Shown: positions 1 through 40,871 of the stretch, piece after piece
Layout: each line of letters opens with the position of its first letter
Position numbering within the stretch: the first letter of the stretch is position 1
DNA from: Bacteroidaceae bacterium
Lineage (GTDB): Bacteria; Bacteroidota; Bacteroidia; Bacteroidales; Bacteroidaceae
Direction of reading: 5' to 3'
Assembly (NCBI GenBank): GCA_024398615.1
Contig: JAKSIU010000026.1
Location: 1 to 40,871, forward strand
DNA length: 40,871 nucleotides
Position numbers and translations under genes: made by a program
Notes under the pieces: model-generated
What the model was told of the DNA's origin: nothing
Seen by the model: the letters and a program-made list of their open reading frames with translations, nothing else
The model's database searches: none

Positions 1-38
1 GAAAGGCAGCATACAATAAAAGGCAGGACTTTTTTCAT
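1..38 (-). CDS. Start of a secreted or lipoprotein gene, cut by the window edge
   Basis: Only about 12 codons are visible, reading leftward from an ATG at 38. They encode MKKVLPFIVCCL, which looks like the start of a signal peptide (two lysines, then a hydrophobic run with two cysteines). The same frame stays open upstream to another ATG at 125, but the 29 residues this adds are hydrophilic and would bury the signal peptide, so 38 is preferred. A weak TATCTTTA box lies at 89-82 on this strand. Function cannot be said. Confidence 0.4.
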   Translation of the reverse strand, partial: MKKVLPFIVCCL

Positions 39-326
39 ATCTGAGTGTTTTGGGTGAGTGTAAAATTGTGGTTTATCGGGGTAAAGATATTTAAAATCCG
101 CCACCGGCATACAGATAAATCTCATTATATCTTTTCAATTGTACGTAAGAAGTAAGGAAAATCCCCATTTCATTAACCAATAATCCTGACGCCTGGCTGT
201 GATATTGGCAAGATGTTCTACTACAGTCTGTTGTTTGGTAGAAGCGAATTATGTCATACAAGTTTCAAATAGTCCTTTTGACTTTATTGTTTTATTGAAA
301 AACTGATTACCTTCTCAGAGATAATT

Positions 327-650
327 ATGGAGAGACAGGAAATAATCAGAAGCATACGCGATACTGCCGCAGGTGTGATGCCCGCAGGCAGCAGGCTTAT
401 TTTGTTCGGTTCACAGGCGAGAGGTGATGCCAGTCAAAAGTCCGATTGGGATCTGCTGATTCTGCTCAATCATACTGAAAGAACCAACAACGATGATTTT
501 GACAGATATGCCTATCCCTTGGTGTCGTTAGGATGGGCATTGGACGTTGAAATAAACCCTATTCTATATACAGATACCGAATGGCAGAAGCGCAAGATTA
601 CGCCATTCTACCATAATGTCGAAAAAGAAGGCATTTTGATATGGGAATGA
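327..650 (+). CDS. MNT-type nucleotidyltransferase domain protein (antitoxin-like)
   Basis: A 107-residue protein of the minimal nucleotidyltransferase family. The signature GSQARG near residue 28, followed by SDWDLLIL with its metal-binding acidic pair, is the Pol-beta-type nucleotidyltransferase core. In known MNT/HEPN pairs this protein AMPylates and neutralises the HEPN RNase. The stop overlaps the start of the HEPN frame (641), the tight coupling usual for such pairs. Here the HEPN partner is interrupted by a stop codon, so this may be an orphan. The catalytic residues look intact. The exact substrate is inferred from the family. Confidence 0.85.
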   Translation: MERQEIIRSIRDTAAGVMPAGSRLILFGSQARGDASQKSDWDLLILLNHTERTNNDDFDRYAYPLVSLGWALDVEINPILYTDTEWQKRKITPFYHNVEKEGILIWE

Positions 651-1042
651 CATCCGAAGACAGGCAAGCTTTAGTCCGTTATCGCATGGAGAAGTCTGCT
701 GCCGTTTTTGTTGAGGCAGAGGACAATGCCTAGCTTGGACATTGGACGCTTGTTGCAAACAGATTGTATTACTCTGTTTTCTATTGTACTCTTGCCTTGT
801 TGGTAGAAAAAGGCTTTTCCGCTCATACACACGCAGGAGTTATCCTTATTTTAGGGAAAGAGTTTGTTCTGGCCGGACTGTTGAGTCCTGATGACGCCAG
901 GTTGGTGTCACGTCTCCAGAATATGCGCCAGTCAGGAGATTATGATGATATGTTTGATTGGACTGAGGAGGACGTACAGCCTTTGATTGAACCGACAAGA
1001 GCACTTCTGGAGAAGATGAAAGGACTTCTCAACAACCAATAG
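641..1042 (+). pseudogene. HEPN domain protein interrupted by an in-frame TAG
   Basis: Reading from the ATG at 641, which overlaps the upstream TGA, the frame gives a HEPN-family protein of 133 residues with a single TAG at 731-733, about codon 31. The remainder (ANRLYYSVFY, then SAHTHAGVI and RLQNMRQSGDYDD) is continuous and well conserved in style, so the damage looks recent and limited to one base. The stop falls just before the conserved R-x-YY helix. Restart at the TTG at 764 would delete the first helix. HEPN proteins are RNases in toxin-antitoxin pairs. Sequencing error or suppression of the stop are alternatives. Confidence 0.75.
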
Positions 1043-1173
1043 TTGCTTCTAAAAAAAGTATTGCAATTTATAGTCCCGGCATGTAGTCTCTCCTGCATAT
1101 TCTTTGCGCTCTTTTAGTATTGGAGAAGGGGGATAAATCAAAAGGTGACCAAATTTGGGGAATGGGAAATATT

Positions 1174-1216
1174 AAGACTTTGTATATTCCTGAAAATCAG
1201 CAACATATAAAGTCTT
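1174..1216. terminator. Hairpin beside the tRNA-Arg 3' fragment
   Basis: AAGACTTT at 1174-1181 is exactly complementary to AAAGTCTT at 1209-1216, and the intervening sequence has further pairing (CTGA with TCAG). It lies just left of the 16-bp tRNA fragment, as the terminator-like hairpin at 4199-4237 lies just left of the intact tRNA. It may be the original tRNA-Arg terminator moved away by an insertion. There is no long T tract, so termination is uncertain. Confidence 0.4.
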
Positions 1217-1220
1217 AAAA

Positions 1221-1236
1221 GTACCTCCGCTGGGAA
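1221..1236. repeat. 16-bp copy of the tRNA-Arg 3' end (candidate att scar)
   Basis: GTACCTCCGCTGGGAA here is identical to 4243-4258, the 3' end of the tRNA-Arg(CCT) gene, and in the same orientation. Integrases that use tRNA 3' ends leave such a copy at the far end of the insert. The copy lies downstream of the tRNA 3' end, the side on which an insertion is expected. No integrase gene is present in the 3 kb between the two copies. Confidence 0.55.
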
Positions 1237-1371
1237 CACAAATAACAAGTTATTACATTTATTATCAACACTTTATGTATATGCAACGAGCAAATAACGA
1301 GCAAACAACATGAAAAGCACCACTTTTGAGGCACAAAAGCGGGTTAAAATAACAAAGGTTGAATGCCTGGT

Positions 1372-1493
1372 TACGAGATGAAAAATTGTTTGTTTGAGGG
1401 AGTGATGGGGGCTTCCATCACGACTGAGAAGAAACGGTTTTTCGGCTGGAAAGATTTTATAAAAGAATAATTGGAACATTTCAAAACAGATTC
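1372..1493. mobile_element. Diverged, left-truncated copy of a MITE-like repeat
   Basis: This stretch is clearly similar to 12245-12371: it shares the GAGATGAAAA block, a central hairpin, the AAGAAACGG block and the right end GGAACATTTCAAAACAG. The left terminal inverted repeat is not recognisable. The central stem is GTGATGG/CCATCAC here (about 1403-1422) and GCAATGG/CCATTGT in the other copy, so pairing is kept while bases differ. Confidence 0.65.
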
Positions 1494-1584
1494 TTATAAT
1501 AAATCAGAGTATTATTTAACATCTGCATTGGCAATGCGTCATTAAGGCGAAAATAATAACAACAGATATCTTATTAATGTGAAG

Positions 1585-3960
1585 ATGAAAACAGCTGCGG
1601 CATTTATTGCCCTATGTAACGTATGCTTTGTGTGCAACGCCCAGAATCTGACAGAACTGAAAGGCGTGGTAATGAACGCCGCACTTGACGAACCGTTGGA
1701 GTTCGCATCGGTCGCTCTTATCAGAAATGACAGTATAATTACGGGGGCAATGGCCGATGAAAACGGCGTTTTCAATATGTCAGCCACAAAAGGCAGATAT
1801 GTGCTTCAGGCATCATTCCTTGGTTTCAAAGATGTGGTTATGCCATTGGAACTGAAAGGCGCCAGTGTTGATGCCGGCACTCTGAGATTGGAAGAAGATG
1901 CCAACATCCTGAATGAGGTGGTCATAAGAGAAACCCTTCCAAAGACCGAAATCAAGGGCGATGCCGTCATTACCGGCATTGAAGGTTCGATACTTGAACA
2001 TGCGGGCAATTCTCTTGATGTACTGGGAAAGGTGCCCGGCATGATAAACAGGAACGGCACTCTGGAAGTGCTTGGCCGCGGAGAGCCCGAATATTACATT
2101 AACGGCCGGAAGGTCACGGACAATTCAGAACTGCGCAATCTCATGTCCGAAGATGTCAAATCCATTGAGGTGGTCAGCAATCCCGGAGCCCTTTATGGAG
2201 GCGATGTACGCTGCGTCGTTCGTATCAGAACTGTGAAACGTCAGGGTGAAGGATTCAGTTTCGCCCTTACCAGCCAGGCTAAGAAATACACCACCTGCAG
2301 CGATTTCGATCCGTCATGGACCGTTCTTGACCTGAACTACCGCAAGGGCGGCTTTGACCTGTTCGGAAAAATCGTATATTGGTCAAACCACGGTTATCAG
2401 ATTTCAGACATCCGCGGCGGTACCAGGACATTGAAGGACGGGCAGCTTCTGTCACAAATCCAGGACGGAACGCTCAGCTACATATCGGAACAAGGGGGCA
2501 TACAGCATATTTTCGGTGCCAACTGGCAGATCACTGACAACCATTCCATGGGCTTGAAGATTGACAAGAGCACATCGGGATACATGAATCAGAATCTGGT
2601 CATTGACAATGATTTTGTCGTGAACGGCATCGTAGAGGACCACGTCTATTCAGTAAACCGCACCAGAACACCTGAAAGTTATCAGTGGAACGGCAATCTG
2701 TATTATGACGGAAATGCCGGCAAGATGAACATCAACTTCAATGCCGACTTCATGATAGGCCGTGGGCACAATGAAACCGAAATCAACGAGACCAGCTGGA
2801 CAGGCCCGGTTTCCATGAAGTCCATCGCATTGGCAGACGGTAACATGTATGCTGCAAAACTGGTGCTGTCATATCCTGTCTGGAAGGGTCTGCTGCAGTT
2901 CGGTTCTGAAGAGACATATTTCACCGGCCTGCAAAAGTATTCCATCAACAAGTCAGACATACCTGCCGCCGATGGAGAGAACACTGAAAACACCATTGCC
3001 GGTTTCGCCCAGTATTCCCTGACCTTACCTTTCGGGCAGTTGAGTGCCGGCCTCAGGTACGAGCATGTGAATTTCAGATATGACGACAACATCAATGACG
3101 ACAGTGACATGTCACGCCAGCATGACGACTGGTTCCCTTCTGTCAGTTTTTCCACACAGTTGGGCGAAGTAGGCATGTCATTGAGTTACACTGGCAAGAC
3201 CCTGCGCCCCAGGCTTCAGTACCTGACCAATGAGATAACATACAACAACCGCTATACCTATCAGTCCGGTGACCCCAGGCTGCGCAGTGAAGCCCAGCGC
3301 ACACTGACGCTGAGCGCTGCCTGGAAGTGGCTGGCATTCAGTTCATCGTACGAAAGGGTGGACAACAATATCACACAGTGGGCATCGCCTTTCAATGACA
3401 ACGGCGTGGTAATGCTCCGCTACGCGAACATGAGTGACATTTGCCGCAATCTGAATTTCTATCTTACAGCATCACCGACATTCGGTGTGTGGAATCCGCG
3501 CTACACCATCGGACTTGACAAGCCGTTTCTCAAACTGCACGTTTCTGACCCTAGTGAAACTGCAGGAGAGCGCGTCATTAACCGCGACAAACCCATGTTC
3601 TTTGTCCAGACCAACAATGCCTTCCAGTTCAGACACAGCTGGCTGGTAGAAGTGAACTTTCAGTACATGAGCAGAATGAGTCAGAATATTGCAGACATAA
3701 CCCGTCCGCTGAACAGTCTTGACCTTAGCGTGCAGAAGTCTTTCCTTAAGGACGATGCCCTTACCCTGCGTCTGTCGTGGAATGACATTCTGAACGGAAT
3801 GATTGAATACATTGATGTCGATTACGGCTGCTATTCATTTTTCCAAAGCAATGACCACCGCAACCCAGGCATTGTTCTGCGGGCTTCATACAGATTCAAC
3901 AGTGCAAACAGCAAGTACAAGGGTACAGGCGCAGGCCAGTCTGTCAAGGACAGGATGTAA
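1585..3960 (+). CDS. TonB-dependent-receptor-type outer-membrane beta-barrel protein
   Basis: A 791-residue outer-membrane protein starting at the ATG at 1585; an in-frame GTG two codons earlier is less likely. The signal peptide is MKTAAAFIALCNVCFVCNAQ. A carboxypeptidase-regulatory-like beta-sandwich follows (about 22-105, with PLEFASVALIRNDS and ADENGVF), then a plug-like domain (about 120-225, DVLGKVPGMI and IEVVSNPGALYGG), then a large barrel of the OMP_b-brl_3 type ending in SYRF before a short polar tail. Such proteins import ligands or act as surface receptors. There is no SusD partner or sigma/anti-sigma pair nearby, so the ligand is unknown. It lies alone between the two copies of the tRNA-Arg 3' end and may be cargo of an old insertion. 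Confidence 0.85.
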   Translation: MKTAAAFIALCNVCFVCNAQNLTELKGVVMNAALDEPLEFASVALIRNDSIITGAMADENGVFNMSATKGRYVLQASFLGFKDVVMPLELKGASVDAGTLRLEEDANILNEVVIRETLPKTEIKGDAVITGIEGSILEHAGNSLDVLGKVPGMINRNGTLEVLGRGEPEYYINGRKVTDNSELRNLMSEDVKSIEVVSNPGALYGGDVRCVVRIRTVKRQGEGFSFALTSQAKKYTTCSDFDPSWTVLDLNYRKGGFDLFGKIVYWSNHGYQISDIRGGTRTLKDGQLLSQIQDGTLSYISEQGGIQHIFGANWQITDNHSMGLKIDKSTSGYMNQNLVIDNDFVVNGIVEDHVYSVNRTRTPESYQWNGNLYYDGNAGKMNINFNADFMIGRGHNETEINETSWTGPVSMKSIALADGNMYAAKLVLSYPVWKGLLQFGSEETYFTGLQKYSINKSDIPAADGENTENTIAGFAQYSLTLPFGQLSAGLRYEHVNFRYDDNINDDSDMSRQHDDWFPSVSFSTQLGEVGMSLSYTGKTLRPRLQYLTNEITYNNRYTYQSGDPRLRSEAQRTLTLSAAWKWLAFSSSYERVDNNITQWASPFNDNGVVMLRYANMSDICRNLNFYLTASPTFGVWNPRYTIGLDKPFLKLHVSDPSETAGERVINRDKPMFFVQTNNAFQFRHSWLVEVNFQYMSRMSQNIADITRPLNSLDLSVQKSFLKDDALTLRLSWNDILNGMIEYIDVDYGCYSFFQSNDHRNPGIVLRASYRFNSANSKYKGTGAGQSVKDRM

Positions 3961-4102
3961 CAACTTGTAATGGTTATCCCACAAAAAATATGGGGTGCTT
4001 CAGGTAAGTGATACCTTAGGAATGATGAAAAAATAAGTTGGTAATCATTGTGCTTTATCAGAGACACATATTGTTCTAAATTCAGGAAAAATCCAGTTGA
4101 AA

Positions 4103-4130
4103 TGAGGCCTAAATTGGGTCTCATTTTTTT
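4103..4130 (+). terminator. Rho-independent terminator after the outer-membrane protein gene
   Basis: TGAGGCC (4103-4109) pairs with GGTCTCA (4117-4123) with one G-T wobble, around a 7-base loop, and is followed directly by seven T (4124-4130). This is a standard terminator on the plus strand, about 140 bases after the stop codon at 3960. Confidence 0.75.
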
Positions 4131-4149
4131 ATGTCCATCTGAAAATTAT

Positions 4150-4179
4150 GGTCAAATTTGGTCAAATTTGGTCAAATTT
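4150..4179. repeat. Three tandem copies of GGTCAAATTT
   Basis: The 10-bp unit GGTCAAATTT is repeated exactly three times. A 12-bp part spanning the junction (CAAATTTGGTCA, 4153-4164 and 4163-4174) occurs once more, inverted, at 1146-1157, next to the other copy of the tRNA-Arg 3' end. Regularly spaced short repeats beside an att core resemble integrase arm sites, but regulator binding or simple slippage would also fit. Confidence 0.6.
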
Positions 4180-4198
4180 GCACTTTAGGGGGAAAAGG

Positions 4199-4237
4199 AA
4201 AACTGCAAATGATTGATTTTTAATCACTTGCAGTTTT
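4199..4237 (-). terminator. Hairpin downstream of tRNA-Arg
   Basis: AAAACTGCAA (4199-4208) pairs with TTGCAGTTTT (4228-4237), and TGATT (4210-4214) with AATCA (4222-4226), giving about 15 pairs with one mismatch. It starts a few bases past the tRNA 3' end on the minus strand, and the arm ending in GCAGTTTT is followed by CCTTTTCC. It probably terminates tRNA transcription. Confidence 0.55.
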
Positions 4238-4243
4238 ACATTG

Positions 4244-4315
4244 TACCTCCGCTGGGAATCGAACCCAAATTTAAAGTTTAGGAAACTTCCGTTCTATCCA
4301 TTGAACTACAGAGGC
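4244..4315 (-). tRNA. tRNA-Arg (anticodon CCT)
   Basis: A 72-base cloverleaf on the minus strand. The acceptor stem is GCCTCTG/CGGAGGT, the D stem GTTC/GAAC, the anticodon stem GAAGT/ACTTT with loop TTCCTAA (anticodon CCT, reading AGG), and the T arm TTGGG-TTCGATT-CCCAG. The variable loop is 4 bases. CCA is not encoded. Its last 16 bp, with the following bases, are duplicated at 1221-1236, suggesting use as an integration site. A terminator-like hairpin follows at 4237-4199. Confidence 0.93.
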
Positions 4316-4393
4316 AGGAATCGAAAATGCGCCCATTGCGCCGGAAACCTGCGCGAAGGTAGCGCATTTTTTCATTTGACGAAAACTTTAATA

Positions 4394-4401
4394 TACCTTT
4401 G
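4394..4401 (+). promoter_or_regulatory. Candidate -7 box TACCTTTG for the lipoprotein gene
   Basis: The sequence matches the Bacteroidetes TAnnTTTG -7 consensus and lies 41 bases before the ATG at 4443. A TTTG at 4375-4378 is only 15 bases upstream, shorter than the usual gap of about 20, so the -33 element is uncertain. Confidence 0.5.
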
Positions 4402-4442
4402 TGGCCAGTTAACAACAGAAAACTACCTTTAAACCACCAAAA

Positions 4443-4889
4443 ATGAAAAAGTTTCTTGCTATGGCAGCCGCAGCACTCATGCTTGTTGCCTGCCAGCCAA
4501 AGCAGCCTGTCATCACAGCCGGTGAATTTGCACAGAAGGCACCTGAACTGGTTAACCAGACCATTCTTCTGAAAGGTACTGCCGTTCATGTCTGCACACG
4601 TTCAGGAATGAAGCTGTTCCTTGGAGACAATGCCGAAAGCGAAGAGATTGTAAACGTAATGGCACAGGAAGGCCAGAACAAGTTCGACCCGGAGACCATC
4701 GGCAAGCAGTACACCGTGAAAGGAACCGTACGTGCCGTCAAGATTGAACAGGAAGAGGAAGAATGTGAATTTGAGGACAGCGTCAAGGTGAGCGAAGGTC
4801 ACGACTGCGAGACCGAAGCCAAGGCTCATCAAGGCGATTCCGACACCTTCTACTATGTTGAGAACATCAGCTACACTGTAGAGAAATAA
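4443..4889 (+). CDS. Small lipoprotein with OB-fold-like domain
   Basis: A 148-residue lipoprotein: a signal peptide with lipobox LVAC (Cys17), then a domain with the pattern of OB-fold proteins (PELVNQTILLKGTAVHV, then LFLGD, then GKQYTVKGTVRAVKI). The C-terminal third is acidic and contains two further cysteines (in EECEFED and HDCETE). It is a short independent transcription unit on the plus strand, convergent with the esterase operon and separated from it by a strong palindrome. Function is unknown; binding of a small ligand, metal or nucleic-acid-like polymer is only inferred from the fold. Confidence 0.75.
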   Translation: MKKFLAMAAAALMLVACQPKQPVITAGEFAQKAPELVNQTILLKGTAVHVCTRSGMKLFLGDNAESEEIVNVMAQEGQNKFDPETIGKQYTVKGTVRAVKIEQEEEECEFEDSVKVSEGHDCETEAKAHQGDSDTFYYVENISYTVEK

Positions 4890-4905
4890 CACAGCTTTTC
4901 AGATT

Positions 4906-4966
4906 ATCCGAACAGGGGACAGGTTCCGTTCGCAATTGGCGAACGGAACCTGTCCCCTGTTCGGAT
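4906..4966. repeat. Long perfect palindrome between convergent genes (REP-like)
   Basis: Two 28-base arms (4906-4933 and 4939-4966) are perfectly complementary around the 5-base loop AATTG. The arms contain AGGGGACAGGTTCC. The palindrome fills most of the gap between two convergent genes, where it could terminate both or stabilise their mRNA ends. There is no T tract, so it is unlike an ordinary intrinsic terminator and resembles a REP-type element of the kind moved by Y1 (RAYT) transposases. Confidence 0.8.
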
Positions 4967-4973
4967 TCGGACT

Positions 4974-7283
4974 TTACTTGAACAGTTCCTTGGCGGTAAG
5001 TTCAAGATAATCGCGGCAGTTCATCCATGTGTGTCCGCCACCGGGATTGTAGAAGGTATGCTTCAGACCCTGGTCGGTCAGATACTTGTCAAGACCTGTT
5101 GATGCCTGCAGCAGGAAATCCTCCTTTCCGGTACCCAGGAACATGAACTTGAGCTTGCTCTTGAGTTCGGCAATCGGTTTGTATGTGCCGTTTGTGAAGT
5201 TGGTCTCATACTCGTTTCCGAAAATGGCAGGAGCGTATGCTGCAACATAATGGAACTTGTCGGGATTGCCGAATCCGGCGGCCAGAGTCTGGCGTCCGCC
5301 CAGTGAGAAGCCGGCAATTGCGCGGTGGTCAGCATCGGTCAGCACATTGTAGTTGGCTTCGATGAATGGCATTACCTCGCCTATGAACTCCTTGGTTGTC
5401 AATTCGGTATCCATTGAATTGTAAGCCGATGCCTTGCCCTGGGCAATCATCTCGGGATACGGGTTGGCGTATGGCATTACCACTATCATGCGCTTTGCCT
5501 CACCCTTTGCAATGAGGTTGTCCATGATGTTGTTCATCTGGCCTACCTTGAACCAGGTCTCGTATGTATCGGTCATACCATGGATAAGGTAGAGAACCGG
5601 AAGCTTCTCGCTGCCTGCAGGGTCATATCCGGCCGGAGTATAGACGCACATGGGGCGCTCTATTCCGCAAGCCTTTGAGAAATAGTAGCGGTATGCCACC
5701 TTGCCGTGAGGCACATCCTGGATGTCCTGAACTGACGGAGCCTCGCCACGTACGTCACATAGGCTGTACTTGAAGCCCTCGTTGGGGAACATGTGCATGT
5801 TGTTGGGGTCAGCGACCTGCGTGCCGTCAATCTGGAAAGCATACGGATAGATGTCGGGGACATCGGGCTTGACAGTGATGGTCCAGACACCCTTGCTGTC
5901 CTTCTCCATGGGCTTTGTGCCGCTGAACATCTGGCACTCAAGCTCAACCTTCTGGGCGTCAGGGGCCTGGCATCGGAATGTCACGCTGCCATCGGCATTG
6001 TACTCGGGTGACTTGACGACTGGTGGGAACAGACTTCCCATGAGGGCCGGGGTAAGACGCGATGCCTCACCGCCTGCAGCCGATGCTTCACGTACCTTCT
6101 CGGCCTCGGCCAGATCCATGCTCTCCACTGCATCGATGACCTTCTTGTCCTGGAACAGCAGGGGGAATGACTTTTCAAGCCAGTAACGGGCATTCATCCA
6201 GGTATGACCGTATTTGTCATAGGTGAACACCTTCTTGTTCTTGATTCCGTTCCTGTCAAGGATATCCATGAGGTCCTTTGAATTGCCATAAAGGAAGTCA
6301 TCGGTGCCTATGCCCAGCCAGAACAGGTTGATCTTGGCATTGACAGCATCCTTGTCGGCAAACATTGCAGCACTGGTCTGAGTGAACGAGCTGTATGAGC
6401 ACAGATATGAGAACTTGTCAAGATTTGCAAGACCGATGCTCAGACCCTGGTTTCCACCGCGGGAGAAGCCGCCTATGCCGCGATGCTGGGCATCGTTGAT
6501 GGTGCGGTAGTTCTTCTCGACGAACGGCATGAGCACGTCAGTGAAATCGCGGTTGAAGTTGTAGCCTCCGCCCATGCCGCCGAATCCGCCCATGCCGCCT
6601 CCGGTCTGTGATGCCTGACGCTCGGTCTTGAGCAGTGTAGCATTGCCGTACGGCAGAACCAGAATCATTTCCTTAGCCTTGCCCTGGGCAATCAGATTGT
6701 CAAGAATCAGGTTCATCTTGCCAACCTTGAAATATACCTCTTCCGTATCGGTAGTACCGCTGATCAGATACATGACAGGATATGACTTGTCCTTGTTCTT
6801 GTCATAGAAAGGAGGAGTATAGACAATTACAGGAACGAACATGTTCAGACCCGGTGACCAGTAGTTCAGATAATCCACACTTCCGTGAGGAACATCCTTG
6901 AGCTCGGCCAGACTGTTCTCGGCACGCATGTCAAGAAGACTGTTCTTGAATGTTTCGTTCGGGAACCATTCTGCGCACTGGGGGTCCATGACACTGATTC
7001 CGTCAACTGTAAAATGATAGGGATAGATATCCGGATTGGCCGGACCTACTGTAGCTGTCCAGACACCGTTCGCTCCCTTTGTCATGGGAACATCATTTGA
7101 GAACTGGGTCCAGACCTTGACATCCTTCGCATTACGGTTGGAATAACTGAAAGTCACCGTGTTGTCCTTGTTGACAACTGTCTTTGGAGCCTGTGCCCCC
7201 ATGCCTCCCGGCTGGGCCATGGAGGCAGCGCTGGCGGCTGCCATGAACAATGCCATTACGGCTTTCTGTGAGAACTGTTTCAT
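4974..7283 (-). CDS. Secreted double-headed esterase (two tandem Ig-like plus esterase units)
   Basis: A 769-residue secreted protein with signal peptide MKQFSQKAVMALFMAAASAASMAQ. It is built twice from the same unit: a beta-sandwich of CBM48/E-set type (about 35-120 and 425-510, each with PDIYPY and a DP-[QN] motif) followed by an alpha/beta-hydrolase of the enterochelin/feruloyl-esterase (Esterase D) family. Both catalytic sites look complete: Ser274 in GGFSRGG with His360 in YGHTWMN, and Ser660 in AGFSLGG with His751 in GGHTWMN; acidic candidates lie in TDDF and KEDF. A glycine-rich insert (about 228-240) occurs only in the first unit. It is last in a four-gene minus-strand run, 21 bases after the flippase gene. 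It likely de-esterifies plant or host glycans; the substrate is unknown. Confidence 0.88.
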   Translation of the reverse strand: MKQFSQKAVMALFMAAASAASMAQPGGMGAQAPKTVVNKDNTVTFSYSNRNAKDVKVWTQFSNDVPMTKGANGVWTATVGPANPDIYPYHFTVDGISVMDPQCAEWFPNETFKNSLLDMRAENSLAELKDVPHGSVDYLNYWSPGLNMFVPVIVYTPPFYDKNKDKSYPVMYLISGTTDTEEVYFKVGKMNLILDNLIAQGKAKEMILVLPYGNATLLKTERQASQTGGGMGGFGGMGGGYNFNRDFTDVLMPFVEKNYRTINDAQHRGIGGFSRGGNQGLSIGLANLDKFSYLCSYSSFTQTSAAMFADKDAVNAKINLFWLGIGTDDFLYGNSKDLMDILDRNGIKNKKVFTYDKYGHTWMNARYWLEKSFPLLFQDKKVIDAVESMDLAEAEKVREASAAGGEASRLTPALMGSLFPPVVKSPEYNADGSVTFRCQAPDAQKVELECQMFSGTKPMEKDSKGVWTITVKPDVPDIYPYAFQIDGTQVADPNNMHMFPNEGFKYSLCDVRGEAPSVQDIQDVPHGKVAYRYYFSKACGIERPMCVYTPAGYDPAGSEKLPVLYLIHGMTDTYETWFKVGQMNNIMDNLIAKGEAKRMIVVMPYANPYPEMIAQGKASAYNSMDTELTTKEFIGEVMPFIEANYNVLTDADHRAIAGFSLGGRQTLAAGFGNPDKFHYVAAYAPAIFGNEYETNFTNGTYKPIAELKSKLKFMFLGTGKEDFLLQASTGLDKYLTDQGLKHTFYNPGGGHTWMNCRDYLELTAKELFK

Positions 7284-7304
7284 AAAAAAGTATAATGTGA
7301 TTGA

Positions 7305-8807
7305 TTACTGTTTCTTCGCGAACTTCCTGCCTATGACCGGAAGGGAACTCAAAGGCAGATCTTTCTTAAGTATGTATGCAATGTAGATTGCAATCAGAAC
7401 GGTGTTTGCAGTCAGTGCAGCCCAGACAGGCAACGCCCTGCACACGAGATACACCGCATAAAGCACTGCTGCAAGGAGTACATACACGGCTATGTCCTTC
7501 ATGGGATACTGTATGTCGCTGTATCTGCGCCCTATGAAATACGACATAAGCATGCAGACGGCATATCCGGCAAATCCGCCCCATGCACAGGCCATATAGC
7601 CGTATTCGGGAACGAACAGCACGTTTACGGCAATCATGACAGCTGCACCGGTACCGCTCATGACGGCACCCCACCAGGTCTTGTCGGCCAGCTTGTACCA
7701 GAATGACAGGTTGAAATATATGCCCATGAACAGTTCCGCCATCATCACTATCGGAACCACATCAAGTCCCACCCAATACTCATGATTGGTCACGAGATAA
7801 CGGAATATGGGGAGATAGAACATTACTGCAAGGAATGCCAGCAGACCGAAGATTATGAAATATTTCATTCCCTGAGCCAGCGTATCGGCACTGTCCTTGT
7901 CCTTGGCTCCACCGAAAACGAATGGTTCGTACGCATAACGGAACGCCTGGGTCAGAAGACTCAGAATCATTGCTATCTTGACACATGCCCCGTAAATGCC
8001 AAGCTGGACCTGCCCTTCCTGTCCCGGGACCAGTTTCGGATAGGCCATCTTGTCAAATACCTGATTCAGAATACCTACAAGACCGAGAAGCAGTATGGGC
8101 CATGCGTAGGAGAGCATTCTGCGGCACAGTTTCCAATCAAAGCCGTATGTTATTCCCTTGAGCTCCTTCAGGAAACCGAATGTCACAAGGAAGGTACACA
8201 GAAGATTGACAAAGAAAATCAGACCGACACCATAATCAAAGCTCTCATAGAAATTCTGCAGCGAAGGCATGACATTGAACATCTTGGGCAGAAGCCAGAA
8301 TACAGCCACGTTCAGAATCACATTGGGAATGATGAAGGCCATCTTGAGTATCATGAACTTGACCGGACGGTGCTGCTGGCGCAGGCGGCCGAACATTATT
8401 GCCTGGAAGGCATCCAGCCCACCGATTATGGCAAAGCATGCTATGTATTCCGGATGTGTCGGGTAACCCATGAAGTCCGATATGGGACCGAGGAATGCCA
8501 GTACCAATGCAATGAAAACCAATGCGACCGCACCCACCATGCGCAATGCGGTGCTGTAGACCATGTTCTCATCCTCACCTTCCTTGCTGGCAAACCGGAA
8601 GAACGTGGTTTCCATGCCGAAAGTGAGCAGCACGAAAATCAGGGCCGCATACGCGTACAGGTTGGATACTATTCCATAACCTCCGCTTTTGGGATCGATG
8701 AAATGGGTATGAACAGGAACCAGAAGGTAGTTCAGAAAACGACCCACTATACTGCTTATTCCGTAAATGGCTGTATCCTTGGCCAGCCTTGCCATCTTTC
8801 CTGCCAT
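7305..8807 (-). CDS. Polysaccharide flippase-type membrane protein (MOP superfamily)
   Basis: A 500-residue, very hydrophobic protein with about 14 membrane segments and the typical start of the family (LAKDTAIYGISSIVGRFLNYLLVPVHT). It belongs to the MATE/Wzx/MurJ-type exporters that flip lipid-linked oligosaccharides across the inner membrane. It starts 2 bases after the TonB-receptor-like gene ends, so it is translated from the same mRNA. The ATG at 8795 is a possible alternative start. No glycosyltransferases accompany it, so the lipid-linked substrate must be made elsewhere. A 388-residue antisense frame over this gene is a shadow. Confidence 0.88.
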   Translation of the reverse strand: MAGKMARLAKDTAIYGISSIVGRFLNYLLVPVHTHFIDPKSGGYGIVSNLYAYAALIFVLLTFGMETTFFRFASKEGEDENMVYSTALRMVGAVALVFIALVLAFLGPISDFMGYPTHPEYIACFAIIGGLDAFQAIMFGRLRQQHRPVKFMILKMAFIIPNVILNVAVFWLLPKMFNVMPSLQNFYESFDYGVGLIFFVNLLCTFLVTFGFLKELKGITYGFDWKLCRRMLSYAWPILLLGLVGILNQVFDKMAYPKLVPGQEGQVQLGIYGACVKIAMILSLLTQAFRYAYEPFVFGGAKDKDSADTLAQGMKYFIIFGLLAFLAVMFYLPIFRYLVTNHEYWVGLDVVPIVMMAELFMGIYFNLSFWYKLADKTWWGAVMSGTGAAVMIAVNVLFVPEYGYMACAWGGFAGYAVCMLMSYFIGRRYSDIQYPMKDIAVYVLLAAVLYAVYLVCRALPVWAALTANTVLIAIYIAYILKKDLPLSSLPVIGRKFAKKQ

Positions 8808-8809
8808 GA

Positions 8810-11212
8810 TCAGATACCTGTTTTAAACGTCAGCAGCAGGCCTCGTGGAACAGTCAGCGAAAGGTTCTGCCCGCGTGACATTGCACCGCGGGTCCCTTCC
8901 GGGAAGGCATATTCCATGAGCACGTTGCCGAAATCATTGATATTGTAGCACATACAGCTCAAACTGGCATCGTGTCCGTTCAAACGGAACTGCCAGCGGG
9001 CATGTAAGTCAAAGTTGAATATTCCACTCTCCCTGCAACCGAAACAGCCGTCCAGAGGATTGATGCCACGAGCGCAAACAGGCAGGATCTGCAGCTGGCT
9101 GCCACCCTCATCATCGGTTCTCATCACGGTATTGAAATAGCTGAACGGCTGGCCATCGGTCCACTTGAAATTCACTCCCATCTGAAATGCATTGCTCACA
9201 TTCCATGCGAAATAGGTTCGCAGCACGTATGCCTTGTCCTGATCCACGCGGCCCCATGACTGATATTCGCTGTCCTGATCCTCAAGCACACGGAACGTGT
9301 TGGGATTGGCGGTCGATTCGCTCAGGCAGAGCCAGTCATTCGTTTCCGGTCCGAAGCCGAGGGCCGATGTCGAACCGCCCATCATGGACTGCCATGAGAG
9401 CATGCACATGAAACGCCTTCCGGTATAGGTGTAACGTGTCAGCTGGGAAACGAAGAAAGGAGTATCCATTATGAAGCCGGTCCCCATGAGTCCGTCCGGC
9501 ATGTTGTCCACAATGTACTGTTTCTCCCCACAGTTCTGGAACCACACTCCGTCTTCCATAAAGCCGGCACCCGATGCACCACCCCGGAATCCGGTAATCC
9601 AGGTGTTGTAATATTTTCTCAGCAGCTGGTTCAGGTACACCTCATGGGTGCCGTTCTCCGATTTGAAACGGAATCTGACGGGAATTCCCAGAGTAAGGCA
9701 CGAGGGCTGGCGGAGTCCGTCAGCATAACTGTGGTACTGCCCGCCCGATGTAGTGAATGCACGCTGCTCAGGAGTTCCATAGCCGTAATATGCCGTGCCG
9801 TTCAGATAATCGTCCGAAAAGTATCTCAAGGTCTCTATGCTGTACGGAATACGGTCATATGACAGGTTCACATCCATCTTGAACCAGTCTGCAGGATGCC
9901 AGCCAAATGCCAGAGACGACTGGAAGCCGGGGGAGACAAGACTCTTCCCCTCAAGCAGGATGCCGTCAAGAGTGACATCGGCCCCGACCCGGGCTGAGAG
10001 TCCTGGCAGGAAACGGCGTTCCGCTTCCAGCCCCAAGGTGTTTTCCAGAATGCCGCCAGCAAAGTCAGAACTATGCCACACATAACGGTATAATGGAGTC
10101 GCGCTCTTTGCGGCCATATGCTGCATGAAGACATCATTCGAGAATTCATTGACACGGGAACGGAACAGTATCAGACTGTTGAATCCGTCATATCCGGCTG
10201 TCAGCCAGGGTTTCAGACTCCTTTTCCAGTTGACAGGCACGGACAGCTCGTGGGTGTTACCGTCAGGATAATAGGGCTCAAGTGATTCGCCGTCCTGATC
10301 AATGACGTTTCTGGAGAACTCCAGATTGCGGTGACGTATGAGACTTGTATTCCATGTCACACCTCCGGTCAATCCCTTCTCATTGAAATAGACCGATGCC
10401 CCATAAGTGTCAAGGGCAGCCGTTTCCATGGGATTCAGATAGAACTCCGATCCGTAATTGTCCCTTCTTGAAATGTTCACCAGATAGCCCAAGCGGTCAG
10501 CGAGTCCACCTGCCGGCAGCAGTCCGTCCGCCTGGACGGTATAATGGTCCGAGTCATACAGAGGCGATCCGTCCAGAAGTCCATCCTGGTCATAATCGGG
10601 GAATTCCCTGCGGCTGAACACAGCCTTGACATGCTGACGGTATGATTTGCCGTCACGCCCTGCAAAGGATTCGGACAGATCGAATTCTCCGGCATTCCTC
10701 ACCCTCTGACGTGCCGTTACTGAGCTCTCCTTGTACAGATCATCAGTACCCGCACCGTGCATGCGCCTGACTATCCATTCCGAAAAACGGTTGATTCCGC
10801 CAATACCGCCATGATTGATGGAGACAGCTGCAAAATCAGAGATGTCTTCCCTGTTTGAAAAAGCCAGAGTGGAACTCCGTGGATCAACGACCATGCCGTA
10901 CTGCTCCAGATCAGGGCGATACAGGGTGCTTCCTGTCTGGAAACGGCTGTTCGTACGGAATCCGTTCAGATAATACCTGTTCTGACGGTAGGAATTGCCG
11001 TCTATGGAAAAGATCAGCTGGTCCCCCTCACTCCACTGCCCCACATGGACATCCTGGTAAATGACATGATCGCTGACTGCCTCGAGATAATGGACCAGAT
11101 TCCCCTGATGATACCACACATCTATGAAATGGGCTGACAGAGTATCCTGCGCCTGCATGCCCAGACATGCGGCGGTTACCAGAACAGACATCAGACCTTT
11201 CAGAATTCCCAT
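8810..11212 (-). CDS. TonB-receptor-like outer-membrane barrel protein
   Basis: An 800-residue protein starting at the ATG at 11212 (MGILKGLMSVLVTAACLGMQAQ is a clear signal peptide); a TTG at 11227 would overlap the upstream gene. It has no N-terminal carboxypeptidase-regulatory domain. Residues about 25-180 are plug-like (SYRQNRYYLNGFR, then GGIGGINRFSEWIVRR), followed by a barrel rich in alternating aromatic and polar strands. It is tightly spaced between a smaller barrel gene and the flippase gene in a minus-strand run. It could be a transporter or a surface channel partner; no TonB box was identified, so TonB dependence is not shown. Confidence 0.75.
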   Translation of the reverse strand: MGILKGLMSVLVTAACLGMQAQDTLSAHFIDVWYHQGNLVHYLEAVSDHVIYQDVHVGQWSEGDQLIFSIDGNSYRQNRYYLNGFRTNSRFQTGSTLYRPDLEQYGMVVDPRSSTLAFSNREDISDFAAVSINHGGIGGINRFSEWIVRRMHGAGTDDLYKESSVTARQRVRNAGEFDLSESFAGRDGKSYRQHVKAVFSRREFPDYDQDGLLDGSPLYDSDHYTVQADGLLPAGGLADRLGYLVNISRRDNYGSEFYLNPMETAALDTYGASVYFNEKGLTGGVTWNTSLIRHRNLEFSRNVIDQDGESLEPYYPDGNTHELSVPVNWKRSLKPWLTAGYDGFNSLILFRSRVNEFSNDVFMQHMAAKSATPLYRYVWHSSDFAGGILENTLGLEAERRFLPGLSARVGADVTLDGILLEGKSLVSPGFQSSLAFGWHPADWFKMDVNLSYDRIPYSIETLRYFSDDYLNGTAYYGYGTPEQRAFTTSGGQYHSYADGLRQPSCLTLGIPVRFRFKSENGTHEVYLNQLLRKYYNTWITGFRGGASGAGFMEDGVWFQNCGEKQYIVDNMPDGLMGTGFIMDTPFFVSQLTRYTYTGRRFMCMLSWQSMMGGSTSALGFGPETNDWLCLSESTANPNTFRVLEDQDSEYQSWGRVDQDKAYVLRTYFAWNVSNAFQMGVNFKWTDGQPFSYFNTVMRTDDEGGSQLQILPVCARGINPLDGCFGCRESGIFNFDLHARWQFRLNGHDASLSCMCYNINDFGNVLMEYAFPEGTRGAMSRGQNLSLTVPRGLLLTFKTGI

Positions 11213-11216
11213 ACCT

Positions 11217-12146
11217 TCAAATGTCAAAATGCCAAACCATCCCTAACCTGAAACAGTGATAAGGGAAATCCCTCATCCCATACCGGTAAGAGACATTGAA
11301 TCCGATATTGTCAAACCGGTATCCAAGCTCCGAACCGAATACTGCAGGCCTGTCCTTTGCCTGGTCACCAAGGTTCCTGACGGAATTTTCCCAGCCGCTG
11401 TAACCGCTGAACGAGGCCGATGCATGGAAGGCCTTCAGGTCCAGACGCGCCAGGAGACCGTACAGAATGGCATCGTTCTGACGGCCGTTGTCCGTCTGCC
11501 AGCACAGGAAACCTCCCCGGGCGGCAAGACGCAGGCTTGTTCCTCCGCCAGGTGTCCCCAAGGCGAATGACCTGCCTGCAGTCCCGTCAAAGAAATATCC
11601 GGGACTGTCATAATAACGTCCCAGATGCCAGCCGTCAGCCGAAGCGGTCTTCAGAGCAGCACGGACAGTCACTGATACGGGGCATCGGTCTCCCTCACGC
11701 AGCACCATGATGTCAGTGCTCACGTACAGGTCTCCGGCCAGATGTCCGCTTTCTATGTCATACTTTCCAACGGCATCGGAAAGACGGCACTCGCTGATGC
11801 TCCGGTCACTGTTCCGGTACCATTCCATGGCTGTCATCCACAAACTCAGGTTGACCCTGTCCGAAAAGACGGGTATGTTGGCTTTGACAAAGATGTCCGA
11901 TGTACGGTCACCCCGGAAGCCCGGCTGGTATTCACCGTCAAGTTCTATTCTGAGTCTGTCACAAACCGTACCGTCATCCATTTCCGGCACAGGGAAGGCG
12001 TTCGGTCCGAAATAGTATGGGGAAACCAGCGTGGCTGTACGCCTGTCAGACCTGTCAAGCGGAGTCTGAGCTGCCATGCTGAAACAGAAGAACGGCAGAA
12101 TGGCCGCCAGAACAGCATGGAAAGGCAAATTATGGCATTTTCCCAT
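11217..12146 (-). CDS. Outer-membrane beta-barrel-like protein of unknown function
   Basis: A 309-residue exported protein. The frame is open further upstream into the MITE, but the ATG at 12146 is chosen because it gives a proper signal peptide (MGKCHNLPFHAVLAAILPFF, cleaved after SMAAQ). The mature part is rich in short amphipathic strands and ends in WHFDI, an aromatic end typical of outer-membrane barrels. A TATCTTTG box ends only 5 bases before the ATG, so the mRNA may be leaderless. It is the first gene of the four-gene run with a TonB-receptor-like protein, a flippase and a double esterase. No family name can be given. Confidence 0.7.
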   Translation of the reverse strand: MGKCHNLPFHAVLAAILPFFCFSMAAQTPLDRSDRRTATLVSPYYFGPNAFPVPEMDDGTVCDRLRIELDGEYQPGFRGDRTSDIFVKANIPVFSDRVNLSLWMTAMEWYRNSDRSISECRLSDAVGKYDIESGHLAGDLYVSTDIMVLREGDRCPVSVTVRAALKTASADGWHLGRYYDSPGYFFDGTAGRSFALGTPGGGTSLRLAARGGFLCWQTDNGRQNDAILYGLLARLDLKAFHASASFSGYSGWENSVRNLGDQAKDRPAVFGSELGYRFDNIGFNVSYRYGMRDFPYHCFRLGMVWHFDI

Positions 12147-12151
12147 GAGGG

Positions 12152-12159
12152 CAAAGATA
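12152..12159 (-). promoter_or_regulatory. TATCTTTG -7 box of the barrel-flippase-esterase run
   Basis: A perfect TAnnTTTG match on the minus strand ending 5 bases before the ATG at 12146. With the usual distance to the start of transcription, the mRNA would begin at or next to the start codon. No clear TTTG was found at the -33 position. Confidence 0.55.
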
Positions 12160-12205
12160 CGCAAATTATATAATATGTGTATTGCCGTCCAATACGGATA
12201 ATTTC

Positions 12206-12373
12206 TAGAACCTGTTTTGAAATGTTCGATTAAAAATTTTATGAAAGATTTTCGAGATGAAAATTCGGTTGTTTGAAGGAGCAATGGGGCTCCATTGTGA
12301 CTGAAAAGAAACGGATTTTTCAGCCGGAAAGATTTTATAAAAGATTAATTGGAACATTTCAAAACAGGTTCTA
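12206..12373. mobile_element. MITE-like element with terminal inverted repeats and TA duplication
   Basis: A 164-bp element (12208-12371) begins GAACCTGTTTTGAAATGTTC and ends with the exact complement, GAACATTTCAAAACAGGTTC. It is flanked on both sides by TA (12206-12207 and 12372-12373), the target preferred by IS630/Tc1/mariner-type transposases. Inside is a nested hairpin with central stem GCAATGG/CCATTGT. It carries no gene, so a transposase elsewhere would have to move it. It sits between the divergent gene starts at 12146 and 12435; a diverged copy lies at 1372-1493. Confidence 0.8.
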
Positions 12374-12381
12374 TATCTTTG
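12374..12381 (+). promoter_or_regulatory. TATCTTTG -7 box of upp, next to the MITE end
   Basis: A perfect TAnnTTTG match 53 bases before the upp ATG. It starts directly after the MITE right end, and the only upstream TTG near the -33 position (12349-12351, 22 bases before) is inside the MITE terminal repeat. Confidence 0.6.
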
Positions 12382-12434
12382 TGAAATTTTGGCTGCAAAG
12401 CAATCCAAATAATCAAACATATTAAGACATAACA

Positions 12435-13085
12435 ATGGAAGTTATCGACTTTAACAAAAGCAACAGCATCCTGAATCAGTTCATTGCCGAACTCCGCGAT
12501 GTGAACATTCAGCATGACCAGATGCGTTTCCGCCGCAATCTTGAACGCATTGGCGAGATTATGGCTCTGGAAGTCAGCAAGAAGCTGAACTACGTGACAA
12601 AGAACGTTCAGACCCCGCTTGGAGTGGCAACAATCAACGTACCGGAAGAGGACATTGTTCTTGGCACCGTGTTCCGCGCCGGACTGCCCCTGCACCAGGG
12701 TTTCCACAATTATTTCGACCATTGCGAAAACGCATTCGTATCGGCTTACCGCAAGTATCTGGACGAAGTCAATTTCGACGTGCACATCGAATACATGGCT
12801 TCACCTAACCTTGACGGCAAGACTCTGATTCTGGTTGACCCGATGCTTGCATCCGGCAACAGCATGTATCTGGCATACCGCGCCCTTCTGCTCAAGGGTA
12901 CCCCCGCAAAAATTCACCTGTGCTCAGTAATTGCAGCACAGCCGGGTGTAGATTATGTCTGCAAGATGTTCCCTCAGGACATCACGACACTGTGGTGCGC
13001 AGCCATTGACCCGCAGCTCAATTCCCATGCATATATCGTCCCCGGACTTGGCGATGCAGGTGACCTTTGCTTTGGCGGAAAGTAA
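12435..13085 (+). CDS. upp: Uracil phosphoribosyltransferase
   Basis: A 216-residue cytosolic enzyme converting uracil and PRPP to UMP in pyrimidine salvage. The family motifs are visible: VFRAGLPLHQG in the flexible loop region, the PRPP-binding LVDPMLASGNS (about residues 130-140), and the uracil-binding end YIVPGLGDAGDLCFG. Length is normal for the family. It forms its own transcription unit, with a TATCTTTG box at 12374 and a terminator at 13122. Its promoter region abuts a MITE-like element. Confidence 0.95.
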   Translation: MEVIDFNKSNSILNQFIAELRDVNIQHDQMRFRRNLERIGEIMALEVSKKLNYVTKNVQTPLGVATINVPEEDIVLGTVFRAGLPLHQGFHNYFDHCENAFVSAYRKYLDEVNFDVHIEYMASPNLDGKTLILVDPMLASGNSMYLAYRALLLKGTPAKIHLCSVIAAQPGVDYVCKMFPQDITTLWCAAIDPQLNSHAYIVPGLGDAGDLCFGGK

Positions 13086-13121
13086 TACCGTACCGGTTAT
13101 TGTTATTCTTTATAAAAATAG

Positions 13122-13163
13122 TGGAAGCTCCAACAATTTTGCCTTGGAGTTTCCATTATTTTA
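13122..13163 (+). terminator. Rho-independent terminator after upp
   Basis: TGGAAGCTCCAA (13122-13133) pairs with TTGGAGTTTCCA (13144-13155), with one G-T wobble, around a 10-base loop and is followed by the T-rich TTATTTTAT. It lies 37 bases after the upp stop and before the pckA promoter. Confidence 0.75.
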
Positions 13164-13175
13164 TATGAAAAGTAG

Positions 13176-13183
13176 TACCTTTG
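13176..13183 (+). promoter_or_regulatory. TACCTTTG -7 box of pckA
   Basis: A perfect TAnnTTTG match 45 bases upstream of the pckA ATG at 13229 and just after the upp terminator. The -33 region is T-rich but has no exact TTTG. Confidence 0.6.
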
Positions 13184-13228
13184 TACTCGGTTAACAAGGT
13201 TATATCAACACTAACTAAATATACAGAA

Positions 13229-14833
13229 ATGGCAAAAATCGATCTGAGCAAGTATGGAATCAACGGCGTATCCGAGATTCTCTACAATCCTTCTTACGAA
13301 GTTCTCTACAATGAGGAAACCAAGCCCGGTCTGGAAGGCTTTGACAAAGGTCAGGTAACTGAACTTGGTGCAATCAACGTAATGACCGGTATCTACACCG
13401 GACGTTCACCTAAGGACAAGTACATCGTAATGGATGAAAAGTCAAAGGATACCGTATGGTGGGATTCAGAAGAATATCACAATGACAACCACGCTCTCTC
13501 ACAGGAAAACTGGAAGGCTCTTAAGGAACTTGCTCTCAAGCAGCTCTCAGGCAAGCGTCTGTTCGTAGTTGACGGCTTCTGCGGCACACACAAGGATACC
13601 CGCATGAAGGTCCGCTTCATCATGGAGGTTGCATGGCAGGCACATTTCGTCACCAACATGTTCATCCGTCCGCAGAACCAGGCCGAATTTGATCTGGAGC
13701 CTGATTTCGTGGTATTCTGCGCTGCAAAGGCAAAGGTTGAGAACTACAAGGAGATGGGTCTCCGTTCAGAAACAGCTGTCGCTTTCAACGTGACATCAAA
13801 GGAACAGGTTATCCTGAACACATGGTACGGTGGTGAGATGAAGAAGGGTCTGTTCTCAATGATGAACTACTTCCTCCCGCTGCAGGGCATCGCTTCAATG
13901 CACTGCTCAGCCAACACTGACATGCAGGGCAAGAACACCGCTATCTTCTTCGGTCTGTCAGGCACAGGCAAGACCACCCTTTCAACCGACCCCAAGCGTC
14001 TGCTCATCGGTGATGACGAACACGGCTGGGACGACGAAGGCGTATTCAACCTGGAAGGCGGCTGCTATGCAAAGGTCATCAACCTTGACAAGGAATCAGA
14101 GCCTGATATCTACAACGCAATCCGTCGTGACGCTCTCCTTGAGAACGTTACCGTTGACGCTGAAGGCAAGATCGATTTCGCAGACAAGAGCGTTACCGAG
14201 AATACCCGCGTAAGCTATCCTATCTATCACATCAACAAGATTGTCCGCCCGGCATCAGAAGGTCCCGCTGCAAAGCAGGTCATCTTCCTTTCAGCCGATG
14301 CATTCGGTGTTCTGCCTCCAGTATCAATCCTGACTCCCGAGCAGACCAAGTATTACTTCCTGAGCGGTTTCACAGCCAAGCTGGCAGGTACCGAGCGCGG
14401 TATCACCGAACCGACTCCCACTTTCTCAGCATGCTTCGGCCAGGCATTCCTGGAGCTGCATCCTACAAAGTATGCTGAAGAGCTGGTAAAGAAGATGGAA
14501 AAGAGCGGTGCCAAGGCATATCTGGTCAACACCGGTTGGAACGGCACAGGCAAGCGTATCTCTATCCGCGACACACGTGGAATCATTGACGCTATCCTGA
14601 ACGGCTCAATTGACAAGGCTCCTACCAAGCAGATTCCTTACTTCGATTTCCAGGTTCCTACCAAGCTGGAAGGCGTAGCAACTGAAATCCTTGATCCTCG
14701 TGACACTTACAAGAACGCTTCCGAATGGGAAGAGAAGGCACAGGATCTGGCAGGACGTTTCATCAAGAACTTCAAGAAGTACGAGGGCAATGAAGCCGGT
14801 AAGGCTCTGGTTGCTGCCGGTCCGAAGCTCTGA
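13229..14833 (+). CDS. pckA: Phosphoenolpyruvate carboxykinase (ATP)
   Basis: A 534-residue enzyme interconverting oxaloacetate and phosphoenolpyruvate with ATP/ADP. In Bacteroidales it mainly fixes CO2 onto PEP on the route to succinate. The ATG at 13229 ([13 protein letters not shown]) is chosen; an upstream in-frame TTG falls inside the promoter box. The P-loop [11 protein letters not shown], the metal-binding DDEHGWDD and the TGRSPKDKY substrate loop are all present. The codon use is strongly biased, as expected for a highly expressed gene. It is a single-gene unit with its own promoter box and a hairpin after it. Confidence 0.96.
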
Positions 14834-14868
14834 TGACAGAACTGAAAGTCATTCAATGAAAACAGATG

Positions 14869-14898
14869 CTCTTTCCGGTCAGTCATGGCCGGAAAGAG
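14869..14898 (+). terminator. Hairpin after pckA
   Basis: CTCTTTCCGG (14869-14878) pairs exactly with CCGGAAAGAG (14889-14898) across a 10-base loop. The following TATCTTCG is only weakly T-rich. It lies between pckA and dapB and probably ends or trims the pckA message. Confidence 0.6.
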
Positions 14899-14919
14899 TA
14901 TCTTCGTTAATGAGGACAC

Positions 14920-15681
14920 ATGAAAATAGCACTTATCGGATACGGCAAAATGGGCCACGAAATTGAGCGCACAGCCCTTTCGCGCGGCCACGAGATAGTA
15001 TGCAGGATTGACGTTGACAATCTGCAGGACTTTGAGAGCGAAGCATTCCGCAACGCTGATGTAGCAATTGAATTCACAGCCCCGACACAGGCTTACGGAA
15101 ATGTTCTGAAAGCCTTTGCTGCAGGTGTCAAGGTTGTCAGCGGCAGTACGGGATGGATGGAACAGCACAGCCAGGAAATGAAGGATCTGTGCAGTGACGG
15201 CAAGAACACACTGTTCTGGTCAAGCAACTTCAGCATTGGAGTGGCCCTGTTCTCAAAAGTCAATGAATACCTTGCCAGACTGATGAACGGCTATCCCATG
15301 TACGAAGTCAGTATGGAGGAAATCCATCACATCCACAAGCTGGACGCTCCAAGCGGGACGGCAATCACCCTCGCCCAGGGAATAATCGATAATCTGGACC
15401 GCAAGACAGGCTGGTCAAAAGGAACTCTGATCAATGCTGACGGAACTGTTACCGGAAGCCGTGAATGCGAGCCGCAGAACATACGCATAGACTCTGTCCG
15501 CCATGGCGAATGTCCTGGCATCCACATTATCGAATATGACTCCAGCTGTGACTTCATCAAGATTACCCATAGTGCAAAAGACCGTAGCGGACTGGCTCTC
15601 GGTGCCGTCCTGGCAGCCGAATACACCGTCTCGCACAGCGGTTTCCTTACCATGAAGGACCTTATGGACTCCATGTCCTGA
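14920..15681 (+). CDS. dapB: 4-hydroxy-tetrahydrodipicolinate reductase
   Basis: A 253-residue cytosolic enzyme reducing 4-hydroxy-tetrahydrodipicolinate with NAD(P)H, in lysine and diaminopimelate synthesis. It starts with the nucleotide-binding GYGKMGHEIE, has SGSTGW, and carries the signature EIHHIHKLDAPSGTA with catalytic His136/His137 and Lys140. Length is close to the usual 240-270. It is followed after 28 bases by lepB and then a WbqC-like gene, probably one mRNA. Confidence 0.95.
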   Translation: MKIALIGYGKMGHEIERTALSRGHEIVCRIDVDNLQDFESEAFRNADVAIEFTAPTQAYGNVLKAFAAGVKVVSGSTGWMEQHSQEMKDLCSDGKNTLFWSSNFSIGVALFSKVNEYLARLMNGYPMYEVSMEEIHHIHKLDAPSGTAITLAQGIIDNLDRKTGWSKGTLINADGTVTGSRECEPQNIRIDSVRHGECPGIHIIEYDSSCDFIKITHSAKDRSGLALGAVLAAEYTVSHSGFLTMKDLMDSMS

Positions 15682-15709
15682 CATCAAGAACCACACACCC
15701 CATACTATT

Positions 15710-17158
15710 ATGCGAAAGATCAAGGAAGCGACAAAAAAGCAGTGGATATACCTGGCCATCATAATGGTCCTGTACATCCTGTTTCTGATTTGGGTAAGAA
15801 GCTGGCTTGGAATCATCATCATTCCATTCATCTTTGATGCCGTAATCACCCGCATAATCCCATGGGACTGGTGGAAAAAACTAAAGAACAAGGCCCTGTA
15901 CCAGATCATGGGCTGGGTCGATGCCATTGTCTTTGCTCTGGTGGCGGTATATTTCGTCAACCTTTTCCTGTTCCAGAACTACGCCATACCGTCATCATCG
16001 CTGGAGAAATCACTTCTCATAGGCGACCATCTGTATGTCAGCAAGGTTGCATACGGTCCGCGCAAGCCCATGACACCGCTTACCATGCCTCTGACCCAGA
16101 ATGTGTTCCCCTGGGGCGGCAAGAGCTACATTGAAAAGCCGCAATGGGAATATGAACGTGTAAAAGGATTCGGAAAGGTTGAAACCGGAGATATCGTTGT
16201 CTTCAATTTCCCCAGCGGAGACACCCTGCTTACCACCCCCCAGTATTCAGGTTTTGACTACTACGGCAGTTTCGTGTATCCGGCAGGACGCGAACTCTGC
16301 AAAGAAGTCCAGATAGACAGCATGTCGCCACTTGAACAGAGAAAGGTCTATGACTTTTATTATAAGGTGGGACGCGAGTACCTTGCCGCCAACAGCAGAC
16401 AGTTCGGAGAAATCGATTACCGTCCGGTTGACCGTCGCGAAAATTACGTGAAACGCTGTGTTGGACTGCCCGGACAGACTCTGGAAATAAGGAACGGGGT
16501 TATCTTCATTGACGGTCAGGCGCAGCAGCAGCCCAAGGAGGCGCAGTGGAACTATGACATTACCCTGATCAACCCCATTCCGGACAAGCTCAGAAAAGAA
16601 CTTGACCTTTCATTCGCAGACCTGCCGGCATCAATGAACAGGCCGGGAACCGTTACCGTTCCGCTCACTGAAGAAAGGGCCGGAGTTCTTGCCAATGAAA
16701 AAATGATTGTTTCTTCGGTAATCCGTCACGACTATTCATCGGACGACACTTGGCTCTTCCCCGTCAACAAGCCAACGCATTGGACCATTGATGATTACGG
16801 TCCTATATGGATTCCGGCCAAGGGTGCTTCGGTGGAACTCAGTCTGGAGAATCTGCCCTTCTACGAACGCGCAATCAAGAACTACGAACTGCATTCGCTT
16901 GAAGTTACTGCCGATGGTACAATCCTGATTGACGGCATTGCCAGCACCAGTTACACATTCTCCATGGACTACTACTGGATGATGGGTGACAACCGCCACA
17001 ACAGCGCGGACTCACGCTTCTGGGGCTTCGTTCCCGAGGATCACATTGTAGGAACCCCGCGTTTCATCTGGCTGTCTCTTGACAAGGAGAAGAAATTCGG
17101 TCAGAAGGGCAAGATACGCTGGAACCGGGAATTCAGGAAAGTCTCCTCCTGCAACTGA
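15710..17158 (+). CDS. lepB: Signal peptidase I with large insertions
   Basis: A 482-residue inner-membrane protease of the S26 family that removes signal peptides. Two N-terminal hydrophobic segments (about 12-50 and 65-90) precede the catalytic IPSSSLEKSLLIGD, in which Ser97 fits the nucleophile. Lys248 in YVKRCVGLPG is the general base, and MGDNRHNSADSR near the end is the conserved box E. The Ser-Met of most homologues is Ser-Leu here. Two large extra segments (about 170-240 and 275-420) make it much longer than the E. coli enzyme. Its stop overlaps the start of the next gene. Confidence 0.92.
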   Translation: MRKIKEATKKQWIYLAIIMVLYILFLIWVRSWLGIIIIPFIFDAVITRIIPWDWWKKLKNKALYQIMGWVDAIVFALVAVYFVNLFLFQNYAIPSSSLEKSLLIGDHLYVSKVAYGPRKPMTPLTMPLTQNVFPWGGKSYIEKPQWEYERVKGFGKVETGDIVVFNFPSGDTLLTTPQYSGFDYYGSFVYPAGRELCKEVQIDSMSPLEQRKVYDFYYKVGREYLAANSRQFGEIDYRPVDRRENYVKRCVGLPGQTLEIRNGVIFIDGQAQQQPKEAQWNYDITLINPIPDKLRKELDLSFADLPASMNRPGTVTVPLTEERAGVLANEKMIVSSVIRHDYSSDDTWLFPVNKPTHWTIDDYGPIWIPAKGASVELSLENLPFYERAIKNYELHSLEVTADGTILIDGIASTSYTFSMDYYWMMGDNRHNSADSRFWGFVPEDHIVGTPRFIWLSLDKEKKFGQKGKIRWNREFRKVSSCN

Positions 17159-17790
17159 TGTCTACCGCTCTGCTTTCATCGGCATACCTGCCACCTGTCA
17201 GTTTCATTGCGGCCATGGCCAGTGGAGCCAATGTGCTCATAGAGCAGCATGACAACTATGTCAAGCAGACATACCGCAACCGCTGCGTCATAGCATCGGC
17301 TTCCGGACCACTCACCCTTACTATCCCGACAGTAAAGGCCGATGCCCCCAAGCAGAAGGTCAAGGACGTGCGCATAAGCGATCACGGAGAATGGAGACGG
17401 CAGCATTGGAACGCGCTTGAATCGGCTTACATGAACACCCCTTTCTTCATGTACTATGCCGATGAATTCCGGCCATTCTACGACAGGAAATGGGAATTCC
17501 TTATTGATTACAATATGGAACTGACCGGGCTCATTCTCAGGCTGGCAGGCATTCCGGTTGGACTGAAACTGACAGAATCATACTGTCCCACTGACCGGCT
17601 TGACAAGAATACGCTTGATTTCAGATCATGGATCGAGCCCGACATCTGTAGGGAATCAGCACCTTCACAACAACCGTACTGGCAGGTATTCAGACAGAAA
17701 TACGGTTTCCTTCCCAATTTGAGTGCAGTGGATCTGCTCTTCAATATGGGACCTGAAATGCGCTCAATTGTCGGCTTTAATCCTTTCTAG
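17158..17790 (+). CDS. WbqC-like family protein
   Basis: A 210-residue protein of the WbqC-like family (SSAYLPPVSFIAAM, then NYVKQTYRNRC, LTLTIP and the WRRQHWNALESAY stretch). Members are found in O-antigen and surface-polysaccharide loci, but the reaction is not established. The ATG overlaps the lepB stop by one base, indicating translational coupling. Its last 27 bases overlap, on the opposite strand, the end of the glycosyltransferase gene. Confidence 0.85.
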   Translation: MSTALLSSAYLPPVSFIAAMASGANVLIEQHDNYVKQTYRNRCVIASASGPLTLTIPTVKADAPKQKVKDVRISDHGEWRRQHWNALESAYMNTPFFMYYADEFRPFYDRKWEFLIDYNMELTGLILRLAGIPVGLKLTESYCPTDRLDKNTLDFRSWIEPDICRESAPSQQPYWQVFRQKYGFLPNLSAVDLLFNMGPEMRSIVGFNPF

Positions 17791-18801
17791 GATCATCTGT
17801 GGAGTAATGGCCGTCATGCAGCGGCAGTCGCCATAGCGACAGGCTTTCTTTCCGTAGATTGAACAGGGACGGCAGCCCATATCGACCTGGACACAATCTT
17901 CCGGCTTCTGTCCGTATCCCAGAAAACCGGCAACGGGATGTGTAGCGCCCCAGACTGACACCACCCTGGTTCCTGCCAGAGAGGCAAGATGCATGTTGGA
18001 CGAATCCATGCTGACCATGACATCAAGCCAATTCATCAGTTCCAGTTCCTGAGAAAACGGATACTGCCCGCTTATCAGGGTCAGTTTGCCGAACCTGTCC
18101 TTCCAATGTCTGACCTGTTCCAATTCCTTTCCGTATGCGAAAACAAAGATACGTGTACAGGTGTCATCGGACTCGAGACCTTCAACGACCTTTTCCATCA
18201 GTTCAATAGGATAAATCTTTCCCTGATGTGCGGCAAAAGGCGCAATGCCTATCCAGCGTCCATACTTGGGACCGACAAATTCCGGAACACTCTTGGGCGA
18301 TTCGGGGAAAAGCGAGCTGAAATCCACATACACAGGCATCCCGGCCTTTTCAAAAACATGCGCATATCTGTCAAAAGCCGATGCCAGAGGCTTTTCCCTT
18401 TTAAGCAGACGACGGGTCACGGCTTTCCGCCCGATTCTGTCCTTACCGATTGTATACACCCGGCTTCCATGCAGTCCTAGACCTATGGAAATGAAACGGG
18501 AACGGAGAACCGAATGAAGGTCAAGCACCACATCAAAATTTCGTGCTGCAAGTGCCGATGTCAGTCGTTTCAGCCCTTTGATACCATGATATTCCTTCTT
18601 GACATCGGCTCCTATGAATTCAAAATTCGACGGCAGGTTCCTGAATAATGCCTCGTGTTTGGGAACAGATATGAAAGTAAGATGATGCTGCGGGTACTGA
18701 CGCAGGAAACTGTCCACCAGAGGTACCGTCATTGCCACGTCACCTATGGCAGAGAACCTGATGGCAAGAATATTGAGACTTTTATTTGACAACTGCGCCA
18801 T
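17764..18801 (-). CDS. Glycosyltransferase family 9 (heptosyltransferase-like)
   Basis: A 345-residue protein of the ADP-heptose:LPS heptosyltransferase family (GT9). The N-terminal ILAIRFSAIGDVAMTVPL is the classic GT9 start. The C-terminal half has the nucleotide-sugar side features SMDSSNMHLASLAGTRVVSVWGATHP, and near the end a cysteine-rich segment (MGCRPCSIYGKKACRYGDCRCM). It probably adds a heptose-like sugar to the lipooligosaccharide core in the cytosol. Its start overlaps the end of the DUF4254 gene by 20 bases; the two form a common Bacteroidetes pair. Confidence 0.9.
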   Translation of the reverse strand: MAQLSNKSLNILAIRFSAIGDVAMTVPLVDSFLRQYPQHHLTFISVPKHEALFRNLPSNFEFIGADVKKEYHGIKGLKRLTSALAARNFDVVLDLHSVLRSRFISIGLGLHGSRVYTIGKDRIGRKAVTRRLLKREKPLASAFDRYAHVFEKAGMPVYVDFSSLFPESPKSVPEFVGPKYGRWIGIAPFAAHQGKIYPIELMEKVVEGLESDDTCTRIFVFAYGKELEQVRHWKDRFGKLTLISGQYPFSQELELMNWLDVMVSMDSSNMHLASLAGTRVVSVWGATHPVAGFLGYGQKPEDCVQVDMGCRPCSIYGKKACRYGDCRCMTAITPQMILERIKADN

Positions 18802-19402
18802 TTTGGGCGTATAAAACCGGATTCAGCAGAGGATCGTTATACATCTTCATCTGACGGTATACCTTCATATACTTGCGGCCATGCTCCATATCATCCAACA
18901 GCATATCAATGGCTTGCGCAAGATCCTCCTTCTGCTCCAGCAGGACATTCAGTTTGTTTCTGCAACGGGTCTTATGAGTATCATCGGAATCGGCGCGGGC
19001 AGCCTCTATGGACATGTGATATATCTTCAGCACCAGGATGGACAGGCGGTCAACAGCCCACGCAGGACTTTCTGTATTTATTGTTGCATCGGATGCCGGA
19101 CTTACCCCTTTGAAACGGTCAAGGAAATAACTGTCTATCTGTTCTACAAGATCAGTGCGGTCCTGATTGGACTTGTCTATCCTGCGTTTCAGAGCGAGAG
19201 CCTCAACCGGATCAATATTCGGGTCGCGGATAATGTCCTCAAGATGCCACTGCACAGCATCAATCCAGTTCTTCAGATAAAGGAAATAGCTGATGCTCCC
19301 TTTGGGATACGGATTGGCAATGGGGGTATCCACATTGTCACTGATGTGATAATCGGCAGTCGCTTTCTCAAATACTGCAAGGCTATCAGCGCTGAAGGAC
19401 AT
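18782..19402 (-). CDS. DUF4254 domain protein
   Basis: A 206-residue protein predicted mostly helical and soluble, recognised as DUF4254 (NPYPKGSISYFLYLKNWIDAVQWHLEDIIRD, ALALKRRIDKSNQDRTDLVEQID). It has no signal peptide. It is the first gene of a two-gene unit, overlapping the family 9 glycosyltransferase by 20 bases. The fixed pairing suggests a helper role in lipooligosaccharide core assembly, but no activity is known. Confidence 0.88.
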   Translation of the reverse strand: MSFSADSLAVFEKATADYHISDNVDTPIANPYPKGSISYFLYLKNWIDAVQWHLEDIIRDPNIDPVEALALKRRIDKSNQDRTDLVEQIDSYFLDRFKGVSPASDATINTESPAWAVDRLSILVLKIYHMSIEAARADSDDTHKTRCRNKLNVLLEQKEDLAQAIDMLLDDMEHGRKYMKVYRQMKMYNDPLLNPVLYAQNGAVVK

Positions 19403-19563
19403 ACTGTTGGACTCGGAATTATTTCAGGCCACAAAAATAACAAATATTCCATATTAAACAAAATCCTTTGCATTAACATGAATAATATGCACATAATTAG
19501 CAGAAGTGTGAAACAAATGTGCAACATGACAGACATTTTCTTGCATAAATCAGGCAAATGGAA

Positions 19564-19571
19564 TTACTTTG
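19564..19571 (+). promoter_or_regulatory. Near-consensus TTACTTTG -7 box of acpP
   Basis: TTACTTTG differs from TAnnTTTG at one position, with a TTG at 19541-19543 exactly 20 bases upstream. It lies 36 bases before the acpP ATG. Confidence 0.5.
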
Positions 19572-19607
19572 CCGGCCTGAAATACAACCAACTTAAAAAA
19601 TACAATT

Positions 19608-19856
19608 ATGGCAGATTCACAGATTGAAGAGAGAGTAAAGGCTATCATCGTTGAAAAGCTTGGCGTTGAAGCATCGGAAGTTACCATGGAAGCCAGCTTT
19701 GCAGCTGACCTTGGTGCCGATTCACTGGACACTGTTGACCTTATCATGGAATTCGAAGAGGAATTCGGAATCTCAATTCCCGATGATCAGGCAGAAAAGA
19801 TCCAGACTGTCGGTCAGGCTGTTGAAATGATAGGCCAGGCTGTTGAAGCCAAGTAA
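19608..19856 (+). CDS. acpP: Acyl carrier protein
   Basis: An 82-residue acidic four-helix protein carrying fatty-acyl chains on phosphopantetheine. The attachment serine is Ser39 in [11 protein letters not shown]; the flanking [12 protein letters not shown] helix is typical. It is followed after 29 bases by fabF, the usual pairing, and probably shares its mRNA with it. Confidence 0.97.
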
Positions 19857-19885
19857 TACTGTTTGATACACCCAAAATACTGGAA

Positions 19886-21166
19886 ATGGAATTGAAAAGA
19901 GTAGTTGTAACCGGGCTTGGAACCGTCAATCCTATAGGCTGTTCTGTAGAGGAATTCTGGCAGAACGCAATTGACGGGAAAAGCGGTGCCGGTCCTATCA
20001 CCCTCTATGATACCGAGCAGATCATTGCAAAAGTACGTTTTGCCTGCGAAGTCAAGAACTTTGACATTTCCAAGTATATGGATATCAAGGATGCCAGAAA
20101 ACTGGACCGTTTTGGACAGCTTGCAATGGCTGCGGCCGTTCAGGCAGTCCAGGACTCCGGTCTGGATTTCGTAAAGGAAGACCCCTACCGTTGCGGAGTT
20201 GTCATGGGATACGGTATGGGAGGCATTGATTCCTTCCAGCAGGGCATCGAAACAATTTGTAATCAGAAGAGCAAGGGACAGGAAATCAAGGCCAGTCCGT
20301 TCTTCATACCGAAAATCATCGGTTCCATAGCAAGCGGACTCATATCCATCCGTTTCGGACTCAAGGGTCCCAACTACTCCACTTCATCGGCCTGTGCGTC
20401 CAGCACACATGCACTCATTGATGCGGTAAACCTGATCAGAATGGGAAAAGCCGATGTTTTCCTGTCAGGCGGTGCCGAGGCTGCCGTCACATACGGAGGT
20501 ATCTGCGGTTTCGGAGTGATGCATGCCCTTTCGACAAGGAATGATTCACCGGAAACGGCATGCCGGCCCATGAGCGCAAGCCGTGACGGATTCGTTCTGG
20601 GCGAAGGCGGTTCAGTCCTTGTTCTTGAGGAACTCGAGCATGCCCTTGCTCGCGGTGCCAGAATCTATGCTGAAGTAGCCGGATGGGGCGCTACCGCTGA
20701 CGCTTACCACATGACAGCTCCCGAGCCGGAGGGTCTTGGCGCTGCAAGGGTAATGTCCGATGCTCTTGACGATGCAGGCATGAAACCGCAGGACATCGAC
20801 TACATCAACATGCATGGCACTTCCACCCCGCTTGGCGACATTGCCGAATGCAAAGCCATAGTAAAGGTGTTCGAGGGATGTCTTGAAAATCTCAGTCTCA
20901 GTTCAACAAAATCAATGACAGGACATCTGTTGGGAGGAGCAGGAGCTTTGGAGGCACTTGCCAGCGTACTTGCCGTTTACAACGATATTGTACCCCCCAC
21001 CATCAATCATGCCGATGATGACGTTGATCCCAATATTGACAGCCGCCTTGATTTCACGTTCAACAAGTCAAGGAAAAGACAGGTCCGTGCAGCGCTGTCC
21101 AATACATTCGGGTTCGGAGGCCACAATTCCTGCATCATAGTCAAAAAGTATCCTTCCCAGTCTTGA
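19886..21166 (+). CDS. fabF: 3-oxoacyl-[acyl-carrier-protein] synthase II
   Basis: A 426-residue condensing enzyme elongating acyl-ACP with malonyl-ACP. The catalytic triad is visible: Cys170 in STSSACASSTH, His310 in NMHGTSTPLGD and His347 in KSMTGHLLGGAGALE. Length is about that of E. coli FabF. It lies directly after acpP. Its stop codon overlaps the TTG start of the lipoprotein gene (TTGA at 21163-21166), so the three genes are probably one unit. Confidence 0.96.
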   Translation: MELKRVVVTGLGTVNPIGCSVEEFWQNAIDGKSGAGPITLYDTEQIIAKVRFACEVKNFDISKYMDIKDARKLDRFGQLAMAAAVQAVQDSGLDFVKEDPYRCGVVMGYGMGGIDSFQQGIETICNQKSKGQEIKASPFFIPKIIGSIASGLISIRFGLKGPNYSTSSACASSTHALIDAVNLIRMGKADVFLSGGAEAAVTYGGICGFGVMHALSTRNDSPETACRPMSASRDGFVLGEGGSVLVLEELEHALARGARIYAEVAGWGATADAYHMTAPEPEGLGAARVMSDALDDAGMKPQDIDYINMHGTSTPLGDIAECKAIVKVFEGCLENLSLSSTKSMTGHLLGGAGALEALASVLAVYNDIVPPTINHADDDVDPNIDSRLDFTFNKSRKRQVRAALSNTFGFGGHNSCIIVKKYPSQS

Positions 21167-23223
21167 CTTCCAAACGATCATACAAACATCTGGCAGTTGC
21201 GGCTTTGTCGGTCTCTCTTGCCGCCCTTCTGTCCGACTGCGCTGCTGTAGGAACTCCCGATGGCGGTGCGTATGATGAGACACCTCCCAGAGTAACCGGT
21301 TCCAATCCAAAAATGGAGGAAACCGGTGTCAAAGGAAAAAAGGTTACCATTGATTTCAATGAGTTCATCAAGCTTGAAAATGCAAGCGAGAAGGTCGTAA
21401 TCTCTCCGCCTCAGGCCGAACAGCCGGAAATCAAAGTAAACGGCAAGAAGATACAGATTGAGCTTATTGACTCACTCAAGCCCAATACCACTTATTCCAT
21501 TGATTTCGCTGACGGAATCGTTGACAACAATGAAGGCAACCCATTGGGTGACTTCTGCTTCCGTTTCAGCACAGGCGATTCAATTGACACCCTTGAGGTA
21601 TCAGGATACGTGTTGGACGCTGAAGATCTGGAACCCGTTTCAGGAATGACGGTAGGCCTTTACAAGGACCTGGCCGACAGCGCATTTGAGACCAAGCCGT
21701 TTGACAGGGTGGCAAGAACTGACAGCCGGGGACATTTCACCATACGCGGTGTGGCACCTGGAGAATACAGGGCTTTTGCCGTCATGGATATGGACGGAAC
21801 TTTCAATTATTCCGCACGGAACGAGATGGTTGCATGGTATGACTCGATAATCGTCCCATATTCCCGTCCCGATGTAAGAACTGACAGTATCTTCAATGAT
21901 GACGGAGAATTCGATTCTCTGAGAGTCGTTGATTATATACATTACTTCCCCGATGACATTGTGCTTCTTGCTTCTACAGCCAAACCCGACATCCAGTACC
22001 TGGCACGTTCAGAACGCGAAAAGCATGAGAAATTCTCCCTGCAGTTCGCGCTGCCAATGGACTCCATGCCTGAGATTACCGGCATCAACTTCAATGCAGA
22101 CAGCGCATACGTCCTGCAACACAGCATCGGATTTGACACTCTGACATTCTGGATGAGGGACACATCGGTCTATTATATGGATACCCTTTCCATCACTGTC
22201 TCTTACCTTGGATCCGATACTCTCGGCCAGCTTGTCCCAATGACTGACACTCTTGACCTTGTTCCTAAGGAATCACGTGCGACTATTCTGGCAAAACTGG
22301 AAAAGGAGAAAAAAGAGAAGGCCGAGGAACTGGAAAAAAAGATCAGAAAACTGGAAAAGAATCAGGATACGCTCGCCATACAGGCTTTGCTGGAACCTGA
22401 GCCACCGGCCTTCCTGCCGGTCAAACTTGACGGAGGCAGCTCAATCAGCGTCTACAAACAGATAAAAGTCACATTTGACCAGCCGGTTGAATTCCTGTCT
22501 GACACTGCAGTTCACGTATTTGAGCAGCACGATTCCCTATGGGATGCCATTCCCTTTGAATTTACGCGTGACAGTATTGACATTCTCACTTTCATGCTGG
22601 ATGCAGAATGGCAGCCGGGACAGACCTACAATGTACGCATTGACTCTGCCAGCATTCTCGGAATCTGGGGCCAGATGAACACGAAACTGGAAGAAAAGAT
22701 TTCTTTTGCCGGGCTCGAGGAATTCAGCACACTTACCGTAAACTTCACCGATACCAGACCAGGATACACCGTATGCCTTATTTCTGACAAAAAGATTGTA
22801 AGACAAGCCAAATTGGAGCCAGGCAGCAACAGCATAGACTTTTTCCTTCTTAAACCTGGAGACTATTTCGTTTCGATGTTCGACGATGTCAACGGTAACG
22901 GAATCTGGGATACCGGAGACTGGTATAACCGCCAGCAGCCGGAAAGCACGTATTACATCAACAGGAAATTCACGCTCAAGGCCGACTGGTATCATGAGAC
23001 TGAGCCGTGGAATGTCAGCAGTGAACCGCTTATCACACAGAAGCCTGCCGACTTGAGTGAGGCCAAGACGGAAAAGGCAAAGGCTGACACCCACAAGAAG
23101 AACGTGGAAAGGCTTGAAAAGAAGGCCACCCAGATACAGGCTCAGAAAAAGAAGAAGGAGCAGAAGGAAGAAGAACGCAAGAAAAGACGCGAAGAATTCA
23201 AAGCCATGTTCAAATTCCTCTGA
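21163..23223 (+). CDS. Ig-like domain lipoprotein starting with TTG
   Basis: A 686-residue exported protein. No in-frame ATG exists before codon 51, and the TTG at 21163 gives the right signal peptide: HLAVAALSVSLAALLSDC, with lipid-attachment Cys27. After GTPDGGAYDETPPRV comes an SbsA-type Ig-like domain (about 40-130), then a beta-sandwich segment, a coiled, lysine- and glutamate-rich stretch (about 370-405), further beta domains with a DDVNGNGIWDTGDW loop that resembles a calcium-binding repeat, and a highly charged C-terminal tail (about 625-686). The family is widespread in Bacteroidetes, without an assigned function. The start overlaps the fabF stop. Confidence 0.82.
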   Translation: MTSKRSYKHLAVAALSVSLAALLSDCAAVGTPDGGAYDETPPRVTGSNPKMEETGVKGKKVTIDFNEFIKLENASEKVVISPPQAEQPEIKVNGKKIQIELIDSLKPNTTYSIDFADGIVDNNEGNPLGDFCFRFSTGDSIDTLEVSGYVLDAEDLEPVSGMTVGLYKDLADSAFETKPFDRVARTDSRGHFTIRGVAPGEYRAFAVMDMDGTFNYSARNEMVAWYDSIIVPYSRPDVRTDSIFNDDGEFDSLRVVDYIHYFPDDIVLLASTAKPDIQYLARSEREKHEKFSLQFALPMDSMPEITGINFNADSAYVLQHSIGFDTLTFWMRDTSVYYMDTLSITVSYLGSDTLGQLVPMTDTLDLVPKESRATILAKLEKEKKEKAEELEKKIRKLEKNQDTLAIQALLEPEPPAFLPVKLDGGSSISVYKQIKVTFDQPVEFLSDTAVHVFEQHDSLWDAIPFEFTRDSIDILTFMLDAEWQPGQTYNVRIDSASILGIWGQMNTKLEEKISFAGLEEFSTLTVNFTDTRPGYTVCLISDKKIVRQAKLEPGSNSIDFFLLKPGDYFVSMFDDVNGNGIWDTGDWYNRQQPESTYYINRKFTLKADWYHETEPWNVSSEPLITQKPADLSEAKTEKAKADTHKKNVERLEKKATQIQAQKKKKEQKEEERKKRREEFKAMFKFL

Positions 23224-23239
23224 CTTTATTCTTTCACCG

Positions 23240-25063
23240 TCACACAAGGTCCAGATTCCTCTGCCAGACTCTCACAAAATTCAAACCCCATAAACGGGCC
23301 AGGACGCTCTCATCCAGACCTTCAGCAAGAAGTCGTGCCGTCAAGGATATAAGCCACGAGGCATCCTCAAGCCCCGGCATTCCGCCACCTCCGTCAAAAT
23401 CGGATCCTATTCCGACATGATCAGGTCCCATGACCTCAATCATGTGGACAATATGCCGTACCGCATCTGAAACCGTTGCCTGTCCACCCTTTTTAAGGAA
23501 TCCTGAATACAGACAAACCTGAGCTACGCCTCCTGACTGTGCCAGATCTCTCATAGCCTGGTCCGACAGGTTACGTTTGTGGTCACACAGCAGACGGCTT
23601 GACGAATGGGAACAGATAATGGGTTTTGCACTTACCTCAATGGCATCATAGAAGCTACGTTCCGATGCATGCGAAAGGTCCACCATCATTCCCACACGAT
23701 TCATCTCCATTACAGCCTCACGGCCGAATGCCGTCAGTCCCCCATGTTCGCCCTGACCTCGAGCAGAGCCGCAAAGATCATTGTCACCATTATGGCAAAG
23801 TGTCATATAAGCCACACCACGTTTGCGGAAATGTTCAATCCGGCTCAAATCGGCACCTATGGCATAACCATTCTCAATACCACGCACAACAGACCTGACA
23901 CCAAGTGCCTTATTCCTGTACAGATCGGCAGGAGTCAAAGCCAATGCCGCATACGGGGCACACTCGGCAATCCTTTCATCAAGAAGATCCAAAAGATGGT
24001 CAGCCTTTAGAGTGGCAGCTTTCAATGATTCGGAGTCACGGTCAAGCTGTTTCAGATATGCTACCATGAATGCGGCATCAAGACCGCCGTATTTCATCTT
24101 ATGCAGATCGACAAGCGGATTATAACTGAAAGTGGTGCTTCCATCGGGTGAAGTCTCACCGACATAGTCCCATTCCACCGTCACCCCAGGATTCTTTTCA
24201 AAGAATCTTGCCCCCTTCTCAAAAAACATGGGACAGTCCTGATGGCTGTCAAGGGTCAGGACAGAGCCATGGATTCTGCGTGCACGTTTCAGCAGAGTGG
24301 CCTGGGTGGTCAGCCAGTTGAACAAAGGCATCATGCACCGGTCTCCGTTCAGGATGAAACTTTCCGGATGCCACTGTACAGCCAGTATCTGACGCATATC
24401 GGTACTTTCCATAGCCTCAATGATACCATCGGGAGCCAAAGCCGATATGCGGAATCCCTCAGGGACCCTGCTTACGGCCTGATGATGGAAAGAATTGACA
24501 TTAACCGCACCTGTTCCAAGCAGTTCCGATACAAGACTGTCAGGTTCAAGACAGACCGTGTGGCTTGTATCGAAACGGTTTTCAGTATGCTGGCTGTGCT
24601 CGAGTGATGAGGCTCCATGTTGAGTCCTGATATCCTGATACATGCCCCCTCCCAATCCGGCAGCAATCAACTGCATTCCGCGGCAGATGCCAAGGATAGG
24701 AATATGGCGGTCCAACGCCATTTGAAGAAGCAGCAGTTCGGGAAGGTCACGTTTTTCATTGACTTCAACCATATCAAGCGGTTCCTCACCCAGAAAATCG
24801 GGATCGATATCGGCTCCGCCCGAGAAAACCAGCCCGTCAATGGAATCCAGCAATGACGACAGCGCGCTCTCGCTGTCAAACGGCGGAATGATCACAGGAC
24901 TGCCCCCGGCAGCCAGTACCGATTCGTAATAAGCCGATGCCAATGTACAGTCACCGGCCCTGAAGTTCCCGCTTATACCGATCAGAGGAGCGTTCCAGCC
25001 GAACTCCTCTTTACCAAGTTCAATTTTCCTGAGTCTGGAGCGAAGATCATCGGCCTTTCTCAT
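23240..25063 (-). CDS. Fused glutamine-amidotransferase-like (C26) and membrane-dipeptidase-like (M19) peptidase
   Basis: A 607-residue protein starting at the ATG at 25063; an in-frame TTG at 25081 would overlap the upstream stop. Residues about 25-260 are a class I amidotransferase-like C26 domain (gamma-Glu-GABA hydrolase type) with Cys127 in LGICRGMQ and His232/Glu234 in VQWHPE. Residues about 265-607 are an M19 dipeptidase with all expected metal ligands: H274-x-D276, the Glu of GIENGYAIG, the His of VDLSHAS, the His of ICSHSSSR and the Asp of GIGSDFDG. No signal peptide is seen. A plausible job is stepwise cleavage of gamma-glutamyl peptides, then of dipeptides. The regulator gene lies 14 bases upstream on the same strand. 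Confidence 0.88.
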   Translation of the reverse strand: MRKADDLRSRLRKIELGKEEFGWNAPLIGISGNFRAGDCTLASAYYESVLAAGGSPVIIPPFDSESALSSLLDSIDGLVFSGGADIDPDFLGEEPLDMVEVNEKRDLPELLLLQMALDRHIPILGICRGMQLIAAGLGGGMYQDIRTQHGASSLEHSQHTENRFDTSHTVCLEPDSLVSELLGTGAVNVNSFHHQAVSRVPEGFRISALAPDGIIEAMESTDMRQILAVQWHPESFILNGDRCMMPLFNWLTTQATLLKRARRIHGSVLTLDSHQDCPMFFEKGARFFEKNPGVTVEWDYVGETSPDGSTTFSYNPLVDLHKMKYGGLDAAFMVAYLKQLDRDSESLKAATLKADHLLDLLDERIAECAPYAALALTPADLYRNKALGVRSVVRGIENGYAIGADLSRIEHFRKRGVAYMTLCHNGDNDLCGSARGQGEHGGLTAFGREAVMEMNRVGMMVDLSHASERSFYDAIEVSAKPIICSHSSSRLLCDHKRNLSDQAMRDLAQSGGVAQVCLYSGFLKKGGQATVSDAVRHIVHMIEVMGPDHVGIGSDFDGGGGMPGLEDASWLISLTARLLAEGLDESVLARLWGLNFVRVWQRNLDLV

Positions 25064-25077
25064 TTTACACAATCTTT

Positions 25078-25563
25078 TCAATCAAGTACCGGAACCTCTT
25101 TCTTGATGCTCTCATCCAGAGAAATCAGAGTCTCTGTCGCGGTCACCCCGCTTATCTCCTGAATCTTGCCGTTGATAAGTTCCATAAGGTGGGAATTGTC
25201 ACGGGCAAACAGCTTTATCATCATCGTGTATCTGCCGGTGGTGAAATGGCTCTCCACGACCTCCGGTATCTGATCCAGCTGTTCCACTACCTGACGGTAC
25301 ATGGAACCTTTTTCAAGTGTGAGACCAACGTACGTACATGTACTGTAGCCCACGCTACGGGGATTGACATGATACCCGGAACCGGTAATGATTCCATCGT
25401 CAAACATCTTCTGAACCCGCTGGTGAATGGCTGCTCTGGAAACTCCGCACTGAAGGGCCACATCACGGAATGGGATACGGGCATTCTGTGATATGATGCT
25501 CAGAATCTTCCTGTCAAGGGAATCCATCCGTTCATTGCCGGAAATCACTTTCTTAGTATTCAT
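25078..25563 (-). CDS. Lrp/AsnC family transcriptional regulator
   Basis: A 161-residue regulator starting at the ATG at 25563. It has an N-terminal winged helix-turn-helix (DSLDRKILSIISQNARIPFRDVALQCGVSRAAIHQRV...) and a C-terminal RAM ligand-binding/oligomerisation domain (VESHFTTGRYTMMIKLFARD). Such proteins sense amino acids or small metabolites. It is cotranscribed with the C26-M19 peptidase, so it probably controls that gene in response to an amino acid or peptide product. A TATATTTG box lies at 25602-25595. Confidence 0.92.
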   Translation of the reverse strand: MNTKKVISGNERMDSLDRKILSIISQNARIPFRDVALQCGVSRAAIHQRVQKMFDDGIITGSGYHVNPRSVGYSTCTYVGLTLEKGSMYRQVVEQLDQIPEVVESHFTTGRYTMMIKLFARDNSHLMELINGKIQEISGVTATETLISLDESIKKEVPVLD

Positions 25564-25594
25564 AGTCAATCTGATCTTGCTTGGATATTCCGCT

Positions 25595-25602
25595 CAAATA
25601 TA
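25595..25602 (-). promoter_or_regulatory. TATATTTG -7 box of the Lrp-type gene
   Basis: A perfect TAnnTTTG match on the minus strand, 31 bases before the ATG at 25563. No TTTG is found at the -33 position, which is occupied by the FKBP terminator hairpin. Confidence 0.4.
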
Positions 25603-25605
25603 TGC

Positions 25606-25636
25606 AAAAAAAAGGAATGGCGGTCGCCATTCCTTT
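25606..25636 (-). terminator. Rho-independent terminator after the FKBP gene
   Basis: On the minus strand AAAGGAATGG pairs with CCATTCCTTT around a 6-base loop, followed by a run of eight T that begins inside the stem. It lies 26 bases after the FKBP stop at 25662 and before the promoter of the Lrp-type gene. Confidence 0.85.
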
Positions 25637-25661
25637 CCTTATTGGTCAGTGTAGCCTTATT

Positions 25662-26510
25662 TTACTTGATGTTTACCAGTTCAACGTCAAATACGAGTGT
25701 TGAGAACGGCTCGATCTGACCCTGACCCTGCTCGCCATAAGCAAGATTGTAAGGGATGAAGAAACGGTACTTGTCACCAACGCTCATAAGCTGGAGACCT
25801 TCAGTCCAACCCTTGATCACGCCACCCAGATTAAGAGTGATGGGAGTTGTTGACTCGTCAAACATGGTTCCGTCAATCAGTTCGCCATGATAACGGACTT
25901 CAACATCGCTGTCAGCTGCAGGCTTCGGACCACCGTTGCCCTGTGACAGGACCTGATAGAGAAGACCGCTTTCAGTCTTCACGACGCCCTCTTCAAGAGC
26001 CTTCTTTTCAAGCCATGCAAGATTCTCTTCCTTGGCCTGATCAAATCTGCGCTCGCTGAATTCCTGATACAGACGGTTTGCAGTATCGTCAGCATCTTCA
26101 AATGACATGACGCTCCAGTCACCTGCAAGTCCGGCTGCAAAAGCTGAAATATAGTTGTCCTCATCGAAGGTCTCGTCACCGCCGAACAACTGTTCGCTGA
26201 GTCCTACGAAAGCCTGTGTCATTTCCTGTGCACCGATTTCATAACCCAGTGCATGGGCAAGAGCCTTCTTGTCATCAGTATTCTTGGCTGCCTCAAGGAA
26301 TCCCTGGATGAAATACTTCATGGTCGTTGAATCAACAACGTCCTCAGGAAGCTGATCCTTATAGACACGGACTGCACGTCCCATACCGATTGAGTATGAA
26401 AGTGAATCCTTCACATCATTCAACTGTGCCTTGGGAGCTGAAACGCTACCGCCGCATGAGCACATGGTTGCTACAGCCATGCATACAACTGCCAAATTGA
26501 TTTTCTTCAT
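25662..26510 (-). CDS. FKBP-type peptidyl-prolyl isomerase lipoprotein
   Basis: A 282-residue lipoprotein (signal peptide ending TMCSC, Cys19) of the FkpA/Mip type. Residues about 35-170 form the helical N-terminal dimerisation domain (SLSYSIGMGRAV). The last 110 residues are the FKBP isomerase domain, with VRYHGELIDGTMFDES, GVIKGWTEGLQLMSVGDKYRFFIPYNLAYG and a closing LVFDVELVNI. It probably helps folding of exported proteins in the periplasm. It has its own promoter box and a strong terminator. Confidence 0.93.
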   Translation of the reverse strand: MKKINLAVVCMAVATMCSCGGSVSAPKAQLNDVKDSLSYSIGMGRAVRVYKDQLPEDVVDSTTMKYFIQGFLEAAKNTDDKKALAHALGYEIGAQEMTQAFVGLSEQLFGGDETFDEDNYISAFAAGLAGDWSVMSFEDADDTANRLYQEFSERRFDQAKEENLAWLEKKALEEGVVKTESGLLYQVLSQGNGGPKPAADSDVEVRYHGELIDGTMFDESTTPITLNLGGVIKGWTEGLQLMSVGDKYRFFIPYNLAYGEQGQGQIEPFSTLVFDVELVNIK

Positions 26511-26520
26511 ATTGTTTTTT

Positions 26521-26538
26521 AAATGGTTTAAACCGTTT
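26521..26538. promoter_or_regulatory. Palindrome in the FKBP gene leader
   Basis: AAATGGTTTAAACCGTTT is an 18-bp near-perfect palindrome around GGTTTAAACC, between the promoter box and the ATG of the FKBP gene. It could be an operator or a leader hairpin; no regulator can be named. Confidence 0.35.
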
Positions 26539-26556
26539 GATTTATTAAAAGCGGTG

Positions 26557-26564
26557 CAAAATTA
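26557..26564 (-). promoter_or_regulatory. TAATTTTG -7 box of the FKBP gene
   Basis: A perfect TAnnTTTG match on the minus strand 46 bases before the ATG at 26510, in the short gap after the cotransporter gene. No -33 TTTG was found. Confidence 0.45.
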
Positions 26565-26575
26565 ATCAAAAATTG

Positions 26576-28297
26576 TCAGTCTGTAATAATTTTCTGACCT
26601 CCCAGTCTGGCTTCACAAACATTAACCACATAATCGCCTATCTTTTCCAGATCCCCGACCATGTCAATGTAATAGACGCCCGTCTGATACGGATATTTTC
26701 GGTCATTCACATCCTGGATGTTGCGGTCACGCAACTGCGTACGGAAATGGTTGATTTCATGCTCCTGATTGATAATGACCGTTTTGTCAAGTTCTTTGGA
26801 GTTCTTCTCCAGGAACTGCATCATGAGTTTCAGGTCATCATCAACCAGACTCATCATATGATGGAGATTGTCATACTGTTCTTCCGTAAATTCGTTATGA
26901 CCGAACTTGCGGTTCAGAGTACGGGCCAGATTATATATGCTGTCACAGATGCTCTCCAGTTCCGATACCTCACGCAATATTGCCTGGACCTTCTGTTTTC
27001 CTTCAGGACTCAGGCGGCCTTCTGAAACTTTTGTCAGATAGTTGGCTATCTCGACCTCCATATTGTCACTGATGTTCTCATATTTCTCAATACGGGTATA
27101 AAGTTTCACGAACTCCTTCTCATCCTTGATTTTCAGAAGATCATAGATAAGGCTGAACATTCTCAATGTCCTGGTACCGAAATGAGCCGTCTCCTTCTGT
27201 GCCTCGAACAGCGACAGTTCCGATGTGGACATTATGCCCTGTGGGATATAGCGCAGGCGGAAATCCTCCTCATCGTCCTTGGCGGGAATAAGCCTGCACA
27301 CCAGTTTTTCAATCTTCTTGATGAATCCTATCAGAATGCCGGTATTGATGACATTGAATGCCGTGTGGAAGGTCGCCAGAATGAAAGTCAGCTTGAAGTT
27401 CATGTCAGCAACAGCCTGCGCATCCATCAGGCTTGTGTCGGCATCGGCATCAACACCCCAGAGCCTGCAGATGAGCCTGACGAACGGTTTGAATACGATA
27501 AGTACCCATATGACACCGAAAGTATTGAACACCAGATGCGCCAGAGCCGCACGCCGGGCCGATGTGTTGGCGCTCATGGCTGCTATGTTTGACGTCAGGG
27601 TCGTGCCAATGTTCTCACCCATGACAAGTGCGATTCCCTGATAGATTGGCAGGACTCCGGTCGAGCAGAGTATCATCGTTATCGCCATGATTGCAGCCGA
27701 TGACTGCACGCAAAGAGTAAGCAGACCGCCTATGACCACATACAGCAGGACTGATAAGAAGCCCCAGTCGCCGGTCACACGGAAGAAGTTGACCACAGCC
27801 ATATTGTCCTGCAGATTCATTTCCGCAGCATGCGTCCTCAAGGTTATGAGGCCCAGGAACATGAACGAGAAGCCGAACAGGAACTCACCGAATGACTTGC
27901 GGCTGCCCTTATTGGAGAAGATGAATGGAATAGCGCATGCGAACAGTAACCATGACAGTTTGGAAAGATCTATGGTAAAACCGAACAGGGCCATGATCCA
28001 GGCAGTGAACGTAGTGCCGATATTGGCACCCATGATGACCGAAATGGCCTGGATCAGAGTAAGAAGTCCGGCATTTACAAAACTCACCGTCATCAGAGTC
28101 GTTGCCGTAGAGGACTGGATTGCAGCTGTCACTCCGGCACCGGTCAGAACTCCCGCAAACCTATTGGTGGTCATTGCACTGAGTATTTTTCTCAAAGTCC
28201 CTCCAGCGAATTTCTGAAGACCTTCACTCATGGTCTTCATTCCGAACATCAGCAGTGCCAGACATCCAAGCACCATTACTACGTCAAAGAAAGTCAT
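26576..28297 (-). CDS. Na/Pi cotransporter family protein with PhoU-like domain
   Basis: A 573-residue inner-membrane protein. Residues 1-340 hold about nine membrane segments with the two inverted-repeat signatures of the NaPi-II family: QSSTATTLMT with MGANIGTTFTAW, and QSSAAIMAIT with MGENIGTTLTSN. Residues about 345-573 are a soluble helical PhoU-like domain. It probably exports or imports phosphate with sodium, sensing phosphate status through the PhoU part. It starts divergently from the nucleoside kinase gene with a 116-base shared upstream region. Confidence 0.92.
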   Translation of the reverse strand: MTFFDVVMVLGCLALLMFGMKTMSEGLQKFAGGTLRKILSAMTTNRFAGVLTGAGVTAAIQSSTATTLMTVSFVNAGLLTLIQAISVIMGANIGTTFTAWIMALFGFTIDLSKLSWLLFACAIPFIFSNKGSRKSFGEFLFGFSFMFLGLITLRTHAAEMNLQDNMAVVNFFRVTGDWGFLSVLLYVVIGGLLTLCVQSSAAIMAITMILCSTGVLPIYQGIALVMGENIGTTLTSNIAAMSANTSARRAALAHLVFNTFGVIWVLIVFKPFVRLICRLWGVDADADTSLMDAQAVADMNFKLTFILATFHTAFNVINTGILIGFIKKIEKLVCRLIPAKDDEEDFRLRYIPQGIMSTSELSLFEAQKETAHFGTRTLRMFSLIYDLLKIKDEKEFVKLYTRIEKYENISDNMEVEIANYLTKVSEGRLSPEGKQKVQAILREVSELESICDSIYNLARTLNRKFGHNEFTEEQYDNLHHMMSLVDDDLKLMMQFLEKNSKELDKTVIINQEHEINHFRTQLRDRNIQDVNDRKYPYQTGVYYIDMVGDLEKIGDYVVNVCEARLGGQKIITD

Positions 28298-28373
28298 ACT
28301 TCGGCTTATGTTTAATTATGTTTGAGTTAGCAATTTTAGCGGGCCACAAGTTTTCCGATAAGGAAAAATGCTG

Positions 28374-28381
28374 TATTTTTG
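28374..28381 (+). promoter_or_regulatory. TATTTTTG -7 box of the nucleoside kinase operon
   Basis: A TAnnTTTG match 32 bases before the ATG at 28414, with TTTT at 28351-28354, 19 bases upstream, as a poor -33 element. Confidence 0.5.
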
Positions 28382-28413
28382 ACTTGTGAAACCTTTTTAG
28401 AAATAGCATTTTT

Positions 28414-30078
28414 ATGGAAATTCTGTGCAAAAATAGCAATAAAAGCCTAAGTTGCAATCCCGGAGCTCCATTTTCGGAGATTTTCAAAATAAGCGGAGCC
28501 CAACTGTCCGGCACACCTCTGTGTGTCAGTTCCAACGGCCGCATATTCGGAATGGATGCACGTATTTTTGAGGCTGCCGACATTGAATTTCTGGACCAGA
28601 CCACAAATATCGGAGCCCGTGTATATTCCATGGGCCTCGTGTTCATTCTGTCCAAAGCAGTTGCAGAACTTTATCCCGGTGGCAGCATAAGAGTATCCAA
28701 TGCCATCTCGAAGGGCTTCTACTGTCCTGTTGAGATTGACCATAAGATAACGAATGCTGATGTCGAAGCCATTGAGCGGCGCATGCGCGAGCTGGTCCGT
28801 CAGGATATTCCTTTCGTGCGCCATACCGCACACACTCCGGAGGTCATTGAAATCATGAGAAAGGCAGGAAGACCGGACACGGCCCTTCTGCTTGAAACCA
28901 CAGGAAGCATATACTCCACGTATTATACACTGCTCGATATGCCCGACTGGTTCTTCGGAGTTCTTCCGCCCAGCACCGGATGCATGGACATTTTCGGACT
29001 GCAGCTTATGGATTATGGGGTTCTTGTACGGGTCCCGCAGAAGAAAGACCCTTCAAAGCTTGAGCCCGCAATCCCTCAGGACAAGATGTTCGAGATATTC
29101 CGCGAGCACCACGAATGGATGTCCATTCTGGGCTTCTCTACCCTTGGAGAACTGAACAGTGCAGTCGCCCATGGCCAGGCCAACATGATCATCAATGTCG
29201 CTGAAGCGCTCCAGGCAAAGAAGATTGTCCACATTGCCGACAGCATTGCCGAACGCCGTCAGATGGACAGCAGCCTCAAGCTGGTACTCATATCCGGTCC
29301 GTCATCATCGGGCAAGACCACATTCAGCAAGCGTCTGCAGGTCCAGCTCATGGCACACGGACTCACCCCGAAGGTACTTTCGCTTGACGATTACTTCCTG
29401 GACCGTGAGCATACCCCGATTGACGAGAACGGCGAATATGATTTCGAGTCTCTCTACGCCATTGACCTTCCGTTCTTCAACCAGCAGCTCAAACAGCTTC
29501 TTGCAGGCGAAAGTGTCGTGCTTCCCACCTTCAACTTCAAGAAAGGCGGTGTCAGGGAGTTCGTCAATCCGCCAATGTCATTGGGCAAGAACGACATTCT
29601 GCTCATAGAAGGCATCCATGCCCTGAATCCGGAACTCATTCCCGACATTCCGGCCAGCTCACGTTTCCTTGTATATGTGTCGGCCCTGACAAGCATCCGC
29701 ATTGACAATCACAACTACATACCCACGACTGACAACCGTCTGCTGCGCCGCATGACACGCGACTACAAGTACCGCAGCTACAGTGCGCAGAACACCATAG
29801 AACGTTGGGCATCGGTCCGTTCGGGCGAAGAAAAGTGGATTTTCCCATATCAGGAGAATGCCGATGCCATGTTCAATTCGGCCATGCTGTTTGAAATAGC
29901 GGTCATCAAGGATATGGTGGCTCCGCTGCTTGACGAAGTGCCCCAGAACTGCGACGAATATACAAAGGCAAGCCAGCTGCGCGATTTCCTCAAGCTGTTC
30001 CGCACAATTCCAAGTCAGAACCTGCCGCCCACATCGCTTGTCAGAGAGTTCATTGGAGGCAGCAGTTTCCATTATTGA
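28414..30078 (+). CDS. Nucleoside (uridine-like) kinase with TGS/tRNA-synthetase-like N-terminus
   Basis: A 554-residue protein in three parts. The N-terminal about 70 residues are TGS-like. A central region resembles the second additional domain of threonyl-tRNA synthetases (residues about 75-250, including DHKITNADVEAIERRMRELV in short form and the RHT segment). The C-terminal half is a phosphoribulokinase/uridine-kinase fold with the P-loop GPSSSGKTTFSK near residue 293 and LSLDDYFLDREHTP after it. It is a known Bacteroidetes architecture annotated as nucleoside kinase; its natural substrate is not certain. The stop lies 5 bases before the rpoN ATG, so they are cotranscribed. Confidence 0.9.
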   Translation: MEILCKNSNKSLSCNPGAPFSEIFKISGAQLSGTPLCVSSNGRIFGMDARIFEAADIEFLDQTTNIGARVYSMGLVFILSKAVAELYPGGSIRVSNAISKGFYCPVEIDHKITNADVEAIERRMRELVRQDIPFVRHTAHTPEVIEIMRKAGRPDTALLLETTGSIYSTYYTLLDMPDWFFGVLPPSTGCMDIFGLQLMDYGVLVRVPQKKDPSKLEPAIPQDKMFEIFREHHEWMSILGFSTLGELNSAVAHGQANMIINVAEALQAKKIVHIADSIAERRQMDSSLKLVLISGPSSSGKTTFSKRLQVQLMAHGLTPKVLSLDDYFLDREHTPIDENGEYDFESLYAIDLPFFNQQLKQLLAGESVVLPTFNFKKGGVREFVNPPMSLGKNDILLIEGIHALNPELIPDIPASSRFLVYVSALTSIRIDNHNYIPTTDNRLLRRMTRDYKYRSYSAQNTIERWASVRSGEEKWIFPYQENADAMFNSAMLFEIAVIKDMVAPLLDEVPQNCDEYTKASQLRDFLKLFRTIPSQNLPPTSLVREFIGGSSFHY

Positions 30079-30083
30079 TTGAA

Positions 30084-31544
30084 ATGGCATCGAACGGAAA
30101 CATACAGTCTCAGATACAGACCCAGTCCCAGACCCAGCAGCAGACGCTTTCTCCCCAGCAGTTACTGGAAGCCAAGCTGCTGCAGCTCTCGGTCGTTGAA
30201 CTTGAGGAACAGGTCCGTAATGAACTGGGTGACAACCCTGCACTCGAGGACATGCCTCAGGATTATACTCAGGAGCAGGACAGTGAATCTGATGACGGAC
30301 AGGAAAATGACCGCAGCCCACAGGATCATGACGATTTCGGAATCTGGGAAGACGCCGATGATACCGATGGCGGGCAATACAACGGAACAGCCAGCGGCTC
30401 GTATCTTCCGGAAATCCCTGTTGCCGATACGCTGTCCTTCTACGACCTTCTTGCCGAACAGCTGGCTGAACAGGAACTGGATCCGAGACAGAAGCAGATT
30501 GCACTGTATCTGATAGGTTCCATAGACAATAACGGTTTCCTGGACAAGGACCTTCAGGCAATATCCGATGACCTGGCCTTCTACCATGGTCTGGACACTA
30601 CAATTGACGAAATCGATTCCGTTCTGAGAATCATTCAGGACTTCGATCCAGCTGGAATAGGTGCCAGAGACCTGCAGGAATGCCTTCTGCTTCAGATAAG
30701 GCGCAAGCCGGGAACTCCTGACACGGAACTCCAGGAACTGGTAATAACCGAGATGTTCGACGACTTCACCCACAAGCGCTGGGACAGAATAGGGCAACGT
30801 CTCGGGTTGGATGACAATCAGGTACAGGACATCATCTCTGAACTGGTGCGTCTCAATCCCCGCCCCGGCAGTGCCATGGGAGAATCTGTAGGACATAACC
30901 GTCAGGTTGTCGTTCCTGACTTCCTGCTTGACAACTATGACGGTGAAATCCATTTCCAGCTGAACAGCAGCAACATACCTGTCCTCAGGGTAAGCCAGGA
31001 GTATTCCGACATGCTGGAACGTCAGTCAAAGGGAACGAACAGCAGTCAGCGCGATGCGGCCATCTATCTTAAACGCAAGCTGGATTCCGCCCGGAATTTC
31101 ATTGAAGCCCTGAAACAGAGGCACCAGACCATGACCCGCACCATGCAGGCCATAATCGACATGCAGATGCCTTTCTTCACAGAAGGCGATGAGACACTGC
31201 TCAAGCCAATGATACTGAAGGACATTGCCGGCAGGACCGGCTATGACATCTCCACCATTTCACGTGTATGCAGCGGCAAATACGTCCAGACCCCGTACGG
31301 TACATTCCCGTTGAAATGGTTCTTCACCGATGGCGTGATGAACAGCGATGGCGAAGAGGTATCAGTGAAACAGATACACAGCCTGCTGCGCGAACTGACT
31401 GAAAACGAGGATCCTGAAGCCCCCCTGTCGGACGGACAGCTGGCTGAAAAGCTTCAGGAGAAGGGATTCACCCTGGCACGCAGGACCATTGCCAAATACC
31501 GTGACCAGCTTGGAATTCCGGTAGCAAGACTCAGAAAGAAATAA
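30084..31544 (+). CDS. rpoN: RNA polymerase sigma-54 factor
   Basis: A 486-residue sigma-54. The ATG at 30084 is chosen over an in-frame TTG at 30075 that overlaps the upstream stop. Region I is glutamine-rich and activator-binding (SQTQQQTLSPQQLLEAKLLQ), followed by an acidic linker (about 60-105), the core-binding domain, and the DNA-binding domain ending with the RpoN box ARRTIAKYR at about 465-473. All regions expected for a working factor are present. It lies in a tight plus-strand run from the nucleoside kinase to ispG. Confidence 0.95.
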   Translation: MASNGNIQSQIQTQSQTQQQTLSPQQLLEAKLLQLSVVELEEQVRNELGDNPALEDMPQDYTQEQDSESDDGQENDRSPQDHDDFGIWEDADDTDGGQYNGTASGSYLPEIPVADTLSFYDLLAEQLAEQELDPRQKQIALYLIGSIDNNGFLDKDLQAISDDLAFYHGLDTTIDEIDSVLRIIQDFDPAGIGARDLQECLLLQIRRKPGTPDTELQELVITEMFDDFTHKRWDRIGQRLGLDDNQVQDIISELVRLNPRPGSAMGESVGHNRQVVVPDFLLDNYDGEIHFQLNSSNIPVLRVSQEYSDMLERQSKGTNSSQRDAAIYLKRKLDSARNFIEALKQRHQTMTRTMQAIIDMQMPFFTEGDETLLKPMILKDIAGRTGYDISTISRVCSGKYVQTPYGTFPLKWFFTDGVMNSDGEEVSVKQIHSLLRELTENEDPEAPLSDGQLAEKLQEKGFTLARRTIAKYRDQLGIPVARLRKK

Positions 31545-31568
31545 TCGAATCATAAGACAATATTGAAA

Positions 31569-32075
31569 ATGAATCCACAGGTAAGCATCATCATGGGCAG
31601 CACATCCGATCTGCCCGTCATGGAAAAGGCAGCCCAGTTTCTGGACAGCATGCAGATTCCGTTTGAAATGAACGCCCTCTCGGCACACCGTACTCCGGCT
31701 CAGGTCGAAGATTTCGCCCTTCATGCAGCAGAACGCGGTATCAAGGTCATCATAGCGGCAGCCGGTATGGCGGCAGCCCTTCCGGGTGTCATTGCTGCAA
31801 GTACAACGGTTCCCGTAATAGGCGTTCCCATCAAGGGAATGCTGGATGGTCTGGATGCCATGCTTTCCATCATCCAGATGCCCCCCGGAATACCGGTAGC
31901 CACAATGGGAGTGAACGGTGCCCAGAACGCAGCCATCATGGCCGCCCAGATCATTGCGCTGTCTGACAGCGAACTGGCAAAGCGCCTTCTTGACTACAAG
32001 CAGGGACTGGGAGAAAAGATCGTAAAGGCGAATGCCGAACTCAGCCAGGTAAAGTACAGCTACAAGACCAACTGA
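31569..32075 (+). CDS. purE: 5-(carboxyamino)imidazole ribonucleotide mutase or AIR carboxylase
   Basis: A 168-residue PurE starting at the ATG at 31569. Visible motifs are MGSTSDLPVM (nucleotide/CO2 loop), SAHRTP with the conserved His40, and AAAGMAAALPG at about 63-73. In the E. coli-type mutase the last motif is usually AAHLPG; the Ala here instead of His leaves open which PurE class (mutase or direct carboxylase) this is. It acts in purine synthesis. The stop overlaps the ispG start by one base. Confidence 0.94.
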   Translation: MNPQVSIIMGSTSDLPVMEKAAQFLDSMQIPFEMNALSAHRTPAQVEDFALHAAERGIKVIIAAAGMAAALPGVIAASTTVPVIGVPIKGMLDGLDAMLSIIQMPPGIPVATMGVNGAQNAAIMAAQIIALSDSELAKRLLDYKQGLGEKIVKANAELSQVKYSYKTN

Positions 32076-33469
32076 TGGAACAGACACACGGCTACTTGAG
32101 ACGCAGGACGACCCCCGTCCATGCAGGCGGTCTTGTCATAGGAGGCGATGCACCTATCCGCGTCCAGAGCATGACAACCGCTTCGACCATGGATACCCAG
32201 GCATGCATCGGACAGGCCATACGCATTATCGAAGCCGGAGGCGAGCTGGTCCGCCTGACAGCTCAGGGAACCCGTGAAGCACTGAATCTGAAGAATATCC
32301 GTCAGGGACTCAGGGAACGCGGATACGACACCCCTCTGGTAGCTGACATACATTTCAATCCGGCCGTGGCCGATGTCGCAGCCACCATTGTCGAAAAGGT
32401 ACGCATCAATCCCGGCAACTATGTGGATCCGGCACGCACTTTCAAGAACCTGGAATACAGCGATGAGGAATATGAGGCCGAAATCGGGAAAATCCGCCAC
32501 AGGCTTGTTCCGTTTCTGGACATCTGCCGGAAAAACGGTACCGCCATAAGGATAGGAGTGAATCACGGGTCCCTGTCAGACCGTATCATGAGCCGTTACG
32601 GCAACACCCCGGCAGGAATGGTGGAAAGTTGCATGGAGTTTCTGAGGATATGCGTGGAACAGGACTTCATGGACGTGGTCATATCAATCAAGGCCAGCAA
32701 CACCTGCGTCATGATAGAGACCGTCCGTCTTCTGGTAAGACAGATGGATAAGGAGAACATGGCGTTCCCGCTCCATCTTGGTGTGACCGAAGCCGGCAGC
32801 GACATGGAAGGACGCATAAAAAGTGCTGTCGGCATTGGCGCCCTTCTGGCCGAAGGCATAGGCGACACCATCCGTGTCTCGCTTTCCGAGGCTCCCGAAA
32901 AGGAGATTCCTGTTGCACGGAAGCTGGTGGACCATGCACCGGAAAGCGCCCTGTTCAGGGAGCACGCATCGGACCATATCACAGCCGATGGCACGCTGCA
33001 TCTGAGCTACAGGGAAAGCTCCATCGAGGACCTTCAGCTGAAGGCGGCCATGGATGCCGGAGCCCTGCTTATTGACGGAAAGGCCAAGGATCTGGAAATA
33101 ACCGACGAGACCGGAACCTTCACTGCCGCAGAGCTCAGAGATACGGCCGATGCCATACTCCAGGCCGCACGCATACGCTTCACGAAGCCCGAATACATTT
33201 CATGTCCCGGCTGTGGACGCACTCTGTATAATCTGGAAGACACCATTGCACGCATCAAGGCAGCCACCTCGCATCTCAAAGGTGTGAAGATTGCCGTCAT
33301 GGGATGCATAGTGAACGGCCCCGGCGAAATGGCCGATGCCGATTTCGGATACGTGGGCGCGGCACGCGGCTGCATCAGCCTTTATAAAGGAAAAGAGTGT
33401 ATTGAGAAGAACATCCCCGAAGATCAGGCGGTGGAGCATCTGCTGGCCCTGATTGAGAAATCAAAATAA
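32075..33469 (+). CDS. ispG: 4-hydroxy-3-methylbut-2-enyl-diphosphate synthase with a short middle insert
   Basis: A 464-residue iron-sulphur enzyme of the MEP isoprenoid pathway. The TIM-barrel part has PLVADIHFNP, KVRINPGNY and IRIGVNHGSL; the cluster domain has Cys377 and Cys380 in SCPGCGRTLYNLE, Cys411 in GCIVNGPGE and Glu418. Between about 285 and 372 there is extra sequence absent from the E. coli enzyme (372 residues). Bacteroidetes and plant enzymes usually have a much larger inserted domain there, so this one looks like a reduced form. The ATG overlaps the purE stop. Confidence 0.93.
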   Translation: MEQTHGYLRRRTTPVHAGGLVIGGDAPIRVQSMTTASTMDTQACIGQAIRIIEAGGELVRLTAQGTREALNLKNIRQGLRERGYDTPLVADIHFNPAVADVAATIVEKVRINPGNYVDPARTFKNLEYSDEEYEAEIGKIRHRLVPFLDICRKNGTAIRIGVNHGSLSDRIMSRYGNTPAGMVESCMEFLRICVEQDFMDVVISIKASNTCVMIETVRLLVRQMDKENMAFPLHLGVTEAGSDMEGRIKSAVGIGALLAEGIGDTIRVSLSEAPEKEIPVARKLVDHAPESALFREHASDHITADGTLHLSYRESSIEDLQLKAAMDAGALLIDGKAKDLEITDETGTFTAAELRDTADAILQAARIRFTKPEYISCPGCGRTLYNLEDTIARIKAATSHLKGVKIAVMGCIVNGPGEMADADFGYVGAARGCISLYKGKECIEKNIPEDQAVEHLLALIEKSK

Positions 33470-33475
33470 AAGAGG

Positions 33476-33483
33476 TATCTTTG
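33476..33483 (+). promoter_or_regulatory. TATCTTTG -7 box of the cysS operon
   Basis: A perfect TAnnTTTG match 22 bases before the cysS ATG, with TTG at 33453-33455 exactly 20 bases upstream. It lies in the 36-base gap after ispG and suggests that cysS starts a new transcription unit. Confidence 0.65.
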
Positions 33484-33505
33484 CAGACCTCGAAAACAGA
33501 ACATT

Positions 33506-34999
33506 ATGACAGAACACAAGCTTTCAATCTACAACACCCTTACCAGAAGGAAAGAGATATTCCAGCCGCTCAATGCTCCGCATGTGGGCATGTATGTCTG
33601 CGGTCCCACCGTATATGGCGACCCGCATCTGGGTCACGCACGTCCGGCCATCACTTTCGACATACTGTTCCGTTATCTCAAGCATCTGGGCTACAAGGTC
33701 AGGTACGTCCGCAACATAACCGATGTAGGACATCTGGAACACGATGCCGATGAAGGCGAGGACAAGATTGCAAAGAAGGCACGCCTTGAGCAGCTTGAGC
33801 CCATGGAGGTGGTCCAGTACTACACACTGCGCTACCACAAGGCCATGGAGGCTCTGAATGTTCTGCCGCCAAGCATCGAACCTCATGCATCGGGCCACAT
33901 TATCGAACAGATAGGACTGGTACAGCAGATTCTTGACAATGGCTTCGCATACGAGAGCCAGGGTTCCATCTACTTCGATGTGGAAAAGTATAACCGGAAA
34001 TACAACTACGGCAAACTGTCGGGCCGCAATCTGGATGACGTGCTCAACACCACCCGCGAGCTTGACGGTCAGGAAGAGAAGCGCAACCCTGCCGATTTCG
34101 CACTCTGGAAGAAGGCACAGCCCGAGCATATAATGCGCTGGCCGTCACCATGGAGTGACGGATTCCCGGGCTGGCACTGCGAATGCACTGCCATGGGACG
34201 CAAGTATCTGGGAGAGCACTTTGACATTCACGGTGGCGGCATGGACCTTATCTTCCCGCACCACGAATGCGAGATTGCACAGGCTGTCGCAAGCCAGGGC
34301 AGCGATATGGTACGCTACTGGATGCACAACAACATGATTACCATCAACGGCACCAAGATGGGCAAGTCACTTGGAAACTTCATCACACTTGAGGAATTCT
34401 TCAAGGGCAGCCACAAGGACAAGGAAGGCAACGAAATGCTGCAGCAGGCATACAGCGGCATGACCATACGCTTCTTCATTCTCATGGCCCACTACCGCGG
34501 AACCGTCGATTTCAGCAATGACGCACTCATTGCCGCTGAAAAGGCCATGGCCAGACTCATGGATGCCTGCCAGTCCATTGAGCGCATCAGACCTGCCGCA
34601 TCGGACACACAGCTGCCCGATTTCCAGTCAATGTGCTATGAGGCAATGGATGACGACCTGAATACGCCTATAGTCATAAGCCATCTGTTCGATGCCGTAA
34701 AATACATCAACCAGGCCGCTGACGGCAAGATCCACCTTGACCAGTCCCAGATTGACAGTCTCAAATCCCTGTTCGACATCTTCCTGTTCGAGATTCTGGG
34801 AATCCAGGCAGAAAAGAGTTCCGGTTCAGGCCGCGAGGAGGCATTCAGCAAGGTCGTCGACATGCTGCTTGAACAGCGCGCCATTGCCAAGGCAAACAAG
34901 GACTGGGCTACCAGCGACAGGATACGCAACGAACTTCAGGCTCTGGGCTTTGAAATCAAGGACGGCAAGGACGGAGCTACCTGGAAACTGAACCGCTGA
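33506..34999 (+). CDS. cysS: Cysteinyl-tRNA synthetase
   Basis: A 497-residue class I synthetase charging tRNA-Cys. The HIGH-type motif is HLGHARP after the zinc-ligand [19 protein letters not shown] and the [10 protein letters not shown] segment supply the other zinc ligands, and [10 protein letters not shown] is the KMSKS-type motif. The C-terminal helical anticodon domain is complete. It is followed after 11 bases by the M28 lipoprotein gene and then sufE, probably one mRNA. Confidence 0.97.
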
Positions 35000-35010
35000 C
35001 TGTACAGAAC

Positions 35011-36027
35011 ATGAGAAAGGCACTTTATCTGGCGTTGGCTGCACTGACAGTCATCTCGTGCGGAAGCCGCAAGTCACCTGCCAGGAACATGGGCAGCGCA
35101 CAGACTTCACAAATGAATCAGGAACAGACTGCTGTTGACGTTCCCGTATTCATGGCAGACAGTGCATATTCATACATTGCCGCCCAGTGCGCATTCGGGC
35201 CGCGAGTCCCGAACACTGCGGCCCACAAGGCATGTGCCGCATGGCTGGAATCAAAGCTTAAGAGTCTGGGTACCGAAACCATTGTCCAGGAATACCGGAC
35301 AAAGACCTTTGACGGTACTGAACTGAGCTGCTTCAACATAATAGGACAGATCAATCCGGAATGTACCAGCCGCATAATTCTATGTTCCCATTGGGACAGC
35401 CGTCCGTGGGCTGACAACGACCCGGACCCGCAAAATCACAAGACCCCCATTGACGGTGCCAACGATGGTGCCAGCGGTGTGGGCGTGATTCTGGAACTGG
35501 CACGCATGATCCAGCAGGTACCCGTCAGCATAGGCATCGACTTCATGTTCTTCGATGCCGAAGACTGGGGACCGGGTGATGACTGGACAGGCCGCCATAA
35601 GGAAGAATATTGGGGACTGGGCACCCAGTACTGGGCCAGACACCAGCACAGGGAGGGCTACAGGGCACGCTATGCCATACTGCTTGACATGGTAGGAGGC
35701 AAAGGCGCACGCTTCCCCATGGAACAGTACTCCGTGCGCTACGGCAAGACCGCTGTTGACAAGGTATGGGACACGGCCGCCCGACTGGGTTACGGCCATC
35801 TTTTCCCCAAGACCGACGGTTATTTCGTTACGGACGACCATCTTTTCATCAATACCATTGCCCGCATTCCCGCCATTGACATAGTACCATACGTACCTGC
35901 ATCGGACGGGACATCGTCATTCGGACCGACCTGGCACACCGTCAGCGACAACATAGGCAATATTGATCCGGCCGTTCTCAAGATTGTGGGTCAGACACTT
36001 GCAACGGTAATATATTCAGAAAAATAG
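35011..36027 (+). CDS. M28-family lipoprotein, glutaminyl-cyclase-like
   Basis: A 338-residue lipoprotein (MRKALYLALAALTVISC, Cys17) with one zinc-peptidase domain of the M28 family. Metal and catalytic motifs are CSHWDSRPWADND, DGANDGASGVGVILELAR and FFDAEDWG; a later SDGTSSFGPTWHT segment matches the C-terminal histidine region. The pattern is that of glutaminyl-peptide cyclotransferases, which turn N-terminal glutamine into pyroglutamate; an aminopeptidase cannot be ruled out. It probably faces the periplasm. Spacing is 11 bases from cysS and 4 bases to sufE. Confidence 0.88.
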   Translation: MRKALYLALAALTVISCGSRKSPARNMGSAQTSQMNQEQTAVDVPVFMADSAYSYIAAQCAFGPRVPNTAAHKACAAWLESKLKSLGTETIVQEYRTKTFDGTELSCFNIIGQINPECTSRIILCSHWDSRPWADNDPDPQNHKTPIDGANDGASGVGVILELARMIQQVPVSIGIDFMFFDAEDWGPGDDWTGRHKEEYWGLGTQYWARHQHREGYRARYAILLDMVGGKGARFPMEQYSVRYGKTAVDKVWDTAARLGYGHLFPKTDGYFVTDDHLFINTIARIPAIDIVPYVPASDGTSSFGPTWHTVSDNIGNIDPAVLKIVGQTLATVIYSEK

Positions 36028-36031
36028 CAGC

Positions 36032-36448
36032 ATGACAATAGAGGAGACACAGCAGGAAATCATTGAGGAGTTCAGCGTCTTTGACGACTGGATGGACAAA
36101 TACCAGATGATCATTGACCTGGGCAATGACGTGCCTGCACTTGACGTACAGTTCAAGACCGATGACAACCTGATAGACGGCTGCCAGAGCCGGGTATGGC
36201 TTCACGAATATATGGAGGACGGACAGCTCAAGTTCCAGGCCGACAGCGATGCCATCATCACCAAAGGACTGATAGGGCTGCTCATACGCACCCTCTCAGG
36301 CCACACCCCGCAGGAAATTCTGGAGAGCGATGTGCACTTCATTGATGACATAGGTCTGACCCAGCACCTGTCGCCCACCCGCAGCAACGGCCTGCTGTCA
36401 ATGCTGAAGCAGATCAAGGCCTACGCTCTGGCCTACAGCCGCCGCTGA
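36032..36448 (+). CDS. sufE: SufE family protein
   Basis: A 138-residue cytosolic protein that accepts sulphur from the cysteine desulphurase SufS during Fe-S cluster assembly. The active Cys51 lies in LIDGCQSRVW. The N-terminal helix (EEFSVFDDWMDKYQMIIDLG) and the GLLIRTLSGHTPQEI segment are typical. It lies 4 bases after the M28 gene. Confidence 0.93.
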   Translation: MTIEETQQEIIEEFSVFDDWMDKYQMIIDLGNDVPALDVQFKTDDNLIDGCQSRVWLHEYMEDGQLKFQADSDAIITKGLIGLLIRTLSGHTPQEILESDVHFIDDIGLTQHLSPTRSNGLLSMLKQIKAYALAYSRR

Positions 36449-36453
36449 TTTCA

Positions 36454-36501
36454 GAAAAAGTGTAATTTTCCAATACGGATATCAAGGAAAAAGTGTAATT
36501 T
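36454..36501. repeat. Direct repeat GAAAAAGTGTAATTT
   Basis: The 15-bp sequence occurs at 36454-36468 and 36487-36501, a 33-bp period. It lies just upstream of the DUF4143-like remnant. It could be what is left of a duplication or a pair of binding sites. Confidence 0.5.
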
Positions 36502-36560
36502 CGTAAGCATAGGAATGCTCACAGGACGATTGTACGAATACAATATCACTCCTGTGATGA

Positions 36561-36824
36561 AGGACGAAGGGTGAGGTTGATTATCTTGTCAACAATGCCG
36601 CAGGAATGACAGTCTTGCCTATTGAGGTGAAATCTGGAAAGGATTACACTTCGCATAAGGCACTTGACAGGTTCCTTGCCGACAAAGAGTATAATATCCC
36701 ATCGGGTATTGTGCTTGACAATGAGCGCGAAGTATATACAAAGGACAACATCACCTATATGCCTATCTATTATATAATGTGTATAGAACGAAGCGGAATC
36801 CCCGAAGATGACGGCATCTTTTAA
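36561..36824 (+). pseudogene. C-terminal remnant of an AAA-ATPase/DUF4143-type protein
   Basis: The frame upstream of the ATG at 36606 is open to a stop at 36558-36560 and reads KGEVDYLVNNAAGMTVLPIEVKSGKDY in two overlapping pieces: GEVDYLV followed by LPIEVKSGK. This is the acidic-plus-ExK nuclease-like end seen in AAA/DUF4143 proteins. The whole N-terminal ATPase part is missing, so the 87 codons are a relic. A short frame before it (ATG at 36515, LTGRLYEYNITP) is in another phase and may be another piece. Function is presumably lost. Confidence 0.65.
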
Positions 36825-36840
36825 TCCGCAAAAGGACATA

Positions 36841-36848
36841 TATCTTTG
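36841..36848 (+). promoter_or_regulatory. TATCTTTG -7 box of the TPR gene
   Basis: A perfect TAnnTTTG match ending 8 bases before the ATG at 36857, so the leader would be only a few bases. The corresponding position in front of the second TPR copy (40801-40808) reads TGTCTTTG. Confidence 0.55.
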
Positions 36849-36856
36849 CCATCACA

Positions 36857-38467
36857 ATGAAACAGATAATAAGAATCCTGATAATGGTACTTGTCTGTGC
36901 ATCATGCGGCAGGAACCACCCCATACGCACTCTGTCCCGCATAGAGGCCATACTGGACTCTGACCCTGCGGCAGCCCAGGCCAGCCTTGACAGCATCGAT
37001 GCCACCACCCTGAAGGGCAGGCATCTTGCCCGGTACGCCATGCTCAAGACCCAGGCGGACTACAAGTGCTACGTTGACATACCCAGCGACAGCCTCATAC
37101 GCATAGCCACCGACTGGTACGGAACCCGCCACAAGGACTGGCATGCCGCCATGAGCTGGTACTCGCTGGGGTGCGTCAGTGACCTGAACGGGAACGAGCT
37201 TGACGCTCTTGATGCCTATCTCAAGGCCATGTCGCTGTTCTCCGACACCACAATACGATATTACGCCCTTTGCCAGCAGAATGTAGGCGTATTGTATGAG
37301 AAACGTCACATGAATCAGGATGCCCTGCGATTATTTAATTCGTGCATAGCAAATTCTGTACGGCTTGATGACAAGGCCACTGAATTATTCGCCAGATATC
37401 ATTCAGGTCTTTGTCTGATGTATTTGGAAGAATATTCCATGTCTGACAGTATATTCAACTCAATACTGGCCGATAACATGTCAACAGCAGAACAGAAGAA
37501 TAACATATTGTTGCAAAAAGCAAAGATAAAGTTGTATAATGATCAGAATTACGAAGATGTGATCCAACTTATCAACCAACACCTGTCTGTTCTCTCCAAA
37601 CCAGAATTGTCCGGTGCAGCACTGTCTGTTAAAGCAGCAGCATTCTATTCCATGAATGAACTTGACTCCGCTTACAACTGTTACAAACTTGCCATGGAAT
37701 ACAGAAATGAACTATATACCCTATGCAACAATGCAGACAGACTTGTCAGGCTTTCAGTTCTTAAGGGTATCGATTCTGATGCAATATATTATATGGATGT
37801 ATTCAAGACCGCAATGGATTCAATCTCGATATTGAGACATACCAGTGAGATTGAGGAAATCAGACAAGGTTACAAGACAGAACTTGCGCAACAGGCCATG
37901 AAATCCAGAATCCAGCGTATAACCCTGATATGTGTGTCACTGGTAATCATATTCATACTGGTAACCGTACTCGTATATATTGCCAGGATGAATGCCCAGA
38001 AGGAGAAACTCCGCCACAGCAGCATTGAGATACTCGAGGCAAAGGTGCGCGAACAACAGGACAATGACCCTGAAGCACGACAGACACTGCTCAAACTGTA
38101 CCGTCAGCGTATTTCATACTGTAGCCGCAGGTTCCAGACCACACCAGAGTACAAGACCTTGCTCTCACTTAAGGCCAATGCGGTGTCCGGAAATACCAGT
38201 TACGCTGAAATGACCGGGATCTCAACCGCACTCAAGAACTCATACATAGAGGTCATACAGGACATCCAGACCGAAATGCCCATTGCCAAAGAGCAGGACT
38301 ACATAACCATAATACTTATGTCAATAGGATGTGAGAATGACCTGATAGCCGCTGTAATTGGCGGAATAACACGTGATGCCATACGCAAACGCAAACACAA
38401 AATCATGGAAAACATGGCACCCGACTATCTGGATATGATAAATTCTGCCGCATTAAACGCCAGATAA
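36857..38467 (+). CDS. Transmembrane TPR protein with possible C-terminal helix-turn-helix
   Basis: A 536-residue protein: an N-terminal signal with lipobox CASC (Cys17), then tetratricopeptide-like helices to about 350 (WYSLGCVSDLNGNELDALDAYLKAM is one repeat), a single membrane segment (about 362-386, LICVSLVIIFILVTVLVYIA), a coiled-coil stretch (about 390-425), and a C-terminal domain ending in SIGCENDLIAAVIGGITRDAIRKRKHKI, which looks like a helix-turn-helix. This suggests a one-protein sensor with TPRs outside and a DNA-binding end in the cytosol. Base composition changes near 37,315 from GC-rich to AT-rich. The gene start is repeated almost exactly at 40817. Regulator function is inferred. 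Confidence 0.75.
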   Translation: MKQIIRILIMVLVCASCGRNHPIRTLSRIEAILDSDPAAAQASLDSIDATTLKGRHLARYAMLKTQADYKCYVDIPSDSLIRIATDWYGTRHKDWHAAMSWYSLGCVSDLNGNELDALDAYLKAMSLFSDTTIRYYALCQQNVGVLYEKRHMNQDALRLFNSCIANSVRLDDKATELFARYHSGLCLMYLEEYSMSDSIFNSILADNMSTAEQKNNILLQKAKIKLYNDQNYEDVIQLINQHLSVLSKPELSGAALSVKAAAFYSMNELDSAYNCYKLAMEYRNELYTLCNNADRLVRLSVLKGIDSDAIYYMDVFKTAMDSISILRHTSEIEEIRQGYKTELAQQAMKSRIQRITLICVSLVIIFILVTVLVYIARMNAQKEKLRHSSIEILEAKVREQQDNDPEARQTLLKLYRQRISYCSRRFQTTPEYKTLLSLKANAVSGNTSYAEMTGISTALKNSYIEVIQDIQTEMPIAKEQDYITIILMSIGCENDLIAAVIGGITRDAIRKRKHKIMENMAPDYLDMINSAALNAR

Positions 38468-39023
38468 CAAGCACATTACAATTTTTCCGTTTTTTTTCCG
38501 CGGTATTTTAGGGCCAACATCCTCATGTTCGGGTACATTTGAGCCAAAAAGCGAATGTACTAATCATAATATATCAGAACATGATAGGATTGGCTTCTCC
38601 GAAGGTGGAAAAGAGTACGCATGGGTTTCTCTCGATTGGCATGAAGAAGGATATTGGTTTTTTTATGACTCACCTATTAAAAACAGCTGTTTTACCAGGC
38701 ATTACATCTTCAAACACGTCAATTTGTATACTGCATTTAATTCAGAAGTGAAACCTATGAATGGCAGTACCGAACATCGTGTATACTATCAACTTAATCT
38801 TGATTCATCCACACAAAATAGCGGTGTGGGACATTATGGTTTCCAATACCAATTGTTTGCAGGAAAAACATCAAGTTCATATAATCCAGCATCATATGAA
38901 AATGACTATTTCGATTCGAATAACGAGTTTACACTAAAGGTAGTGAACGTAAGCGAGAATCCTAGTAGGGATTCGATATCGCTTCCTTACTACATGCATT
39001 CGCTTTACTATTATTATCATTGA
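38466..39023 (+). pseudogene. Lipoprotein-like reading frame lacking a start codon
   Basis: One frame is open from within the TPR gene end to the stop at 39021, about 185 codons after 38466. It reads FFFRGILGPTSSC (a lipobox-like end at 38526), then SGTFEPKSECTNH, a Trp/Tyr-rich segment (WVSLDWHEEGYWFFYDS) and a C-terminus rich in Asn and Tyr. No ATG, GTG or TTG occurs before 38724, which would remove the first half. Either the start was lost, perhaps by recombination just after the TPR stop, or an unusual start (ATT) is used. The stop lies 2 bases before the next ATG, so it was part of that unit. Family unknown. Confidence 0.5.
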
Positions 39024-39025
39024 TT

Positions 39026-40324
39026 ATGAACAAAAGGAATTTGAAACTCAACCTGTTGCCGACATATTTGTTATTAGGAAGCATGCTTATTTCTTGTGAA
39101 GAGAAAGATGGTCCGAGTAGTCCTGAGAAGCCCGCACCTATGGTTGAAGCCACGGCTTTTACGGCAATCATATCTGACAGTTTTGGGGAATTGTCAGACT
39201 ATGATATAGCCTACGGCTCATTCGGAGTGTTATACTCCATGGAAAGTGACAATGCTCAAAGCGCGTTTAATTCGTGGGCAAACGGTAATGACAAGCCTGA
39301 CTGCATGATTTCAAATAAAACTTCTGTAATGTCGGGAGGGGATGTGAAAATACAGTTGAAAGACCTTCAGGCGGAAACTCAATACACCTACTGTGTTTAT
39401 TTCAAGTCTGAAGATGGCGAGAACAGGACAATATCACAGATCTGTACGTTTACAACTGAGAAATTCAATCCTGTCATAATCAATTCCCAGTCAAACGATA
39501 TTGAATATTATACCGCCAGCCTTGTAGGTAACGTTACCGCCAGTCCCGCAGACTTGGCCCTCTGCAAGGCAGGTATTGAGTATGCAGACACTCAGGACGC
39601 ATTATCATATAGTCCGGCAAATGAAGATTGCACTGTCAATGGAGACGGGGAAATCAGCCAAATTCTCAAGAACCTTCACCACAATACCACGTACTATTAC
39701 CGTTTCTATATTAAATCCCTCCATACCTCAGATGTGTTGTATGGTGAGGTGCAGTCGTTCACGACCAGGAATGTGGATGATATGGCCATAGACCTGGGGC
39801 TGAGTGTCAATTGGGCAAGTTGTGACTTTTTGGCCCAATCACCATTGGAGAAGGGTGAAACATTTGCGTGGGGAATGCTGGTCTCACATCACATTGGTTC
39901 CCGTGACGTTTACACCTGGTATCATGATGGTGTTTATGATTACATTGGAAGTTCAATTTGTGGAACGGAATATGATGTTGTTCATCAGACCCTTGGCGGC
40001 AAGTGGAGAATGCCTTCTGCCGCAGAGGTGAGTGAACTGTTTGAGAAATGCCAAGTGGTTATTACCGCTGCGGCCGATGGCGTGCCACCTGAAATGAAAT
40101 TCATCAGTCCAAACGGCAACTGTATGTTAATGAGCCCATTCACATACGAGTACGACTCATACAGCATATCTTCAAGCAATGACAAAAACGTGTGGCGTTG
40201 GACAGGCACCCTGTCAAATGAGAATGGCAGTAAGGCAGAGGTGCTTCAAACAGATTATTCCTATAAACCGAAAGCTATTGAACGATATAGGGAAATGGGG
40301 ATACGTCCTGTATGTGATCGATGA
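39026..40324 (+). CDS. Lipoprotein with fibronectin-like domains and a FISUMP-type C-terminus
   Basis: A 432-residue lipoprotein starting at the ATG at 39026 (lipobox LISC). Residues about 35-135 and 140-235 are two beta-sandwich repeats of fibronectin type III character, each ending in a T-Y-C/Y-Y segment then a TFTT motif. The last 190 residues match the FISUMP domain style: AIDLGLSVNWASC, then FAWGML, then GGKWRMPSAAEVSELFEKC and a final GIRPV. Such proteins are surface lipoproteins with unknown ligand. Its stop overlaps the next ATG (ATGA), and the start lies 2 bases after the preceding damaged frame, so these genes form one unit. Confidence 0.82.
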   Translation: MNKRNLKLNLLPTYLLLGSMLISCEEKDGPSSPEKPAPMVEATAFTAIISDSFGELSDYDIAYGSFGVLYSMESDNAQSAFNSWANGNDKPDCMISNKTSVMSGGDVKIQLKDLQAETQYTYCVYFKSEDGENRTISQICTFTTEKFNPVIINSQSNDIEYYTASLVGNVTASPADLALCKAGIEYADTQDALSYSPANEDCTVNGDGEISQILKNLHHNTTYYYRFYIKSLHTSDVLYGEVQSFTTRNVDDMAIDLGLSVNWASCDFLAQSPLEKGETFAWGMLVSHHIGSRDVYTWYHDGVYDYIGSSICGTEYDVVHQTLGGKWRMPSAAEVSELFEKCQVVITAAADGVPPEMKFISPNGNCMLMSPFTYEYDSYSISSSNDKNVWRWTGTLSNENGSKAEVLQTDYSYKPKAIERYREMGIRPVCDR

Positions 40325-40428
40325 AAATGATTGCCAGAAATAATATTGTTTCATCGTGCATACTGGCAATGGGGTTATTTCTGTTGACGGCGTGTGCAAA
40401 CGAACATGATCGTAATTTGTCCAATTAG
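40321..40428 (+). CDS. 35-residue mini-lipoprotein
   Basis: A very short frame from the ATG at 40321 to TAG at 40426-40428. It encodes a normal lipoprotein signal (about 24 residues with a hydrophobic core ending LFLLTAC) and leaves only 11 residues after processing, CANEHDRNLSN. The ATG overlaps the FISUMP gene stop as ATGA, which is strong support for translation. It could be a lipid-anchored peptide, a lysis-lipoprotein-like product or a truncated gene. No family match can be claimed. Confidence 0.55.
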   Translation: MKMIARNNIVSSCILAMGLFLLTACANEHDRNLSN

Positions 40429-40433
40429 TGCAT

Positions 40434-40799
40434 ATGAAGAATCTCAGTGTTTTAGTGACTGTGGTGCTGGCGTTGTTTGCCATGACCGGCTGCTCGACAA
40501 TGAAGGTGTTTAATGAGCATAACAAGCCCGAAGTGTATGCCGAGTGTTATTCCACACCTCATGAGTTGGTGCTCCCGTATTCTGATTATGCTCAGGGTGG
40601 CATGGCCACGGCATCGAGCACCTTGAGCAGAATGATTATGGAGCATTTGTCCATGGTCGGGGGAGGTGAATGGAACGGTGTGATATTGTATGACCAGACA
40701 CGCGGAACCTGGAATGGAGTCACCGCACTGTATCAGAAATACATGCCGATAATCTATGACGTGGACCTCTACAAATCCCAGAAAAAGCACAAGCGCTGA
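40434..40799 (+). CDS. Small lipoprotein of unknown function
   Basis: A 121-residue lipoprotein; the ATG at 40434 is preferred over a GTG two codons earlier. The signal peptide ends in MTGC (Cys20). The mature part contains YAECYSTPHELVLPYSDYAQGG, a glycine-rich MVGGGEWNG, and a basic end SQKKHKR. It follows the mini-lipoprotein by 5 bases and precedes the second TPR gene by 17 bases. Function is unknown. Confidence 0.7.
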   Translation: MKNLSVLVTVVLALFAMTGCSTMKVFNEHNKPEVYAECYSTPHELVLPYSDYAQGGMATASSTLSRMIMEHLSMVGGGEWNGVILYDQTRGTWNGVTALYQKYMPIIYDVDLYKSQKKHKR

Positions 40800-40816
40800 T
40801 TGTCTTTGCCGTCGCA

Positions 40817-40871
40817 ATGAAACAGATAATAAGAATCCTGATAATGGTACTTGTCTGTACATCATGCGGCA
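40817..40871 (+). CDS. Start of a second TPR-type gene, cut by the window edge
   Basis: The last 55 bases start with ATG and match the first 55 bases of the TPR gene at 36857 except for one base (Ala15 to Thr). The 16 bases before the ATG also match at 13 positions, including the TCTTTGCC box. It is therefore a tandem paralogue, arranged as TPR gene, lipoproteins, TPR gene. The rest is outside the window. Confidence 0.8.
   Translation, partial: MKQIIRILIMVLVCTSCG

Follow-up and report, generated by a model that had tools for sequence, protein, structure and literature searches.

A TPR gene with a lipobox and a putative C-terminal helix-turn-helix heads a lipoprotein cassette and shares its 5' module with an otherwise different paralogue in a Bacteroidaceae bacterium

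Results

The window, meaning the whole stretch of DNA analysed here, is contig C19 in its entirety, 40871 bases from a 2.46-Mb genome. On its forward strand, at 36857-38467, lies a gene for a protein of 536 aa that an earlier note had read as a TPR gene, a reading borne out by the open reading frame, by profile searches and by an alignment of 21 rows (A1). The protein begins with a signal peptide whose lipobox ends at Cys17 (36857-36907); this residue is invariant across all 21 rows, and 17 of the 29 invariant positions of the alignment fall in residues 58-147. TPR_1 and TPR_2 are matched by 21/21 rows at E up to 1, the best value being 1.2e-10; taken singly, the window protein scores under the single-motif cut-offs (20.1 vs 27.8 bits), and by its motifs it belongs with the TPR proteins. 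A single hydrophobic segment at residues about 355-376 (37919-37984), read by eye and found by eye in the same place in the aligned rows, is a putative transmembrane helix. A low-confidence structure model of the window protein has a helix at 343-399; the full-length prediction, made from 2 sequences, had a mean pLDDT of 46.6 and was set aside as too weak.

Paralogues and profile comparison place a putative LuxR/GerE-like helix-turn-helix core at residues 479-518 (38291-38410). The window C-terminus itself gave no GerE match, falling short of the curated cut-off (PF00196), and the evidence comes from paralogues in the same genome: the C-terminal domain of L063 scores above the GerE cut-off (23.8 vs 23.5 bits), and that of L062 lies just under it (22.2 vs 23.5 bits). 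A family profile of 18 members, including the window and C72 copies and non-circular in that L061-L063 were left out, aligned to L063 with probability 86, E 4.7e-6 and score 37.9 (maximum of 30 shuffles 19.0), and to L061 and L062 with probabilities of 71 and 32. At the predicted recognition helix, 12/21 rows carry an RKRK stretch and the rest have other basic variants. On this indirect evidence the C-terminal domain may have a LuxR/GerE-like fold, with putative DNA binding. As far as alignment, the paralogue's GerE match and profile comparison can tell, the layout of an outside sensor and an inside helix-turn-helix suggested earlier is likely, and from its N-terminus onward the protein would comprise a lipobox, the TPRs, a single membrane helix and a terminal helix-turn-helix of LuxR/GerE type.

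Downstream on the same strand, the earlier note had counted three or four lipoproteins, of which one full-length and one small gene stand. The full-length gene (39026-40324) encodes a complete lipoprotein of cargo family c1, with fibronectin-III-like N-terminal domains and a C-terminal domain that we take to resemble FISUMP. The small lipoprotein (40434-40799) is related by sequence comparison to cargo family c29 and has a copy at C1:47845-48209, 95% identical over 365 bases. Of the other two frames, that at 38469-39023 is 5'-truncated, with no in-frame ATG, GTG or TTG before 38724, and weakly resembles the 3' part of cargo family c4 (30% over 104 aa, E 0.008). That at 40321-40428 encodes 35 aa with a lipobox and, by eye, its ATG overlaps the stop of the preceding gene; it is probably a remnant.

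To the left, a remnant downstream of sufE (36500-36824, forward strand) forms the cassette border. Its frame at 36606-36821 has no Pfam match and is presumably the tail of a DUF4143-type ATPase. The M28 gene is present in 36 relatives, 15 of which we examined. The order cysS-M28-sufE is kept in 15/15, and no TPR or c1-lipoprotein match (E up to 1e-5) occurs in the stretch available from any of the 15. A comparison of the first five frames of at least 100 aa after sufE showed that a common gene, f0, follows in 12/15. The cassette thus interrupts a synteny that relatives keep.

Eight bases before the start codon of the TPR gene, TATCTTTG (36841-36848, forward strand) matches TAnnTTTG, which we take to be the Bacteroidetes -7 promoter motif. 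TAnnTTTG lies within 70 bases upstream of 25/54 assigned starts, whereas shuffling the upstream bases 1000 times gave 1.8 on average and never more than 6; the 54 leave out 7 matches that had no assignable start and include two contig-end fragments with an internal ATG (L129, L130). The exact motif was not found in the 70 bases upstream of the copy on contig C72, and is also absent before the cut copy at the end of C19. An invertible promoter was considered and dropped, because no recombinase was seen by eye among the frames of 33000-40871 and within-genome comparison found no inverted repeat of at least 40 bases at 80% flanking the cassette. Repeats around a TPR gene in two relatives, G006 and G026, are direct.

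Relatives of the TPR regulator recur, with at least up to 7 collected per genome. We analysed 98 TPR genes, namely those in regions chosen from matches, a subset of all matches; 83/98 have a closed frame with a next frame. Among same-strand next genes, 43/54 carry a signal, compared with 232/440 control genes (Fisher 1.4e-4), by a crude regular expression rather than SignalP; the 43 include a 70-aa window frame at 38539 that is doubted as a gene, and one of the next genes counted, L130, is a TPR gene fragment. The next gene is DUF3244-like in 21/54 cases and in 14/38 of a second gene set. The arrangement in which genes for secreted proteins lie behind the regulator in the same orientation is recurrent. 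So is the proposed repeated-cassette layout: in relatives, tandem TPR genes with cargo between them are present in G005:C19, G281 and G268, the last two of which also show a TPR-DUF3244 pair. Several such cassettes per genome are found in many members of the source genus and of one or more further genera in its family. When viral contigs were scanned with A1, 57 pattern matches turned up, of which 0 were relatives; a scan of genome contigs gave one relative, L030, whose contig has the length of G032:C15 (30136) and is probably the same record.

The first 425 bases of the window TPR gene (36857-37281) form a constant 5' module, 98% identical to the C72 paralogue, after which nucleotide identity is 47%. 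The break is abrupt and falls at codon 142 (log-likelihood ratio 161), and third positions at shared residues agree at 115/120 sites in the module and at 54/109 beyond it. Three paralogues in another genome (G035) behave likewise, at 89-95% in the 5' part and then 42-47%, with a shared stretch of about 300 bases at 91-97%. Starts that are almost the same, which the earlier note had noticed in the window, recur on genes whose bodies differ: in some paralogues the first ~140 codons are nearly identical, synonymous sites included, and identity then drops abruptly to background. Of the 4753 pairs formed by the 98 genes, 3921 had 60 or more codons aligned in each region. Among these, the N-terminal identity exceeded that of the body by more than 0.30 in 7/150 within-genome and 6/3771 between-genome pairs (p 1.5e-7); the signal is commoner within genomes, but few pairs carry it. 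The second set, in which 38/42 genes come from genus g147, gave 17/141 and 12/720 (p 1.6e-7). The mosaic pattern is weaker in the second genus. A nearest-neighbour test for genome-wide homogenisation was negative. Shared segments that might recombine between copies are present, both between C19 and C72 (425 bases) and among the G035 genes.

At the right end of the window, 40817-40871 agrees with the first 55 bases of the 536-aa gene at 54/55 positions (BLAST E 5.1e-20 in the 2.46-Mb genome). With the 14 bases upstream of 40817 added, the match widens to 69 bases at 96% (40803-40871, forward strand). The earlier note had seen a second TPR gene here; the match of its start stands, and since the window is the entire contig, the sequence breaks off after 55 bases of that gene. 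Over this length it agrees with the beginning of a third copy, on C72, at 55/55 positions. The same genome has a second cassette on C72, whose TPR gene carries an in-frame stop. Contig ends that fall in shared modules, here and in G035, are at most indirect signs of alternative arrangements within a strain or population, judged from one assembly per species. A rough estimate of whether contig breaks are generally enriched in TPR genes gave no clear excess per gene.

Discussion

We favour, with a probability of about 0.6, a model in which this locus encodes a one-component regulator that spans the membrane and has its secreted cargo encoded close by, and in which recombination at a constant 5' module has brought about diversity. 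The TPR gene product would be a single-pass inner-membrane regulator, lipid-anchored by its N-terminus, with a periplasmic TPR sensor followed by one transmembrane helix, then a coiled region and, on the cytoplasmic side, a DNA-binding end of LuxR type. The gene would head a transcription unit and most likely control the secreted proteins encoded just downstream, for which the candidate cargo in relatives comprises DUF3244, transglutaminase/F5-8C and fn3/FISUMP-like lipoproteins. Homologous recombination or gene conversion in roughly the first 140 codons may homogenise the 5' module among some copies whose bodies and cargo are not the same, and new regulator-cargo combinations could therefore arise behind the common signal and first-TPR module.

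An alternative view of the protein, which we consider unlikely, is that the TPR proteins are envelope scaffolds or secretion and assembly factors for the cargo and that the C-terminal helices are a degenerate, non-binding helix-turn-helix. It would account for the window protein's having no significant match of its own to a DNA-binding family, for a GerE match above cut-off solely in a more distant paralogue and for cargo that is often a secreted protein, but it fits poorly with a C-terminal domain that keeps a GerE-alignable pattern, with the RKRK or other basic residues of the rows and with the non-circular alignment to a GerE-positive paralogue. Less probable still is that the shared 5' ends involve no recombination and reflect only a purifying selection that acts strongly on the N-terminal module of TPRs, together with recent duplication. 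Pairs from different genomes do also show a module better conserved than the body (mean excess 0.097 for set 1 and 0.139 for set 2); however, synonymous sites are near-identical in the module only, the window/C72 break is abrupt and the signal is in excess in within-genome pairs of both sets. For the window/C72 and G035 genes, this explanation is already difficult to maintain.

The 55-base end looks like the leftover expected of a de Bruijn assembler, probably with a k-mer of 55, that halted at a shared repeat. The end may be an assembly-graph overlap, either the TPR gene of C72 itself or a variant strain where C19 continues into that gene, and we regard this as a serious contender while leaning away from it. 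It would explain why exactly 55 bases, 55/55 identical to C72, stand at a contig end, and why searches of the same genome with the window and C72 genes found no other contig continuing the module. Yet the sequence upstream of the C72 start differs from that on C19, and the 14 bases preceding the ATG at the end of C19 resemble those of the first copy, so that the module has at least two junctions. Our best reading is that the window ends in one more 5' module, where assembly stopped. Were the cut end a strain variant, that variant would itself be evidence for rearrangement.

A further, doubtful extension of the recombination model is that a crossover within the homogenised module joins a promoter-bearing front to other sensor and DNA-binding bodies with their cargo. 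The window copy with TATCTTTG would then be the expressed one and the C72 copy, with no exact TAnnTTTG and an in-frame stop in the module, a silent donor; regulator specificity and surface output would be exchanged in one crossover.

To our knowledge, neither the signal nor the target of this TPR regulator family is known. Having regulator and cargo side by side, with a front that can be homogenised, provides directly testable pairs of TPR body and surface operon. A near-identical front on very different remainders suggests recombination as a builder of new switch-and-surface combinations in a gut-type bacterium, and may offer a way to surface variation that a search for invertible promoters would not pick up. 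Among the matches listed from open-licence PMC papers, a limited check, none described a TPR-lipobox-HTH regulator with linked DUF3244 cargo, and none described 5' ends that are mosaic.

Several known systems resemble parts of this arrangement. DUF6377 (PF19904) proteins are weakly matched by the window protein (residues 329-441) and, at E up to 1, by 4/21 relatives, but the window protein is far below the curated cut-off (14.3 vs 36.7 bits). In Borrelia vls, as covered by the portion of that literature available, the surface lipoprotein gene itself varies by segments through gene conversion from silent cassettes; the likeness lies in segments common to the copy with the promoter-like site and other genomic copies, whereas here the regulator body and downstream genes differ behind a constant 5' end. 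Bacteroidota are reported to be rich in transmembrane transcription regulators (PMC10269533); the main text of that paper contains none of the terms 'LuxR', 'TPR', 'GerE' and 'lipoprotein'. The ToxR/CadC/TcpP-type one-component regulators covered there likewise join an outside sensor and an inside DNA-binding domain in one membrane protein, as putatively here, whereas in our case the domain that may bind DNA is LuxR-like and sits at the C-terminus, TPRs make up the sensor and the N-terminus has a lipobox. In the co-component cassettes VtrA/VtrC and ToxR/ToxS, as presented in the available part of PMC9214523, a membrane regulator gene also lies beside an envelope-protein gene in a fast-evolving cassette; the families and cargo are other ones, and those described here bring large secreted lipoproteins, an enzyme-like transglutaminase and mosaic 5' ends.

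Structure of the window cassette

The window is one complete contig (C19) of an assembly of 72 contigs and 2.46 Mb, estimated to be 82% complete. Its putative TPR regulator gene occupies 36857-38467 (forward strand, 536 aa), and the earlier note had proposed that a second TPR gene begins at the right end. The sequence match was borne out, with 54/55 bases at 40817-40871 as in the window TPR gene start; these are, however, just the contig's last 55 bases. The same run is identical (55/55) to the start of a TPR gene on contig C72, and a stretch of exactly 55 bases would be expected where an assembler with a k-mer of 55 halts at a shared repeat. What lies at the right end is therefore either the beginning of another TPR gene or one more junction leading into the C72 gene. 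The left end (1-89) likewise lies in a repeat, matching contig C28 over 77 bases (95%) and C56 over about 89 bases (90%).

Downstream of the TPR gene, a full lipoprotein (39026-40324) with fn3-like N-terminal domains belongs to a family that is large within the genus, with matches in 36/37 genomes. Its N-terminal part matches Pfam Pur_ac_phosph_N (30.7 bits, cut-off 30), and we take its C-terminal domain to be FISUMP-like. The product of a small lipoprotein gene (40434-40799) resembles that of a cargo gene, i.e. a secreted-protein gene 3' of a TPR gene, in genome G026 (32% over 99 aa, E 7e-8). A 95% copy of this gene on contig C1 (L123:6850-7233; G000:C1:47845-48209) has a TATATTTG site upstream, and the gene adjoining it is presumably rlmH-like. 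The open frame at 38469-39023 has no in-frame start codon before 38724, bears a weak resemblance to 3' sequences of the c4 cargo family (E 0.008), and has any match in only 3/37 genomes, its own included. A frame of 35 aa with a lipobox was identified by eye at 40321-40428. The cassette thus gives the impression of a longer one that has been reduced and rearranged.

Elsewhere in the window, a 61-base inverted repeat (4906-4966, 95% self-complementary) with related copies at other sites of the genome (L061:2331-2395 and L124:4082-4133) constitutes a dispersed hairpin element, and a direct repeat of about 125 bases (85% identity) occurs at 1371-1494 and 12250-12372.

Neighbouring genes at the cassette site

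All 15 relatives examined, out of 36 with the M28 gene, keep the cysS-M28 peptidase-sufE block that precedes the cassette, and none of these 15 has a TPR or c1-lipoprotein match in the stretch compared. After the block comes one shared gene (f0) in 12/15, and two others (f1, f2) in 11. In the nearest relative by M28 gene (G034, 86% M28 identity), which has no TPR match in a homology search, DNA similarity to the window ends at 36453. Together, these observations argue that the cassette was gained or rearranged here. Base composition agrees with such an event, G+C being 56% in the 5' module (the first ~140 codons, shared among some TPR genes), 43% in the remaining body of the TPR gene and 42% over 38468-40427.

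Cassettes in the genus and beyond

Downstream of the C72 TPR paralogue, in the same orientation, lie genes for a DUF3244 protein (25.6 bits, cut-off 25) and for a protein whose transglutaminase and F5/8C matches stay below threshold. Next come a c4 member without a Pfam match, a lipoprotein of the fn3-like type and a c7 protein; the c7 representative in G026 matches Wzy_C, an O-antigen ligase family. In G026 (L072) the order is TPR, DUF3244, transglutaminase-like, c4, c29 and fn3 lipoprotein, portions of which recur in G031, G021 and G022. G005:C19 carries tandem TPR genes with cargo in between. In another genus of the family, g26, whose genomes G281 and G268 are larger and more complete, TPR, DUF3244, a short frame and TPR lie in tandem (L230, G281:C1; L231, G268:C19).

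We collected 98 TPR genes in the genus, at most 7 per genome; in 83 of them the reading frame is closed and another frame comes next. That next frame is on the same strand in 54/83, and by a crude rule 43 of these 54 carry a signal, compared with 232/440 other genes. DUF3244-like proteins account for 21/54 and, among a further 42 TPR genes (38 from genus g147), for 14/38 same-strand next genes. TAnnTTTG occurs within 70 bases upstream of 25/54 assigned TPR starts (shuffles: mean 1.8, maximum 6), and is absent from that interval at the C72 gene and the contig-end cut copy. In the 29 cases with the next frame on the opposite strand, the TPR gene faces a member of either of two conserved families of membrane proteins 18 times, as counted by eye. 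TPR regulators facing a conserved small membrane-protein gene were seen in many genomes of the genus (L155, L158, L159, L161, L163, L168, L170, L171 and others); these lack secreted cargo and are perhaps a core, non-mosaic branch. Outside the genus the close family is patchy, being found in 20/151 genomes of the family (1e-40), spread over 5/30 genera, and in 5/119 genomes at order level (1e-20).

Probable recombination within the 5' module

Over codons 20-141 the window and C72 genes agree at 98%, and 115/120 third positions at shared residues are alike; beyond a change point at codon 142 their bodies are 47% identical, with 54/109 such positions alike. Three TPR genes of G035 (C15, C96, C101) are 97-100% alike from codon 44 to about 103 (C15 numbering) and 73-98% up to about codon 143, after which amino-acid identity is 20-27%; two of the three contigs terminate within the module. 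A G023 pair shows 98% (module) versus 67% (body), a G033 pair is alike in its first 41 codons, and G182 and G222 of g147 show the same pattern with older-looking modules (84-93% versus 45-60%). Among 16 chosen pairs, the change point falls at codons 109-153 in 14 and at codons 41 and 222 in one each, a scatter that homologous recombination fits better than one fixed site.

Module identity exceeded body identity by more than 0.30 in 7/150 within-genome versus 6/3771 between-genome pairs, and in 17/141 versus 12/720 in the second set. With body identity held at 30-52%, module identity of at least 85% occurred in 4/143 within-genome pairs, three from G035 and one the window pair, and in 0/3391 between genomes; in the second set the counts were 3/129 versus 1/655 at 80% (p 0.015) and 1 versus 0 at 90% (p 0.16). 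Yet a nearest-neighbour count revealed no general homogenisation (10/90 versus 9/90). A few genomes thus give good support to recombination within the module, and others are suggestive of it.

Repeats were also noticed near other TPR genes. A ~40-base repeat immediately 5' of the C72 TPR start (G000:C72, about 31003-31044; L060:7004-7045) recurs on C23, C56 and C18, and G000:C32, near another TPR gene, has two direct-repeat arrays (L061:467-1610 and 8317-8804; spacings about 84 and 102 bases), the second extending to the contig end. Contig L064 (G029:C71, 6957 bases, whole) ends on both sides in outward-facing TPR 5' modules, 85% alike over 288 bases. On G026:C4 a TPR gene lies between direct repeats, one 216 bases long (91%) and another of 76 bases (L073:4533-4842, 7314-7707); in G006 the same gene is divided between C64 and C62 (L078, L079), which have 99 identical end bases in common, with the same repeats outside the gene. 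Such a repeat-flanked gene could be deleted or duplicated by recombination.

Proposed mechanism and comparison with known systems

Judging from architecture and linkage, the TPR part most likely reads a periplasmic cue, with the signal crossing the membrane to a putative HTH, which would act on a local promoter so that the unit produces its own secreted proteins. The sequences support a second step, in which the genes most likely duplicate and recombine at the constant 5' module, which would give new combinations.

The treatment of P. gingivalis TPR genes in the available part of PMC10470040 has no bearing on this cassette. An iron study in B. thetaiotaomicron (PMC10434189) names DUF3244 proteins in its lists and, in the accessible portion, makes no link to TPR regulators. 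The window protein does not reach the curated threshold of either GerE or DUF6377 and is therefore placed in neither family. As far as the excerpts go, the predicted regulator may be likened in its working to transmembrane transcription regulators (PMC10269533), and its cassette recalls co-component cassettes (PMC9214523).
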